A stretch of DNA of 64,000 nucleotides, taken from NCBI GenBank assembly GCA_001513145.1, contig LFSP01000043.1:73518-137517 (forward strand), written 5' to 3'. This DNA is from Clostridia bacterium DTU025 (GTDB lineage: Bacteria; Bacillota; DTU025). The position numbers and the translations under genes are program-made. The notes beneath the pieces are model-generated. The model did not search any database. It saw only the letters and a program-made list of their open reading frames with translations, and had not been told where the DNA came from. Below are positions 1 to 64,000 of the stretch, piece by piece. Numbering within the stretch: position 1 is the first letter of the stretch; every line of letters begins with the position of its first letter.

Positions 1-46
1 ACAGTCACAGTTACAGTCGCAGTTGATGGCCGCGAGTGCGCAGTGG

Positions 47-595
47 CTAGTCGCCGTTACACACCAGTTCGCAGGCGAAAAGCCGCTGGATGGAGACCCT
101 TATCTGAACGCATATCTCCTCGACGAAGGTTCTGCCGTCGTCTGAAATATCGCTGATCTCCAATATGATCTCGATGGTCTGGTTCGCCACTGTGTCGGTG
201 AACACTACCCCTGGTATCGGTATCTCGCACTGCAATGGCACACGCTCGAAACGGACTCTCTCGATCCCGTTGACGTCGGTGTAGGTAATCACCTTATCGA
301 CGTGCGCCAGCACTCTGACACCACCGTTCAGAACCTGCACGAAATCGATGACGGGAGTGAGCTCAGTATCGAACGGCAGATCGGGGTTTGCAGGGGGACA
401 GAGCGGGATTTCTCGCTCGTCACATACCTCGCAGGTGCCGCATGCGACTATCATGTACACCGGCTCGCATATGCACTCTGGGCACGGGTAGCCTCCGTGG
501 CCCGAAGATGCCAGGCAGCCTGCGGCGCCGACTCCCAGCGTCAACACCACTCCCAGGCAGAGGGTGAGCAGCGTGCGCATCACGTTCTTGAACAT
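47..595 (-). CDS. Secreted Cys-rich protein with SPOCS/DUF3794-like domain
   Basis: N-terminal hydrophobic signal segment, Cys-rich N-terminus, then a 'DKVITYTDVNG..RVRFERVPLQCEIPIPG' pattern resembling DUF3794; AGGAGG-like RBS upstream. Confidence 0.6.
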   Translation of the reverse strand: MFKNVMRTLLTLCLGVVLTLGVGAAGCLASSGHGGYPCPECICEPVYMIVACGTCEVCDEREIPLCPPANPDLPFDTELTPVIDFVQVLNGGVRVLAHVDKVITYTDVNGIERVRFERVPLQCEIPIPGVVFTDTVANQTIEIILEISDISDDGRTFVEEICVQIRVSIQRLFACELVCNGD

Positions 596-755
596 GGTAC
601 TCTTTCCTCCTCAATGCTAGAGTGTTGGGTTCGCTTCACGCTATTCTCAACCGCGATTCGAAGTCACGTTCTCTTGCGCACAAGATGAGCAGCTAACGGC
701 ATTAGGGCCTCAAGTTACAGTGGCTAAGTCTCAATGTGTCATTCGATATGTCCGC

Positions 756-880
756 GAGTGTCAAGTCAACGCGAAAGAGCCGCCGCCCACTGCCGCGGCT
801 GCCGGGGCCGACCCAGGGGTGGGTCGCTTTCGCAGGGCTTCGACCCGCCGGTGGGTCGAAGCAACCACTCTTTGACGCTC
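756..880. mobile_element. MITE-like element copy A (terminal inverted repeats GAGTGTCAAG / TTTGACGCTC)
   Basis: Imperfect TIRs and internal palindromes CGACCCAGGGGTGGGTCG (809-826) and CGACCCGCCGGTGGGTCG (841-858); aligns in inverted orientation with 6701-6872. Confidence 0.55.
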
Positions 881-1038
881 ACGTATGCCATGCGGAGCAA
901 TGTCATCTCAAAGCCTGCAGGGCTGGTGCCGTGTAGTCTGCGGCGACGCAGGCCCCGGGCGTTTCCCGGGTGTTTCCCCGGCATTCGCGTGGCATGAACG
1001 TTTCGGTGCTGAGACACACTACGACCCGAGGTGATCAA

Positions 1039-3333
1039 GTGGCGGTCGACAGCGTCTACCTGGGAGTTGATGTGGGGTCTACCACTGTGAAGGTGGCCGG
1101 CGTTGACGGCGATCGCAGCATGGTTGGCACTTCAGTCTATATGAGACTGGACCAATGCCCATCCCAGCTGGAAGCGGTGAAGCGGGCCGTCGGCGCCTAC
1201 CTTGAGAGCGTGGGCAACGCCGATGTGGCCGGGCTTGGGGTCACGGGAAGCGGACGGGAGCTGGTGGCGCTGCTTCTAGGCGCTGACCTGATCCGCACCG
1301 AGATCTTCGCCCACGCTGCGGGGCTCAACTACCTCCTCCGCAGCGGGCACGTGCCCGGCGTCACCTCGGCCCGCGCGCTCATAGAGATCGGCGGGCAGGA
1401 TTCCAAGCTCATCACCTTCGATGATGAGGGCATGCCGGCCTACTTCAACATGAACACCATCTGCTCGGCTGGCACCGGCGAGTTTCTCAAGCAACTTGGA
1501 GACGAGGCCGGGATCGCCCTGGACGAGCTGGGCCGGATCGCGCTGGAAAGCCCCGCGCCTGCGGTGATCGACGCAACGTGCACGGTTTTCTCAAAGCGAG
1601 ACTTCCGGCACCTTACTCAGAAGGGAGTGCCCCTGGCGGATCGGCTCATGGGCGCCTGCCTCGCTTTGGTCAGAAACTACATGCAGAACGTCGCCCGCAG
1701 CACTCAGCTGCTACCGCCGGTGTTCTTTCAGGGGGGAGTGGCGGCCAACGAGGCCGTGCGCCAGGGCTTCCAGCGGTACCTGGGGACTGAGGTGCACGTG
1801 ACCCCGTATGCCGGAGTGGTGGGCGCCATAGGGATGGCGGTGAGCGCTCACGAGACCATGGCGGACGCCTGTGGGCAAGCCCGGGCTACGGCAGACGGTG
1901 AGGTTGGCTCTCAGAGCAGCAGGTTTCGCCATGACTACGCGGAGCGCCAGTTCAGAAGCAGGGTGCGTCACTGCCACGGGTGCGGCAACGGTTGCGCCCT
2001 GGCCCAGGCCTTCGAGGTGGCGGACGGCGAGGAGTTGGTCATCGACACACTGGGCGGCCGGTGCGACGGCTGCCGCAATCCGGACAACGTGCGCAAGGAG
2101 CCGGTGTCCAGGGCGTTTGTGCTGCATGCGGCCTTCACGCGACCCCGGGGTGAGGCGTGGCAGGGGCGAGGGCGAGGAGGAGCGCGAGACCGGGGCCAGC
2201 CGAGACGCCTTCCTGACCTGGTCTACTCCGGCACTCGCCCGGTGCGCCCTTCGGAGGCCAGGCTCTTTGCCGGGATCGACGGCGGCTCCCGGGGGACCAA
2301 GTGGGCGCTGCTTGAGAGCCGTGGGCCTGATGTGAAGGTCCTGGGCACTGGCGCCGTGGACACCGCCGGCGATGCCATAGCAGCCCTGATGCAGGCCTTG
2401 CGGGAGCTCAAGGCCGCGATCCCGCTTGGACGTGAGCTCTCAGGCGTTGGCACCACCGGCAGCGCGGGCGAGCTGTTTCGCGATATCATCACCGCCCGGA
2501 GCAGGGACACAAGCGACGTGCGGTGCACCGAGATCGTGGCGCATTATGTGTGGGCTAGCCATTGGAAGCCCGACGTGGGCACCATCATCGACATCGGCGG
2601 GAACGACGCGAAGCTCATCCTTGTGGGCGATAGCGGCTTGGACTTCGCCATGAACGACAAGTGCGCGGCAGGCACCGGGTCGTTCATTGAGGCCGTGGCG
2701 CGCAGGTTCGGCGTGAGCCTTGAGGAATTCGCCCGAGAGGCGGAGGCGGCCGCGGAGCCCGCCCAGGTGGCAGGCAGGTGCGCGGTGTTCGGCGAGTCAG
2801 ACATCGTCCACAAGTCACGGCTTGGCTACGACAGGGGCGAGCTGTTCATGGGGCTATGCCATGCGGTGTGCCGGACGTTCCTGTCTGACCTGGGGCGAGG
2901 CCGCACCCTCGCCACGCCCATCGTGGCGCAGGGCGGCGCCTTCCTGATAGAGCCCCTGCAAACGGTCTTCAGGAAGGTGCTGGGGTTGAGTGATGACGAT
3001 TTCGTCGTTTCGGAGGACCCCGCCCAAGTGCTCTGTGCCGGAGCGCTCGGCGCGGCGCTGGTGGCCAGGGGCAGGTGGGAGCAGGGATTCGACAGCGCCT
3101 TCAAGGGCTTTGATGCGGTACTGTCGTCGTCGTACTCCACGGTCACCACCGTCTGCACCCAAGCAGGCTGCCATCGGAGATGCGACCGGGTGGTGGCGCT
3201 GCTGGAAAACGGGACGGTGTTGGCTGGTTACAGGAGCGTAGACTGTTCGTTCGCACACTTTTCCGGCCTGGCGGAGGATCCGGCCCAAAGGCGGCACATC
3301 CAGGCCATGCTGAAGGGAAGTGCGTGTGGTTGA
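1039..3333 (+). CDS. BadF/BadG/BcrA/BcrD-type ATPase, tandem duplicated (2-hydroxyacyl-CoA dehydratase activator-like)
   Basis: Two ASKHA-like halves: 'YLGVDVGSTTVK..CSAGTGEFL' and 'FAGIDGGSRGTKW..CAAGTGSFI'; GTG start at 1039 preferred, the listed ORF opens at 970. Confidence 0.85.
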   Translation: MAVDSVYLGVDVGSTTVKVAGVDGDRSMVGTSVYMRLDQCPSQLEAVKRAVGAYLESVGNADVAGLGVTGSGRELVALLLGADLIRTEIFAHAAGLNYLLRSGHVPGVTSARALIEIGGQDSKLITFDDEGMPAYFNMNTICSAGTGEFLKQLGDEAGIALDELGRIALESPAPAVIDATCTVFSKRDFRHLTQKGVPLADRLMGACLALVRNYMQNVARSTQLLPPVFFQGGVAANEAVRQGFQRYLGTEVHVTPYAGVVGAIGMAVSAHETMADACGQARATADGEVGSQSSRFRHDYAERQFRSRVRHCHGCGNGCALAQAFEVADGEELVIDTLGGRCDGCRNPDNVRKEPVSRAFVLHAAFTRPRGEAWQGRGRGGARDRGQPRRLPDLVYSGTRPVRPSEARLFAGIDGGSRGTKWALLESRGPDVKVLGTGAVDTAGDAIAALMQALRELKAAIPLGRELSGVGTTGSAGELFRDIITARSRDTSDVRCTEIVAHYVWASHWKPDVGTIIDIGGNDAKLILVGDSGLDFAMNDKCAAGTGSFIEAVARRFGVSLEEFAREAEAAAEPAQVAGRCAVFGESDIVHKSRLGYDRGELFMGLCHAVCRTFLSDLGRGRTLATPIVAQGGAFLIEPLQTVFRKVLGLSDDDFVVSEDPAQVLCAGALGAALVARGRWEQGFDSAFKGFDAVLSSSYSTVTTVCTQAGCHRRCDRVVALLENGTVLAGYRSVDCSFAHFSGLAEDPAQRRHIQAMLKGSACG

Positions 3334-5891
3334 AGGTAGGCTTCGTGGAGGCCTTCACCGGACACTATCGCTCCTCCAGGATGATCGCACGGTTCCTGGA
3401 GCTCATGGGCGTGGAGGTGGTGCGCAGCGGCATCACGACGCCGGCGATCCTTGAGGCCGGCACCACGCTGGCCAGCGCCGACTTCTGCGTGCCGCTCCGG
3501 GTGTACGTCGGCCACGTCCACAGGCTCCTTGCCGATCATCCGGATCTCGACTTCCTGCTTGCTCCCAACGTGCTGAGCGAGGACGGTAAGAGCTCCACGT
3601 GCGCGAAGTACCGAGATATCGGCGGCGTGGCGATGCGATCCCTGTGGCAGGTTACCGATTACTTTGCAGCGAAGGCCGGCTGTCAGGCCGGCTGTCAGAC
3701 CGGCTTCCGTGCAAGTGACGGCCGACTCTGTCGGTTTCCCACTGTCCTGATGCCAGACATCCGCAAACTTGACCCGTTGCATGCCCGAAACGTCTGCTAC
3801 GACGTGTACGCCGATATCGTGGGCTGGCCAAGGGCCGCTAAAGGCAGGCTGCTGCTGAGCAAGCCCATGCGGGCGCGGCTATTTCCCGAGCTACACACGC
3901 TGGAGCGGGCTGCCCGACAGGCTTACGAAGAGGCGGTGGCCTACGACGACGCCGCCATCAGGCGCATGGAGCAGGATCCCGGAAAGCCCAGACTGGCTTT
4001 GGTGGGAAGGGCGTACCTGGTGCAAGACCCCACGGTGAGCTGCGATGCGGCCAGGTGGTTCGCCAGGCGCGGCGTGAGCGTGATCTCCGTCGACGACGTT
4101 CCCAGGTCGGAACTGAGGGTCGATGACGTGCAGGGCTTCTACGACAGCCACCGGGAGCTTGAGGCCTTCGTCAGGTGGTGTGCGGAAACCGGCATGGACG
4201 GCGCCATCGTCATGGGCAGCTTCGGCTGCCACCCTGACGCATTCCAGCTGGATCACTTGGTGTGCCTCGCCCAGGGCCTGGGGCTTGCGGCATGGCCCAT
4301 CAGGTTCGACGAGAGCTCTGCTTACTCTGGCTTCTACACCAGATATGAGACGATCCTGTCGTTCCTGGAACAGCGCCGCGACCTGAGGTTGAGGCGTTCC
4401 AGCGTCGCTGGCGAGGTGTGCAGAGCCAGGAGGATAGACCCCTTCCCGGACAAGCGCGCCGGGATCGAGCCTCAAGGGGCGCAGCCGGCTGCGGTACCAG
4501 TCATAACCTGGCCAGACATGGGCGAGATACTGAACTGCGTCGTCAAGGAGTTCATGTGGCAGCTGGGGCTCCAAGGCTACACCGTTCCGCCTGCGCCAGT
4601 TGCTGAACGCGAGATGCTGCTGGGCAACGACCGCTACACAGAGGCGTGCTGCCCGTTCGCCCTTGCCACAGGGTCGCTGCGCCACTCGCTCAATGTCATC
4701 CTGGAGGAGCTGGAAGCGAGTGCGGCCGCAGGCGAGGGGGTTGAGCCGCGCCGGGTGGTGGTGCTGATGCTGAGGGGAGAGGGGCCGTGCACCTTCGGAT
4801 GGTACTCCATTGCCCAGAACGAGCTGCTCAAAGCCGAATACGGAGAGCGCTTCGCAAGGGGCGGGCACACCCTTCAGATGTCCACGTCCAGTATGGACGA
4901 CCTGTCCAGCGTGTTTCGACGAGTCTGTCCTCCAGGCACCACCGGCAACTTGGCCGCCGTCCTCAGCCTCTTTGACAGGTACAACGCGCCGTCGGCGCAC
5001 TGGCTTCAACGTGCGCTTGCCGCCCTCGGCATAGGCGCCGTGGCGCTGCCCATAGCGGCGCACGTATGGGCGAAGCTGCGGGTGGCCGAGAGGCTGCGGG
5101 AGCGGATGTTGATCCACAGCGCCCACGAGCTGGAGAGGGGAAGTGTGGCCCGGGCGTACTGGAAGGCCATGGAGCAGCTGGAGCAGGCACATACCCTGCC
5201 CGCCATGTGCGCTGCTCTGCGCCGGGGTCTCAGGCTCCTCAACTCGGTGCCCCACGACACGCTGGCGCGGCCTCGAGTGGTGGCGGTGGGCGAGATCTAC
5301 GTGCTGCTCGCCAGCTACGCCAATCGCGGGACCATCATGGGCCTCATGGGCAGGGAGGGGCTGGAGGTGGTGGAGGGCATCTCGCTATCGAAGTACATAC
5401 TGCACAGCGCCGGGGAGATAGTGCGGCGGGCCGTCTCGCGGACTTGGCCTGCGAGGCCCATACGGCGGCTGTTGGAGCGGTGCAACGTCCACATACTGGT
5501 TCAGCGGCTCAGGGACGGGTTCAGCCGTCCGTTCCTGCTCAAGGAGGTGGGCGGCGAGGGCGTGCCCACTGTGGCCGCCGCCCGCAGGGCGGTGGAGGAC
5601 GGCGTCGACGGCATAGTGCACGTCCATCCTTTCAAGTGCATGCCCGAGGCCATCGCGAAGGACGCCCTGAAGGAGCTCGCAGAAGTGTACGGCGTGCGCT
5701 ACCTTGCTCTCAGCTTTGACCGGGAGACTGAGATAGAGAGGCTCCGTACCGAGGTGAGCACTTACGCGTCGGTGCTGTCGGCAACGCGGCCGGCGCGTTT
5801 GCGCCCGGACGAGTGCAGACGCAGGCGCCTTCAGGGAGCGTTTTTCGACAGGGCTTTAGCACGGTATCGCTTGGGCAGGCATACCTCCTGA
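3322..5891 (+). CDS. DUF2229 / acyl-CoA dehydratase activase-related protein
   Basis: 'VGFVEAFTGHYRSSRMIARFLELMGVEVVRSGITTPAILEAG' start region typical of CoA enzyme activase-associated proteins; overlaps the upstream stop; exact start uncertain. Confidence 0.7.
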
Positions 5892-6012
5892 GGCGGGGGT
5901 GCGAGAAGCGCAGTATGCTGGGTGGCCCATATACATTCCGTCCCGAGCAGTCATAGGATGCTGTGGACTAACAGCGGAGTCCGACACTGCACGAGAGGAA
6001 GGTATTGCAGAG

Positions 6013-6510
6013 GTGAGTCTTACAGACGTTTATCAGTCTCCAGGTCATATGGGAATGCCTTCGCACATGCACGGCCGCCACTGCTACGATGAGGGCAAAG
6101 AGGATTGGAAGGTGCTGGCGAAGCTCACCGAGATCGAGCACATGGTCGGCGCCACCCGCGACATGGTTCGGGACATAGGCGGGGTGGTTAACGGGATAAA
6201 GGAATGCATGATGATGCGGCACGCTTGCCCGATGGACATGATGCCGCCTGCGACTCCTTACGCAACCCCGTTCGCGACTCCCATCACGGGCACGCCCATG
6301 ACGGTGCCGCCGTCAACGTACACCTGCCCTGGAGGGGGTACCATCGCTGTGCCCTCGACGCCCACCACCATGCCCATTGATACCACGCCGTTCGGAGGGA
6401 TGCCGTGCCCGGCGCCGTTTCCGACCACGCCTATGCCCGATACCAGCATTCCCCCGGCTCCGATGCCAGGGCCTATGAGCCCGTGCCCGGGAACGCCCCT
6501 CCTGGGCTAG
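6013..6510 (+). CDS. Pro/Thr/Met-rich low-complexity protein, putative spore coat-like
   Basis: GTG start with GAGGAAGG upstream; C-terminal half is MPxTPxxxP/CPG-rich; listed ORF opens at 5899. Confidence 0.5.
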   Translation: MSLTDVYQSPGHMGMPSHMHGRHCYDEGKEDWKVLAKLTEIEHMVGATRDMVRDIGGVVNGIKECMMMRHACPMDMMPPATPYATPFATPITGTPMTVPPSTYTCPGGGTIAVPSTPTTMPIDTTPFGGMPCPAPFPTTPMPDTSIPPAPMPGPMSPCPGTPLLG

Positions 6511-6593
6511 CTGCGGCCGGTTGCGCGCCGCAGGCGGCCGCAGGGGGCTCAAGAACCGCACACGCCGCCGTGAGGGCCTGAGCATTGGACGAT

Positions 6594-6631
6594 GAAGCCC
6601 CCGGTTCGGGATATGCCGACCCGGGGGCTTC
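6594..6631. terminator. Hairpin terminator candidate
   Basis: GAAGCCCCCGG ... CCGGGGGCTTC, 11-bp perfect stem; no strong T tract. Confidence 0.45.
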
Positions 6632-6700
6632 GCTGTCGCAAGCTGTTACAGGCCGCCGACGAGCTGGTGCCCCACGTCGGTCCGCAGGCTGGACAGGGGT

Positions 6701-6872
6701 GAGCGCCAAGGGGCGGACACGGTGACCCGCCGGTAGGTCGGTCTGGCGTGCCAACGACCCACCGGCGGGTCGAAGCTCCGCGAAAGCGACCAAACATAGG
6801 TCGGCTTGGGCGGCGAAGGCGGGCGGCGCAGTGGCAGCCCTTACACGCCTCTTTCACGCCGGCTTGACGCTC
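6701..6872. mobile_element. MITE-like element copy B (TIRs GAGCGCCAAG / CTTGACGCTC)
   Basis: 9/10 TIR match; internal GACCC...GGGTC palindromes; inverted homology to 756-880; abuts the gcvPB 3' end. Confidence 0.55.
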
Positions 6873-6883
6873 ACGAAGAGCGC

Positions 6884-8359
6884 TTAATCCGACTCGGATT
6901 TCGTGTGCCTGAGCACCGGCTTTCTGGCTGCCAGCGTGTCGTCGAGCCTGCTCACAGGTGTAGTGTGCGGCGCGGACTTCACCTTCTCCGGCTCGGCCTT
7001 GGCCTCCTCGGAGATCTGGATCATGGCGTTGATGAAGCCGTCCAACGTCTCGCGGCTCTCCGTCTCAGTGGGTTCGATCATCAGCGCCTCAGGCACGATC
7101 AGAGGGAAGTAGATCGTCGGCGCGTGGAACCCGAAGTCCAGCAGCCGCTTGGCGATGTCCAGAGTTGCAACGCCGTACTCGCTCTTGTATTTCTTCGCCG
7201 TGAGCACGCATTCGTGCATGCAGGTCCTATCGAACGCCACATCGTAGTAGGGCTTCAGCCTGCGCATGATGTAGTTGGCGTTCAGGACGGCATGCTCGCT
7301 CGCCTTGCGCAGGCCGTCGGGGCCCATCGACCGGATGTACGCGAAGGTCTTGACCAGCACTCCGAAGTTGCCGTGGAACGAGTGCACCCTGCCGATGGAC
7401 TGCGGCCTGTCGTCGTCCCACACGTACATCCCGGTTTCGGGATCGAGGGCCACCAGCGGGGTGGGCAGGAACGGCTCCAGGATGGGCTTCACGCCCACCG
7501 GTCCGGCGCCCGGGCCGCCGCCGCCGTGCGGGGTGGAGAAGGTCTTGTGCACGTTCAGGTGGACGACGTCGAATCCCAGGTCCCCCGGGCGGGTTCTGCC
7601 CATGATGGCGTTGAGATTAGCTCCGTCATAGTAGAGCAGCGCACCGCATCCGTGCACTATCTCGGCTATCTCGGTCACGTGCTCGTCGAACAGCCCCAGG
7701 GTGTTGGGGTTGGTAAGCATCATTGCCGCCACTTCAGGCCCGATCTTGTCCTTCAGATCCTCGATGTCCACGTTGCCGCGGCTGTCCGACTTCACCTCTA
7801 GGATGGTCATCCCTACGCCTGCGGCTGAGGCAGGGTTGGTGCCATGTGCCGAGTCGGGTACCAGGACCACCTTGCGACCGAAGTCTGCGCGGGAGTCGTG
7901 ATACGCCTTGATCAGCAGAAGCCCGGTGAGCTCGCCGTGGGCGCCCGCGGCCGGCTGAAGCGTGAACCTGCTCATGCCGGCGATCTCGCACAGGTACCTC
8001 TCCAGCTTGTACATGATCTCAAGGGCCCCCTGCACGGTATCTGCGGGCTGATCAGGGTGTATGCGGGCGAACCCGGGCAGTCTTGCCGCGTCCTCGTTCA
8101 CCTTGGGGTTGTACTTCATGGTGCACGAGCCCAGCGGGTAGAAACCGTTGTCAACTGAGTGGTTCAGCTGCGACAGGTTCACGAAGTGGCGAACCACGTC
8201 CACCTCGCTCACTTCAGGAAGGCCGGGGGCTTTGGCACGCAGGGCCGAGGACGGGAACATCGCTTCCAGCGAAGGCGTGGGCACCTCCGGGGCAGGCAGG
8301 GTCACGGCCGTGCGCCCGGGCACGCTCAGCTCAAATATGAGTCTCTGAGTGCGGCTCAT
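6884..8359 (-). CDS. gcvPB: Glycine dehydrogenase (decarboxylating) subunit 2
   Basis: P-protein PLP region '[23 protein letters not shown]'; gene order. Confidence 0.97.
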
Positions 8360-9711
8360 GCTAGCACCTCCAGTTCCCGTACCAGGGCGTCAAGCTCCTC
8401 GCGGGTTCTCATCTCAGTCACTGCCCACAGCGAGTGGTCGGGAAGCTCCGGGTAGTCATCGCCTATGGGCCTTCCGCCCAGAATGCCCCTCTCCAGCAGG
8501 TCCTCGTTGATCTCGGCGGGGTCGCGGTGTGAGGCCACAACGAACTCGTTGAAGAAGGGCCCGGTGAACGGGGTGGAGAGCCCGTAGACGGAGTTGATGC
8601 GGTCGTGCAGGTAGTGCGCACGATACGTGCACAGCTCCGCCACCTTTCGCAGGCCGTGGGGGCCCATCAGGCTGAGATATATGGTTGCAGCCAGCGCGCA
8701 CAGCGCTTGGTTAGAGCAGATGTTGCTGGTGGCGTTCTCGCGCCGGATGTGCTGCTCGCGTGCCTGCAGCGTGAGAACGAAGCCACGGCGCCCTTTGGAA
8801 TCCACCGTCTGGCCCACCAGGCGGCCAGGCATCTTGCGAAGCAGCTTCGATGTGGTGGCGAAGAAGCCCAGGAGCGGCCCGCCGAAGCTCATGGGGATCC
8901 CCAGCGGCTGCCCCTCGCCCACTGCGATGTCGGCGCCGTACTCGCCCGGGGGAGCCAGGAGCCCCAATGAGATGGGGTTGACCACGCTCACGAACAGGCC
9001 TCCGGACTTATGCACGGCGTCCGCCAGCGCGGGCATGTCCTCCACTATGCCAAAGTAGTTGGGGCTCTGCACGATGAGGCACGCCACGTCGTCGAGCTTC
9101 CCGTCAAGAAGCGACAGCGACGTTAGGCCCCTTTTCATGCAGAAGCCTACCTCCCGCACCTCGATACCTCTGCCGGCTGCGTAAGTGGCCAGCACCTTTC
9201 GGTACGCTGGGTTCACCGTGCGCGCCACCAGCACCGTCGAACGCTTGGTGGAGGTGCAGGCCATGATGGCCGCTTCGGCTATGGCGGAGCCGGCCTCGTA
9301 CATGGAGGCGTTGGCCACGTCCATGGCGGTGAGCTCGCAGATCATCGTCTGGTACTCGAATATAGCCTGCAACGTTCCCTGGCTCACTTCAGCCTGATAC
9401 GGCGTGTAAGCCGTGTAGAACTCGCCCCTCTGCAGTATGTGCTGTATCACGCTGGGAACGTAGTGGTCGTAAATCCCGCCTCCCAGGTACACAGTGCAGT
9501 CATCGGCGCTCACACACTCATCCGACATCCGCCTGAGCTCAGCCATGAGCTCAGGCTCCGACATGGCCGGCGGCAACGCCAGCGGGCGGGCCAGCCTCAC
9601 GCTGGCTGGGATGTCGGCGAACAGCTCATCGATGGAGGTGACGCCGATGCTTTGGAGCATCTGCGCCACGTCCTCCTCAGTGTTGGGAATGAACCTGTGC
9701 GGCGAGCCCAT
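8356..9711 (-). CDS. gcvPA: Glycine dehydrogenase (decarboxylating) subunit 1
   Basis: '[29 protein letters not shown]'; start at 9711 overlaps the gcvH stop (TAATG). Confidence 0.97.
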
Positions 9712-10091
9712 TAGTGGCCCGCCTCCTTCAGGTAAGCATCGTACTCGGCTCTGGTCATCAGGGTTTCGAACTCGGCGGGGTCGCTGATGCGCACCTTGGC
9801 GATCCACGCTGAGCCCTCAGGGTCCTCGTTGAGCAGCGCCGATTCCTCGGCGAGCTCCTCGTTGACCTCATCCACGACGCCGCCCACGGGAGCGTAAACG
9901 TCCGATGCGGCCTTCACCGACTCCACCACCGCGAGCTTCTCTCCAGCCTCCACCCGCGTTCCGATCTCCGGCAGCTCAACGTAGATGATATCTCCCAGTT
10001 CGCCCACGGCGTACTCGGTGATCCCTATGATGGCGATGTCGCCGTCCAGCTCAACCCACTCGTGTTCGCGTGAGAACCTCTTCTCAGACAT
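9711..10091 (-). CDS. gcvH: Glycine cleavage system H protein
   Basis: Lipoyl motif 'GEKLAVVESVKAASDVYAPVGG'. Confidence 0.97.
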   Translation of the reverse strand: MSEKRFSREHEWVELDGDIAIIGITEYAVGELGDIIYVELPEIGTRVEAGEKLAVVESVKAASDVYAPVGGVVDEVNEELAEESALLNEDPEGSAWIAKVRISDPAEFETLMTRAEYDAYLKEAGH

Positions 10092-10098
10092 GTGCTCT

Positions 10099-11211
10099 CT
10101 ACTCCTTCCGATAGGCCTTCTTGTAGAATGGGGTCTTGACCACCGTGGCAGGCACGGACCTGCCGCGAATGTCTATTCCCACCTCCGTGCCGACCTTGGC
10201 GTGCTCCGCAGGCACCAGCGCAAGGGCAAGCGCGCGGTTCAGGCTGGGCGAGAAGACTCCGGACGTGACATGTCCGATGCGCTGGCCGTCGGGGCTGAGC
10301 ACCGGATAGTTCTCCCGCGCCACGCCCTTGCCCAGGATCTCCAGGCCAACTATACGACGGGGCACCCCCTGCTCCTTCTGGGCGGCCAGGGCTTCCCGGC
10401 CGATGAAGTCGCCGGCGTTGAGCTTCACGAAGAAGCCGAGTCCGGCTTCGAGCGGAGTTATGTCGGGGGAGAGCTCATGGCCGTACAGGGGCAACGCCGC
10501 CTCAAAGCGCAGCGTGTCGCGGGCGCCAAGCCCAGCGGGCACTAGGCCGTCGCTTGAGCCTGCCTCCAGTATCGCGTTCCATATATGTACTGCGTCTTCG
10601 GGTCGGCAATACACTTCGAAGCCGTCTTCGCCGGTGTAGCCGGTCCTTGAGAGCATGCACTGGCGCCCCGCCACTTCGACCTCAGGGCGGCACCGGAAGA
10701 ACTTGATCTCGCTAAGATCGACGTCACAGATGCGGGCCAGCGCGCTCTGTGCCAGAGGGCCCTGTACCGCCAGCTGCGCGACGGAGTCGGAGATGTTGGT
10801 GATACTCACGTTCGCGTCGTTGACGTGGGAGGTGATCCATTCGTAGTCCTTGGCGGTGTTTGCGGCGTTCACGACCAGCCAATACTCATTCTCGCTCAAC
10901 CTGTAGACTAGAATATCGTCTACAACTCCGCCAGACGGATAGCACATGGGGCTGTACACGACCTGGTGCACGGCCATGCCTGAGCAGTCGTTGGTGACCA
11001 GCCTGTTGATGGCATCGAGTGCCCCGGGCCCGGTCACGAGTATCTCTCCCATGTGAGAAACGTCGAACAATCCGGCGCGCTCCCTCACCGCGCGGTGTTC
11101 ATCGAGGATGCTGGTGTACTGTACTGGTAACGCCCACCCGCCGAAATCGATGATCTTTGCGCCGGCTGCCAGGTGGGCATCGTAAAGAGGGGTCTTACGG
11201 AGATCGGACAT
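10099..11211 (-). CDS. gcvT: Aminomethyltransferase (glycine cleavage T protein)
   Basis: 'KTPLYDAHLAAGAKIIDFGGWALPVQY..GLFDVSHMGEI'. Confidence 0.97.
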   Translation of the reverse strand: MSDLRKTPLYDAHLAAGAKIIDFGGWALPVQYTSILDEHRAVRERAGLFDVSHMGEILVTGPGALDAINRLVTNDCSGMAVHQVVYSPMCYPSGGVVDDILVYRLSENEYWLVVNAANTAKDYEWITSHVNDANVSITNISDSVAQLAVQGPLAQSALARICDVDLSEIKFFRCRPEVEVAGRQCMLSRTGYTGEDGFEVYCRPEDAVHIWNAILEAGSSDGLVPAGLGARDTLRFEAALPLYGHELSPDITPLEAGLGFFVKLNAGDFIGREALAAQKEQGVPRRIVGLEILGKGVARENYPVLSPDGQRIGHVTSGVFSPSLNRALALALVPAEHAKVGTEVGIDIRGRSVPATVVKTPFYKKAYRKE

Positions 11212-11378
11212 ATCTCCACCTCCCGGTGCATTGCTGAGGACGGTACTTCAGTACAGTTCCCCAAAGTCCTCCCGATTCATCGTTGCGTTCGCCGCGGAAT
11301 GTGCCGGGCAGGAAACGCAGCTCCAAGAGCGAATACCACCGCTATACCCCAGCGGAGGAACTTAGGGAGGAACTTATT

Positions 11379-12752
11379 ATGCATGATGCTGTGATAATCG
11401 GCGGTGGACCGGGCGGGTACGTGTGTGCCATTCGCGCGGCTCAGCTGGGACTGTCGGTGGCGCTTATCGAGAGGGCGCAGCTGGGTGGCACCTGCCTGAA
11501 CCGCGGATGCATACCCACCAAGGCGCTGGCCCATACCGCCGACATTGTGGAGATGTCGGGCCGTGCTGCAGAGTTCGGCCTGGTGATGGAGCGCGCTGTC
11601 GTTGACTTCGCGAAGGTCATGTCCAGGAAGGACAGGGTGGTGGCGCGGCTTCGGGGCGGGATAGGGTTCCTGCTCAAGAAGAGGGGCGTGCAGGTGCTGA
11701 CAGGCACGGCTGTGCTGGCAGGCAGCAAGGCAGTGGAGGTCACCGCCGAGGGCGGCGAGGTGACGCGGCTGGAGGCCAGGAACATAGTGATCGCCACAGG
11801 GTCGGAGCCCGTCACCCCGAGGGTATTCGGGTACGACGGCGATTACGTGCTCACGTCCGAAGACGTGCTCAGCCTCAAGGAGCTGCCGAAGCGGATACTG
11901 ATCATCGGCGCCGGCGTCATAGGCTGCGAGTTCGCCAGCATCTTCCGGGCCTTCGGCTGCGAGGTGTCGGTGGTTGACATCATGCCCAACATCCTGCCCA
12001 TGGTGGACGATGACGCCGCCGAGGTTGTGAAGGCCACCTTCAAGAGGCGCGGCATCGGCGTGCATACCGGCGTTAAGATATCGTCTGTTCAGGTGGTGGG
12101 AGACGCGGTGGAGGCGTCCACCGAGGACGGCCAGGTGTTCAGGGCCGACAAGGTGCTGCTCGCCATTGGCAGGAGGCCGACCACCGGCGGGGTCGGCGCC
12201 GCCGACGCAGGCGTCGAGACCGGTGCCGCTGGCGAGATCGTGGTGGACTCGCGCATGAGGACCAATGTGCCGGGCGTGTGGGCAATAGGCGACGTCACCA
12301 ACAAGATGCAGCTTGCGCACGTGGCGTCTGCGCAGGCGCTGGCGGCTGCGGCCAACATGGCCGGGCACGACACGGTGATGAACTACTACGCCGTTCCCAA
12401 CGTCATCTTCACGTCGCCTGAGGTGGCGGCGGTGGGCGTGTCGGAGAGGGGAGCGAAGGAGTCGGGCATCGTCCATCGCGTCGCCAAGTTCCCGTTCGCC
12501 GCAAGCGGCAAGGCGGTGGCCATGGGCGCTACTGAGGGCTTCGTCAAGATCATCGCAGACGAGCACGGGAGGGTCATAGGCGGATGCGTCGTGGGCCCCC
12601 ATGCGTCGGATATCGTAGCCGAGCTGGGACTGGCCATCACGGCAGGACTCGACGCCAGGCAGGTGGCTCACACGATCCATGCGCATCCCACGTTGGCTGA
12701 GGCGGTGGCCGAGGCGGCTGAAGGCATATTCGATATGTCGATTCATATCTAG
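11379..12752 (+). CDS. lpdA: Dihydrolipoyl dehydrogenase
   Basis: 'AVIIGGGPGGYVCAIRAAQLG..GGTCLNRGCIPTKAL'; RBS GGGAGG; divergent from gcv genes. Confidence 0.95.
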   Translation: MHDAVIIGGGPGGYVCAIRAAQLGLSVALIERAQLGGTCLNRGCIPTKALAHTADIVEMSGRAAEFGLVMERAVVDFAKVMSRKDRVVARLRGGIGFLLKKRGVQVLTGTAVLAGSKAVEVTAEGGEVTRLEARNIVIATGSEPVTPRVFGYDGDYVLTSEDVLSLKELPKRILIIGAGVIGCEFASIFRAFGCEVSVVDIMPNILPMVDDDAAEVVKATFKRRGIGVHTGVKISSVQVVGDAVEASTEDGQVFRADKVLLAIGRRPTTGGVGAADAGVETGAAGEIVVDSRMRTNVPGVWAIGDVTNKMQLAHVASAQALAAAANMAGHDTVMNYYAVPNVIFTSPEVAAVGVSERGAKESGIVHRVAKFPFAASGKAVAMGATEGFVKIIADEHGRVIGGCVVGPHASDIVAELGLAITAGLDARQVAHTIHAHPTLAEAVAEAAEGIFDMSIHI

Positions 12753-12805
12753 TCCGGTTCCTTGGGCGCCTGGGCTCAGCTGGGCGTCTATAGGGAGAGG
12801 AATAG

Positions 12806-12854
12806 GAGCCCGGGGCATTGCCGCTAAGGGAAGCCTCGGGCTCTGGATATTTTT
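12806..12854 (+). terminator. Intrinsic terminator after lpdA
   Basis: GAGCCCGGGGC / GCCTCGGGCTC stem followed by TGGATATTTTT. Confidence 0.7.
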
Positions 12855-12974
12855 GCGTGAATATGGTCTTAGCAGGCGATACTGTTCTACAGGGATTTCG
12901 ATCCTCCGATGCTATCATCAGCGTTGATCCGGGCTCGACCTCACGTTCACATGATGACTGCAGGGGGATCGCAT

Positions 12975-15614
12975 ATGGACGCTTATTCTCGGACAAGCAC
13001 GCGGCCTGCGGGCGGGGCGGCGAGACGGCCGGCGAGGCGCGGTGGCGCCAGGCGGCCTTTGAACTTCGGGAGGGCGGGGATCAGGGCGTTGGCGCTGGCC
13101 GCTCTGGGGATTGTTGCGGGCAACGCGACGCTGTTCGGCGTGTACTCGCCCTTCGGCCTAGTGGCTGTTGCCATCGCCGCGCTGGGATTGAACATCGCGG
13201 AGTGCACGTCTGTGGTGGCCGGGGCTTTGGCCGGGTCGGCGCTGGGCGGCGGGGCGGTGGGGGTGATAGCGCTGGCTGCGTCGTCGGCGATGGTCCTGAC
13301 GGCTGGAAGGCCCTTCAGGAGGGCGTCGCGCCGCTGGGTGATGCCGACGGTGGTGGGGACCGCGTCGCTGGCGGGCTCGGCTGTGGCGGCGCTGGTGGCG
13401 GGGGGCGGCGTCAGCGTTGGCGCCTACAGCCTGGCGCAGGCCGTGCTTTCGGGGGCTGCGGCGGCTGTGCTGCTGCCGTCGCTGGGAAGGGTGGTGCCCG
13501 ATGGGGCGGCGGTGCTCCTGGCGGTGGCGGTGGGCTGTGCCGGGCTTACGAGGTTCACCTACCTGGGTGCCTCTTTGGGAACTACATTCGGGCTGTATTC
13601 CTGTGCGGTTGGCGGCCTGGCGGCGGGGCCTGGAGCTGCGGCGATGGCCGGGGCTGCGGCGGGGTTGGGGGTGGGGGTGTCGTCGGCGGGCTCGGGAGAG
13701 CTTGTGGCCATGCTAGCGCTGGGCGGCGCGGCGGTGGGCGCTGCGAGCAGGCAGGGCAGGGCTATGGTGGGGTTTGCGCTGTTGGGCGTGGCTGCCGTAT
13801 GCGGATACTGTTTTCACTCTGAGGAAGCCTACACGGCGCGCCTCATCGAGGCGGCGCTGGCGGCGGGCGTGCTGATGGTTACGCCGGAGAGAGTAGTGTC
13901 GGCACTGGCCAGGAGGGTGCCCCAGCCTGGTGTCGGCGCCGGTTGGCCCGGGGGAGGAGCGGTGCACCACGTGGCCGTTGCGGAGCTGGCGCCCGTCAGC
14001 TCGGCGCTGATGCACTTGGCCAGGGAGTACTGGGGCCAGCCGGGGGCTGTGGCCGCGTCGCAGATGGAGGCGGAGATGGAGCCGGGGCCGGAGCCGAAGC
14101 CGAAGCCGGGTGGTGGGTCGGCGGGCGCCACCGAAAGGCGAGATGGCGCGGCTGCCGTCGGTAGATACACCGAGGATGACCCAGCTGCCCTGATGGCTGC
14201 CGCCGTCGCCGCCATGCGCGACAGGGCGTGCGCCAGGTGCGGGAAGTACGAGGCGTGCTGGTCCAGGCTGTTCGTGCGCACGTACCGCGAGTTTGTGGAC
14301 GTGCTCGCCATGGCCGAGATCCACCCTGAGGCTGACGAGACCAGTCTTCCGGATGGCCTAGTGGAGCGCTGCACCAGGCAGAGCCGGGTGCTGCAGGCCG
14401 CCCGTGAGCTTGCGCAGGGCGCCCACGCCGCCATGGAGAAGGCCGACGCGGTGGGGGTGGGCGGCCCGGACTCGCTTCCAGTGGGCCGGGACGTGGTGTC
14501 GCAGATGCTGTCATCTCAGCTGGAGGCGGTGGCGCAGCTGCTTGACGGGATCGGGCGGACGCGCCCGAGGCCCCCTGCGGCGGCGAGCGATGCTTGGGTG
14601 GAGCAGGAGATAGGACGCAGGCTCGCCGAATGTGGGCTGAGGCTGGAGTCGGTGAAAGTGACGCGGCTGGGGCCGGGCGGGCTGGAGGTGCAGGTGGTGA
14701 AGGGCGCCTGCGCCAACTCCCGCGAGTGCGTGAGCATCCTGTGCCCGGTGGTGTCGTCGGTGCTGGGTCAGCGGGTGGCGGTGTGGGATGCCAACTGCGC
14801 CTTCGATTCAGGCCTGGAGCTGTGCAGAGTGCGTCTGCTGCCGAGGACGGCGTTTGCTGTTGATGTGGGCTGGGTGTCGGTGCCCAGAAGGGAGGGTGAG
14901 CCCTGCGGCGACGCCGCCGCCACGGTGGAGCTGGACGGAGGCGGCACGGCGGTGCTGGTCTGCGACGGGATGGGGGTCGGGGAGGTGGCGGCAGAGCACA
15001 GCCGGCAGGCGGCGGAGAGGCTGAGGAGGATGCTGCAGGCTGGGCTGTCTCCAAGGTATGCGATGAGCGTCGTCAACGACCTGCTGTTTCTGGGGGCAGA
15101 CGGTGAGCGGTTCACCACCGTGGACGTGCTGCTGTTTCAGCGCTACGAGGGCAGGGCGGAGGTGGTGAAGGCGGGAGCGCCGCCGTCGTATGTGAGGAAG
15201 GGCGGGCGCGGGGGCGAGGTGGTGGCCCTGGGGGGACAATCGCTGCCTGCTGGGGTGGCCGCCCCCTGCAGGATGTTCGCCACATCGGTGCAGCTGGAAC
15301 CGGGGGACGAGGTGTTCATGATCACCGACGGGGTGCTGGAGGCGGTAGAGGAGGCGGCGCTGATGAGGTTCATATGCGCCCTGGAGGCCGACGACGCCCG
15401 TGACTGCGCCGAGGCGGTGGCCAGTTGGGCGCAGGGGGCGTTGGGCGCCGGGCGGCGAGGGGCCGGCCGCGGGCGGGAGGCCAGGGCGAGGTCGGGTTCG
15501 GCGGCGGTGGCGGCGGCCCGCATCGCCGAGCTCACCAGGGTGGAATCGCAGCCGGCGCCGCTCAGGGACGATCTCACGGTGGTGGCGGTGAGGATTCAGC
15601 GGGCGGACGCGTGA
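12975..15614 (+). CDS. spoIIE: Stage II sporulation protein E (PP2C-type phosphatase)
   Basis: Multi-TM N-terminus, 'CARCGKYEACWSRLF' Cys motif, C-terminal 'VLVCDGMGVGEVA' PP2C motif; next to tilS-ftsH; start at 12975. Confidence 0.9.
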   Translation: MDAYSRTSTRPAGGAARRPARRGGARRPLNFGRAGIRALALAALGIVAGNATLFGVYSPFGLVAVAIAALGLNIAECTSVVAGALAGSALGGGAVGVIALAASSAMVLTAGRPFRRASRRWVMPTVVGTASLAGSAVAALVAGGGVSVGAYSLAQAVLSGAAAAVLLPSLGRVVPDGAAVLLAVAVGCAGLTRFTYLGASLGTTFGLYSCAVGGLAAGPGAAAMAGAAAGLGVGVSSAGSGELVAMLALGGAAVGAASRQGRAMVGFALLGVAAVCGYCFHSEEAYTARLIEAALAAGVLMVTPERVVSALARRVPQPGVGAGWPGGGAVHHVAVAELAPVSSALMHLAREYWGQPGAVAASQMEAEMEPGPEPKPKPGGGSAGATERRDGAAAVGRYTEDDPAALMAAAVAAMRDRACARCGKYEACWSRLFVRTYREFVDVLAMAEIHPEADETSLPDGLVERCTRQSRVLQAARELAQGAHAAMEKADAVGVGGPDSLPVGRDVVSQMLSSQLEAVAQLLDGIGRTRPRPPAAASDAWVEQEIGRRLAECGLRLESVKVTRLGPGGLEVQVVKGACANSRECVSILCPVVSSVLGQRVAVWDANCAFDSGLELCRVRLLPRTAFAVDVGWVSVPRREGEPCGDAAATVELDGGGTAVLVCDGMGVGEVAAEHSRQAAERLRRMLQAGLSPRYAMSVVNDLLFLGADGERFTTVDVLLFQRYEGRAEVVKAGAPPSYVRKGGRGGEVVALGGQSLPAGVAAPCRMFATSVQLEPGDEVFMITDGVLEAVEEAALMRFICALEADDARDCAEAVASWAQGALGAGRRGAGRGREARARSGSAAVAAARIAELTRVESQPAPLRDDLTVVAVRIQRADA

Positions 15615-15663
15615 AGGTATGGACAAGCGATGTGGCGAACGGAGTAGCAGGGGTTGACGGAAG

Positions 15664-17298
15664 ATGACTCACTATGGAGACTGGACCGACCTTGAGGGCG
15701 TCTGCATGGCCACGATAAGGGAATACGGCATGGTGGCGTCTGGAGACCGCGTGCTGCTGGCTGTGTCTGGCGGAGCGGACTCCATGGCGCTGATGCACGC
15801 CATGGCGGCGCTCCGGGAGAGGCTGGGGATCAGTCTCCAGGTTGCCCATGTGAACCACATGATCCGTGGGGCGGAGGCCGACGCGGATGAAGAGTTCGTG
15901 ATGAGGGCGGCGGCGGAGCTGGGGCTGGAGGCGCATTCGAGGCGCGTGGACGTTCCGGCGCTGGCCCGCGCCCGGGGGATGACTGTGGAGGAGGCGGGAA
16001 GGCAGGCCAGGTACGAGGCGTTCGAGGAGATAGCGCGCGAACACGGGATGGGCGTCGTGGCCTTGGCCCACAACGCCAACGACAACGCCGAGACGGTGCT
16101 GATGCGGATCATCCGGGGCACCGGGGTGAAAGGCCTGGCGGGGATCCCGCCTACGAGGGTCACGGCTTCGGGGCTCAGGATCGTACGGCCGCTCATCAAC
16201 GTGGAGCGGAGGGTGATAGAGGAGTACTGCGGGGCGAAGGGCATCGCCTTCCGGACGGATTCCACGAACGTGGATACCGCGTACACGCGGAACCGCGTCC
16301 GCAACGAGCTGATCCCGCTTCTGGAGAGGGAGTATAACCCGGCGGTGAGCCGAGCGCTGGTGCGGCTGGCGCGGAATGCGTCGGTTGACGAAGACTTCCT
16401 AGCGGGCAAGGTTTGCGAGCTGCTGAAAGAGTACTCCGGCGAAAGCGACGGGCGGGTGCGCTTGAGCAGGCAGGCGATGGCCGCGGCGCACGATGCCCTG
16501 CTCAGCCGTGCGCTGATGTGGGCGTACGGGCAGGTGGCAGGGTCCGAGCACGATACATATCAAGCGGTTCTGGGCAACCTAGTGTCGTTGGTGAGGAATG
16601 GCAAGACAGGCGACAGCTTGCATCTTCCGGGAGGCGTGAGGGCGTGGCTGGAGCCTTACGAAGTTGTGCTGGAGCTGGAGCGGGAGGAAGCTGAGCGGGC
16701 GTGGGCTGCGGCGGAGGAGAGCGCCTGGGGCCCGAGGAGGCTTGCCGTCGGGGCCGTCCTGGAGCTGGAGGAGTGCGGCGTAACCCTGGTGGCCGCCAGG
16801 GGCAAGGTGAGGGGCGCTGGGGCGGGCGTTGAGAGCCTGTGCCGGGCGGCGTCGGAGGTGCTGGCTTCTGAGGTGCCGGGGTCTGGGGTGCAGCTGGAGC
16901 CGTCAGGCGCGGGAAGGCTGTGGGCAGCTTTCGATGCGGGGGCGCTGGACGAGGTCTGCGGTGAGGAGCGAGGCTGGGCGGAGGGCCAGGGTTGCGGGCA
17001 GGGCTGTGGGCAGCGCTGCGGCCGGAGCCATGGCCAGGACTGCGGCCCGAGCTGCGGCGAACTGGTGGTGCGGCCGCCGCGGGCCGGCGACTGGCTGGAA
17101 CCCTTCGGGCTTGACGGGTCGAAGAAGCTTTCGGATCTGTTCACTGACGAGAAGGTGCCTAGAAGGAAGCGCCAGCTGGTTCCGGTGGTGGAGTACGGCG
17201 GGCACGTGCTGTTCGTGGCTGGCCTTAGGGCATCGGGGATCGCGCCTGTGACTGATGCCACGTCGGAGCTTCTCGTAATTGCCCTGAAACGAAACTAA
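15664..17298 (+). CDS. tilS: tRNA(Ile)-lysidine synthase
   Basis: PP-loop 'LLAVSGGADSMALMHAM'; C-terminal 'GSKKLSDLFTDEKVPRRKR'. Confidence 0.95.
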   Translation: MTHYGDWTDLEGVCMATIREYGMVASGDRVLLAVSGGADSMALMHAMAALRERLGISLQVAHVNHMIRGAEADADEEFVMRAAAELGLEAHSRRVDVPALARARGMTVEEAGRQARYEAFEEIAREHGMGVVALAHNANDNAETVLMRIIRGTGVKGLAGIPPTRVTASGLRIVRPLINVERRVIEEYCGAKGIAFRTDSTNVDTAYTRNRVRNELIPLLEREYNPAVSRALVRLARNASVDEDFLAGKVCELLKEYSGESDGRVRLSRQAMAAAHDALLSRALMWAYGQVAGSEHDTYQAVLGNLVSLVRNGKTGDSLHLPGGVRAWLEPYEVVLELEREEAERAWAAAEESAWGPRRLAVGAVLELEECGVTLVAARGKVRGAGAGVESLCRAASEVLASEVPGSGVQLEPSGAGRLWAAFDAGALDEVCGEERGWAEGQGCGQGCGQRCGRSHGQDCGPSCGELVVRPPRAGDWLEPFGLDGSKKLSDLFTDEKVPRRKRQLVPVVEYGGHVLFVAGLRASGIAPVTDATSELLVIALKRN

Positions 17299-17315
17299 CC
17301 AGGGCTCCCGTTCGT

Positions 17316-17344
17316 TTGATGTAGGTAGAGCGCTATGCTATAAT
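17316..17344 (+). promoter_or_regulatory. SigmaA-like promoter upstream of ftsH
   Basis: TTGATG - 17 nt - TATAAT. Confidence 0.5.
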
Positions 17345-17459
17345 TGCTTAATGAATTTGCCAGCTCCAGCCTACAAGTCGAGGCTGTAAGCTACGATTGG
17401 AAGGAGGAAGGCGCCGACGCCGTTGTCAGGGGGAAGTGTGAGTTCCTATCCGTGGCGAA

Positions 17460-19481
<2,022 letters not shown>

Positions 19482-19562
19482 TTGCTGATGTAATACGGCG
19501 CCGAACAGCGGGGCTGGGTGCTGCCCCAAAGTAGGACATCGTGATCGCTGTGAGAGCAAGAG

Positions 19563-19600
19563 GGCCCCCATCGACATCGGTGGGGGCCGTTTCGTTTCTC
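19563..19600 (+). terminator. Intrinsic terminator after ftsH
   Basis: GGCCCCCA / TGGGGGCC stem with T-rich tail GTTTCGTTTCTC. Confidence 0.7.
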
Positions 19601-19629
19601 GTATGCCGAATCTTGGAGGCTCCAACCGA

Positions 19630-20421
19630 TCAGTACTGGGCCTTCTTCAGAAAGAACCTGTACGCCACGATTGCCAGAATCCCATTGTATGCTGCCCCGA
19701 TGAGAAGATACGCTGAGTAGCTCAGATCAGCTCCGAAGTGAACCGGCATGAGCTTCACAAGGAGGCCCTTTATCGCCCAGAAGTTCGGGAAGATGCCAAG
19801 AACGTATTGAAGGTTCCCCTGGAATGCCTCCAGGGTCATCAGAGCAGGCACAAGCGCCAGGATCCCCGTTCCTTTGATGAGAGCGAATCCTTCCACCTTG
19901 TTCCTGGCGAAAGCGCTCTGCAGCAGACCCATGGCCGGCGTGAGGAGCGCGTTCACTGCGGAGAACGCAATTATGTCTGCTAGGTTAACTCCATCAAGAA
20001 GCGGTATACCCAATACCGTGTACTTGTCTCCAGCAATCAGTTTGGTGCCCAAGAGTATCACTATGTTGCCGACGACGGACATCAGGTATACATAGGTCAT
20101 CTTGAACCTCAGATAGCCGGAAGCGCCGACCGGGGTAACCGCAATGGTGTGCAACGTGTTTTCATCCTTCTGCTCGAGCAACAGAAATGTGGCCAGGGCA
20201 GCGAGGAAAAACGACCCGAAGGCAAGTATCATGACGACCATCACGAGCGTGATCGCCTTCAGCATGGCTCCACGTATCGGGTCGAGCGACTGCAGGATCA
20301 TCGGGAACACGACGGTAGACAGAAGCAGCACCAGGGCAGGGAACAGGCACATGTAAAGGTTCACAGGCTCTCGGACGATGGTCCTCGCCTCGTATCTCAG
20401 CAGCGACAGGTACTTGCTCAC
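19630..20421 (-). CDS. ABC transporter permease
   Basis: About six hydrophobic segments; adjacent second permease and ABC ATPase fragment. Confidence 0.75.
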   Translation of the reverse strand: MSKYLSLLRYEARTIVREPVNLYMCLFPALVLLLSTVVFPMILQSLDPIRGAMLKAITLVMVVMILAFGSFFLAALATFLLLEQKDENTLHTIAVTPVGASGYLRFKMTYVYLMSVVGNIVILLGTKLIAGDKYTVLGIPLLDGVNLADIIAFSAVNALLTPAMGLLQSAFARNKVEGFALIKGTGILALVPALMTLEAFQGNLQYVLGIFPNFWAIKGLLVKLMPVHFGADLSYSAYLLIGAAYNGILAIVAYRFFLKKAQY

Positions 20422-20427
20422 ATCAGG

Positions 20428-21147
20428 TCACCCCCTGGCTGCGTTGTCTTTGAACTTGGGATAGACCGCGAGGCGGAAAAGCGCTGCCGTCAAGGCCAGC
20501 AGATACAGGCATCCCGCAATCGCCATGCCCGTCCGATACTCACCGCTCACCGCGGAAGTCAGTAAGTGGCTTGCAGAGTGTGACGGCGATATCATGAGCA
20601 GCCACTCGTACTTCGGGTCGATCACGCCGAAAGTGTACAGGATGGAAGGTATGGTGAACACGAAGACATAACCCATCAACAGGCCCAGCATGGCGGTGAA
20701 GTCCCTGCTGCTTAGGGAGAACACGAAACCTATCGCTGTATGAGCGGCGGCCGCCAGCGCGATAAACAGAAGGAGCAGAGCATAGTCGAGCGCGATCCGA
20801 TGAATGAGGAATAGGGCTGCAGAAGTAACAAGAGCCGATTCGATGGCGAGGACCATTGAGGCAACTGTCTTGGCCGTCAATACTTGTCCGAGAGATACCG
20901 GCAACACCATCATAGTCCGTATAGTGCCGTCCTGCTTTTCTAGATGATGGCAAGCGCCGAGAAGCAGCATCGACATCATGGTCGTATCGATGAACATAAC
21001 GAGCGGGGCTATGTTACGGGCTTCTTCTGCGGATATGAACATGAACAGCGCGATCCATATGAGCGCCGTTATGAGACTGGCGGGCAGTATGTTGTACCTC
21101 ACCAACCGCTTGAGTTCGCCTGCGATAAGCTGCATGAGTTTGCTCAT
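20428..21147 (-). CDS. ABC transporter permease
   Basis: Multiple TM segments; operon context. Confidence 0.75.
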   Translation of the reverse strand: MSKLMQLIAGELKRLVRYNILPASLITALIWIALFMFISAEEARNIAPLVMFIDTTMMSMLLLGACHHLEKQDGTIRTMMVLPVSLGQVLTAKTVASMVLAIESALVTSAALFLIHRIALDYALLLLFIALAAAAHTAIGFVFSLSSRDFTAMLGLLMGYVFVFTIPSILYTFGVIDPKYEWLLMISPSHSASHLLTSAVSGEYRTGMAIAGCLYLLALTAALFRLAVYPKFKDNAARG

Positions 21148-21746
21148 CCAAGCTCAACTCCTGTCACGATGATGAAGATCTCTTCCATGGATGTCTCCCC
21201 GCTGTGAATGGTCTCTATTCGCTCGCTCCTGATGAGCTTCAGGAACTCCTCGTTGTAGCCAATTCCGTCAAGCGGAAAGACGGCGGTGGCAAGGGTTCCA
21301 TTTTCCCTGTATTCGACTGTTACTTCGCGCTTGCCGTACTTGAGTTTCAGATCCCTCGGCGTCGACACCTCTATCAGTTTGCCGTTTACACAGAACGCAA
21401 CGCGGTCACACAGCTGTTCAACGTCGTTCATCAGATGGGTGGTTAAGAAGACCGTGCCCCCTCCGTCGCGGAACTCGGCTATCATGTCCTTGATGATCCT
21501 GGCGTTCTTTGGATCGAGGCCATTGGTCACCTCGTCCAGAAAGAGAACGCGGGGATTGTTGAGCATGGCGCGGACGAAATTCAGGCGGACCTTCATTCCC
21601 TTGGAGTATTCGCCAACCTTGATGTTCCGGTATTCCCAAAGGCCGACTCTTTCCATCAGCTCCTGAATGTCTGCGGTCTTCTTGTAGAAGCCGGAGAAGA
21701 ACCTCATGTTCTCCAGAGCCGTCAGCTTGGTGAAATGCACGGGCAC
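21144..21746 (-). pseudogene. ABC transporter ATP-binding protein, N-terminally truncated (no Walker A)
   Basis: Signature-like 'YSKGMKVRLNFVRAMLNNPRVLFLDEVTNGLDP' present; the ORF opens about where residue 80-90 is expected, with no P-loop in frame upstream. Confidence 0.6.
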
Positions 21747-21908
21747 CTCGAATCCAACGAGATTGATATGATTCCTTCGGGGTGGCCCCCTGTGAGCCCG
21801 ATGCGGGGAGAGTCAAGGAGAGTGAAGGAAATCTGCCTGTTGTGACAAAGTACAACAGGCGCAAGGATACACTCATGCAAGGCCCTCGTGCGGAAGGAAG
21901 GGACGCCA

Positions 21909-23474
21909 TTGCACGTTATCATAGACGGCCGCAGCCTGAGCATCGAACAAGTGGTCGCGGTGGCCCGCGGCGACAGCCGCAAAGCCTCTCCGGCACAGCA
22001 GGCGAAGGTCTATCCCAAGGTGACGCTATCTGGCTCGGCGCGCGAGCGCATCGCCCGAGCCAGCGAGTTTGTGGAGTCGCTGCTCTCACGGGAGCGGCCG
22101 GTGTATGGCGTGACCACCGGGTTCGGCAAGTTCGCGGAGGTGGTGATATCCCCCGACGACACAGCCGCGTTGCAGCGCAACCTCCTTCTCTCGCACGCCG
22201 CCGGCGTGGGGGAGTTGCTGCCTGAGGAGGTGGTCCGGGCCATCCTGCTCCTGCGGGCCAACGCCCTGGCGGTGGGATGCTCAGGGGTGCGCCCGGAGGT
22301 GGTGGACACGCTCATCGCCATGCTCAACGAAGGCGTCCATCCTGCGGTGCCGTCACAGGGGTCCGTGGGCGCCAGCGGCGATCTGGCCCCCCTGGCCCAT
22401 GCGATGCTGGTGCTGATCGGCCAAGGAATGGCGTTCTACCGCGGCCAGCTCATGCCTGGCGCCCAGGCCATGGCCGCGGCCGGCATATCCCCAGTCACCC
22501 TCCGCGCGAAGGAGGGGCTTGCCCTCATCAATGGCACGCAGGTGATGACGGCCATCGGGGTGCTGGCGGTGCACGACGCCGAAAGGCTGGCCAGGGTCGC
22601 GGACATCGCAGCTGCCATGACCACCGAGGCGCTTCTGGGCACCACAGCGGCGCTGGACCCGCGCATTCACGGCGTCCGCGCCCACCGCGGCCAACAGGCC
22701 AGCGCCGCCAACATCCTCGCCCTCATGGCGGACAGCGCCATACGGCGGTCGCACATCGACTGCCCCAGGGTGCAGGACGCCTACTCGCTGAGGTGCGCGC
22801 CGCAGGTGCACGGGGCGGTCCGTGATGCCATCGCCTATGCCCGCGCCGTCGTGGAGACCGAGATGAACTCCGCCACCGACAACCCACTGCTATTCCCTGA
22901 CGACGGCGAGGTGCTGAGCGGGGGCAACTTCCACGGCGAGCCGGTGGCCATGGCCATGGACTTCCTGGGGATCGCCCTCTCGGAGCTGGCCAGCATTTCG
23001 GAGCGGCGCACGGAACGCATGGTGAACCCGCAGCTTTCGGGGCTTCCGCCGTTCCTTACGGAGCACGGAGGGCTCAGCTCGGGCATGATGATAGCGCAGT
23101 ACACGGCGGCTGCGCTGGTGTCGGAGAACAAGGTGTTGGCCTCGCCGGCCGTGGTCGACTCGATTCCCACGTCGGGCAACCAGGAGGACCACGTCAGCAT
23201 GGGCACCATCGCCGCCCGAAAGGCGCGGCAGATCGCCGGGAACGTCGCCAACGTGTTGGCCATCGAGCTGCTTGCCGCGTGCCAGGCGCTGGACTTCCGC
23301 GCGCCGCTGCGCCCGGGGCGGGGGACGGGGGCGGTCTATCGGTTGGTGAGGGAGCACGTGCCGCATCTGGAGCACGACCGCGAGCTGGCTCCCGACATCG
23401 ATTCAGCTCGGCGTCTCATAGTATCAGGAGAAGTGGAGCGGGCGGCCCGCGAAGCCGTCGGGCGCGTGGATTAG
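21909..23474 (+). CDS. hutH: Histidine ammonia-lyase
   Basis: MIO motif 'GSVGASGDLAPLAH'; TTG start at 21909 likely. Confidence 0.97.
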   Translation: MHVIIDGRSLSIEQVVAVARGDSRKASPAQQAKVYPKVTLSGSARERIARASEFVESLLSRERPVYGVTTGFGKFAEVVISPDDTAALQRNLLLSHAAGVGELLPEEVVRAILLLRANALAVGCSGVRPEVVDTLIAMLNEGVHPAVPSQGSVGASGDLAPLAHAMLVLIGQGMAFYRGQLMPGAQAMAAAGISPVTLRAKEGLALINGTQVMTAIGVLAVHDAERLARVADIAAAMTTEALLGTTAALDPRIHGVRAHRGQQASAANILALMADSAIRRSHIDCPRVQDAYSLRCAPQVHGAVRDAIAYARAVVETEMNSATDNPLLFPDDGEVLSGGNFHGEPVAMAMDFLGIALSELASISERRTERMVNPQLSGLPPFLTEHGGLSSGMMIAQYTAAALVSENKVLASPAVVDSIPTSGNQEDHVSMGTIAARKARQIAGNVANVLAIELLAACQALDFRAPLRPGRGTGAVYRLVREHVPHLEHDRELAPDIDSARRLIVSGEVERAAREAVGRVD

Positions 23475-23505
23475 GTTGGACCGAGTTCGGAAGGGGGTAT
23501 GAGGC

Positions 23506-25155
23506 ATGTCGAGGCTCGTGATGGCGCCGACGGGCGCCGCGCTCACCTGCAAGGGCTGGCAGCAGGAGGCAGCTTTGAGGATGCTCATGAACAACCTCGA
23601 TCCGGAGGTGGCCGAGAAGCCTGACCAGCTCATCGTGTATGGCGGCACGGGGCGTGCTGCACGCAGCTGGGAGGCGTTCGACGCCATCGTAGCGGCTCTG
23701 ACGGAGCTGGAGGACGACGAGACGCTGCTGGTGCAGTCTGGCAAGCCTGTGGCGGTGTTCAAGACTCACCGCGATGCTCCGAGGGTGCTGATCTCCAACG
23801 CCATGTTGGTGCCGCACTGGGCCACCTGGGAGAACTTCTGGGCGCTGGAGCGGGCGGGGCTCACGATGTACGGCCAGATGACCGCGGGAAGCTGGATATA
23901 CATCGGCACCCAGGGCATCCTGCAGGGCACGTATGAGACTTTCGCGGCGGCGGCCCACAAGCACTTCGGAGGTTCTCTGGCGGGGAGACTGGTGCTCACG
24001 GCCGGGCTCGGCGGGATGGGCGGAGCTCAACCGCTGGCGGTGACGTTCAACGAGGGCGTGGTCATTGCGGTGGAGGTGGACCGCAAGCGGATCCAGCGGA
24101 GGCTCGAGACCAGGTACTGCGAGATGTGTACCGAGAGCATCGACGAGGCGATCGCCTGGGCGCGGGAGGCCGTGGAGAAGAGGATACCGCGGTCGATTGC
24201 GCTTCTGGGGAACGCGGCGGAGACGCACCCCGAGTTCGTGCGGCGCGGGGTGATTCCTGACCTGGTGACGGACCAGACTTCGGCCCACGACCCGCTGGGC
24301 GGGTACGTGCCAGCCGGGCTCACGCTGGAGCAGGCGGAGGAGCTGAGGCGGGAGAACCCGGAGGAGTACGTGAGGCGGTCCAGGCGGTCCATGGCGACGC
24401 AGGTTCGGGCGATGCTGGAGATGATGAGGCGCGGGGCTGTGGTGTTCGACTACGGCAACAACATCAGGCAGGTGGCGAAGGACGAGGGCGTGGACGATGC
24501 GTTTGCGTATCCGGGGTTCGTGCCGGCGTACATACGTCCGCTGTTCTGCGAGGGCAAGGGCCCGTTCAGGTGGGTGGCGCTGTCGGGGGATCCCGCGGAT
24601 ATTCACGTGACTGATGAAGTGATCCTGAACGAGTTCGCCCACGATGAGCACCTGACACGCTGGATCCGCATGGCCCACGACCATGTGGCGTTCCAAGGGC
24701 TGCCAGCCAGGATCTGTTGGTTGGGGTATGGAGAGCGGGCGAGGTTCGGCAAGATCATCAATGACCTGGTGGCGGCGGGCAAGATCAGCGCGCCGATCGT
24801 GATCGGCCGGGACCATCTGGACTGCGGGTCGGTTGCATCGCCTAACAGGGAGACTGAGGGGATGAAGGACGGGTCGGACGCCATCGCGGACTGGCCCGTG
24901 CTGAACGCGCTCCTAAACGCGGTGAACGGCGCCACGTGGGTGAGCTTCCACCACGGCGGCGGGGTAGGGATCGGCTACTCGCTGCACGCGGGGATGGTCA
25001 TCGTGGCGGACGGGACGGCGGAGGCCGCGGCGCGGCTCGAGCGGGTGCTGACCGGGGACCCGGGGATCGGGGTGGTCCGGCACGCGGATGCAGGATACGA
25101 GGAGGCGCAGGAGTTCGCCGCGAAGCACGGGATCAAGATTCCGAGAGTAGGCTAG
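23506..25155 (+). CDS. hutU: Urocanate hydratase
   Basis: '[19 protein letters not shown]', '[19 protein letters not shown]', '[29 protein letters not shown]'. Confidence 0.98.
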
Positions 25156-25199
25156 AGTCGTTCTCGCGCGTGCTGGTCGGGCGCTTGCAACCCTCCCTG

Positions 25200-26189
25200 T
25201 CAGCGCCTGGGTTTGCGTTCGGACGATGTGAGCACGCGGTCTAGCTCGGATATGGCCTGGTCGACAGTGAGTGGGATGTCAACGTCCCACCCTCTGTCTT
25301 TCATGGAAGCAAATAGCTCGGCCAGGGACGGCGCGTCGACGCCGAGCTGGCGCAGGCGGTCTCCCTGGGAGAATACGTGCTCAGGGGTGCCGCTGAGGGC
25401 GATGCCGCCGGGGCCGGCCAGCACGTAGACGTAGTCGGCGATGTGCGGCACGAAGTCGATCTCGTGGGTGGATATGATGTATGCCAGGCGCAGCTGGGAG
25501 CTGACTGCTTCGAGAAGGGTGACGAGCTCCGAGCGAGATCTGGGGTCGAGGCCGGTGAAGGGCTCGTCAAGGATCAACAGCTCCGGCTCGGTGACCAGCG
25601 CCCCGGCCAGGGCCACCTTACGCTTCTCGCCGCCGCTGAGGTAGTGCGGGATCTTGTGGCGGAGGTGCTGGATGCCGAGCCTCTCGAGGATGGCCTCGCC
25701 GGCCCGAGCGACGCGCTCGCGTGGCCAGCCGAGGGCGCGGGGTGTGAACGTGACGTCATCCCACACGGTGGGGCCGATGATCTGGTCGTCGACGTCCTGG
25801 AGCACGACTCCCACGCGCTGGCGCACTTCGCGGAACTGCTTGGCTGGGTTGACGCCGAACACGGTCACCTCGCCCTCGATAGGGGAGAGCAGGCCGAGCA
25901 GGTGGAAGATGAGGGTCGTCTTGCCGCTGCCGTTGGCGCCCAGCACGACTACGCGCTGGCCGCGGCACACGGTGAAGTCGAGGCCGCACAGGTCCACGGC
26001 GGTGCGGTCGGGATAGACGTGCCTGAGGCACCTTACCTGCACTATGATGTCGTTGGTAGCGGTGGAGCCGCGGGCGGCCGGGTCGCGCGCGGCGAAGTCG
26101 CGTGGCGCGGCAGCGCCTGTTGTTGCGATGCGCTTCGCATGCTCATGGGTTGCGGCTGCGGCTCGGGCTCGCTGTTCCGTGGAACTCAA
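25200..26189 (-). CDS. cbiO: Cobalt/nickel ECF transporter ATP-binding protein
   Basis: 'GANGSGKTTLIFHLLGLLSP', 'YLSGGEKRKVALAGAL'. Confidence 0.9.
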   Translation of the reverse strand: MSSTEQRARAAAATHEHAKRIATTGAAAPRDFAARDPAARGSTATNDIIVQVRCLRHVYPDRTAVDLCGLDFTVCRGQRVVVLGANGSGKTTLIFHLLGLLSPIEGEVTVFGVNPAKQFREVRQRVGVVLQDVDDQIIGPTVWDDVTFTPRALGWPRERVARAGEAILERLGIQHLRHKIPHYLSGGEKRKVALAGALVTEPELLILDEPFTGLDPRSRSELVTLLEAVSSQLRLAYIISTHEIDFVPHIADYVYVLAGPGGIALSGTPEHVFSQGDRLRQLGVDAPSLAELFASMKDRGWDVDIPLTVDQAISELDRVLTSSERKPRR

Positions 26190-26908
26190 GACGAAAACCT
26201 CCTTGCGGCGATGGCCGCCGTGAGCACTGCGGCGCAGTATGCCAGCAGAGCGTAATGAAACGCAGCCATCGGGCGCGCCGGACGGCTGCTCTCGATCCTT
26301 CCCGAGTAGCCCCTCACCAGCATCATCTTGTACATCCGTTCGGTCATATCGGCGGCGTGCAACACGACTACCCCCAAGGCCTCGCCGTACGTGCGAAGCT
26401 GCGTGCCGAGGCCGAGGCCGGCGCCGCCGCGCAGCCGAATGGCCTGCACCACCTGGCCTAGTTCGGTAAGGAGCAGAAAAAACGCGCGATACGCCAAGAA
26501 AAGACCGTCGCCCACTGGCCCCGGCAGGACCCGCGATATCAGCGAGAACGCGTCAACGAAGGTCGTAGTCGTTATGAAGAGTGCGGCCGCGAACCCCGCC
26601 GAGAACGCCCTGATGACGATGACCGTCGCGAAGGCGGGGTTCGTGCGCACCCACCCCAGGGCGAAGATCCCTGCGAAAAGCACCGGATACGCGGCGATGG
26701 CGACGAGCCGGCGCACGGGCTGCCGCGTCGCGGCGGCCAGTGCCAGGGCGGCGCCGCAGACGGCGGCTACCGAGGCCGGCGTGGCTGCGACGATGGTAGC
26801 AGCAAGAAGCAGGCCTGAGGCCGCCAGCTTCACGCCGGTCGGCGTCGCGTGCAGCGATGTGTTTCCGTTCGCGGCCATCTCGTCGATGAGAGCCAGGTCC
26901 AAGCTCAA
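26186..26908 (-). CDS. cbiQ: Cobalt/nickel ECF transporter transmembrane protein (CbiQ family)
   Basis: Hydrophobic; 'DMTERMYKMMLVRGYSGRI' EcfT coupling-like region; between cbiO and cbiM. Confidence 0.85.
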   Translation of the reverse strand: MSLDLALIDEMAANGNTSLHATPTGVKLAASGLLLAATIVAATPASVAAVCGAALALAAATRQPVRRLVAIAAYPVLFAGIFALGWVRTNPAFATVIVIRAFSAGFAAALFITTTTFVDAFSLISRVLPGPVGDGLFLAYRAFFLLLTELGQVVQAIRLRGGAGLGLGTQLRTYGEALGVVVLHAADMTERMYKMMLVRGYSGRIESSRPARPMAAFHYALLAYCAAVLTAAIAARRFSS

Positions 26909-27606
26909 GCCCCCCTGCCTTCGTCGGCGCCTAGCAGCTCAGGCCGCACCCGCCAGATGAACTCCACAAGCGCCCCCACCACCAGCGCCTCCACCGCCCA
27001 GCCCACCGCGGCCGTCGACAGCACCACGGCGGCGAAGGTCCGCAGCGGAGTCGCCAGGGCCTCGCGGTGCGCTTCCTCCGCGGCATGGACGTGCCCACCC
27101 AGGACGAGGTCGGGGTCGGCGCCGGACGATGCCACCACCGCCAGCATCGCAAAGGTAGACACCGCCAGCGCCAGCGCTACTGCTATGGCGGCGGCCGCGA
27201 AGGCGCGAGTGCGAGGCAAAGCCCTCCGAACCGCCTTCCACAGCAGCCAGCCCAGCGTGACCTCTACGCCGCCTATCAGAGCGTTAAGGCCCAGGACAGT
27301 GATTCCCCCGTGTGCTGTAAGGGAGAGAATCAGGTTTGCTATGAAGACCGCCACGAACCCCGCGGCGGGCCCGGCAATTATCCCGGTGAGCACTGTTAAG
27401 TTCACGTGGTATCCAAGCACCGGCAAGGGAAGCCCCATGGCCACCAGCATCAGCGCGGACAGGACCGCTATACGCGGTGCCACGCGAGCGCCCTCGAGCC
27501 TGGCGAGGCGGCGCGAGGCGACGAGGAGCAACACGGCAGTGATGGCCAGGCCTGCTGCGACGATGGGCAGTGGCAATAGCCCGTCAGGGATGTGAAGGTG
27601 CGACAT
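26905..27606 (-). CDS. cbiM: Cobalt/nickel ECF transporter substrate-binding membrane protein (CbiM/NikM family)
   Basis: N-terminal 'MSHLHIPDGLLPLPI' matches the CbiM metal-binding M-x-H-x-PDG motif. Confidence 0.92.
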   Translation of the reverse strand: MSHLHIPDGLLPLPIVAAGLAITAVLLLVASRRLARLEGARVAPRIAVLSALMLVAMGLPLPVLGYHVNLTVLTGIIAGPAAGFVAVFIANLILSLTAHGGITVLGLNALIGGVEVTLGWLLWKAVRRALPRTRAFAAAAIAVALALAVSTFAMLAVVASSGADPDLVLGGHVHAAEEAHREALATPLRTFAAVVLSTAAVGWAVEALVVGALVEFIWRVRPELLGADEGRGA

Positions 27607-27610
27607 TCTA

Positions 27611-28162
27611 TTAACACTCCTCCGTGTCCGTCTGTTGGCCGTCGTTGGTGCCGAGCTTGCACCTGGCGCACAGACCCCACATCTCCATCCAGTGGTCCGT
27701 GATATTGAAGCCCGTTAGCTGCTCCAGGCGTTCGCTAAGGGAGTCCACGATGCAACCGTCGAACTCGGCTACTGCTCCGCACTGGGTGCAGAGGATGTGG
27801 TGATGGTGGTTGTTCACGGCCACTCCGTCGGCAGGATGCTCGGCCGGCGGCCTGTCTGAACACTCGCGGCTCAGCTCGTACCGGTGCGCACCGTCCTTGA
27901 GATTCAGTCTCGAAAGGATCCTGGCCTCGGTGAGAAGCTCAAGAGTCCTGTACACCGTGACCAAACTGGCGTTGGGCCGTGCCACGCGAAGCAGAGAGTG
28001 AACTTGGGCTGCTGTGAGGTGTCCGTGTCCTTCGAAGAACACGTTGAGCACCGCGCGTCGCTGCGGCGTAAGCCTGTAGCCGGCGGCGCGCAGTTTCGCC
28101 TCAGCCTCGGAAACCGCACAATGAGAAGTCGCAGCACCGGAGCTGCTCACCGAAGACAACAC
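27611..28162 (-). CDS. Fur-family transcriptional regulator
   Basis: 'AAGYRLTPQRRAVLNVFFEGHGHLTAAQVHSLL', 'NNHHHHILCTQCGAVAEFD'. Confidence 0.9.
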   Translation of the reverse strand: MLSSVSSSGAATSHCAVSEAEAKLRAAGYRLTPQRRAVLNVFFEGHGHLTAAQVHSLLRVARPNASLVTVYRTLELLTEARILSRLNLKDGAHRYELSRECSDRPPAEHPADGVAVNNHHHHILCTQCGAVAEFDGCIVDSLSERLEQLTGFNITDHWMEMWGLCARCKLGTNDGQQTDTEEC

Positions 28163-28343
28163 CCTTCTGAGTCGCTACATGAAAACGACTTTCAATTACA
28201 CCATCATTATACCCTGAATGTGGCGAAATACAATGAGTACCGGCCGAGACGGCGCTGCGTGTGTAGCTCTAGGCGTCCAGCTGTCGTTTTCTCGTGCCGC
28301 AGTGCTGGCGTTGTGCGAAAGCGGTAGGAGCTTTGCGGCGTTC

Positions 28344-29300
28344 TTCTCCATTGTTAGGAGCAAGCGCCGGTGTTCTCCTTCAACTCGAGGAGAACACCGG
28401 CGCTTGCTCCGCCCGCGGGAGGAGTAGGTGGGATGGGTTGGTGCTGTGGCTGCTGCAGTTTACGAACGCGAGTTGGTTTCTTTCGTTTAGCTGGGGTTTT
28501 GTGTTCGAGCCGGTTTCGTGACGGGAGTCCCTAGCCACAACCGGTCCGGTGATCGTGTCGACATAACCTGTCGCGAGGGTGCTGTCCTCCGTTTCGAGGA
28601 GCAGGTGGCGATCTGCTCCTCGAAGCGGAGGAGCACGCGCTCGTTTGCTCCTCCCTTTGGAGGAAAAGCTCACGCGGATCGAAGCCGTGCAAGTGATCCG
28701 CCAGGGCCGCAAGACAGCAAACCACGTCTACCTGGGGCTTTGAGATAGCACTCTTTCGCCTCCGCGCGACGTCGTCTGCACTTGATCTGCGGGAGGGGCC
28801 AAGGACACCTTCCGCGAGGGTGTTTTCCTCCGTTTGGAGGGGCAGGTGCTGGTATGCTCCTCGATTCGGAGGAGCGCCCCCGTATCTGCTCCTCGTTTTG
28901 GAGGAAAAGCTCACGTGGATCGAAACTGTGGAAGTGAGCCGCAATATCCAAGCGACAGCAAGCCACGTCTACCTGGGGCTTTGAGGCGGCGCTCTTTGGC
29001 CTTCGCACGGCGTCGTCTGCACTTGATCCGCAGAAGGTGCTAAGAACATCTTCCGCGAGGGTGTTTTCCTCCGTTTCGAGGAGCAGGTGCGTGTGGGCTC
29101 CTAGAACCGGAGGAGTACACCCCTGCTTGCACCTCCCGTTGGAGGAAAGCCACGAAGCAGGGTATCACGTCGGAATCCAGTTAGGTTCGGTTACAGCCTC
29201 CCGCCCACGTCGGCGATTGAGACGGTGCCCTGAATCTGCGCCTGACCCCGTGCGCCTGCTGGCCTGACAGGAATCGAAGGCAGTGCGGAGAATGTGATAG
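28344..29300. repeat. Non-coding tandem array, about 4 units of 241 bp, each with an 80-nt multi-hairpin module
   Basis: Modules at 28344-28423, 28585-28664, 28826-28905 and 29067-29146, same length and exactly 241 bp apart; 'CTGGGGYTTTG' also recurs at 241-bp offset in unit 0; 3' end diverged. Confidence 0.8.
28357..28410. other. Perfect 22-bp inverted repeat (hairpin, 10-nt loop) in module 0
   Basis: GGAGCAAGCGCCGGTGTTCTCC - ttcaactcga - GGAGAACACCGGCGCTTGCTCC. Confidence 0.9.
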
Positions 29301-29325
29301 TGGCACTACGCGCGGAAGGACGGGG

Positions 29326-30249
29326 GTGGGCGGAGTGGTTGGGTCAAGCTCTGACCGGGTGTTCATCGAGTGTGTCCCAAATTTCTCTGAGGGCAGAAGG
29401 CCGGAGGTCGTTGCAGAGATCGTGACGGCCATCGCGTCGGTTGAAGGTGTCCGTATCCTGGACTATTCCTCCGATGCCGCTCACAATCGCAGTGTGGTGA
29501 CGCTCATCGGCCCCCCGGGTCCCGTGGTTGAGGCTGCGTTCAGGGGAATCGCCCGGGCGCGGGACCTCATCGACATGAGGACACACGAGGGAGAGCATCC
29601 TAGGCTCGGAGCCACCGACGTGGTTCCTTTCGTGCCCATCGCAGGGGCGACAATGAGCCAGTGCGTGGAGCTGGCCGTTGCCTTGGGTGAACGGGTGGGA
29701 CGAGAGCTGGAGATTCCCGTGTACCTGTACGAAGAGGCCGCCACCTGCCCCGAGCGACGCAACCTCGCGGACATCCGCAGGGGCGAGTACGAGGGGCTTT
29801 TCGAGAAGATAACCAAGCCGGAGTGGAGCCCGGATTTCGGGCCTTCCGTTGTTCATCCCACGGCCGGCGCCACTGTGATCGGAGCTCGACTGCCGCTGAT
29901 CGCGTTCAACGTGAATCTGACCACATCAGACCTGAACGTGGCCAAGAAGATAGCCCAGGCTGTACGGGCGTCATCCGGCGGACTTGCTTACGTGAAGGCT
30001 CTCGATGTGTTACTGAATGACAGGAACGTGGCACAGGTTTCTATGAACCTCGTGAATTACAGGAGGACTCCCATCCCTAGGGTTATGGAGATGGTGCGTC
30101 GCGAGGCAGCTCGCTGGGGCGTGGGCGTATTGGAGAGCGAGCTCATCGGGCTTGTTCCCCTTGATGCGGTGCTGGATGCTGCCGCCTACTATCTGCAGCT
30201 TCCCAAGCTTGATCGTTCCCAGGTGATCGAGGCCGGGCTATGGGAATGA
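29326..30249 (+). CDS. ftcD: Glutamate formimidoyltransferase
   Basis: 'ECVPNFSEGRRPEVVAEI', 'DYSSDAAHNRSVVTLIG'. Confidence 0.93.
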   Translation: MGGVVGSSSDRVFIECVPNFSEGRRPEVVAEIVTAIASVEGVRILDYSSDAAHNRSVVTLIGPPGPVVEAAFRGIARARDLIDMRTHEGEHPRLGATDVVPFVPIAGATMSQCVELAVALGERVGRELEIPVYLYEEAATCPERRNLADIRRGEYEGLFEKITKPEWSPDFGPSVVHPTAGATVIGARLPLIAFNVNLTTSDLNVAKKIAQAVRASSGGLAYVKALDVLLNDRNVAQVSMNLVNYRRTPIPRVMEMVRREAARWGVGVLESELIGLVPLDAVLDAAAYYLQLPKLDRSQVIEAGLWE

Positions 30250-30253
30250 CTGA

Positions 30254-31591
30254 GTGTGCCGGCCTGCCCGGGAGGGAGGGAACGTCACAGTGAAGACGCA
30301 TCCAGACTTGTTGGTGCTAGGCGCTGAGCAGATCGTAACCTGCGCTCCTCCAGGTGACCTGGACCGTCCTCTGGCAGGCAAAGCGCAGGGAGATGCTGGT
30401 GTGATTGAGCGCGCGGCCGTAGCCGTGGCGGACGGCTTGATACTTGCCGTGGGCCCCGCCGACGAGGTGATGCGCGACTATCCGCCTCTGGAAGGGCACA
30501 CGCGAGTGATTCACGCTGACGGCCGCATAGTGGTGCCCGGTTTTGTGGACGCCCACACCCACCTTGTGTATGCCGGCTCCCGTCACCGCGAACACGCCAT
30601 GAGGCTGGCAGGTGCCAAGTACCTTGACATACTGGCCGCAGGAGGCGGGATACTGTCGACGGTTCGCGCTACCCGAGCGGCCAGTCTTGAAGAGCTCACC
30701 GAGATCGCGCGGCGCCGTCTCGACCTGATGCTGCTTCATGGCACCACGGCGGCGGAGGCGAAGAGTGGGTACGGTCTTGACATCGATACCGAGCTCAGGC
30801 AGATCCAGGCTGCTTTCAATGCGAGTTCAGCTAGCCCGGTGCAGGTGGTGTCGACCTTCATGGGGGCCCACGCAGTCCCCCCGGAGTTCAGAGCCGAAGG
30901 CGCAGAGGCGTATATCGACTACGTCTGCGAAGAGGTGCTTCCGCACATAGCGGCGCAGGGCATAGCGCGGTTCTGCGACGTCTTCTGCGAAAAAGGCGTG
31001 TTCACCGTGGACCAATCGCGCCAGGTCCTGCTGGCAGGCCGCCGGCGTGGCCTTATCCCCAAGGTACATGCAGACGAACTGGCGCCGTCGGGCGGAGCCG
31101 AACTGGCAGCAGAGGTGGAAGCCATCTCCGCGGAGCACCTTGCCGCCGCGTCGCCCGAAGGCATTGATGCCATGGCGAGGGCAGGAGTGATCGCGGTGTT
31201 GCTGCCCGCTACGATGTTCACGTTGATGAGCGACGCCTATGCCGACGCAAGGGCGATGATCGCCGGGGGCGTGCCGGTGGCCCTGGCCACCGATTTCAAT
31301 CCGGGAACCTCGCCCACCCTGTCCATGCCTTTCGTGATTACCCTGGCGTGTCTGCAGATGAAGATGACGCCGGCCGAGGCGATCGTGGCTGCGACTCGCA
31401 ATGCCGCCTGCGCCATTGGGCTGGGCTCCACCGCCGGCGTGCTGGCGCCGGGCCGCCCGGCCACGTTCGCGGTACTGGACGTAGAGCACGTCGATGCCCT
31501 GCCGTTCTACGTGGGGATGAACCCCGTCAAGCAGGTTGTGGTCAGGGGCGAGCTAGTGGTCGACGCCGGCGCTCTGGTAAGGAGGATGTGA
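30254..31591 (+). CDS. hutI: Imidazolonepropionase
   Basis: 'VVPGFVDAHTHLVYAGSRHREHAMRLAGAKYLDILAAGGGI'; true start may be a GTG near 30290. Confidence 0.96.
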   Translation: MCRPAREGGNVTVKTHPDLLVLGAEQIVTCAPPGDLDRPLAGKAQGDAGVIERAAVAVADGLILAVGPADEVMRDYPPLEGHTRVIHADGRIVVPGFVDAHTHLVYAGSRHREHAMRLAGAKYLDILAAGGGILSTVRATRAASLEELTEIARRRLDLMLLHGTTAAEAKSGYGLDIDTELRQIQAAFNASSASPVQVVSTFMGAHAVPPEFRAEGAEAYIDYVCEEVLPHIAAQGIARFCDVFCEKGVFTVDQSRQVLLAGRRRGLIPKVHADELAPSGGAELAAEVEAISAEHLAAASPEGIDAMARAGVIAVLLPATMFTLMSDAYADARAMIAGGVPVALATDFNPGTSPTLSMPFVITLACLQMKMTPAEAIVAATRNAACAIGLGSTAGVLAPGRPATFAVLDVEHVDALPFYVGMNPVKQVVVRGELVVDAGALVRRM

Positions 31592-31593
31592 AG

Positions 31594-32235
31594 ATGGCCT
31601 CATCTTTTTCCGACATGACATTGCGTGAGTTCGTCGACGCGCTGGCCAGCGGTGATCCCACTCCAGGCGGTGGGAGCGCCGCCGCGGTGGCGGGCGCGAT
31701 GGGGGCGGCCCTGCTCTCCATGGTGGCGGGCCTCACGTCTGCGTCAACCCTTTCGGACGACAAGGCTGAGGAGATGCGCCGCATCCGCATTCGCAGTTGT
31801 GAGCTGGCCTATGCACTGCTTGAGGCTGCCGACGCCGATACCGCAGCGTTCAACGGGGTGATGGCTGCGTATCGAATGCCCAAGGACAGCGAGGATCAGA
31901 AGGCCACAAGACGGCAGGCGATCCAGGCAGCCCTGCGCGTCGCCGTGGAGGCTCCCCGCAACACCTGCACCTTGGCGCAGCAAGCACTGGAAAGGGCCGA
32001 GTTCGTTGCGGAGTATGGCAACCCAAACGCAGCCAGCGACGGGGCCGTTGGGGCGTTGCTTCTCGATGCCGCCATGGGAGGCGGGGCGTTCAACATCAGG
32101 ATAAACCTGAGCTCCATAAAGGACTCAGAGTATGTTTCGAGGATGCGCGCATTCGCAGATGAGGCGGATGGCTTTCGGCACGCCGCCAGCAAGGCAGCGC
32201 TGGATGCCGCGCGCAAGAGAATTGAGGGACAATGA
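31594..32235 (+). CDS. fchA: Formimidoyltetrahydrofolate cyclodeaminase
   Basis: 'LREFVDALASGDPTPGGGSAAAVAGAMGAAL'; ATG at 31594 after AAGGAGG. Confidence 0.92.
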   Translation: MASSFSDMTLREFVDALASGDPTPGGGSAAAVAGAMGAALLSMVAGLTSASTLSDDKAEEMRRIRIRSCELAYALLEAADADTAAFNGVMAAYRMPKDSEDQKATRRQAIQAALRVAVEAPRNTCTLAQQALERAEFVAEYGNPNAASDGAVGALLLDAAMGGGAFNIRINLSSIKDSEYVSRMRAFADEADGFRHAASKAALDAARKRIEGQ

Positions 32236-32241
32236 GAACCG

Positions 32242-33459
32242 ATGTGCCATAAGATAGGGGGCAGGCCGTTTCCGCGTCCGCTGGGGCACAAGAGCGTTGC
32301 CGATGCGCAGCGGACCATGGCAGACATAGGGGTGGGTGGTCCGGGCTGTGCCATAATGGGCCCGAAAAGCGTGTTCCGTACCATCCGGCTGAGCAACGTG
32401 CCGCTTAAGGCTGCCATGATATTGAAGCAGGAGATGCTGGCCAAAGGCGGCGAGGCCGCGCTGCCGGTGAAAGCGTCGTGCCTGTGCATCGAGGAGTGCC
32501 CGGTGATACTCACCGGCACCGTCCGCCAGTACCAGCTGGTGACAGCCACCCTCAGGTGCCAGCCGTTTGGCCTGAGAAGCATCGCAGATGAGATCGATAC
32601 GGTGCTTGGCAACCTTGAGAATCCGCCTGCGCCCAGCTGCGTGCGCGGGCGCACGCTCGACTGGGGCAGGCAGACTTACATAATGGGGATACTCAACGTC
32701 ACCCCGGACTCGTTTTCCGACGGCGGCAAGTACGTTTCATTTGACGCCGCCATTGCCCACGCCCGGAGCATGATCGAAGCCGGGGCACACATCATCGACG
32801 TCGGGGGCGAGTCCACGCGGCCCGGATCGCTCCCGATAGGCACCGAGGAGGAGCTCAGGCGAGTGGCGCCGGTGGTGGAGTGGCTTTCGAGGAACACCGA
32901 TGTGCTGATATCCGTTGATACGTACCGGGCGGAAGTTGCCAGGGAGTGCCTGCGCCTGGGCGCGCACATCATCAATGACATCACCGCCCTGCGTGACGAG
33001 GGTGTCGCAGCTGCCGTGGCTGACGCCGGCGCGGGGCTGGTGCTGATGCACATGAAGGGCACTCCGTCTGACATGCAACGGGACCCCTCGTACGATGATG
33101 TGGTTGGCGAGGTTTACGAGTTCCTGCACCAGCGCCTGTGCCGCGCCCGGGAGCTGGGGGTGCATGCCGAGAACTGCATCGTTGACCCGGGAATAGGCTT
33201 CGGCAAGACGGTGGAGCACAACCTGGAGCTGCTCAGGCACCTACAACAGTTCTCAGGGCTTGGGGTGCCGATCCTTGTGGGTACCTCGCGGAAATCCACC
33301 GTGGCCAAGGTTACTGGAGCCGAGGCCATCGCGGACAGGGTGTACGGTACGGCCGCCACCGTCGCGTTGGCCGTAGCGGGGGGCGCCGACATCGTGAGGG
33401 TTCACGACGTCCGGGAGATGGCCATGGTAGTGAGGATGACCGATGCTATCGTCAGGTGA
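32242..33459 (+). CDS. folP: Dihydropteroate synthase (extended N-terminus)
   Basis: 'IMGILNVTPDSFSDGGKY', 'IDVGGESTRPGS'. Confidence 0.95.
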   Translation: MCHKIGGRPFPRPLGHKSVADAQRTMADIGVGGPGCAIMGPKSVFRTIRLSNVPLKAAMILKQEMLAKGGEAALPVKASCLCIEECPVILTGTVRQYQLVTATLRCQPFGLRSIADEIDTVLGNLENPPAPSCVRGRTLDWGRQTYIMGILNVTPDSFSDGGKYVSFDAAIAHARSMIEAGAHIIDVGGESTRPGSLPIGTEEELRRVAPVVEWLSRNTDVLISVDTYRAEVARECLRLGAHIINDITALRDEGVAAAVADAGAGLVLMHMKGTPSDMQRDPSYDDVVGEVYEFLHQRLCRARELGVHAENCIVDPGIGFGKTVEHNLELLRHLQQFSGLGVPILVGTSRKSTVAKVTGAEAIADRVYGTAATVALAVAGGADIVRVHDVREMAMVVRMTDAIVR

Positions 33460-33490
33460 AGACTGAAGTCGCAGAAGGAGGCGATCTGTC

Positions 33491-33859
33491 ATGCCGGCTG
33501 ACAGGATCACCCTGAAGAACCTGGTTTTCTACGCTTATCACGGGCTGTTCGCGGCGGAGAAGGAGCTCGGCCAGAGATTCGAGGTGGACGTGGATCTTTA
33601 CGGCGACTTCAGCGAGTGTGCCAGAGGCGATGACATCGACGCAGCGGTGAACTACGCGGACGTGTACGCCCTTGTTCGCGAGATCGTCGAGGAGAGAGAG
33701 TTCGACCTGGTGGAGACGCTGGCGCACACCATCGCCGACGAGATAGTGTCGGCTTACCCTGTGGATTCCGTGACCGTGCGAGTGCGCAAGCCTGGAGCTC
33801 CCATAGGAGGGCCCATGGACTATGTGGAGTGCGAGGTCACTCGCGAAAGAGAGGCATGA
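33491..33859 (+). CDS. folB: Dihydroneopterin aldolase
   Basis: 'DRITLKNLVFYAYHGLFAAEKELGQRFEVDVDL'. Confidence 0.95.
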   Translation: MPADRITLKNLVFYAYHGLFAAEKELGQRFEVDVDLYGDFSECARGDDIDAAVNYADVYALVREIVEEREFDLVETLAHTIADEIVSAYPVDSVTVRVRKPGAPIGGPMDYVECEVTREREA

Positions 33860-34674
33860 GCCGTATGCCTGAGGAGTCCCAGCCGTTCTTTCATGTCCTG
33901 CACTTTGAGCAACTGGACTCCACCAACGCCTGGCTGCGCAAGATGGCTGCAGGGGGAGTGCCTGAGGGCACTGTGATCTGGGCCGACAGGCAGACCGCAG
34001 GCAGGGGCAGGCACGGCCGTGCCTGGTACTCAACGGGCAACTGGGGACTGTGGTTCAGCATGGTTCTGAGACCCACTTTTCCTTCGCAGAATGCCGGCTG
34101 GCTGAGCATCGCGGCGGGCGTGGGTGTTGCATCGTCGCTCCATCGACTTTCAGGCCTGGGGCCCGAGTCAGCGGTTCGACCCGAACTGAAGTGGCCCAAC
34201 GACGTGCTCTTGGGGGGACGGAAGGTATGCGGCATCCTGTGCGAGACCAGCATCAGCGGGTCCGCGCTGGACTGGGCCGTGGTGGGCATAGGCCTGAACA
34301 GACTCGTGCCTCCCGAGGGGTTCCCCGAGGACATACGGCTTACCGCTGCGGCCCTCGAGGAGTTCGTCCCGGAGTCGGACATGCCCTCCGCCCAGGAGCT
34401 CGTGTCATCCATCCTGGCAGGCGTGTACGGCGCCTATCGCCGTCTCTCGGATGGAGGTGCTGACGCCCTTCGGCTGCAGGCGGAGGCTCTCATGGGGTCG
34501 ATGCTGGGGAAGGAAGTCTCGTGTGCGACGCCGGCGGGCACGCTTTCGGGGATAGCGATGGGACTGGATTCCCATGGGGCTCTGGTTCTCCGCGACGCGC
34601 GTGGCGTGGAGTTTTCCGTAAACGCAGGGGACGTCAGCTTGGGCACCGGACGGTTCATCCAGGAGGAGCTCTGA
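33856..34674 (+). CDS. birA: Biotin--[acetyl-CoA-carboxylase] ligase without N-terminal HTH
   Basis: 'LDSTNAWLRKMA..ADRQTAGRGRHGRAWYS', 'KWPNDVLLGGRKVCGIL'; ATGA overlap with folB. Confidence 0.92.
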   Translation: MSRMPEESQPFFHVLHFEQLDSTNAWLRKMAAGGVPEGTVIWADRQTAGRGRHGRAWYSTGNWGLWFSMVLRPTFPSQNAGWLSIAAGVGVASSLHRLSGLGPESAVRPELKWPNDVLLGGRKVCGILCETSISGSALDWAVVGIGLNRLVPPEGFPEDIRLTAAALEEFVPESDMPSAQELVSSILAGVYGAYRRLSDGGADALRLQAEALMGSMLGKEVSCATPAGTLSGIAMGLDSHGALVLRDARGVEFSVNAGDVSLGTGRFIQEEL

Positions 34675-34678
34675 GGCG

Positions 34679-35239
34679 ATGAGGAGAGCGGCCTGCGTAG
34701 CTATAACCGTCATACTGGCCATCATGGCCTGCTGCCAGCCGGCGGCTGCTTCCGAGGACCTCGGCCTCGGTTTGGCAAGCGCCGCCACGCAGCTGGGTGG
34801 GGCCGGAGCGGCCGCTGTCGCGTTCCTCGTCGGCATGGCGAGCGATCCTGCCCTCGGGGAAGACCTGCTGAATGCAACGGTCATCACCGGCGCATTGGTG
34901 GGCGTGGGCAAGGTATTGCTGGGAAGGGCCCGGCCTTTCGTGCCAGGTGCTGACGGTGGGTTTACAGGGTTCTCGCTGGATGATGCGTACCATTCCATGC
35001 CGTCTGGCCACACCGCCAACGCTTTCGCCATGGCCACGGTGCTGGCGCGGCATCGTCCGAGGTGGGCGCCTGCAGCCTACCTCGCCGCCGTCGCTGTGGG
35101 CCTCAGCAGGATAGCGCTGGGAGTGCACTGGCCGTCGGATGTGATGGTAGGCGCTACGCTAGGGACCCTCATAGGCTCGGCTGTGGTCGACGGCAGGTTG
35201 TGTCTTTTCGAGATCGACGGGATCGCGCCAAGGATTTAG
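34679..35239 (+). CDS. PAP2 superfamily phosphatase
   Basis: 'KVLLGRARP', 'SMPSGHTANAFA', 'SRIALGVHWPSDVMVG'. Confidence 0.9.
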   Translation: MRRAACVAITVILAIMACCQPAAASEDLGLGLASAATQLGGAGAAAVAFLVGMASDPALGEDLLNATVITGALVGVGKVLLGRARPFVPGADGGFTGFSLDDAYHSMPSGHTANAFAMATVLARHRPRWAPAAYLAAVAVGLSRIALGVHWPSDVMVGATLGTLIGSAVVDGRLCLFEIDGIAPRI

Positions 35240-35250
35240 GTGACAGCCCA

Positions 35251-35283
35251 GAGGCGGCGGACCTCGATGGGTCGCGCCGCCTC
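35251..35283. terminator. Hairpin between convergent genes
   Basis: GAGGCGGCG / CGCCGCCTC 9-bp stem. Confidence 0.45.
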
Positions 35284-35337
35284 GACGCATCATGGTAGAA
35301 TGTATCAGGGATTGTATCAGCTTTCCAGTGTGCTCTA

Positions 35338-35937
35338 TCAACCATCCGAAGAGGCCTGACCGCAGCTGGGGCAGGAACCCGGAGACGAGCCGCGCTGCGG
35401 GGCAGGTGGTTCTGGGTACGCTGGTACAGTCGGCATAGGTCCGCCGAACGGCACGCCCATGGGAGTTCCGATGGGGCCGCCGAACTGGTCAGCCGGTGTT
35501 CCGAAGGGCGCCGCGAATGGCGCCGCCATGGGCGTCCCCATGGGAGCGGGGGCGATTCCCGGGCACGGCGCGGGCTGGGCCACCGGCGTACCCATGAAGG
35601 GTGTGGCGGGCGTGCCGGCAAAGGGGCTGGCAGGCGGCGCGAATCCCGGGCACGGCGCCGTGACAGGCGCAGGCATCTGGGTCGGCATTGGCGTGAAGAA
35701 GGGCGTCGGCATCGGCTCCATGAAAGGCATGGGTGCGACAGGCGTGATGCATCCAAGGTTCAGGGTGTTCGTATGGTGCAGGGCGTGCCGCAGCTCGTCC
35801 CTGGCCATGTCCAGTACGGCCATGCACTCTGCCTCGGTGGGGGCGCACTGGGCCATCCTGGTATAGAACTCAGCCGCCTGGAGCTCGTCGCACAGGGCTG
35901 TTCTCGCCATTTCTGGGTAGTCGCAGATGGGCATCAT
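35338..35937 (-). CDS. Ferritin-like N-terminal domain with Pro/Met/Thr-rich C-terminal tail
   Basis: '[42 protein letters not shown]' then '[16 protein letters not shown]..' repeats. Confidence 0.6.
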
Positions 35938-36051
35938 GAAGCATCACCTCATGGTCTGCAGCTTGGTAAGTTCAATGGCAGTATATTGTGGGCGAGCCGC
36001 ACACGTTCGCATGACTTGGGCACGTACCCTGTCGTCAAGCTGGCACATTCG

Positions 36052-38364
36052 ATGGATACCTATGGAGGTATGTTGATAGGGGGTCGCTGGACGTTGTCTA
36101 ACCGACGCAGTGAAATACAGGAAGACCTCGCGATAATCGGTATGACGTGCGCAGCGTGCTCGGCCAGAGTGGAGCGGGCGCTGGCGCGTGAACCGGGGGT
36201 AGTGAAAGCCAACGTGAACCTGGCGGCAGAGACCGCCAGGGTGGTATATGACCCGTCCGTAGTTGATCTGGACAGGCTGATAAAGGTCGTTGAGGAGACC
36301 GGCTACGGCGCGCGGAAGCTCGTACGCGACGCCTCGTCCGACCGTCAGCGGCAGGAGGAGAAGACGGCCCAGGCCCGAAGGGACTGGTTCCTATTCTATA
36401 TCGGCGCTGCCCTCAGCGCTCCCATGGTCATAGGCATGATCGGGGAGCTCCTCGGAGTGCACTCGCTGATGTTCCTGATGAATCCCTGGGTCGGTTTCGT
36501 TCTGGCCACGCCCGTGGTGCTGGTTACGGGGTCAAGGTTCTACATCAGCGCGGCGCGCACCGTGGCGCACTTCGGCGCCAACATGGACGTCCTTGTGGCG
36601 CTGGGCACAGGAGCCGCGTACGTGCTCAGCGTTGTCAACACCATCACGGGGACGGGGCCAGTGTACTACGAGGCGGCCGCGGTGGTCATCACCCTGGTGC
36701 TCCTGGGCAAGAACCTGGAACACCTGGCTAAAGGCAGGGCCAGCGAGGCCATACGGAAACTCGCCGCACTGACGCCCAAGACGGCGATGGTGGTACGCGA
36801 CGGCGGCGAGGTCATGGTTCCCATTGAGGATGTTCAGGTGGGCGATGTCGTCGTGGTTCGGCCCGGTGAGCGGGTGCCCGTTGACGGCGAGATAGTCCAG
36901 GGCTACACGTCCATCGACGAGTCGATGCTCACCGGGGAGAGCATCCCCGTGGACAAGCAGGCGGGGGATGTCGTCACCGGCGGCACCGTGAACCAGCACG
37001 GCATGTTCCACATGAGGGCCTCGAGGGTGGGAGCCGACACCGCCCTGGCGCAGATCATCCGCATGGTGGAGGAGGCGCAGGGCAGCAAGGCCCCGATTCA
37101 GCGGCTTGCCGACGTGATCAGCGCCTATTTCGTCCCGACCGTGATAGTCATCGCTATAGTCACTTTCGTAGGCTGGAAGCTGTCCGGCGCCACCACGGCC
37201 GCCGCGCTGATGAATGCCACGGCGGTGCTGGTTATCGCGTGCCCGTGTGCGCTGGGGCTTGCCACGCCCACGGGGATCATGGTGGCCACGGGCCGAGGCG
37301 CCGAGCTCGGGGTACTTATCCGCGGCGGAGAGCACCTGGAGAGGCTAGGCAAGGTTAACGCGGTGGTGCTGGACAAGACCGGTACCATAACCGAGGGAAA
37401 GCCGGCCCTGGTGGACTGGGTGGTGGCTCCCGGTGTGGATGCTGACGAGCGGGGACGGCTGCTGGCGCTTGCCGCTTCTGCGGAAAGGGCGTCTGAGCAC
37501 CCGCTGGGTAGAGCCATCGTGGAGGTGGCCGAGGCGGAAGGCATGGAGGTGCCTCTGCCCGACGATTTCAGGGCGGTGCCGGGCAAGGGAGTCATCGCCA
37601 CCATCGGCGGCGCCGAGGTGGCGGTGGGAAGCTACAGACTGATGAGGAGCGCGGGGGACGAACGGCCTGAGGAGTCCCATCAGGCTGAGCAGCCCGACCG
37701 AGCTGCGCCATCGGAGGAGCTGCCCGGCTGGGCCCGGCAGGCGGTGGATACGATGCAGTCTCGGGGGCAAACCGCTGTTGTGCAGTGGGTGGACGGCAGC
37801 GTGGCGGCAGTCTACGGGATCGCCGATCGGATACGGCCCGACTCGCCTCAGGCCATAGCCGAGCTGGGTCGGATCGGCGTGGCGGTCTACATGATAACTG
37901 GAGACAACGCGGCGACTGCCAATGCCATCGCGGCTCAGGTGGGGATCCCGCCGGAGCATGTGCTGGCGGAGGTGCTGCCTGACGGGAAGGCCGAGGAGGT
38001 CAAGACGCTGCAGCGGGCGGGCATGGTGGTGGCCATGACCGGCGACGGGGTAAACGACGCTCCGGCGCTGGCGACGGCGGACGTGGGGGTGGCCATGGGC
38101 ACCGGCACCGACATCGCGATGGAGGCGGCGGACATCACGATTGTCGGCGGGCTCACGAGGCTTCCAAGGGCCATAAGGCTGAGCCGCCGTACCCTGCAGG
38201 TGATCAAACAGAACTTGTTCTGGGCGTTCATATACAACACCGTGGGGATACCGCTGGCGGCGTTCGGGATCATGCCGCCCGTGTACGCCGGCGCGGCGAT
38301 GGCGCTGAGCTCGGTGTCGGTGGTGACGAACTCCCTGAGGCTGCGGCGTTTCGAGAGGTCATGA
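36052..38364 (+). CDS. copA: Copper-translocating P-type ATPase
   Basis: '[15 protein letters not shown]' HMA, '[11 protein letters not shown]', 'DKTGTITEG', '[10 protein letters not shown]'; start at 36052. Confidence 0.95.
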
Positions 38365-38401
38365 TGCGGTCGCGGCGCCCGATGAGATGGAGGTGTTGAA
38401 T

Positions 38402-38617
38402 GTGGGAGCCACAACTAAGGAAACTCTGAAGGTTCACGGCATGAGCTGCGGACACTGCGTGGCCGCGGTGCAGAAGGAGCTTCTGAAGGTGGACGGCGTG
38501 GTAGAGGCGCAGGTAACCCTGAATCCGGGGCAGGCCGTGGTGGTGTACGACCAGTCTAAGGCTGACCGGGCAGCGCTGATACAGGCCGTGGAACGGGCGG
38601 GCTACACGGCTGAGTAG
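38402..38617 (+). CDS. copZ: Heavy-metal-associated (copper chaperone) protein
   Basis: 'LKVHGMSCGHCVAAVQKEL'; downstream of copA; start approximate. Confidence 0.9.
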   Translation: MGATTKETLKVHGMSCGHCVAAVQKELLKVDGVVEAQVTLNPGQAVVVYDQSKADRAALIQAVERAGYTAE

Positions 38618-38896
38618 GCAGGCGACTCCCTTTCGTCGGCTGCTGGGTGACATATGGGTCCAATCGGCTGGTGCGCTTTCTGGACAGCTGGCCTCCATGC
38701 CCTGCCTGGAAGGCGTGCTTGCCATTGCCAGTGTCGGCAGGTTTTTCTCAGCATGTGACGAATATGCAGTTGTGATAGGTGTAACAGAGCTTGCGGCCCG
38801 CCTGCGCTCGGCCGCGTCGAGCTGGTCCAGCCTGGCTCGGGCTTGATCGCGCTGGATCGGGCGCGGCTGCAGGTTATGATTGGGGGGATATGCCAA

Positions 38897-40561
38897 TTGA
38901 GCCAAGATGAACTGAGAAAGGAGTTCTCGAGGTGGAAGAGCGGAACGTACGAGAAAGCCCGCTCGAGGTTTGCTGAACGCAAGGAGAGGTTTGAGGGCAG
39001 CTCTGGCCGGGAGATCGAGCCCCTCTACACACCGCTGCACACGGAGCAAATCGACTACCTCCGCGACCTGGGCTTTCCTGGCGAGTACCCGTACACCCGC
39101 GGCGTGCAGCCTACCATGTACCGCGGCAGGCTTTGGACCATGCGGCAGTACGCGGGCTTCGGCACTGCTGAGGAGTCTAACGCCAGGTACAAGTACCTGC
39201 TCGGGCAGGGGCAGACTGGGCTCTCGGTAGCCTTCGACCTGCCGACGCAGATCGGGTACGACTCCGACCATGAGCTGGCCGAGGGCGAAGTGGGCAAGGT
39301 GGGCGTGGCCATCGACTCGCTTCTTGACATGGAGACGCTGTTCGATGGCATCCCGCTGGAAAAGGTGTCCACTTCGATGACGATCAACGCGCCAGCCGCG
39401 ATCCTCCTGGCTATGTATATAGTTGTCGCGGAGAAGCAGGGCGTCAGCCCGGACAAGCTCAACGGCACCATCCAGAATGACATCCTCAAGGAGTACGCGG
39501 CCAGGGGAACGTACATATTCCCGCCCAAGCCGTCCATGAGGCTCATCACCAACATCTTCGAGTACTGCTCTGCCAACGTTCCCAGGTGGAACACCATCAG
39601 CATCAGCGGCTACCACATCAGGGAGGCCGGCGCCACCGCGGTGCAGGAGGTTGCCTTCACCCTGGCGGACGGCATCGCTTATGTGGAGGCTGCCATCAAG
39701 GCCGGGCTGAACGTGGACGATTTCGCCCCGAGGCTGTCGTTCTTCTTCAACAGCCACAACGACATACTGGAGGAAGTGGCCAAGTTCAGGGCCGCCAGGC
39801 GTCTGTGGGCGAGGATCATGAAGGACAGGTTCGGCGCCAAGGACCGCAAGTCGATGCAGCTTAGGTTCCACACGCAGACTGCAGGCTCCACCCTCACGGC
39901 GCAGCAGCCTGACAACAACATCGTCAGGGTCACGCTGCAGGCGCTGGCTGCGGTGCTGGGCGGCACGCAGTCGCTGCACACCAACTCCCGCGACGAGGCG
40001 CTTGCGCTGCCCAGTGAGGACTCCGTCAGGATCGCCCTCCGCACGCAGCAGATCATCGCGTACGAGAGCGGAGTGGCCGACACCATCGATCCGCTCGCCG
40101 GGTCGTACTACATCGAGGCGCTCACCGACGGCATCGAGAAGGCTGTCATGGAGTACATCGAGAAGATCGACGAGATGGGCGGCGCCGTTTCGGCCATCGA
40201 GCGCGGTTACATCCAGAAGGAGATCGAGGACAGTGCCTACCGCTACCAGATGGAGATAGAGTCCAAGGAGAGGATAATCGTGGGCTTGAACGAGTTCACG
40301 ACTGAAGAGGAGCCTCCCAAGGACCTTCTCAAGGTGGACCCTGCCGTCGGCGAGCGGCAGAAGGCGAAGCTTCTGGAGCTTCGCGCGACGCGCGACGGTT
40401 CCAGGGTGGAGGCCAGCCTGGGGGCGCTGCGCAAGGCCGCCGAGGGCGACGCCAACCTGATGCCTTTCATACTGGACGCGGTCCGTGCCTATGCCACGCT
40501 GGGTGAGATCTGTGGAGTGCTGCGCGCCGTGTTCGGCGAGTACAAGCCCAGCGGAGTCTAA
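38897..40561 (+). CDS. Methylmalonyl-CoA mutase large (catalytic) subunit
   Basis: '[41 protein letters not shown]'; TTG start likely, ORF opens at 38843. Confidence 0.95.
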
Positions 40562-40585
40562 CAGGAAGGGAGAGGGTGCGACACC

Positions 40586-40987
40586 ATGGATGAAGGCAGG
40601 AAGATCAGAGTGCTCGTGGCCAAGCCCGGACTGGACGGGCATGACCGCGGGGCGAAGGTGATCGCCCGGGCGCTGAGGGACGCGGGCATGGAGGTAATAT
40701 ACACGGGTCTTAGGCAGACGCCTGAGCAGATCGTGGCAGCCGCCATCCAGGAGGACGTGGACGTGGTGGCCCTGTCGAGCCTTTCGGGTGCCCACGGCTA
40801 CCTGTTCCCGAAAGTGGCCAAGCTGCTGAAGGAGAGGGGCATCGACGACGTGCTGGTGATAGGCGGCGGGGTGATACCTGAAGACGACTTCCCCGAGCTG
40901 AAGGCCGCCGGCATCGCCGAGGTGTTTACGCCGGGCACGTCCACAGCCGAGGTCATAGACTACATCCGGGAGCATATAAAGAGGTAG
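40586..40987 (+). CDS. Methylmalonyl-CoA mutase B12-binding subunit
   Basis: '[42 protein letters not shown]'. Confidence 0.96.
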
Positions 40988-40993
40988 CTGCTG

Positions 40994-41947
40994 ATGGCAC
41001 TTGAGGACATTGTGAGGCGCGCCCTCGCCCGCGAGGTGAGGGCGGTCTCACGGTTGATATCCATCATCGAAGACCGGCTTGAGGGGTTCGAGAGGGCGTA
41101 CGCAGAGATCTACCCGCACACCGGCCGGGCGCACATAATAGGGATCACGGGCCCGCCTGGGTCGGGAAAAAGCACGCTCGTGGATAAACTGGCCATGGAG
41201 TACCGCAAGAGGGGCCTCACCGTGGGCGTAGTGGCGGTTGACCCCACCAGCCCGTTCTCCGGCGGGGCGCTCCTGGGCGATCGGCTTCGGATGCAGCGGC
41301 ACGTGCTTGATGACGGCGTGTTCATCCGGAGCATGGGCACCAGGGGTAGGCTGGGAGGCCTTTCCCGGGCCACCAGCGGGGCCGTGGACGTGCTGGATGC
41401 CGCCGGCTACGACGTGGTGCTCATCGAGACCGTGGGGGTGGGGCAGTCGGAGGTGGAGATAGCTTCCCTCGCCGACACCGTGGTGCTCATCCAGGTGCCG
41501 GGGCTTGGCGACGACATCCAGGTGATAAAGGCCGGCATCATGGAGATCGGCGACCTGTTCGTCGTCAACAAGAAAGACAGGCCCGGTGTGGAGCGGGTGA
41601 TGGCCGAGATTCGCACTGCCCTCGAGCTCTCCGAGATGTCGTGTGTGGAAGGCTCATGGGTTCCGCCCATCCTGCTTACCATGGCCGAGACCGGCGAAGG
41701 GGTGGCGGAGGTGGTGGACGCCTGCGGCGAGCACCTCAAGCACCTGGGAGAAGAGGGATTGGCCGAACGCCGGTTGCGGCGGGCCAGAGCCGAGACTATG
41801 GAGATAGCGTCGCAGCGGATCTGGCAGGGCCTTTCAGAGCGTCCCGGCGCTTCGGAAGAGGCCCAGCGCTTGGCTGAAGCTGTGGCGGCGCGGAAGGCCG
41901 ACCCTTACTCGGCGGCGGCGGCCCTGTACAGGCTGCTGGTTCAGTGA
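40994..41947 (+). CDS. meaB: Methylmalonyl-CoA mutase-associated GTPase MeaB
   Basis: '[48 protein letters not shown]'. Confidence 0.96.
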
Positions 41948-41966
41948 ACTAGGGAGGTATAGTAAG

Positions 41967-42371
41967 ATGATCACGAAGCTGGATCATATAGGCATCGCGG
42001 TGTCGAGCCTTGAGGAGGCATCGAAGACCTACCGCGATGTGCTTGGGCTGAAGGATCACGGGGTTGAGGTGGTTGAGGAGCAGAAGGTGAAGGTGGCGTT
42101 CTTCCCCGTGGGCGACACCGAGATCGAGCTCTTGGAGTCCACCGACCCTGAGGGGCCCATAGCCAAGTTCATCGAGAAGCGTGGCGAGGGCGTGCAGCAC
42201 CTTGCCTTCAGAGTGGACAACATCGAGGCCGCCCTGGATGAGATGCGGACGAAGGGCATCAGGCTGATCGACGAGAAACCCAGGTACGGAGCGGGCGGCG
42301 CGAGGATAGCGTTCCTGCATCCCAAGTCCACTGGAGGCGTGCTCATAGAGCTCTGTGAAAGGGAGGGATAA
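41967..42371 (+). CDS. mce: Methylmalonyl-CoA epimerase
   Basis: '[25 protein letters not shown]', 'GVLIELCE'. Confidence 0.95.
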
Positions 42372-42375
42372 CCCA

Positions 42376-43110
42376 ATGGCGGCGATCCGCAAGAGACTGG
42401 CGGTGGCCATGGCCCTGGCAGTTATGGCCGTGGCGCTGGTGGCGCCTGTTGCCTCCGCAGCTCCGGGCTCCATCAATTCGCTTGGTTGGGCGTTCTTCAA
42501 GGATGAGGAATTTGAAGATGCCCTGGCTGACAACGGTTACGAGCCCATGAAGGGCATGTTCCTGATGGGCGGCACTTTCCTCATGCCGGTATCGGACGAG
42601 TGGTCGGTGGGATTCGGGTATGCCGGCACCTGCGGGTGGAGCAAGTCAGAGGAACGCAGCGCATACCTGGAGACCGGTTACTTCGGTGTTGCGGCGGAAT
42701 ACGGCTTCCGGCTGGGCGACAAGACCACGATAGGTCTGGGAGGCGTGGCTGGACTGGGAGTTGCCAATCTCCGAACGAAACAGGGTATACTTGGAGGCTT
42801 CGAGGATCCGGTCGGAGGCGAGGGTGACAATCTGTTGGACGCCGCCAACGCCGCACAGGCTTGGAGGCCGTATCTGGTGGCGCAACCCACAGCCACGATC
42901 ACCTTCTCAGCGTCCCCCCTGGTGGATGTGAGCATCTCGGGCGGCTACATACTGATGTGGAGCCCCATCGGATGGGTGGACGGATGGGCCTTCAAGGAGC
43001 ATTTCGAGGGCCCCCTGAAGACCATGGCCATGCCTTTCGTACAGCTCGGCGTGGCGTTCAGCTTCGCATCCGCTGGCGGCACGGAAGTGTGGATTGAGGA
43101 GCAGCCGTAA
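42376..43110 (+). CDS. Exported beta-rich protein, possible outer-membrane-type beta-barrel
   Basis: Signal peptide 'LAVAMALAVMAVALVAPVASAA'; alternating Gly/aromatic strands such as 'SVGFGYAGTCGWS', 'FGVAAEYGFRLGDKTTIGLGGVAGLG', 'FVQLGVAFSFA'. Confidence 0.5.
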   Translation: MAAIRKRLAVAMALAVMAVALVAPVASAAPGSINSLGWAFFKDEEFEDALADNGYEPMKGMFLMGGTFLMPVSDEWSVGFGYAGTCGWSKSEERSAYLETGYFGVAAEYGFRLGDKTTIGLGGVAGLGVANLRTKQGILGGFEDPVGGEGDNLLDAANAAQAWRPYLVAQPTATITFSASPLVDVSISGGYILMWSPIGWVDGWAFKEHFEGPLKTMAMPFVQLGVAFSFASAGGTEVWIEEQP

Positions 43111-43176
43111 CTGCTATCTGGGGGAGGGACGGAGGAACGGACGGCGTCCGAAGTCCCTGAGAAGCGCAACGCGAAA

Positions 43177-43206
43177 CACCCCGGCTCGCCGACGCGGGCC
43201 GGGGTG
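43177..43206. terminator. Bidirectional terminator candidate
   Basis: CACCCCGGC / GCCGGGGTG stem between convergent genes. Confidence 0.5.
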
Positions 43207-43247
43207 CTGTTGTTGGCGAAAGTTGGCCGCGGGACGCGAAGTGCACC

Positions 43248-44390
43248 CTAACCGCCGAACTTCGATAGCATCACACCTGCCGCAATAGCCGACCCGATGA
43301 CGCCCGCTACGTTGGGGCCCATCGCGTGCATCAGCAGATAGTTGCCGGGCTTCTCTTCCTGGGCCACCACCTGAACCACCCTAGCCGCCATCGGCACCGC
43401 GGATACGCCGGCTGAACCGATGAGAGGGTTCACCTTGCCCTTGGTGAGCCAGCACATGAGGTTACCCAAGAGGACCCCGCCAGCGGTGCCACCTGCAAAG
43501 GCCACGAGGCCCAGCACGATGATACCTATGGTCTGCCACGTGAGGAACCTCTCCGCGCTGGCTGTTGCACCTACGGTTGTACCGAGGAAGATGGTGATGA
43601 TGTTGATGAGCTCATTCTGGGCCGTCTTCGACAGCCTGTCCACCACGCCGGCTTCGCGGAGTAGGTTGCCCAGCATCAGCGCGCCTACGAGCGCTGCGGC
43701 CGAAGGAAGGAGAAGCCCCACGAACACCGTGCAGATGATGGGGAAGAGCACCTTCTCCAGCTTCGACACCGGCCTGAGCTGTTCCATCTTGATCTGCCTG
43801 TCGGCCTTCCGCGTAAGCGCCCTCATTATGGGCGGCTGGATTATCGGCACGAGGGCCATGTACGAGTACGCTGCGATGGCGATCGGACCCAGGAGTTCAG
43901 GCGCCAGCCTGCTGGTGACGTAGATGGCGGTGGGGCCGTCGGCGCCGCCGATTATCCCTATCGAACCCGCCTGCGCCGGCGTATAGCCGAGAAGCAGCGC
44001 TCCCATGAAGGTGATGAATATCCCAAACTGCGCCGCTGCGCCCAGGAGCAGGGTGGAGGGGTTGGCGATCAACGGACCGAAGTCGGTCATGGCTCCGACC
44101 CCCAGAAAGATGAGGGGAGGATATATGCCCAGCTTGACCCCTTGATAGAGGTAGTAGAGCAAGCCTCCTACTATCCCGTCCTTTGGGCCGTCCATCAGCC
44201 CTGCCAGGGGTAAGTTCGCCAGCAGCATCCCGAAAGCTATGGGCAGAAGCAGCAAAGGTTCGAACCCTCTGACTATAGCGAGATATATCAGCACGCACGA
44301 GATCCCCATCATGACCAGGTGCTGCCAAGTCATTGAGGCGAATCCCGTGGTCTGGATCAGGTCAGCAAGAGCTTCCAGCACACCTGGCAC
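43248..44390 (-). CDS. Na+-translocating decarboxylase beta subunit
   Basis: '[51 protein letters not shown]'. Confidence 0.96.
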
Positions 44391-44402
44391 TCCTCTCTTG
44401 GC

Positions 44403-44861
44403 TTAAGCCGGGTCGATGGTGACTAGCAGGTCTCCAGTGTTCACAGAAGTGCCCTTGGAGACTGCTACCTCCTTCACTAGCCCAGACATGCCCGCAAAGA
44501 TCTCGTTTTCCATCTTCATGGCCTCAAGCAGCATGACGACGGTGCGGGGCTCGACTTTGTCACCGGGTTTGACCTTGACATCTATGATGGTGCCGGGCAT
44601 GGGCGCCGTGACGGCGTTCCCACCGGCTGAGCCTGCCGCTGGCTTCGGTGCGGGTGCTGCGGGTTTGGCTGCCGCGGGGCTTGCGGCTGGGGCTGCAGCT
44701 GGGGCCGGGGCCGGGGCTGCTGCGGCAGCGGGAACTGGGGCCGGGGCCGGAGCCTGGGCGGGAGCTGCAGGTTGCGAAAGGATGGTCGTAGGTGTGGATC
44801 CGATCTCTTCGACCTCTACCTCATAGACGTTCCCGTTAACGACCACGCGAAACTTCCTCAC
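44403..44861 (-). CDS. Biotin carboxyl carrier subunit
   Basis: 'VMLLEAMKMENEIFAGMSGLVKEV' after Ala/Pro-rich linker. Confidence 0.95.
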   Translation of the reverse strand: MRKFRVVVNGNVYEVEVEEIGSTPTTILSQPAAPAQAPAPAPVPAAAAAPAPAPAAAPAASPAAAKPAAPAPKPAAGSAGGNAVTAPMPGTIIDVKVKPGDKVEPRTVVMLLEAMKMENEIFAGMSGLVKEVAVSKGTSVNTGDLLVTIDPA

Positions 44862-44939
44862 TTGAACAGTCCTCCTCCGAATGCGTATGAGCCGGTATAT
44901 CCGGCATATCCGGTATATTGTTTATGGCTTCGAGTTCGG

Positions 44940-45395
44940 TCACATGCCGCGGCTCTTGCCGGCTATGACTTCCTGCCTGGCTGTCATCAGTTCGTATCTG
45001 CCGGCAAGTCCCCATAGGTTCGGCAAAGCTGTTGAGGCTGGGCTGACCTTGCGGACCGCGCCGATGGAAGCGCCCCGTGCGCCTTCCGAAGCGAGCAGGG
45101 CCAGCACCGCCCCGATGGCGGCCACTTCCTCATCGGTTCGTGCGCCAGACGCCGCCGCCATCGCCGCAGCTGCGGCGGCAGCTACAGCTTCCTCAGCGTT
45201 CGCCTGCGGGGCGGCCTGACGGGCTTCGACTCGAGGAGCGGCGGCACCGCCTTCACTTGGGGAAGATTCCCTGCGTGCGGTGACGGTCGCCATGGCCCTT
45301 ATGATGAACTGAAGCGCAGCCAGCCCCACGAACGTGACCAGCATGCCCACCAGCAGAGTCTGTATTCCAACGTATAGACTTCCACCTAGAGTCAT
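44940..45395 (-). CDS. OadG-family small membrane subunit of the Na+-pumping decarboxylase
   Basis: Single N-terminal TM, Ala-rich tail, position in operon. Confidence 0.75.
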   Translation of the reverse strand: MTLGGSLYVGIQTLLVGMLVTFVGLAALQFIIRAMATVTARRESSPSEGGAAAPRVEARQAAPQANAEEAVAAAAAAAMAAASGARTDEEVAAIGAVLALLASEGARGASIGAVRKVSPASTALPNLWGLAGRYELMTARQEVIAGKSRGM

Positions 45396-45411
45396 CGCGC
45401 TACCCCCATCG

Positions 45412-46962
45412 TCACACCGGGATGTTCCCGTGCTTCTTGGCCGGACGCGCCTCTCGCTTCGAGGCCAGCATGTCCAGGGCTTCCGCGATCCTGGCCCTGG
45501 TTTCGGCGGGGTCTATGACGTCGTCGATGAAGCCGCGGGCTGCCGCAACATAGGGGTTGGCGAACTTGTCGCGGTATTCCTGAATCTTCTCGCGCCTTGC
45601 GGCGGCGGGATCCGACGCCTCCTGGATCTCCTTGCGGAAGATGATGTTCGCCGCCCCGTCAGGTCCCATCACCGCGATCTCGGCGTTCGGCCATGCGAAC
45701 ACCGTGTCGGCTCCAAGGTCGCGCGAGCACATGGCCAGGTAGGCTCCACCGTAGGCCTTGCGCACTATGACGGTGACCTTGGGCACAGTCGCCTCGGAGT
45801 AGGCGTACAGCATCTTCGCGCCGTGACGGATGATGCCGCCGGTCTCCTGGTTGACGCCAGGCAGGAACCCGGGCACGTCCACCAGGTTAAGCACGGGCAC
45901 GTTGAAGGCGTCGCAGAACCTGATGAACCTGGCGGCTTTGTCGGAGGCGTTGATGTCGAGGCAACCTGCGGCTACTCCGGGCTGGTTGGCGATGATGCCT
46001 ATGGTCTTGCCCTCTATGCGACCAAAGCCTACGATGATGTTCATCGCGTAGTGGGCGTGTACCTCTAAGAAGTCAGCGTTGTCAACGATCCTTGCGATGA
46101 CATCGTGCATGTCGTAGGCCCGGTTAGGTTCCGATGGGACGACACTGCGCAACGCTTCGTCGATGATGCGGGGGGCGTTGTAGTCGATGGCAGGTGGATC
46201 CGACAGGTTGTTCGACGGCAGGAGCGACACGAGCTTCCGGATGGCTGCGAGGCACTGCTCCTCGGTGTCGTACATGAAGTGCGCCACGCCGCTTACACGG
46301 TTGTGGGTGGCCGCTCCCCCTAGATCCTCAGCCGACACCTCTTCGCCGGTGACTGCCTTGATCACCTGCGGCCCGGTGATGAACATGTTGGCGCCCTGCA
46401 CCATGAAGACGAAGTCGGTCAGCGCAGGCGAGTAGACGGCGCCACCTGCACACGGCCCCATTATCACGGAGATCTGGGGTATTACGCCCGATGCGATGGT
46501 GTTCCGGTAGAATATCTGCCCGTAGCCTGACAGGGCGTCCACGCCCTCCTGGATGCGAGCTCCACCGGAGTCATTGATGCCGATGAGCGGGGCTCCTACC
46601 TTCACCGCGAGATCCATGACCTTGCAGATCTTCTTGGCGTGCATCTCGCCTAAGGATCCGCCCATCACCGTGAAATCCTGTGCGAACACGAACACTTTCC
46701 GTCCATCGATGTTGCCGTAACCGGTCACAACGCCTTCGTCTGGAAGCTCCCTGTCTGCCATGCCGAAGTCGTGGCACCGATGCTCAACGAACGCATCGAG
46801 CTCGGTGAAGGTACCGGGATCCAGCAGCTTCTCCAGCCGTTCGCGGGCGGTCATCTTGCCCTGCGAGTGCTGTTTCTCGATGGCCTTTGGGCCGCCTCCC
46901 TGTAATACTTTCTGCCTGCGGGCCGAGAGATCAGCTAGAACGTCGGTTTCGCCCACACACAT
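45412..46962 (-). CDS. mmdA: Methylmalonyl-CoA decarboxylase/carboxyltransferase alpha subunit
   Basis: 'GGGPKAIEKQHSQGKMTARERLEKLLDPGTFTELD..FVEHRCHDFGM'. Confidence 0.95.
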   Translation of the reverse strand: MCVGETDVLADLSARRQKVLQGGGPKAIEKQHSQGKMTARERLEKLLDPGTFTELDAFVEHRCHDFGMADRELPDEGVVTGYGNIDGRKVFVFAQDFTVMGGSLGEMHAKKICKVMDLAVKVGAPLIGINDSGGARIQEGVDALSGYGQIFYRNTIASGVIPQISVIMGPCAGGAVYSPALTDFVFMVQGANMFITGPQVIKAVTGEEVSAEDLGGAATHNRVSGVAHFMYDTEEQCLAAIRKLVSLLPSNNLSDPPAIDYNAPRIIDEALRSVVPSEPNRAYDMHDVIARIVDNADFLEVHAHYAMNIIVGFGRIEGKTIGIIANQPGVAAGCLDINASDKAARFIRFCDAFNVPVLNLVDVPGFLPGVNQETGGIIRHGAKMLYAYSEATVPKVTVIVRKAYGGAYLAMCSRDLGADTVFAWPNAEIAVMGPDGAANIIFRKEIQEASDPAAARREKIQEYRDKFANPYVAAARGFIDDVIDPAETRARIAEALDMLASKREARPAKKHGNIPV

Positions 46963-47162
46963 TCACCTCGCATGCATTGTCCTGTCAGGCGTATGCGGGA
47001 CAGTGCACCTGTCAACGCCTGCCTGCGGCATGACCAGATCGCCACCAGCACCATGGTGCCGATTGCATACCGACCCTATTATACACTTGATTCGCGAGGT
47101 AGGCCAGAAAAGGCAGCGAAGTCCCGAGTACAGTCGCCCAAAGCCCACAGCCCAAGGCAAGA

Positions 47163-48542
47163 CTACAACAAAATGGCAGCCAAGGCCGATATCAAAGCGA
47201 TGCTTACGATGCCCGTGATGAGCGTGCCTATGGTCTGGAGCCGGTAGGCGATGCTTACGCCCATCTCAGAGAACTGGCTTACCACCCAGAAATAGGAATC
47301 GTTTGCATGGCTCACCACCATGGATCCGGCGCCGATGGCCACGGTGGCCAGGGCCCTTCCTGCGGTGGAGTCAAGCCCCAGGCCCGCCAGGAGGGGAGCG
47401 ACGATGGCCGAGGTGGTTATCAGCGCCACCGTGGACGAACCCTGGGCGGTCTTGATGGCGGCCGCCACTATGAAGGGCAGAAAGATCCCCAAGCGGTACT
47501 GGGCCAGCGTCGCTCCCAGGTAGTCAGCTATCCCAGTGGCCTTCAACACGGCCCCCAGGGAGCCACCGGCGGCGGTAATCACCAGGATCACTGCGGACTG
47601 CGTTATGCCTTCAGCGACCCAATCTCCGTATACTTCGGCGTTGACTTCGGGAGCTAGCCTCATCGCGAAGAAGACCCCCAGGAGCAGCGCGAAGATGGGG
47701 TGGCCCGCGAACACCAGCACGTTCCGGAGCGGCCCTGTGCCGAATGGCGCCGTTTCGAACATCGCCACAGACCTGAGGGCTATCAGTAGTATCGGCGCCA
47801 CCAGAGGCAGGAAGGAGCCGAAGGTGCTGGGCAGCCTGCCGAACCTGGACATGAGCTCTTCGTACGTCACGACGTTGGCCGGCCTGATATCGAACCTCGA
47901 TCCAGCCCTCATGGCGTAAATCCAGCCGGCAAGTGTCGCGGGTAGCGACACGATGAGCCCCATCAGGATCACCATGCCCAGGTCGGCGCCGAGGTTGCCG
48001 GCTGCTGCGATGGGGCCGGGGGTGGGTGGAACCATGGTATGGGTGGCGTAAAGCCCCATGGAGAGCGCCGTGCCCATCACCCCCAGCGATATCCCTGAAG
48101 ACTGGGCCAGCGCCTTGTTCAGTGGCGACAGGATCACGAAGCCCGAGTCGCAGAAGACAGGTATAGACACTATGTAACCTGCAAGGCTCATGGCCAACGG
48201 AGCCCTGTTCCTGCCCACCAGACTCAGCATGGTACGGGCCAGAACGAGTGCGCCGCCGGTCTTCTCAAGTATGGTGCCGATGATGGTGCCTGCCACGATC
48301 ACTATCCCGATGCTGGTGAGCGTTGAGCCGAACCCCGACGCTATGACGTCTAGCAGTCCCGGCACGGCGTTGCCCTGAGCGTCCACACTGGGAATGGGCG
48401 GAGGGGTTCGCGCGAGCAACCCCACGAACAGGGCGGCCAGTAGCAACACGAGGAAGGCGTTCATCCGGACCTTTCCGGTCATGTAGACGATGAACGCTAT
48501 GGCAGCAACCAGCAGAACCAGGAGAAATGGGCCTGAGGCCAT
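47163..48542 (-). CDS. Gluconate permease/GntP-family transporter
   Basis: Many TM segments; 'ATHTMVPPTPGPIAAAGNLGADLG', 'AAGGSLGAVLKATG'; start at 48542. Confidence 0.85.
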   Translation of the reverse strand: MASGPFLLVLLVAAIAFIVYMTGKVRMNAFLVLLLAALFVGLLARTPPPIPSVDAQGNAVPGLLDVIASGFGSTLTSIGIVIVAGTIIGTILEKTGGALVLARTMLSLVGRNRAPLAMSLAGYIVSIPVFCDSGFVILSPLNKALAQSSGISLGVMGTALSMGLYATHTMVPPTPGPIAAAGNLGADLGMVILMGLIVSLPATLAGWIYAMRAGSRFDIRPANVVTYEELMSRFGRLPSTFGSFLPLVAPILLIALRSVAMFETAPFGTGPLRNVLVFAGHPIFALLLGVFFAMRLAPEVNAEVYGDWVAEGITQSAVILVITAAGGSLGAVLKATGIADYLGATLAQYRLGIFLPFIVAAAIKTAQGSSTVALITTSAIVAPLLAGLGLDSTAGRALATVAIGAGSMVVSHANDSYFWVVSQFSEMGVSIAYRLQTIGTLITGIVSIALISALAAILL

Positions 48543-48678
48543 CGTTTGACCCTCCCATGCAAGGCATATTCTGAGTGGCGCAAGCAGGAACGGTGAGCCC
48601 ACTCTAGTATTGAATGTATTATTCCCATTTCGGCACGTAAGCGGACTTACGGCTGCATGTTTGAGGAGGACCGGCGGC

Positions 48679-49719
48679 ATGACCAGGATAGAGCTGAGGA
48701 GCGATACGTTCACTCTGCCCACCGAAGAGATGCGCAGAGCCATGTACGAGGCTGAGGTCGGAGACGACGTGTGGGGCGAGGATCCCACCGTGGCCCGACT
48801 GGAGGCTCTGGCCGCCACGATCATCGGCAAGGAGGCGGCCCTTTTCGTTCCTTCCGGTACCATGGGCAACCTCCTGGCGGTGATGACGCACTGCCACAGG
48901 GGCGACGAAGTGGTGATGGAGTCGGAATGTCACATCTACTATTACGAGGCCGGCGGGATGTCGGCGGTGGCGGGCGTCATCCCGCGTCTGGTGAAGGGCA
49001 AGAACGGCGTGCTTGATCCCGACGACGTGCGTCGGGCCATACGTGAGCCCAACATCCACTACGCTCCGCCGACGCTGCTCACCCTAGAGAACACCCACAA
49101 CAGGGGAGGAGGAACCGTCACCGACCTTGGGACCATGGCGGCCCTTGCCTCGGTCGCCCGCGAGCGTGGGATGAAGGTGCACATGGACGGCGCAAGGGTG
49201 TTCCACGCCGCGCATTACCTGAAGGTGCCGGTCACGCAGATCACCAAGCACGTGGATTCGGTGATGTTCTGCCTGTCCAAGGGGCTTTCGGCGCCGGTCG
49301 GCTCGATGCTGGCGGGCGATGCCGAGTTCGTGGAGCGGGCGCGACGGAACAGGAAGATGCTGGGCGGCGGGATGAGACAGGCCGGAGTGCTGGCCGCTGC
49401 CGGCATAGTGGCGCTGGAAAAAATGGTGGACCGCCTCGTGGAGGACCACGCCACGGCGAGGTGCCTGGCGGAGGGGCTGAGCCAGATCGATGGCGTTGCG
49501 GTGGACATGGACACTGTACAGACCAACATAGTGAGCTTCGACATCGCCGGGCTGGGCATGACCGCATCGGAGTTCGCCAGGGCCATGGCGGAGAGGGGCG
49601 TGATGTTCAGCACCAGGCCGCCCTACGGGATCAGAGCGGTCACCCACCGACACGTGACCATGGCAGACATCCACCGGGCGCTGGAGGCTGTCAGGGAGTT
49701 GGCGGCTCAACCCAGGTAG
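48679..49719 (+). CDS. ltaE: Low-specificity L-threonine aldolase
   Basis: 'RIELRSDTFTLPTEEMRRAMYEAEVGDDVWGEDPTV', 'HMDGARVFHAA'. Confidence 0.93.
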   Translation: MTRIELRSDTFTLPTEEMRRAMYEAEVGDDVWGEDPTVARLEALAATIIGKEAALFVPSGTMGNLLAVMTHCHRGDEVVMESECHIYYYEAGGMSAVAGVIPRLVKGKNGVLDPDDVRRAIREPNIHYAPPTLLTLENTHNRGGGTVTDLGTMAALASVARERGMKVHMDGARVFHAAHYLKVPVTQITKHVDSVMFCLSKGLSAPVGSMLAGDAEFVERARRNRKMLGGGMRQAGVLAAAGIVALEKMVDRLVEDHATARCLAEGLSQIDGVAVDMDTVQTNIVSFDIAGLGMTASEFARAMAERGVMFSTRPPYGIRAVTHRHVTMADIHRALEAVRELAAQPR

Positions 49720-51340
49720 ACCACGCGCCGCGGGATATCGTGGGCAGCGTGGGGATGGGCTTGAGCGTGTCGATATCGATGGCCAGTTTCAGCATCCTCA
49801 TCAGCTCCTGAAAGCTGGGGTAGCTTCTGGTGATCGAGTACGTGACGGAGCCCAACTCTCCCCGCGCCGTCAACCTGTCGACCCGGGCGACCCGGTTGAC
49901 CCGGTAGACCGCGGGGTTGGGCGTGCCACCCAGTTCCATGGCATCGAAGTACGCCAGGGCGGCCTGGTACTCGTCGTCGGAGTCGTCCTCGGTGACGTAC
50001 AGGATCGCGGGAAGCTGCGCAAGCTCGTCAAGCCCGTGGCCGGTGGCGTCCAGGGTGGCCCTGCTCACCACCACCATGGGCGTCAGCTTGTTGAGGAGCG
50101 GCACCCCCAGGGCGTGCTGCAGGGGGCGCGAGCCGCCACTGTCGCCGCCACGGCCACCGTCACTGCCACCGGCGGCGCCGGCTCTGGCGCCCGCTCCGCG
50201 GCTGACCTCAAGGTCAACCCAGAGCCGGTTCTCTCCGGGGATGGGCTGGCGCACGAGCTCGGCGAAGTGCCACCCGCCGGCATCCAGCGCAGGGCCGACG
50301 GCCTGGGGTATGAGGGTCCGGATCAGGAAGTCGCAGGTGATCATCTGCGCTGCGTGAGCGGGCAAGAAGTGAGAGCTGTCGCACCATACCTGCGTGGCCT
50401 GGGAGTAGGAGCGGAAGTGATCCAGGGCCTCCTGGTAGTGCATGAGCTCGTCCGCGGTGGCGTTCAACATGAACACGGGCCGCGGATGGTCGTCTGGGAG
50501 CCGCGCCGGCTCCACGGGCGCCATGACCTCGCCGTAGTCTCCCCAGCCGACCAGGTCGGAAACAAACACCTGCCTGGCCAGCTCCAGGGGCTTGAAGGTG
50601 CCGGAACGGACGACGCCTGCCAGGCCTGACCCAGTGGCTATCAGCGCGGCCGACGCCAGCCTGGTGTCCATCTTGAAGCAGATGCTCGACACGATGCCGC
50701 CGAGGCTGGCGCCGGCAATGGATATCCTCGCATGGTCCACTTCCTGACGGGTAGCCAACCAATCGAGGGCGCGGCGGGCCTCCACCACGGCGCGGCGGAC
50801 GTTGTCACGCACCCTCTCGGGGCCGCCCATCACGAACGCTGTGCCGTCCAGCATGGGCACGTTCGGCGTTATGGAGCGGCGGTGGTGGTACGGCAGGCTC
50901 TGAAGCAGCACCGCTAGGCCGTGCTTGGCGAAGTGGGCGGCCATGGGCAGGAACTGCTCTTCCGTCACGAACGCGGCGTGGAGCGCCAGCACGCACGGGA
51001 CTGGCTCTGAACGCGCGCTCAGCGGCACGAGATAGTGGGCGTACACAGTCTCGCCTTCGCATTGGAACGAGACCTCGTAATGATCGAACCACTCGTTGCT
51101 GTCTAGGAGGCGCACTTCGTCGTCGAGGGGCGCGGCAGCGTCGTACGTGTAGAACTTGCTCAGGGCTGAGCGGGGAAGGTAGCCGTCTACATGGGGCGAA
51201 ATAAATAGAGGAGGGAGCGCGCCTGTCGCCGACGCGGGCGACGCCGCGGCCACCGGCACAGACTCGCCGGTGCACATGAACAGGAAAGCCATGGCGGCGA
51301 CGATGAGCCGGATATGCGCCGCCTGCGAATGCCGCTTCAT
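49691..51340 (-). CDS. Exported alpha/beta-hydrolase (dienelactone hydrolase/peptidase-like)
   Basis: Signal peptide; nucleophile elbow 'ISIAGASLGGIVSS'; C-terminal region of unclear function. Confidence 0.65.
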   Translation of the reverse strand: MKRHSQAAHIRLIVAAMAFLFMCTGESVPVAAASPASATGALPPLFISPHVDGYLPRSALSKFYTYDAAAPLDDEVRLLDSNEWFDHYEVSFQCEGETVYAHYLVPLSARSEPVPCVLALHAAFVTEEQFLPMAAHFAKHGLAVLLQSLPYHHRRSITPNVPMLDGTAFVMGGPERVRDNVRRAVVEARRALDWLATRQEVDHARISIAGASLGGIVSSICFKMDTRLASAALIATGSGLAGVVRSGTFKPLELARQVFVSDLVGWGDYGEVMAPVEPARLPDDHPRPVFMLNATADELMHYQEALDHFRSYSQATQVWCDSSHFLPAHAAQMITCDFLIRTLIPQAVGPALDAGGWHFAELVRQPIPGENRLWVDLEVSRGAGARAGAAGGSDGGRGGDSGGSRPLQHALGVPLLNKLTPMVVVSRATLDATGHGLDELAQLPAILYVTEDDSDDEYQAALAYFDAMELGGTPNPAVYRVNRVARVDRLTARGELGSVTYSITRSYPSFQELMRMLKLAIDIDTLKPIPTLPTISRGAWSTWVEPPTP

Positions 51341-51458
51341 CGTGGTGGCCCCTCCCAAGCAGGGTTCTGTCGACATCATATCGCATTTTGTGGTACTGTG
51401 GAGTGGATAGCGCTTCAGCGCGGAGCGCGCAGCGCGACCGCAACTTCTGGTTTCGGGA

Positions 51459-52142
51459 GTGAACGCAGTGGAGAAGCCGGGGCAGCCCGGAACGGTCGCC
51501 GAAGGCCAGGTGCAGCACATGTTCCATGCGGACGACAAGAGGGCCGTTATAATGGAGGCCGCCCTCGGGGTGTTTGCGTCGAGGGGGTTCCATACGTCCA
51601 CTGTGGACCAGGTGGCTGAGGCTGCCGGTGTCGCCAAGGGCACCATCTACCTGTACTTCAAGAGCAAGAACGAGCTTCTGGACCAGCTGGTGGAGGGCAG
51701 GATCGCGCGCCTTGCGGGCATGGTCAGGCAGGCGGCGGCGGGCGCACCCGACGCCTGTTCCAAGCTGAGGAGGATCGTTGCCGCGCACTTCGATTTCTAC
51801 AGCACCGAGCGGAGATTCATGCAGCTGATGGCAGGGCAGATTGGCACGCTGTCCCCTCGGTTCAGCGCCACCGTGTTGGACGGCACCCGCACGCTCACGG
51901 CGATGGTGCAGGACGTGTTGGCGCAGGGGATCGAGGAAGGAAGCATCGTCCCGGCGGCCGACGCAGGCACGATGGCCTTCGCCCTCATGGGGATGGTGCA
52001 TGCCGTCGCCTACAGGTGGCTGATGAGCGACACGCCTCAGCCGCCGGAGGAGATCGCCGCCGACGTATACGCGATGTTCGCATCAGGGTTGCAGGCTGCG
52101 GGGCACGGGGCGACGCACCGGGCGGCGCATGAGCCGCATTGA
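51459..52142 (+). CDS. TetR-family transcriptional regulator
   Basis: 'RAVIMEAALGVFASRGFHTSTVDQVAEAAGVAKGTIYLYFKSKNELL'. Confidence 0.93.
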   Translation: MNAVEKPGQPGTVAEGQVQHMFHADDKRAVIMEAALGVFASRGFHTSTVDQVAEAAGVAKGTIYLYFKSKNELLDQLVEGRIARLAGMVRQAAAGAPDACSKLRRIVAAHFDFYSTERRFMQLMAGQIGTLSPRFSATVLDGTRTLTAMVQDVLAQGIEEGSIVPAADAGTMAFALMGMVHAVAYRWLMSDTPQPPEEIAADVYAMFASGLQAAGHGATHRAAHEPH

Positions 52143-52151
52143 CGCTGTCCG

Positions 52152-52237
52152 CAGCTGCCAGCTGCTGGCCCCAACTTCCGGCCCTACCTGCCAGCGGCCA
52201 GCGGCCGGTCCCAGATGCCAGCTGCCAGTGGCCAGTA
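52152..52237. repeat. Short degenerate TGCCAGC/GGCCAG direct and inverted repeats
   Basis: tgccagctgctggcc ... tgccagcggccagcggcc ... tgccagctgccagtggccag. Confidence 0.5.
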
Positions 52238-52440
52238 GCACACTGAACTACCTATGTGCTATCATTAATTAGCAGGGATTGTCGAGAACGGCATATCGCA
52301 AGGACGGAGATTTGGAGAGAGTCCTGCCGCCGACGGCACGCCACAGAGAGCCTGGAGCCTGTGTCGCCGGTGGGAGGGCTTTACTTTATGCCAGCATGGG
52401 GTGGTATTGAGTACTCTGGAAGGAATGCGTAGGTGCGGGG

Positions 52441-53934
<1,494 letters not shown>

Positions 53935-53957
53935 AACGACAGGGAGGAAGGGCTGAA

Positions 53958-55511
53958 TTGACGGCCTACGAGCATAATGCCGATGTAGTCGTGATAGGGG
54001 CCGGCGTCGTGGGCAACGCGATTGCCAGGGAGCTGGCGCGCTACGACGTCAGCGTGGTGCTGCTGGAACGCGAGGCTGACGTGGCCTGGGGCACCACCAA
54101 GGCCAACACCGCCCTGGTGCACGCTGGCTATGACGCCGAGCCAGGCACCAACAAGGCCCGGTTCAACGTGACCGGGAACGCCATGTACCCCAGGATCTGC
54201 GCCGAGCTGGGGGTGCAGTTCCAGAACACCGGGTCGCTGGTGGTGGCCACATCGCCCGACCAAGTAGACCACCTGCGCGAGCTCCTGGAGCGCGGCAGGG
54301 CCAACGGAGTGCCGGGGCTTGAGATAATCGGGCGAGAGCGCATTGTGGAGCTTGAGCCCAACATCTCCCCTGAGGCAATCGCGGCGCTGTGGGCCCCCAC
54401 GGCGGGGATCACCGGGCCTTGGGAGCTGGCCATCGCCTACGCCGAAAACGCCGTGGAGAACGGCGTAAAGCTGATGCTCTCGTCGCCGGTCACCGCCATC
54501 GACGTGGAGGGCGGCCGCGCCGTGCGCGTGCACACCCCCGGCGCCTCGATCGCTGCCAGGTTCGTGGTGAACGCAGCCGGCCTGTTTGCGGACGAGGTGG
54601 CGCGCATGGTGGGCCAGACCGACTTCGAGATAGTACCCAGGAAGGGCGAGTATTACCTGCTGGACAAGAGGGCCGGGCACCTGGCGCGACGGCCGCTGTT
54701 TCCCGTGCCGACGGCGCACTCCAAGGGCATCGTCGTCACTCCCACTGTAGACGGCAACCTTCTCGTGGGGCCCAACTCGTACATCGTCGACTCCAAGGCC
54801 GACCTCGACACCACCGGCTGCGGCCTGGACGAGGTGCTGGCAGGCGCTGGCAGGCTCGTGCCGGGCATCCCCGTGCGAGACAACATCACCAACTTCGCCG
54901 GTCTCAGGGCGACCGCAAGCCCTGGCAACGACTTCGTGATCGGTCCGGCCCCCGGCGTGCCGAACTTCATCAACGCAGCGGGGATCCAGTCTCCAGGTTT
55001 GACGGCGGCGCCTGCCATCGCGCTGGAGATAGTGCGGCTCCTGGGGGAGGCGGGACTGGCGCTGGCGCCGAAGGCCGACTTCAACCCGATCCGCCCGCGG
55101 CCGGCAAGGTTCGCCGAGATGACTGACGACGAGCGGGCGGAGGCGGCGGCGTGCGACCCCAGGTGGGGCCACATCGTGTGCCGGTGCGAGAGCGTGACCG
55201 AGGGCGAGATCGTGGAGGCGCTGCACCGCAGCGTGCCCTGCACCACCGTGGACGGCGTGAAGTTCCGCACCAGGGCCGGGTCAGGGCGATGCCAGGGCGG
55301 CTTCTGCGGGCCCCGGGTGGTGGCCATCATCTCAAGGGAGCTGGGCATTCCGGCGGACGAGGTCACGAAGAAGGGCGGGGCTTCCAGGATATTGGTTGGC
55401 CCCTCGAAGCAGGGGAACTGGCAGTGCGAATACGGTGAGTGCGGCGAATGCAGCGGGCCTGGCGCAAGTGGAGCCCGCGGGCGCGGTGAGGAGGCTGGGG
55501 CACATGCGTAA
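53958..55511 (+). CDS. FAD-dependent glycerol-3-phosphate dehydrogenase with C-terminal BFD-like [2Fe-2S] domain
   Basis: 'VVVIGAGVVGNAIARELARYDVSVVLLER'; 'CRCESVTEGEIVEALH..GRCQGGFCGPRV'. Confidence 0.92.
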   Translation: MTAYEHNADVVVIGAGVVGNAIARELARYDVSVVLLEREADVAWGTTKANTALVHAGYDAEPGTNKARFNVTGNAMYPRICAELGVQFQNTGSLVVATSPDQVDHLRELLERGRANGVPGLEIIGRERIVELEPNISPEAIAALWAPTAGITGPWELAIAYAENAVENGVKLMLSSPVTAIDVEGGRAVRVHTPGASIAARFVVNAAGLFADEVARMVGQTDFEIVPRKGEYYLLDKRAGHLARRPLFPVPTAHSKGIVVTPTVDGNLLVGPNSYIVDSKADLDTTGCGLDEVLAGAGRLVPGIPVRDNITNFAGLRATASPGNDFVIGPAPGVPNFINAAGIQSPGLTAAPAIALEIVRLLGEAGLALAPKADFNPIRPRPARFAEMTDDERAEAAACDPRWGHIVCRCESVTEGEIVEALHRSVPCTTVDGVKFRTRAGSGRCQGGFCGPRVVAIISRELGIPADEVTKKGGASRILVGPSKQGNWQCEYGECGECSGPGASGARGRGEEAGAHA

Positions 55512-56844
55512 GATCGAGTGCGACGTGGCGGTGATCGGAGCCGGTCCGGCAGGCCTTGCGGCTGCGGCGAGGGCCAGGGAGCGAGGCGCCGGGCGGGTGC
55601 TGCTCATGGACAGGGACCGCGAGCTCGGCGGCATCCTCAACCAGTGCATACACAACGGCTTCGGGCTTCAGCTGCTCTCCCGGGAGATGAGTGGTCCAGA
55701 GTATGCGGAGTACTTCATAAACGAGGCGAAGAAGGCCGACGTCGAGACGATGCTCAACACCATGGTGCTCAGCATCGGCGCCGACCGAAGGATACACGCG
55801 ATCAACCAGTATGAGGGGCTGATGGAGATCCAGCCGAAGGCCATCGTGTTGGCCATGGGCGCCAGGGAGCGGAACCGCGGCGGAGTGGTGATCCCGGGGG
55901 CGCGGCCGGCAGGGGTGTTCACCGCGGGCGCGGCGCAGCGGTACATCAACATGGAAGGCTACATGCCGGGGCGGCGCGTTGTGGTGCTGGGCTCGGGCGA
56001 CATCGGCCTGATCATGGCCAGGCGTATGACCTGGGAGGGAGCTAAGGTCGAGGCGGTGCTGGAGATCCTGCCATTCCCGTCGGGGCTCACCCGAAACATC
56101 GTGCAGTGCCTGGAGGACCAGGGCATACCGCTGTACCTCGGCCATACGGTGATCAAGATCCACGGCAACGAGCGGGTGGAGGGCGTCACCGTGGCCAAGG
56201 TGGGAAGCGACTTCAGGCCGATAGCCGGCACCGAATGGGATATCCAGTGCGACACGCTGCTCTTGTCGGTGGGACTCATACCCGAGAACGAGCTGACGCT
56301 GGATGCCGGCGGGCAGCTTGATCCCGTTACCAACGGGCCTGTGGTGGACGACGAGATGTGCACCAGCATCCCCGGCGTGTTCGCCTGCGGAAACGTGGTG
56401 CACATCCACGACCTGGTGGACAACGTCACCCGCGAGGCGTGGGCCGCCGGCGAGGGGGCGGCGAGGTTCGTAGCGGGCCAGCAGCCGTCGGGCCACGTGA
56501 TACCCACGGCGGCGGGCGAGGGGATCCGCTATGTGGTGCCACAGAAGGTGCATGCAGAGAACCTGGCCACGAGGGACGTGCGGCTCTCCATGCGGGTCAA
56601 GGCGCCTGCGGAGTGGGTTCGCGTCGAGGCCGTGCTCGGCGGCGAAGTGGTGTTCAGTAAGGCGGAGCGCGTGGTGCGTCCGGCGGAGATGGTGTCGCTG
56701 ACCATACCCAAGGGCCGGGTTGCGCCGGAGCTGATCGAAAGGGTTGTGTCGGCAGTGGACGGCGGGGCTGACGACGACGCTGCTAAGCTGGTTGTGAGGA
56801 TTGCGAAGCGCGAGTCGTCCTCGGAGGGAGGAATCCGTGCATGA
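55504..56844 (+). CDS. NAD(P)/FAD-dependent oxidoreductase
   Basis: 'DVAVIGAGPAGLAAAARARERG', second Rossmann 'VVVLGSGDIGLIMARRM'; overlaps upstream stop. Confidence 0.92.
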   Translation: MRKIECDVAVIGAGPAGLAAAARARERGAGRVLLMDRDRELGGILNQCIHNGFGLQLLSREMSGPEYAEYFINEAKKADVETMLNTMVLSIGADRRIHAINQYEGLMEIQPKAIVLAMGARERNRGGVVIPGARPAGVFTAGAAQRYINMEGYMPGRRVVVLGSGDIGLIMARRMTWEGAKVEAVLEILPFPSGLTRNIVQCLEDQGIPLYLGHTVIKIHGNERVEGVTVAKVGSDFRPIAGTEWDIQCDTLLLSVGLIPENELTLDAGGQLDPVTNGPVVDDEMCTSIPGVFACGNVVHIHDLVDNVTREAWAAGEGAARFVAGQQPSGHVIPTAAGEGIRYVVPQKVHAENLATRDVRLSMRVKAPAEWVRVEAVLGGEVVFSKAERVVRPAEMVSLTIPKGRVAPELIERVVSAVDGGADDDAAKLVVRIAKRESSSEGGIRA

Positions 56845-57227
56845 GCACAGAAACGCGTGAACTGACGTGCATCGTGTGCCCGGTGGGCTGCAGGCTCAGA
56901 GCCGTGCTGGAAGACGGCCAGGTGGTGTCGGTTGAGGGCAACACCTGCAAGCGCGGAGCCCAGTACGCCCTGGACGAGCTGTGCGCACCCAAGCGGACGG
57001 TAACGACCACGGTGCGGGTGGTCGGCGGGTTCCTGCCGCTGGTGCCGGTGAGGACCGCTGCCCCGGTTCCCAAAGAGAGGATCGCCGAGGTACTGGAGGC
57101 AGCGCGCCAGGTGTGTCTCGAGGCGCCGGTTGAGTCGGGCCAGATAGTGATAGCCGACGTCGCGGGAACCGGGGTCGACCTGATCGCGTCGCGGTCCATG
57201 CCGGTGGCCGCCAGCGGGCAGCACTGA
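56841..57227 (+). CDS. DUF1667 domain protein
   Basis: 'LTCIVCPVGCRLRAVLEDGQVVSVEGNTCKRGAQYA'. Confidence 0.9.
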   Translation: MSTETRELTCIVCPVGCRLRAVLEDGQVVSVEGNTCKRGAQYALDELCAPKRTVTTTVRVVGGFLPLVPVRTAAPVPKERIAEVLEAARQVCLEAPVESGQIVIADVAGTGVDLIASRSMPVAASGQH

Positions 57228-57243
57228 CACAGATATGAGGTGT

Positions 57244-57357
57244 GGGCGCCCCTGGGGTACTCCAGGGAGACCTTTGGGACGTGCCAGGCAAGCCCGGATG
57301 TAACCCGGGTGCACCAGGGGACACCCGTAGACACCCTGGGGAGGATTGGTGGCGCCC
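57244..57357 (+). ncRNA. Candidate structured leader with three hairpins inside a GGGCGCC/GGCGCCC stem
   Basis: CCCTGG-N6-CCAGGG, CCCGG-N7-CCGGG, CCAGGG-N14-CCCTGG between paired ends 57244-57250 and 57351-57357. Confidence 0.4.
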
Positions 57358-57373
57358 GGCGGAGGTGAGGTGC

Positions 57374-58186
57374 TTGAGCGGACGCGTGACGACACTGCTG
57401 GTGCGCGCCTTGTTGGTGGCGCTGGTCTTGGCGCCGGCTGTTGCTGTGGCGGCAGGCGGCGTGCCGGAGGTTGCCGAGAGCGAGAGGCTCATGGCTGACC
57501 TCACCGCTGTGCTGGAAGAGTCGGATGATGCCGAGATGCTCCTGCAAGCGTTGACGCAGCTTAGGGACATGTACTGGGAGCCGGCGCTGTCCGCTGTCAG
57601 GAAGCTGTCTGTGGCCCATGAAGACCCCCAGGTCAGGCGGGAAGCCGTGAGGTTTCTGGGATGGTACGGCGCGAAGCGCGACTGGGAGTTGATCATCCTC
57701 GGCCTCTACTCCGCAGACCAGGACGACGTCATCGCTTCTATCCAGGCAGTCGCCGATTTCGGCGAGGAGCGCGGGCTCACTTACCTTGAGGACCTGACGT
57801 TGGACCCCCGGCCGGCTGTGCGCGAGGCTGCGGAGCGAGGGCTTCGGGAGCTCACATGGTTCCTTGAGGCGATTGAGGCGCTTGAGGTGATTGAGACGCT
57901 CGCAGACGCCGTGGAGACTGATGCGGCCGAGGCGATAGCTCGGGGCAAGGAGTTGCTGGTGTCGCTGCGTGAATGGATATGGCGTGAGGGCCCATGGGAT
58001 CACGGCCGGACAGCGGAGGCGCTTCAGTGGGTGCCCGGGCTGACGGAAGCTGACATCCCGAGACTACGAGGGCTTCTGATGTCGGTGAAGGCCAGTGGTC
58101 TCGACGATGCCGAGGCTAGGACAGAGTCGCTGGGGACGGTCATCAGGCTCGTGGTGCGCCGGTCAGTCGAAGCAGGAGGCACTTGA
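57374..58186 (+). CDS. Exported HEAT-repeat-like protein
   Basis: TTG start after GGAGGTGAGG; signal peptide 'LLVRALLVALVLAPAVAVAAG'; helical repeats 'EDPQVRREAVRFLGWYG', 'DDVIASIQAVADFGEE', 'DPRPAVREAAERGLREL'. Confidence 0.65.
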   Translation: MSGRVTTLLVRALLVALVLAPAVAVAAGGVPEVAESERLMADLTAVLEESDDAEMLLQALTQLRDMYWEPALSAVRKLSVAHEDPQVRREAVRFLGWYGAKRDWELIILGLYSADQDDVIASIQAVADFGEERGLTYLEDLTLDPRPAVREAAERGLRELTWFLEAIEALEVIETLADAVETDAAEAIARGKELLVSLREWIWREGPWDHGRTAEALQWVPGLTEADIPRLRGLLMSVKASGLDDAEARTESLGTVIRLVVRRSVEAGGT

Positions 58187-58493
58187 ACGACGTGCTGATG
58201 GAGTGCCGCCGTGAGCGGCCTTGACCTTGAGCCTTGACGTCGCTCGGAGACGATGAACGATCCGAGAGATGGCTGGGTACTGGATAGATGAGCCGACTGT
58301 GTCGGAAACCCCGGCACTGCCGGCTCTTTCGTTAGCATGCGCCTCGCCGCGGGTTGTGTGGTGTCGACCCGTGAGCGCCGCAGCGGGCGTGACCGTGAGC
58401 AGTTGCACTTGGTTCCGGTTGGGCCGTTCCACATCGGTACGGAATACGTTAGAGTCACGCCCGCACGAAAGACCTCCGCGCCCTGGCTGGCCA

Positions 58494-58517
58494 GACCGAC
58501 CCATGGATAGGTCGGTC
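58494..58517. repeat. Palindrome GACCGACC-N8-GGTCGGTC, related to palindromes in copies A and B
   Basis: Perfect 8-bp arms; similar core in 809-826, 841-858 and 6722-6811. Confidence 0.6.
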
Positions 58518-58879
58518 TTGCTGGAAAGCGTCAGATCATCCCTTCATTCCCCGGATGCAGGTTCGAGGGGCTACGGCGGGGCCAAGCTAGGGCGCGCGGC
58601 GCGGGTGGGGGGCGCGGGTGCGGAGGCGCCGGGAGGATCTCGCCCTCCGAAATCCCCCAAGTAGAGGATTTGCCCCTGCTACCGTCACTAGCGCCAACCA
58701 TGAGGTTAGGCGCCCGCATGGACACGCATGCGTATGATCTGCAGCTGCGGACTTGCTGAACCGCGATGGCGTGAAGTCAAGAGGCAGTTGCAGCTTCCAC
58801 ACCGCCACTACTGAGATCCGCGGGTCAGAGGATGTCGCCGACCGGACTCCTACAACCTGAGAAATAGCCCCCACACCAT

Positions 58880-58950
58880 GAGCGTCAAGTTAACACAAGC
58901 GAGCCTCCGCCAAGCCAGCGCGGAGGCTCTCTCGTGTTGATTTGACGCTT
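58880..58950. mobile_element. MITE-like element copy C, compact hairpin (TIRs GAGCGTCAAG / TTTGACGCTT)
   Basis: Two about 31-nt imperfect arms meeting at GAGCCTCCGC/GCGGAGGCTC; arm matches the left end of copy A. Confidence 0.6.
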
Positions 58951-59013
58951 ACCGCGAAACCGACACACCGGTGGGTCACCCCCCGTGCCTTTCCGACCGT
59001 CACGGTGAAGTTC

Positions 59014-59042
59014 GTTCCGGTTTGCTTCGCGCAAACCGGAAC
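59014..59042. repeat. Perfect inverted repeat GTTCCGGTTTGC-ttcgc-GCAAACCGGAAC
   Basis: 12-bp arms, 5-nt loop. Confidence 0.85.
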
Positions 59043-59144
59043 CGGATGCAGATGAACGAATGGAAACCACCGCTGAGGCGTGCCTCAGGCCCCGAGGCAC
59101 CCCGACGCACCTGCACCGCCGTGCCTCGGCCTGCCCATTGGCTG

Positions 59145-59173
59145 TTGACACGGTTCCGCAGGCTGAATATACT
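59145..59173 (+). promoter_or_regulatory. Near-consensus sigmaA promoter of the arsR-cadA operon
   Basis: TTGACA - 17 nt - TATACT. Confidence 0.8.
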
Positions 59174-59181
59174 CAGAGTGT

Positions 59182-59203
59182 CGATTAAACGGACGCTTAA
59201 TCG
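59182..59203. promoter_or_regulatory. Candidate ArsR/SmtB operator
   Basis: CGATTAA-N8-TTAATCG perfect palindrome at the expected start site. Confidence 0.7.
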
Positions 59204-59329
59204 TTGCTCGCGTGGATTAGGACGGTGCAGAGAGACCGGTGAGAGCTTCACGGCACAGAAGCGGGGGCACCGAGAGGTGAGGCAATGCCTGTGCACTCCA
59301 GGAAGATAAGAGAACCTTGAGAGGTGGAG

Positions 59330-59629
59330 ATGCCCATGAACCCCGATCCCAGCGTCGGCAGGGTGTCGAGAGTGTTTCGCGTGTTGGGCGATGAGACGCG
59401 CTGCACCATCGTGTACATGCTGGCTACGGCGGAGCGGTGCACGTGCGAGCTGGCGCAGGCGCTGGGCATCACCATGCCTGCGGTGTCGCACCATCTCCGT
59501 ATCCTGAAGCAGGCCAGGCTCGTCGATACCCGGCAGGAAGGCAAGCACGTCTACTACCGCTTAGCCGACGAGCACGTTGAAGCGCTCCTCGCCATCGCGC
59601 GCGAGCATGAGCTGGAACTGACTGAGTAA
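59330..59629 (+). CDS. ArsR/SmtB-family metalloregulator
   Basis: 'RVFRVLGDETRCTIVYMLATAERCTCELAQALGITMPAVSHHLRILKQARLV'. Confidence 0.93.
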   Translation: MPMNPDPSVGRVSRVFRVLGDETRCTIVYMLATAERCTCELAQALGITMPAVSHHLRILKQARLVDTRQEGKHVYYRLADEHVEALLAIAREHELELTE

Positions 59630-59651
59630 GAAGGTAGCAGGTGATTGGCGC

Positions 59652-61700
59652 TTGAGCCAGCGCAAGTGCAGCATAGAACACGTGGACAAGTGCGAAGATT
59701 ACAGCAACTCCGCGGGCCACGTCTCCGACTGCGGATGCTGCCGCCATGACCACTCCTGCCGGGAGGATCATCACGACGGGCGCGCCAGCATCTCGGAGAT
59801 ACTAGCCGGTGCCGTGCTGTTCGCCGCCGGACTGGCGGTGAACTGGCTGCTGCCTGTCGCCTCGGCGGGAGGGAGCACGCTGGCAACGTCGCTGTATCTC
59901 GCAGCGTATGTCGTCTCAGGCTGGCGAGTGCTCTTCACGGCCGCGTCAAACATCAGGCGAGGTCGGGTGTTCGACGAGAACTCCCTGATGGCGCTGGCGT
60001 CGATAGGCGCGGTAGCCATAGCCGAGTACCCTGAGGCGGTGGCTGTGATGCTGTTCTACTCCGTGGGCGAGAGACTGCAGCACTCGGCCGTGGCTCGGTC
60101 GCGCCGTTCCATAGAGGAGCTGATAAGCATCAGGCCCGACCGAGCATGGGTATTCCGACGCGGGACGGAGCCTGTGGAGGTGACCCCTGACGAAGTTATG
60201 CCAGGGGAAGAGTTGCGGGTTCGCCCGGGCGAGCGGGTACCGCTGGACGGGGTTATCGTCGACGGCCAGACGACCGTCGACACATCAGCGCTCACCGGTG
60301 AAAGCATGCCCCGGGTCTTGGAAGTTGGGGACAAGGTCAGCGCCGGAGTGATCAACCTCAGTGCCACCGTGCGGGTGTTGGTGGAGAAGAGCTATTCGGA
60401 ATCTACAGTATCCAGAATACTCAGCCTTGTTCAACAAGCTTCCGAAAGAAAGGCCCACACCGAGCAGTTCATATCCAAGTTCGCCAGGTACTACACGCCG
60501 GCTGTCGTAGGGGTTGCAGCCGCGGTGGCCATGGTGCCGCCTTTGGTGATGGAGGGCCAAAGCTTCATCGAGTGGCTCCACCGAGCCCTCACCATCCTCG
60601 TGATATCATGCCCCTGTGCGTTGGTGTTGTCCGTGCCGCTGAGTTACTTCGCAGGCATCGGAGGCGCCAGCAGGAGAGGCGTGTTGGTCAAGGGCGCCAA
60701 CTACCTCGAGGCACTCAACGATGTTGGCACCGTGGTGTTCGACAAGACCGGCACCCTGACGCAGGGCTCCTTCTCCGTTGTGGAGGTGGTGGGCAGCAAT
60801 GGCTTCACCGAGCACGACGTGATGGACCTGGCGGCCCACGCGGGGTCGCAGTCTAACCATCCGCTGTCAGCGTCCATACGCAAGGCCTACACTGACAAGC
60901 ACGTGCTGGATACAGGGCGTGTGCAGCACGTTCAGGAGATATCCGGTATGGGAGTCAGCGCCCTTGTAGACGGAAAGCCCGTGATAGCTGGAAACGACCG
61001 TCTGCTCCACCGCGAGAACGTGGCCCACGACGCGTGTGTCACAGACGGAACCGTGGTGAACGTCGCCCGCGACCGAGTTCTGGCCGGAAGGATCCGCCTT
61101 GCCGACAAGGTGAAGCCCCGCGCTGGTCAGGCTGTGTCGAGGCTCAAGGCCGCCGGGGTTCACACCATGGTGATGCTCACGGGTGACACCCATGGCGTTG
61201 CGGCTGACGTTGCCAGGGATGTGGGGATAGATCAGTTCCATGCCGGCCTTCTTCCGCAGGAGAAGGTGAAGGTGTTGGAGAACATCATCAACCAGCAACG
61301 GGCCAAGCCGGCGGCGGGTGCGCCGGACGGGCGCCGCGCCAGGCGGCTCGTGGCCTTCGCCGGTGACGGCATCAACGATGCGCCTGCCCTCGTGCGGGCC
61401 GACGTCGGCATAGCCATGGGAGCCCTGGGTTCCGATGCCGCGATTGAAGCCGCCGACGTCGTGGTGATGGACGACGATCCATCCCGGATAGCCGACGCCA
61501 TAGAGGTTGCGCGTCGGACCAGGCGCATCGTGGTACAGAACATTGCCTTGGCCCTGGGGGTCAAAGCAGTCGTACTCACCCTCGGAGCGCTGGGCCGGGC
61601 CACGATGTGGTCCGCGGTCTTTGCCGACGTAGGTGTCGCCATACTGGCTGTGGCCAACTCCATGAGGGCTTACGGCCTAAGGGGGACGACAGCAAGTTGA
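59652..61700 (+). CDS. cadA: Heavy-metal (Cd/Zn/Pb-type) P1B ATPase with Cys/His-rich N-terminus
   Basis: 'CPCALVLSVPLSYFAGIG', 'DKTGTLTQG', 'GDGINDAPALVRADVGIAMG'; N-terminus 'CGCCRHDHSCREDHHDG'. Confidence 0.92.
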   Translation: MSQRKCSIEHVDKCEDYSNSAGHVSDCGCCRHDHSCREDHHDGRASISEILAGAVLFAAGLAVNWLLPVASAGGSTLATSLYLAAYVVSGWRVLFTAASNIRRGRVFDENSLMALASIGAVAIAEYPEAVAVMLFYSVGERLQHSAVARSRRSIEELISIRPDRAWVFRRGTEPVEVTPDEVMPGEELRVRPGERVPLDGVIVDGQTTVDTSALTGESMPRVLEVGDKVSAGVINLSATVRVLVEKSYSESTVSRILSLVQQASERKAHTEQFISKFARYYTPAVVGVAAAVAMVPPLVMEGQSFIEWLHRALTILVISCPCALVLSVPLSYFAGIGGASRRGVLVKGANYLEALNDVGTVVFDKTGTLTQGSFSVVEVVGSNGFTEHDVMDLAAHAGSQSNHPLSASIRKAYTDKHVLDTGRVQHVQEISGMGVSALVDGKPVIAGNDRLLHRENVAHDACVTDGTVVNVARDRVLAGRIRLADKVKPRAGQAVSRLKAAGVHTMVMLTGDTHGVAADVARDVGIDQFHAGLLPQEKVKVLENIINQQRAKPAAGAPDGRRARRLVAFAGDGINDAPALVRADVGIAMGALGSDAAIEAADVVVMDDDPSRIADAIEVARRTRRIVVQNIALALGVKAVVLTLGALGRATMWSAVFADVGVAILAVANSMRAYGLRGTTAS

Positions 61701-62518
61701 GAATAGGCGCATCAGTCCTGCTGTTCGAGCAGACGCACATCGTGGATTCGGTACGAGCCCTTGCTGATCTGGGGTACAAGCACATCGAGCTGTGCTGCGA
61801 GAGCCCGGGCTTCGACTACCGGAACGTCACCGGGAAGACCGTGGACGCCCTGATCAGCTTGGCCAGGGAACGTGGATTGAGCTATACAGTGCATCCCCAC
61901 GTGGTCAACACCGCCACCACCGACCCGCGCGAGCGCGAGTACGTCCTGGCCGATTACATTGGCGCAGCGCGGCTGGCGGCTCGAGTGGGGGCGCCGACCA
62001 TCGTTGTTCACTCTGGCGAGAGGTCGGCCCCGCAGGTGAGCCGGGACGAGGCGATGGCGAGCGCCCTTGAGATCATCGCGAGAGTCGGCGAGGCGGCTGC
62101 GGAGGCAGGAGTGGGGGTGCTGCTTGAGAACACCGGCTGGCGAGACGTGGGCATCCTGGAGACCCCCGCCGACTTGTTGACGATGCGGGAGCAATGCCGG
62201 TCCGGTACCCGCCTTCTGCTGGATACAGGCCATGCGGTGTTGCAGGGCTTTGACCCGGCCGAGTGCGCCAGGCTGTGGATGCCGCATCTCGAGGAGATCC
62301 ACGCCCACGACAACGGTGGTATCCATGACGATCATCTTCCGATCGGCGACGGCAAGATAGACTGGGGCCAGCTTCTGGCGGAGCTCACGGGCGCCGGGTG
62401 GAACGGGCTACTCATGATCGAGGTTGTGGGTCACGGTGATCCCATGGCTGCCATAACTAGGTGTGAAGACGTGTTGCGAAAGTGCTTGCGCGGCTTTGGG
62501 AGCCGTGATATACTCTGA
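61697..62518 (+). CDS. TIM-barrel sugar phosphate isomerase/epimerase family protein
   Basis: 'VDSVRALADLGYKHIELCCESPGF', 'LLLDTGHAVLQGFDP', 'EIHAHDNGG'; TTG start overlaps cadA stop. Confidence 0.8.
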   Translation: MRIGASVLLFEQTHIVDSVRALADLGYKHIELCCESPGFDYRNVTGKTVDALISLARERGLSYTVHPHVVNTATTDPREREYVLADYIGAARLAARVGAPTIVVHSGERSAPQVSRDEAMASALEIIARVGEAAAEAGVGVLLENTGWRDVGILETPADLLTMREQCRSGTRLLLDTGHAVLQGFDPAECARLWMPHLEEIHAHDNGGIHDDHLPIGDGKIDWGQLLAELTGAGWNGLLMIEVVGHGDPMAAITRCEDVLRKCLRGFGSRDIL

Positions 62519-62544
62519 TATGCAAAGCGTTCAATAACAGCTGT

Positions 62545-62632
62545 GCCGAAGTGGTGGAATTGGCAGACGCGCTAGATTCAGGGTCTAGTGGGAGTTAATC
62601 CCGTGCGGGTTCAAATCCCGCCTTCGGCACCA
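62545..62632 (+). tRNA. tRNA-Leu (anticodon CAG), CCA encoded
   Basis: GCCGAAG...CTTCGGC acceptor, CTAGA-TTCAGGG-TCTAG anticodon arm, long variable arm, GGTTCAAATCC T-loop. Confidence 0.97.
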
Positions 62633-62996
62633 TTTCTTTTTGTACGGCGGCTTGAGCTGCAAGGATGAACGTGGCACACACCGGCGATGCGCCAAGTGCG
62701 TGCCATGTTTTCGTTCTTGCGATTCTTAGGGTCGGTCCGCCGATCGCAGGGCCCGGCTCAGGGCCCCCATGTTTTCCTCAGTGACTCCGCTATGACTAGC
62801 ACGTGCATGTGGATAGCAGCCCCTACATTGCGAAAGGTATGCGAAGCCGTTCTGCCTTCTGCGGCCACTGGGAAATGCGCCATCGGCAGGCCGTCCTTCC
62901 GAGAGAGTGGTTCGCTGCCGTCTCGCAGGTTCCTGACGCCCCGCTGATATCGTCAGGGGCTGGGCCCTTCAGTCATCACGAACCGACCTGGGGAAT

Positions 62997-64000
62997 CTAG
63001 AGCAGCAGTATGTTTGACTTCTTACACTCTTCCACCATGTCCTGTGGCCACACCGAGCACTGAACCTCTCCTATGTGCGCCTTGCCCAGAAGAATCATGC
63101 ACAACCTCGACTGGCCAATGCCGCCGCCGATAGTCTGCGGCAATCGTCCGGCCAGCACATCCTGGTGGTACGGGAGAGACCTCCGATCGTCGGCACCGGC
63201 CAGCTTCAGCTGTACGTCAAGAGACCGCTCGTCAACCCTGATACCCATGGATGAGATCTCCACCGCGCAGTCCAGCACAGGATAGTGAACCAGGATGTCA
63301 GCATTGAGCTGCCAGTCGTCGTAGTCTGGCGCCCTGCCATCATGCCTCATACCGGACCTGAGGGGTCCACCGATCTGCATGATGCAGATGGCACCCTTCT
63401 TCCTCGCGTGTACGTTCTCCCGTTCGCGGGGCGTCAGCTCCGGATACGCATCTTCGAGCTCTTGGGATGTGATGAAGCTGATCCTGTCCAGCAGGTATGT
63501 CTCAAGGACAGGGAAAGCCTGTATGAGGCGCCGTTCCGTCTGCTTGAGGGCCTTATATATCTTCCGTACGTAACCCATAAGGGTCCAAAGATTCCGGTCT
63601 TTCCTGTCGATGATGGCTTCCCAATCCCACTGGTCCACGTATATGGAATGCAGGTTATCTAGTTCCTCGTCGCGGCGGACAGCGTTCATGTCGGTGTAGA
63701 GACCTTCACCTGGATGAAAGCTGTACTTCTTCAGAGCGAATCGTTTCCACTTGGCGAGTGACTGAACTACCTCACACTGGCGTTCACCCAAGCCCTTGAC
63801 GGTGAACGTCACCGGCCGCTCCACCCCGTTCAGGTTGTCGTTGAGCCCTGTCTCAGGCCGCACGAAGAGTGGTGCCGATACCCTCGTGAGATTCAGTTCT
63901 TGTGCCAAAGAGACCTCGAACCAGTCCTTGATGGCTTTGATAGCTACTTGCGTGTCCCTTACTGAGAGCAGGGAGCGGTACTGCTTCGGATAGATCGAGA
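62997..64000 (-). CDS. asnA: Aspartate--ammonia ligase, 5' end beyond the window
   Basis: 'ELNLTRVSAPLFVRPETGLNDNLNGVERPV'; reading frame stays open to position 64000 ('SIYPKQYRSLLSVRDTQVAIKAIKDWFEVSLAQELNLTRV'). Confidence 0.92.
   Translation of the reverse strand, partial: SIYPKQYRSLLSVRDTQVAIKAIKDWFEVSLAQELNLTRVSAPLFVRPETGLNDNLNGVERPVTFTVKGLGERQCEVVQSLAKWKRFALKKYSFHPGEGLYTDMNAVRRDEELDNLHSIYVDQWDWEAIIDRKDRNLWTLMGYVRKIYKALKQTERRLIQAFPVLETYLLDRISFITSQELEDAYPELTPRERENVHARKKGAICIMQIGGPLRSGMRHDGRAPDYDDWQLNADILVHYPVLDCAVEISSMGIRVDERSLDVQLKLAGADDRRSLPYHQDVLAGRLPQTIGGGIGQSRLCMILLGKAHIGEVQCSVWPQDMVEECKKSNILLL

Follow-up and report, generated by a model that had tools for sequence, protein, structure and literature searches.

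What kind of element is the tandem repeat that lies between a Fur-type gene (27611-28162, minus strand) and ftcD (29326-30249, plus strand) in the window, the 64,000-nucleotide stretch of Clostridia bacterium DTU025 analyzed here? Both genes diverge from the repeat. A palindrome scan placed the array at 28341-29149 and found four modules with a period of exactly 241 bp, in agreement with the spacing given by a first-pass annotation of this DNA, while TRF called a 241-bp array at 28572-29148. The annotation had extended the array to 29300, but homology stops at about 29157. Its 80-nt module proved to be a real repeat that is better defined as 86 nt, consisting of three 22-bp palindromes of the form TGCTCCTC-6-GAGGAGCA spaced 32 bp apart. 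The CTCC-GGAG pattern that it had seen three times per module corresponds to these palindromes, the second and third of which start at +32 and +64 in all four modules. The first palindromes start at 28341, 28582, 28823 and 29064, each step being 241 bp. A conserved box, CTAGCTGGGnCTTTG, is located 60 bp past the module end. The features of the array are as follows.

28341..28426, plus strand: module 0, palindromes at 28341, 28373 and 28405
28427..28581, no strand: linker 1, 155 bp, nearly unrelated to the linkers of other arrays except for the box
28487..28501 (C40:102004-102018), plus strand: box 1, TTAGCTGGGGTTTTG, 60 bp past module 0
28582..28667, plus strand: module 1, palindromes at 28582, 28614 and 28646
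28668..28822, no strand: linker 2, 155 bp
28728..28742 (C40:102245-102259), plus strand: box 2, CTACCTGGGGCTTTG, 60 bp past module 1
28823..28908, plus strand: module 2, palindromes at 28823, 28855 and 28887
28909..29063, no strand: linker 3, 155 bp
28969..28983 (C40:102486-102500), plus strand: box 3, CTACCTGGGGCTTTG, 60 bp past module 2
29064..29149, plus strand: module 3 and end of the array, palindromes at 29064, 29096 and 29128

The box consensus in the window array was CTASCTGGGnCTTTG, after modules 0, 1 and 2; the fourth module has no box, the four modules having three linkers between them. Direct repeats had start-to-start distances of 241 and 241 bp, and units 1 and 2 were 80% alike, the figure estimated earlier. 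Module 0, already singled out as the most diverged copy, nevertheless keeps the spacing and has CTGGGGYTTTG at +147 from its start, as do the next two modules; it also holds a perfect 23-bp inverted repeat (28357-28379/28388-28410). The array encodes no protein and its period of 241 bp rules out a repeated reading frame, so the earlier view that a repeated protein is unlikely was correct.

The covariance-model search for related arrays that the annotation had proposed was productive. Model R1, built from 31 modules, found about 44 modules (about 130 palindromes) at 14 contig locations in the 2.0-Mb genome. These form roughly 13 gene-free arrays of one to five modules, about a dozen besides the window array, located between unrelated genes. 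C24 and C21 look like one array split by the assembly, as C21 opens with the C24 linker. Array lengths are lower bounds, since this genome and that of the relative described below are both drafts of many contigs, with contigs ending inside arrays. The neighboring genes encode an IF-2B-family protein (probably methylthioribose-1-phosphate isomerase), a polysaccharide flippase, EPSP synthase, UDP-GlcNAc epimerase, Rrf2, YlxM, a polysaccharide deacetylase, a GH18 glycosyl hydrolase, an M24 peptidase and a HisI-type protein. There was no common theme among the functions of the flanking genes and no rule relating array direction to their direction. On C35 (L010:4844-5031) the polysaccharide flippase reading frame continues into the array's last module, so the array may have replaced or extended the 3' end of that gene. 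The C51 array (L103:6808-8975) is flanked by two reading frames, neither with a Pfam family at E<=0.001.

The pattern CCTC-6-GAGG-N17/18-CCTC-6-GAGG had 41 matches in the genome compared with 0 for the reversed control, which shows that the palindrome pair is not due to chance; palindromes with the wrong loop length occurred at background level only. All seven perfect palindromes and 30 of the 36 with one mismatch were within modules. The six one-mismatch matches outside arrays are compatible with background, and no clearly solitary palindromes were found. In the alignment of the 31 modules, 15 of 102 columns were invariant, and these are half-site bases. The 32-bp palindrome spacing was exact in nearly all modules, with one 33-bp gap in C36_0.

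Spacing between modules was similarly constrained. Linker length was 154-156 bp in 21 of 24 linkers and the box was at +60/61 in 22 of 24, in spite of a between-array linker identity of 0.33-0.34 (0.27-0.28 for shuffles), which bears out the earlier observation of a constant length and spacing despite sequence drift. Within arrays the identity was 0.63-0.68. Some linker pieces recur in other arrays (C24 and C5, with a hairpin that also occurs in C44 and the C46 flank), so not every array is independent. Four exceptions to the period were found. In C36 a period of 231 adjoins 242; in C35 a period of 250 adjoins 240, with the box moved by 10 to +70; in C32 the period is 272, with the box moved by 32 to +92; and in the relative Firmicutes bacterium UBA1393 one period is 260, compared with 248-249 elsewhere. 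Each of the four shifts differed from a multiple of 10.5 by no more than about 0.5 bp (probability by chance about 0.001 if independent, the test being post hoc), which suggests, for four cases chosen after the fact, that the exceptions shift by about whole helical turns (about 10 or 31 bp). In many linkers a further GC-rich hairpin, terminator-like but without a clear T run, lies next to the box, exemplified by GGCGGCGC...GCGCCGCC in the own genome (L015, L101, L057) and GGCATGCCC...GGGCATGCC in UBA1393 (L310, L106, L107, L111).

UBA1393 (G004), which belongs to another genus of the same family, has about ten arrays, in which palindromes with a CCTC-6-GAGG core are spaced 31 bp apart and the box reads TTTTAGCTGGG or CTTCTAGCTGC; the reliable periods range from 248 to 260 bp, those of 246 and 238 being discarded because they cross runs of N. 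The paired-palindrome pattern had 23 matches in UBA1393 (0 for the reversed control) and one in 397 other genomes of the phylum. Pattern and covariance-model searches thus confirmed the wider recurrence that had been expected, both across the own genome and in a relative with the same plan. The six other genomes of the family had zero palindrome pairs, so that arrays are present in two of eight; assembly loss could account for part of this absence, but is unlikely to explain all of it given six zeros. When the window array was compared with 60 relatives by BLASTN, the own genome alone gave matches, and no array position was common to the own genome and UBA1393 among the flanking genes identified. 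What is conserved between the two genera, judging from these two genomes, is the plan and not the sequence. R1 matches in the Thermaerobacter-like G019 and G065 lay within coding sequence and were rejected as chance. Among the matches listed in a GTDB-wide pattern scan were UBA1393 and others judged coincidental, mostly 33-bp repeats but also intergenic CCTCCCC/GGGGAGG palindromes in Clostridia and other MAGs. A scan of viral sequences gave 11 matches, none with the 240-bp plan. A further family of tandem palindromes in intergenic DNA, with sequences such as CCTCCCCTTTGAGGGGAGG, was noticed in Clostridia MAGs (L123:2245-2400, L116:6766-6960, L198) and seems unrelated to the arrays. On UBA1393 contig C96 a Nextera/Tn5 mosaic-end-like stretch, TATACATAAGAGACAG, lies just right of the array (L106:7895-7925), possibly an adapter remnant or a false join in the assembly.

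Box orientation was compared with GC skew over about 9-40 kb of context, C9 being left out as it has one module and no box. The box strand was opposite to the skew sign in 11 of 12 informative arrays of the own genome (C46, C35, C6, C13, C33, C24/C21, C51, C44, C36, C32 and C5; two-sided binomial p 0.006), the sole exception being the window array. In UBA1393, where skews are weak, eight arrays went with the skew sign and three against it, which was not significant overall and is only suggestive of replication-related polarity. The sign of orientation is not comparable between the two genomes, because the homology of module orientation is uncertain.

Three other readings of these data were weighed. 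The annotation had left open a structured RNA or a DNA element, and only the latter is favored. Under the RNA reading, which we consider very unlikely, each 241-bp unit would be transcribed into three hairpins or one long one, the copies serving dosage or multimerisation. As RNA, the four window modules do have much stronger predicted folds than shuffled sequence, whichever strand is taken (z -3.7 to -8.9), and hexamers of neighboring palindromes are complementary, but strong predicted folding on either strand is to be expected because palindromes must fold. When three small hairpins or one long hairpin were taken as a fixed structure, covariation was not above shuffles, and both the place of extended perfect pairing and the favored fold differed between modules. 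G-T mismatches (37) were as frequent as A-C mismatches (36), so that nothing indicates selection for RNA wobble pairs; together with the absence of fixed-fold covariation, this means that half-site sequence and spacing are conserved, not pairing as such. The window array has no terminator-like site, one weak promoter-like site and no match in Rfam at gathering thresholds, the only match in the whole window being a tRNA (62545-62629); weaker RNA-family matches were dismissed as chance hairpin matches. The covariance check did find significant covariation, though only between neighboring palindromes: the first against the reverse complement of the second (p=0.014) and the second against the reverse complement of the third (p=0.0017; permutation, arrays as units), with no enrichment in direct orientation in the same test. 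In window module 0 the arms are homogenised, the spacers being exact reverse complements (10/10), and the 10-bp spacer of C35 module 2 recurs in module 3 in inverted form (10/10), compared with at most 8 matching positions in 2344 spacer comparisons between arrays. Homogenised arms and inverted spacers are both known to result from template switching between inverted repeats (PMC8604942), a process that can by itself generate such hairpins (PMC8794818; PMC8604942). We take the two scars as diagnostic of DNA template switching at these palindromes, and template switching by DNA polymerase explains the adjacent-palindrome covariation. In both scars the arrays resemble quasi-palindrome template-switch hotspots; those, however, represent a mutational process that explains neither the nature of the arrays nor the spacing they keep.

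The same scars would fit functionless satellite DNA, in which template switching and unequal crossing-over keep the palindromes similar while arrays expand and shrink locally, and so would the higher linker identity within than between arrays and the contigs that end in arrays, as expected of repeats. This reading is nonetheless unlikely: independent arrays with nearly unrelated linkers agree in period to within 2 bp and in the position of the box, where neutral arrays should have unrelated periods, and the plan has persisted in two genera whose half-sites differ by genome. It is doubtful, too, that these are REP/BIME-type repeats, non-autonomous and mobile or selfish, dispersed and amplified by a transposase that works on the single-stranded DNA of the lagging strand, with a regular spacing that stems from the copying mechanism. 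The nearest known kind are BIMEs, mosaic arrays outside genes whose palindromes alternate in orientation and for which binding of IHF, gyrase and Pol I is among the published roles (PMC2817692). Like them, the arrays described here are extragenic, dispersed, modular and tandem, with regularly spaced neighboring palindromes inverted (by the permutation test above) and with between-module DNA that varies among arrays. Array positions not shared with UBA1393 would fit mobility, and the replication-related polarity in the own genome would fit insertion into the lagging-strand template. However, the linkers of most arrays are not recent copies of each other, and inter-REP segments of Stenotrophomonas BIMEs vary substantially in length (PMC2817692), whereas the linkers here do not. 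RAYT (Y1 transposase, PF01797) had no match in either array-bearing genome (G000, 97% complete; G004, 84%), while PF01797 matches were found in three relatives without arrays (G001, G003 and G005). BIMEs also occur in hundreds of copies, and REP/BIME families in more than 100 per genome with singletons and doublets; here there are roughly 13 arrays, with palindromes essentially only as module triplets at exactly 31/32 bp, a near-constant period of 240-242 bp and a conserved box between modules. The GTAG/CGTC-tagged REP superfamilies are likewise small palindromic intergenic repeats, the CGTC type having no dedicated transposase either (PMC3733652), but neither tag was seen at the palindrome ends in the 102-column alignment, and the palindromes here form phased triplets only. 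Since there is no RAYT/Y1 match, no GTAG/CGTC tag and no singleton palindrome, we do not file the arrays as a REP/BIME member.

We prefer to regard the arrays as BIME-like double-stranded DNA elements that provide sites for a putative lineage-specific protein, perhaps for chromosome organisation, and give this reading a probability of about one half. Each module presents six inverted half-sites (GAGGAGCA / TGCTCCTC) with centre-to-centre distances of 14 and 18 bp, its three palindromes being three helical turns apart, with modules every ~23 turns and the box at a fixed place between them. Dimers of a putative sequence-specific DNA-binding protein, peculiar to the lineage and co-evolving with the half-sites, would occupy the palindromes, and with all sites on the same side of the helix, neighboring modules would be brought together in a single nucleoprotein complex, either wrapped or looped. 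The two genomes differ in half-sites and in spacing at once, and each is uniform across its own arrays, a pattern that a trans-acting factor would be expected to leave. The complex might be used in chromosome organisation or in the handling of replicated DNA; a chromosome role seems most plausible because the arrays are dispersed between unrelated genes, show no link with gene direction and have a near-uniform orientation to skew. We infer that such a protein exists and what it is, as well as the helical-face logic and the nucleoid function. Against this binding model, the window array itself breaks the polarity, only two of eight family genomes have arrays, and the polarity seen in UBA1393 is of opposite sign with respect to the box. 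The conserved half-sites could also reflect homogenisation instead of protein binding.

No binding protein was found. P0001, encoded next to the C32 array (L099:6400-7275), combines a helix-turn-helix with what on visual inspection looks like a nuclease motif (EYQGxHHF...RDxxK...LIEV), similar to VSR-type nucleases; its only Pfam matches are weak HTH ones. It was rejected as a specific partner, as every family genome has relatives of it (1-5 each), with arrays or without. Only tentatively, we suggest that the arrays may represent a new class of bacterial chromosomal locus, dispersed arrays of palindromic sites that are helically phased and oriented with replication, on which a putative lineage-specific protein would build a large nucleoprotein structure with an architectural or segregation role.

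For this little-studied lineage of Bacillota, the near-constant linker length, the 31/32-bp palindrome spacing and the helical-turn exceptions suggest selection on DNA geometry, which points to an uncharacterised chromosome-wide binding protein. With their dozens of related palindromes, the arrays are also a natural record of template switching, visible in an inverted spacer and in homogenised arms.
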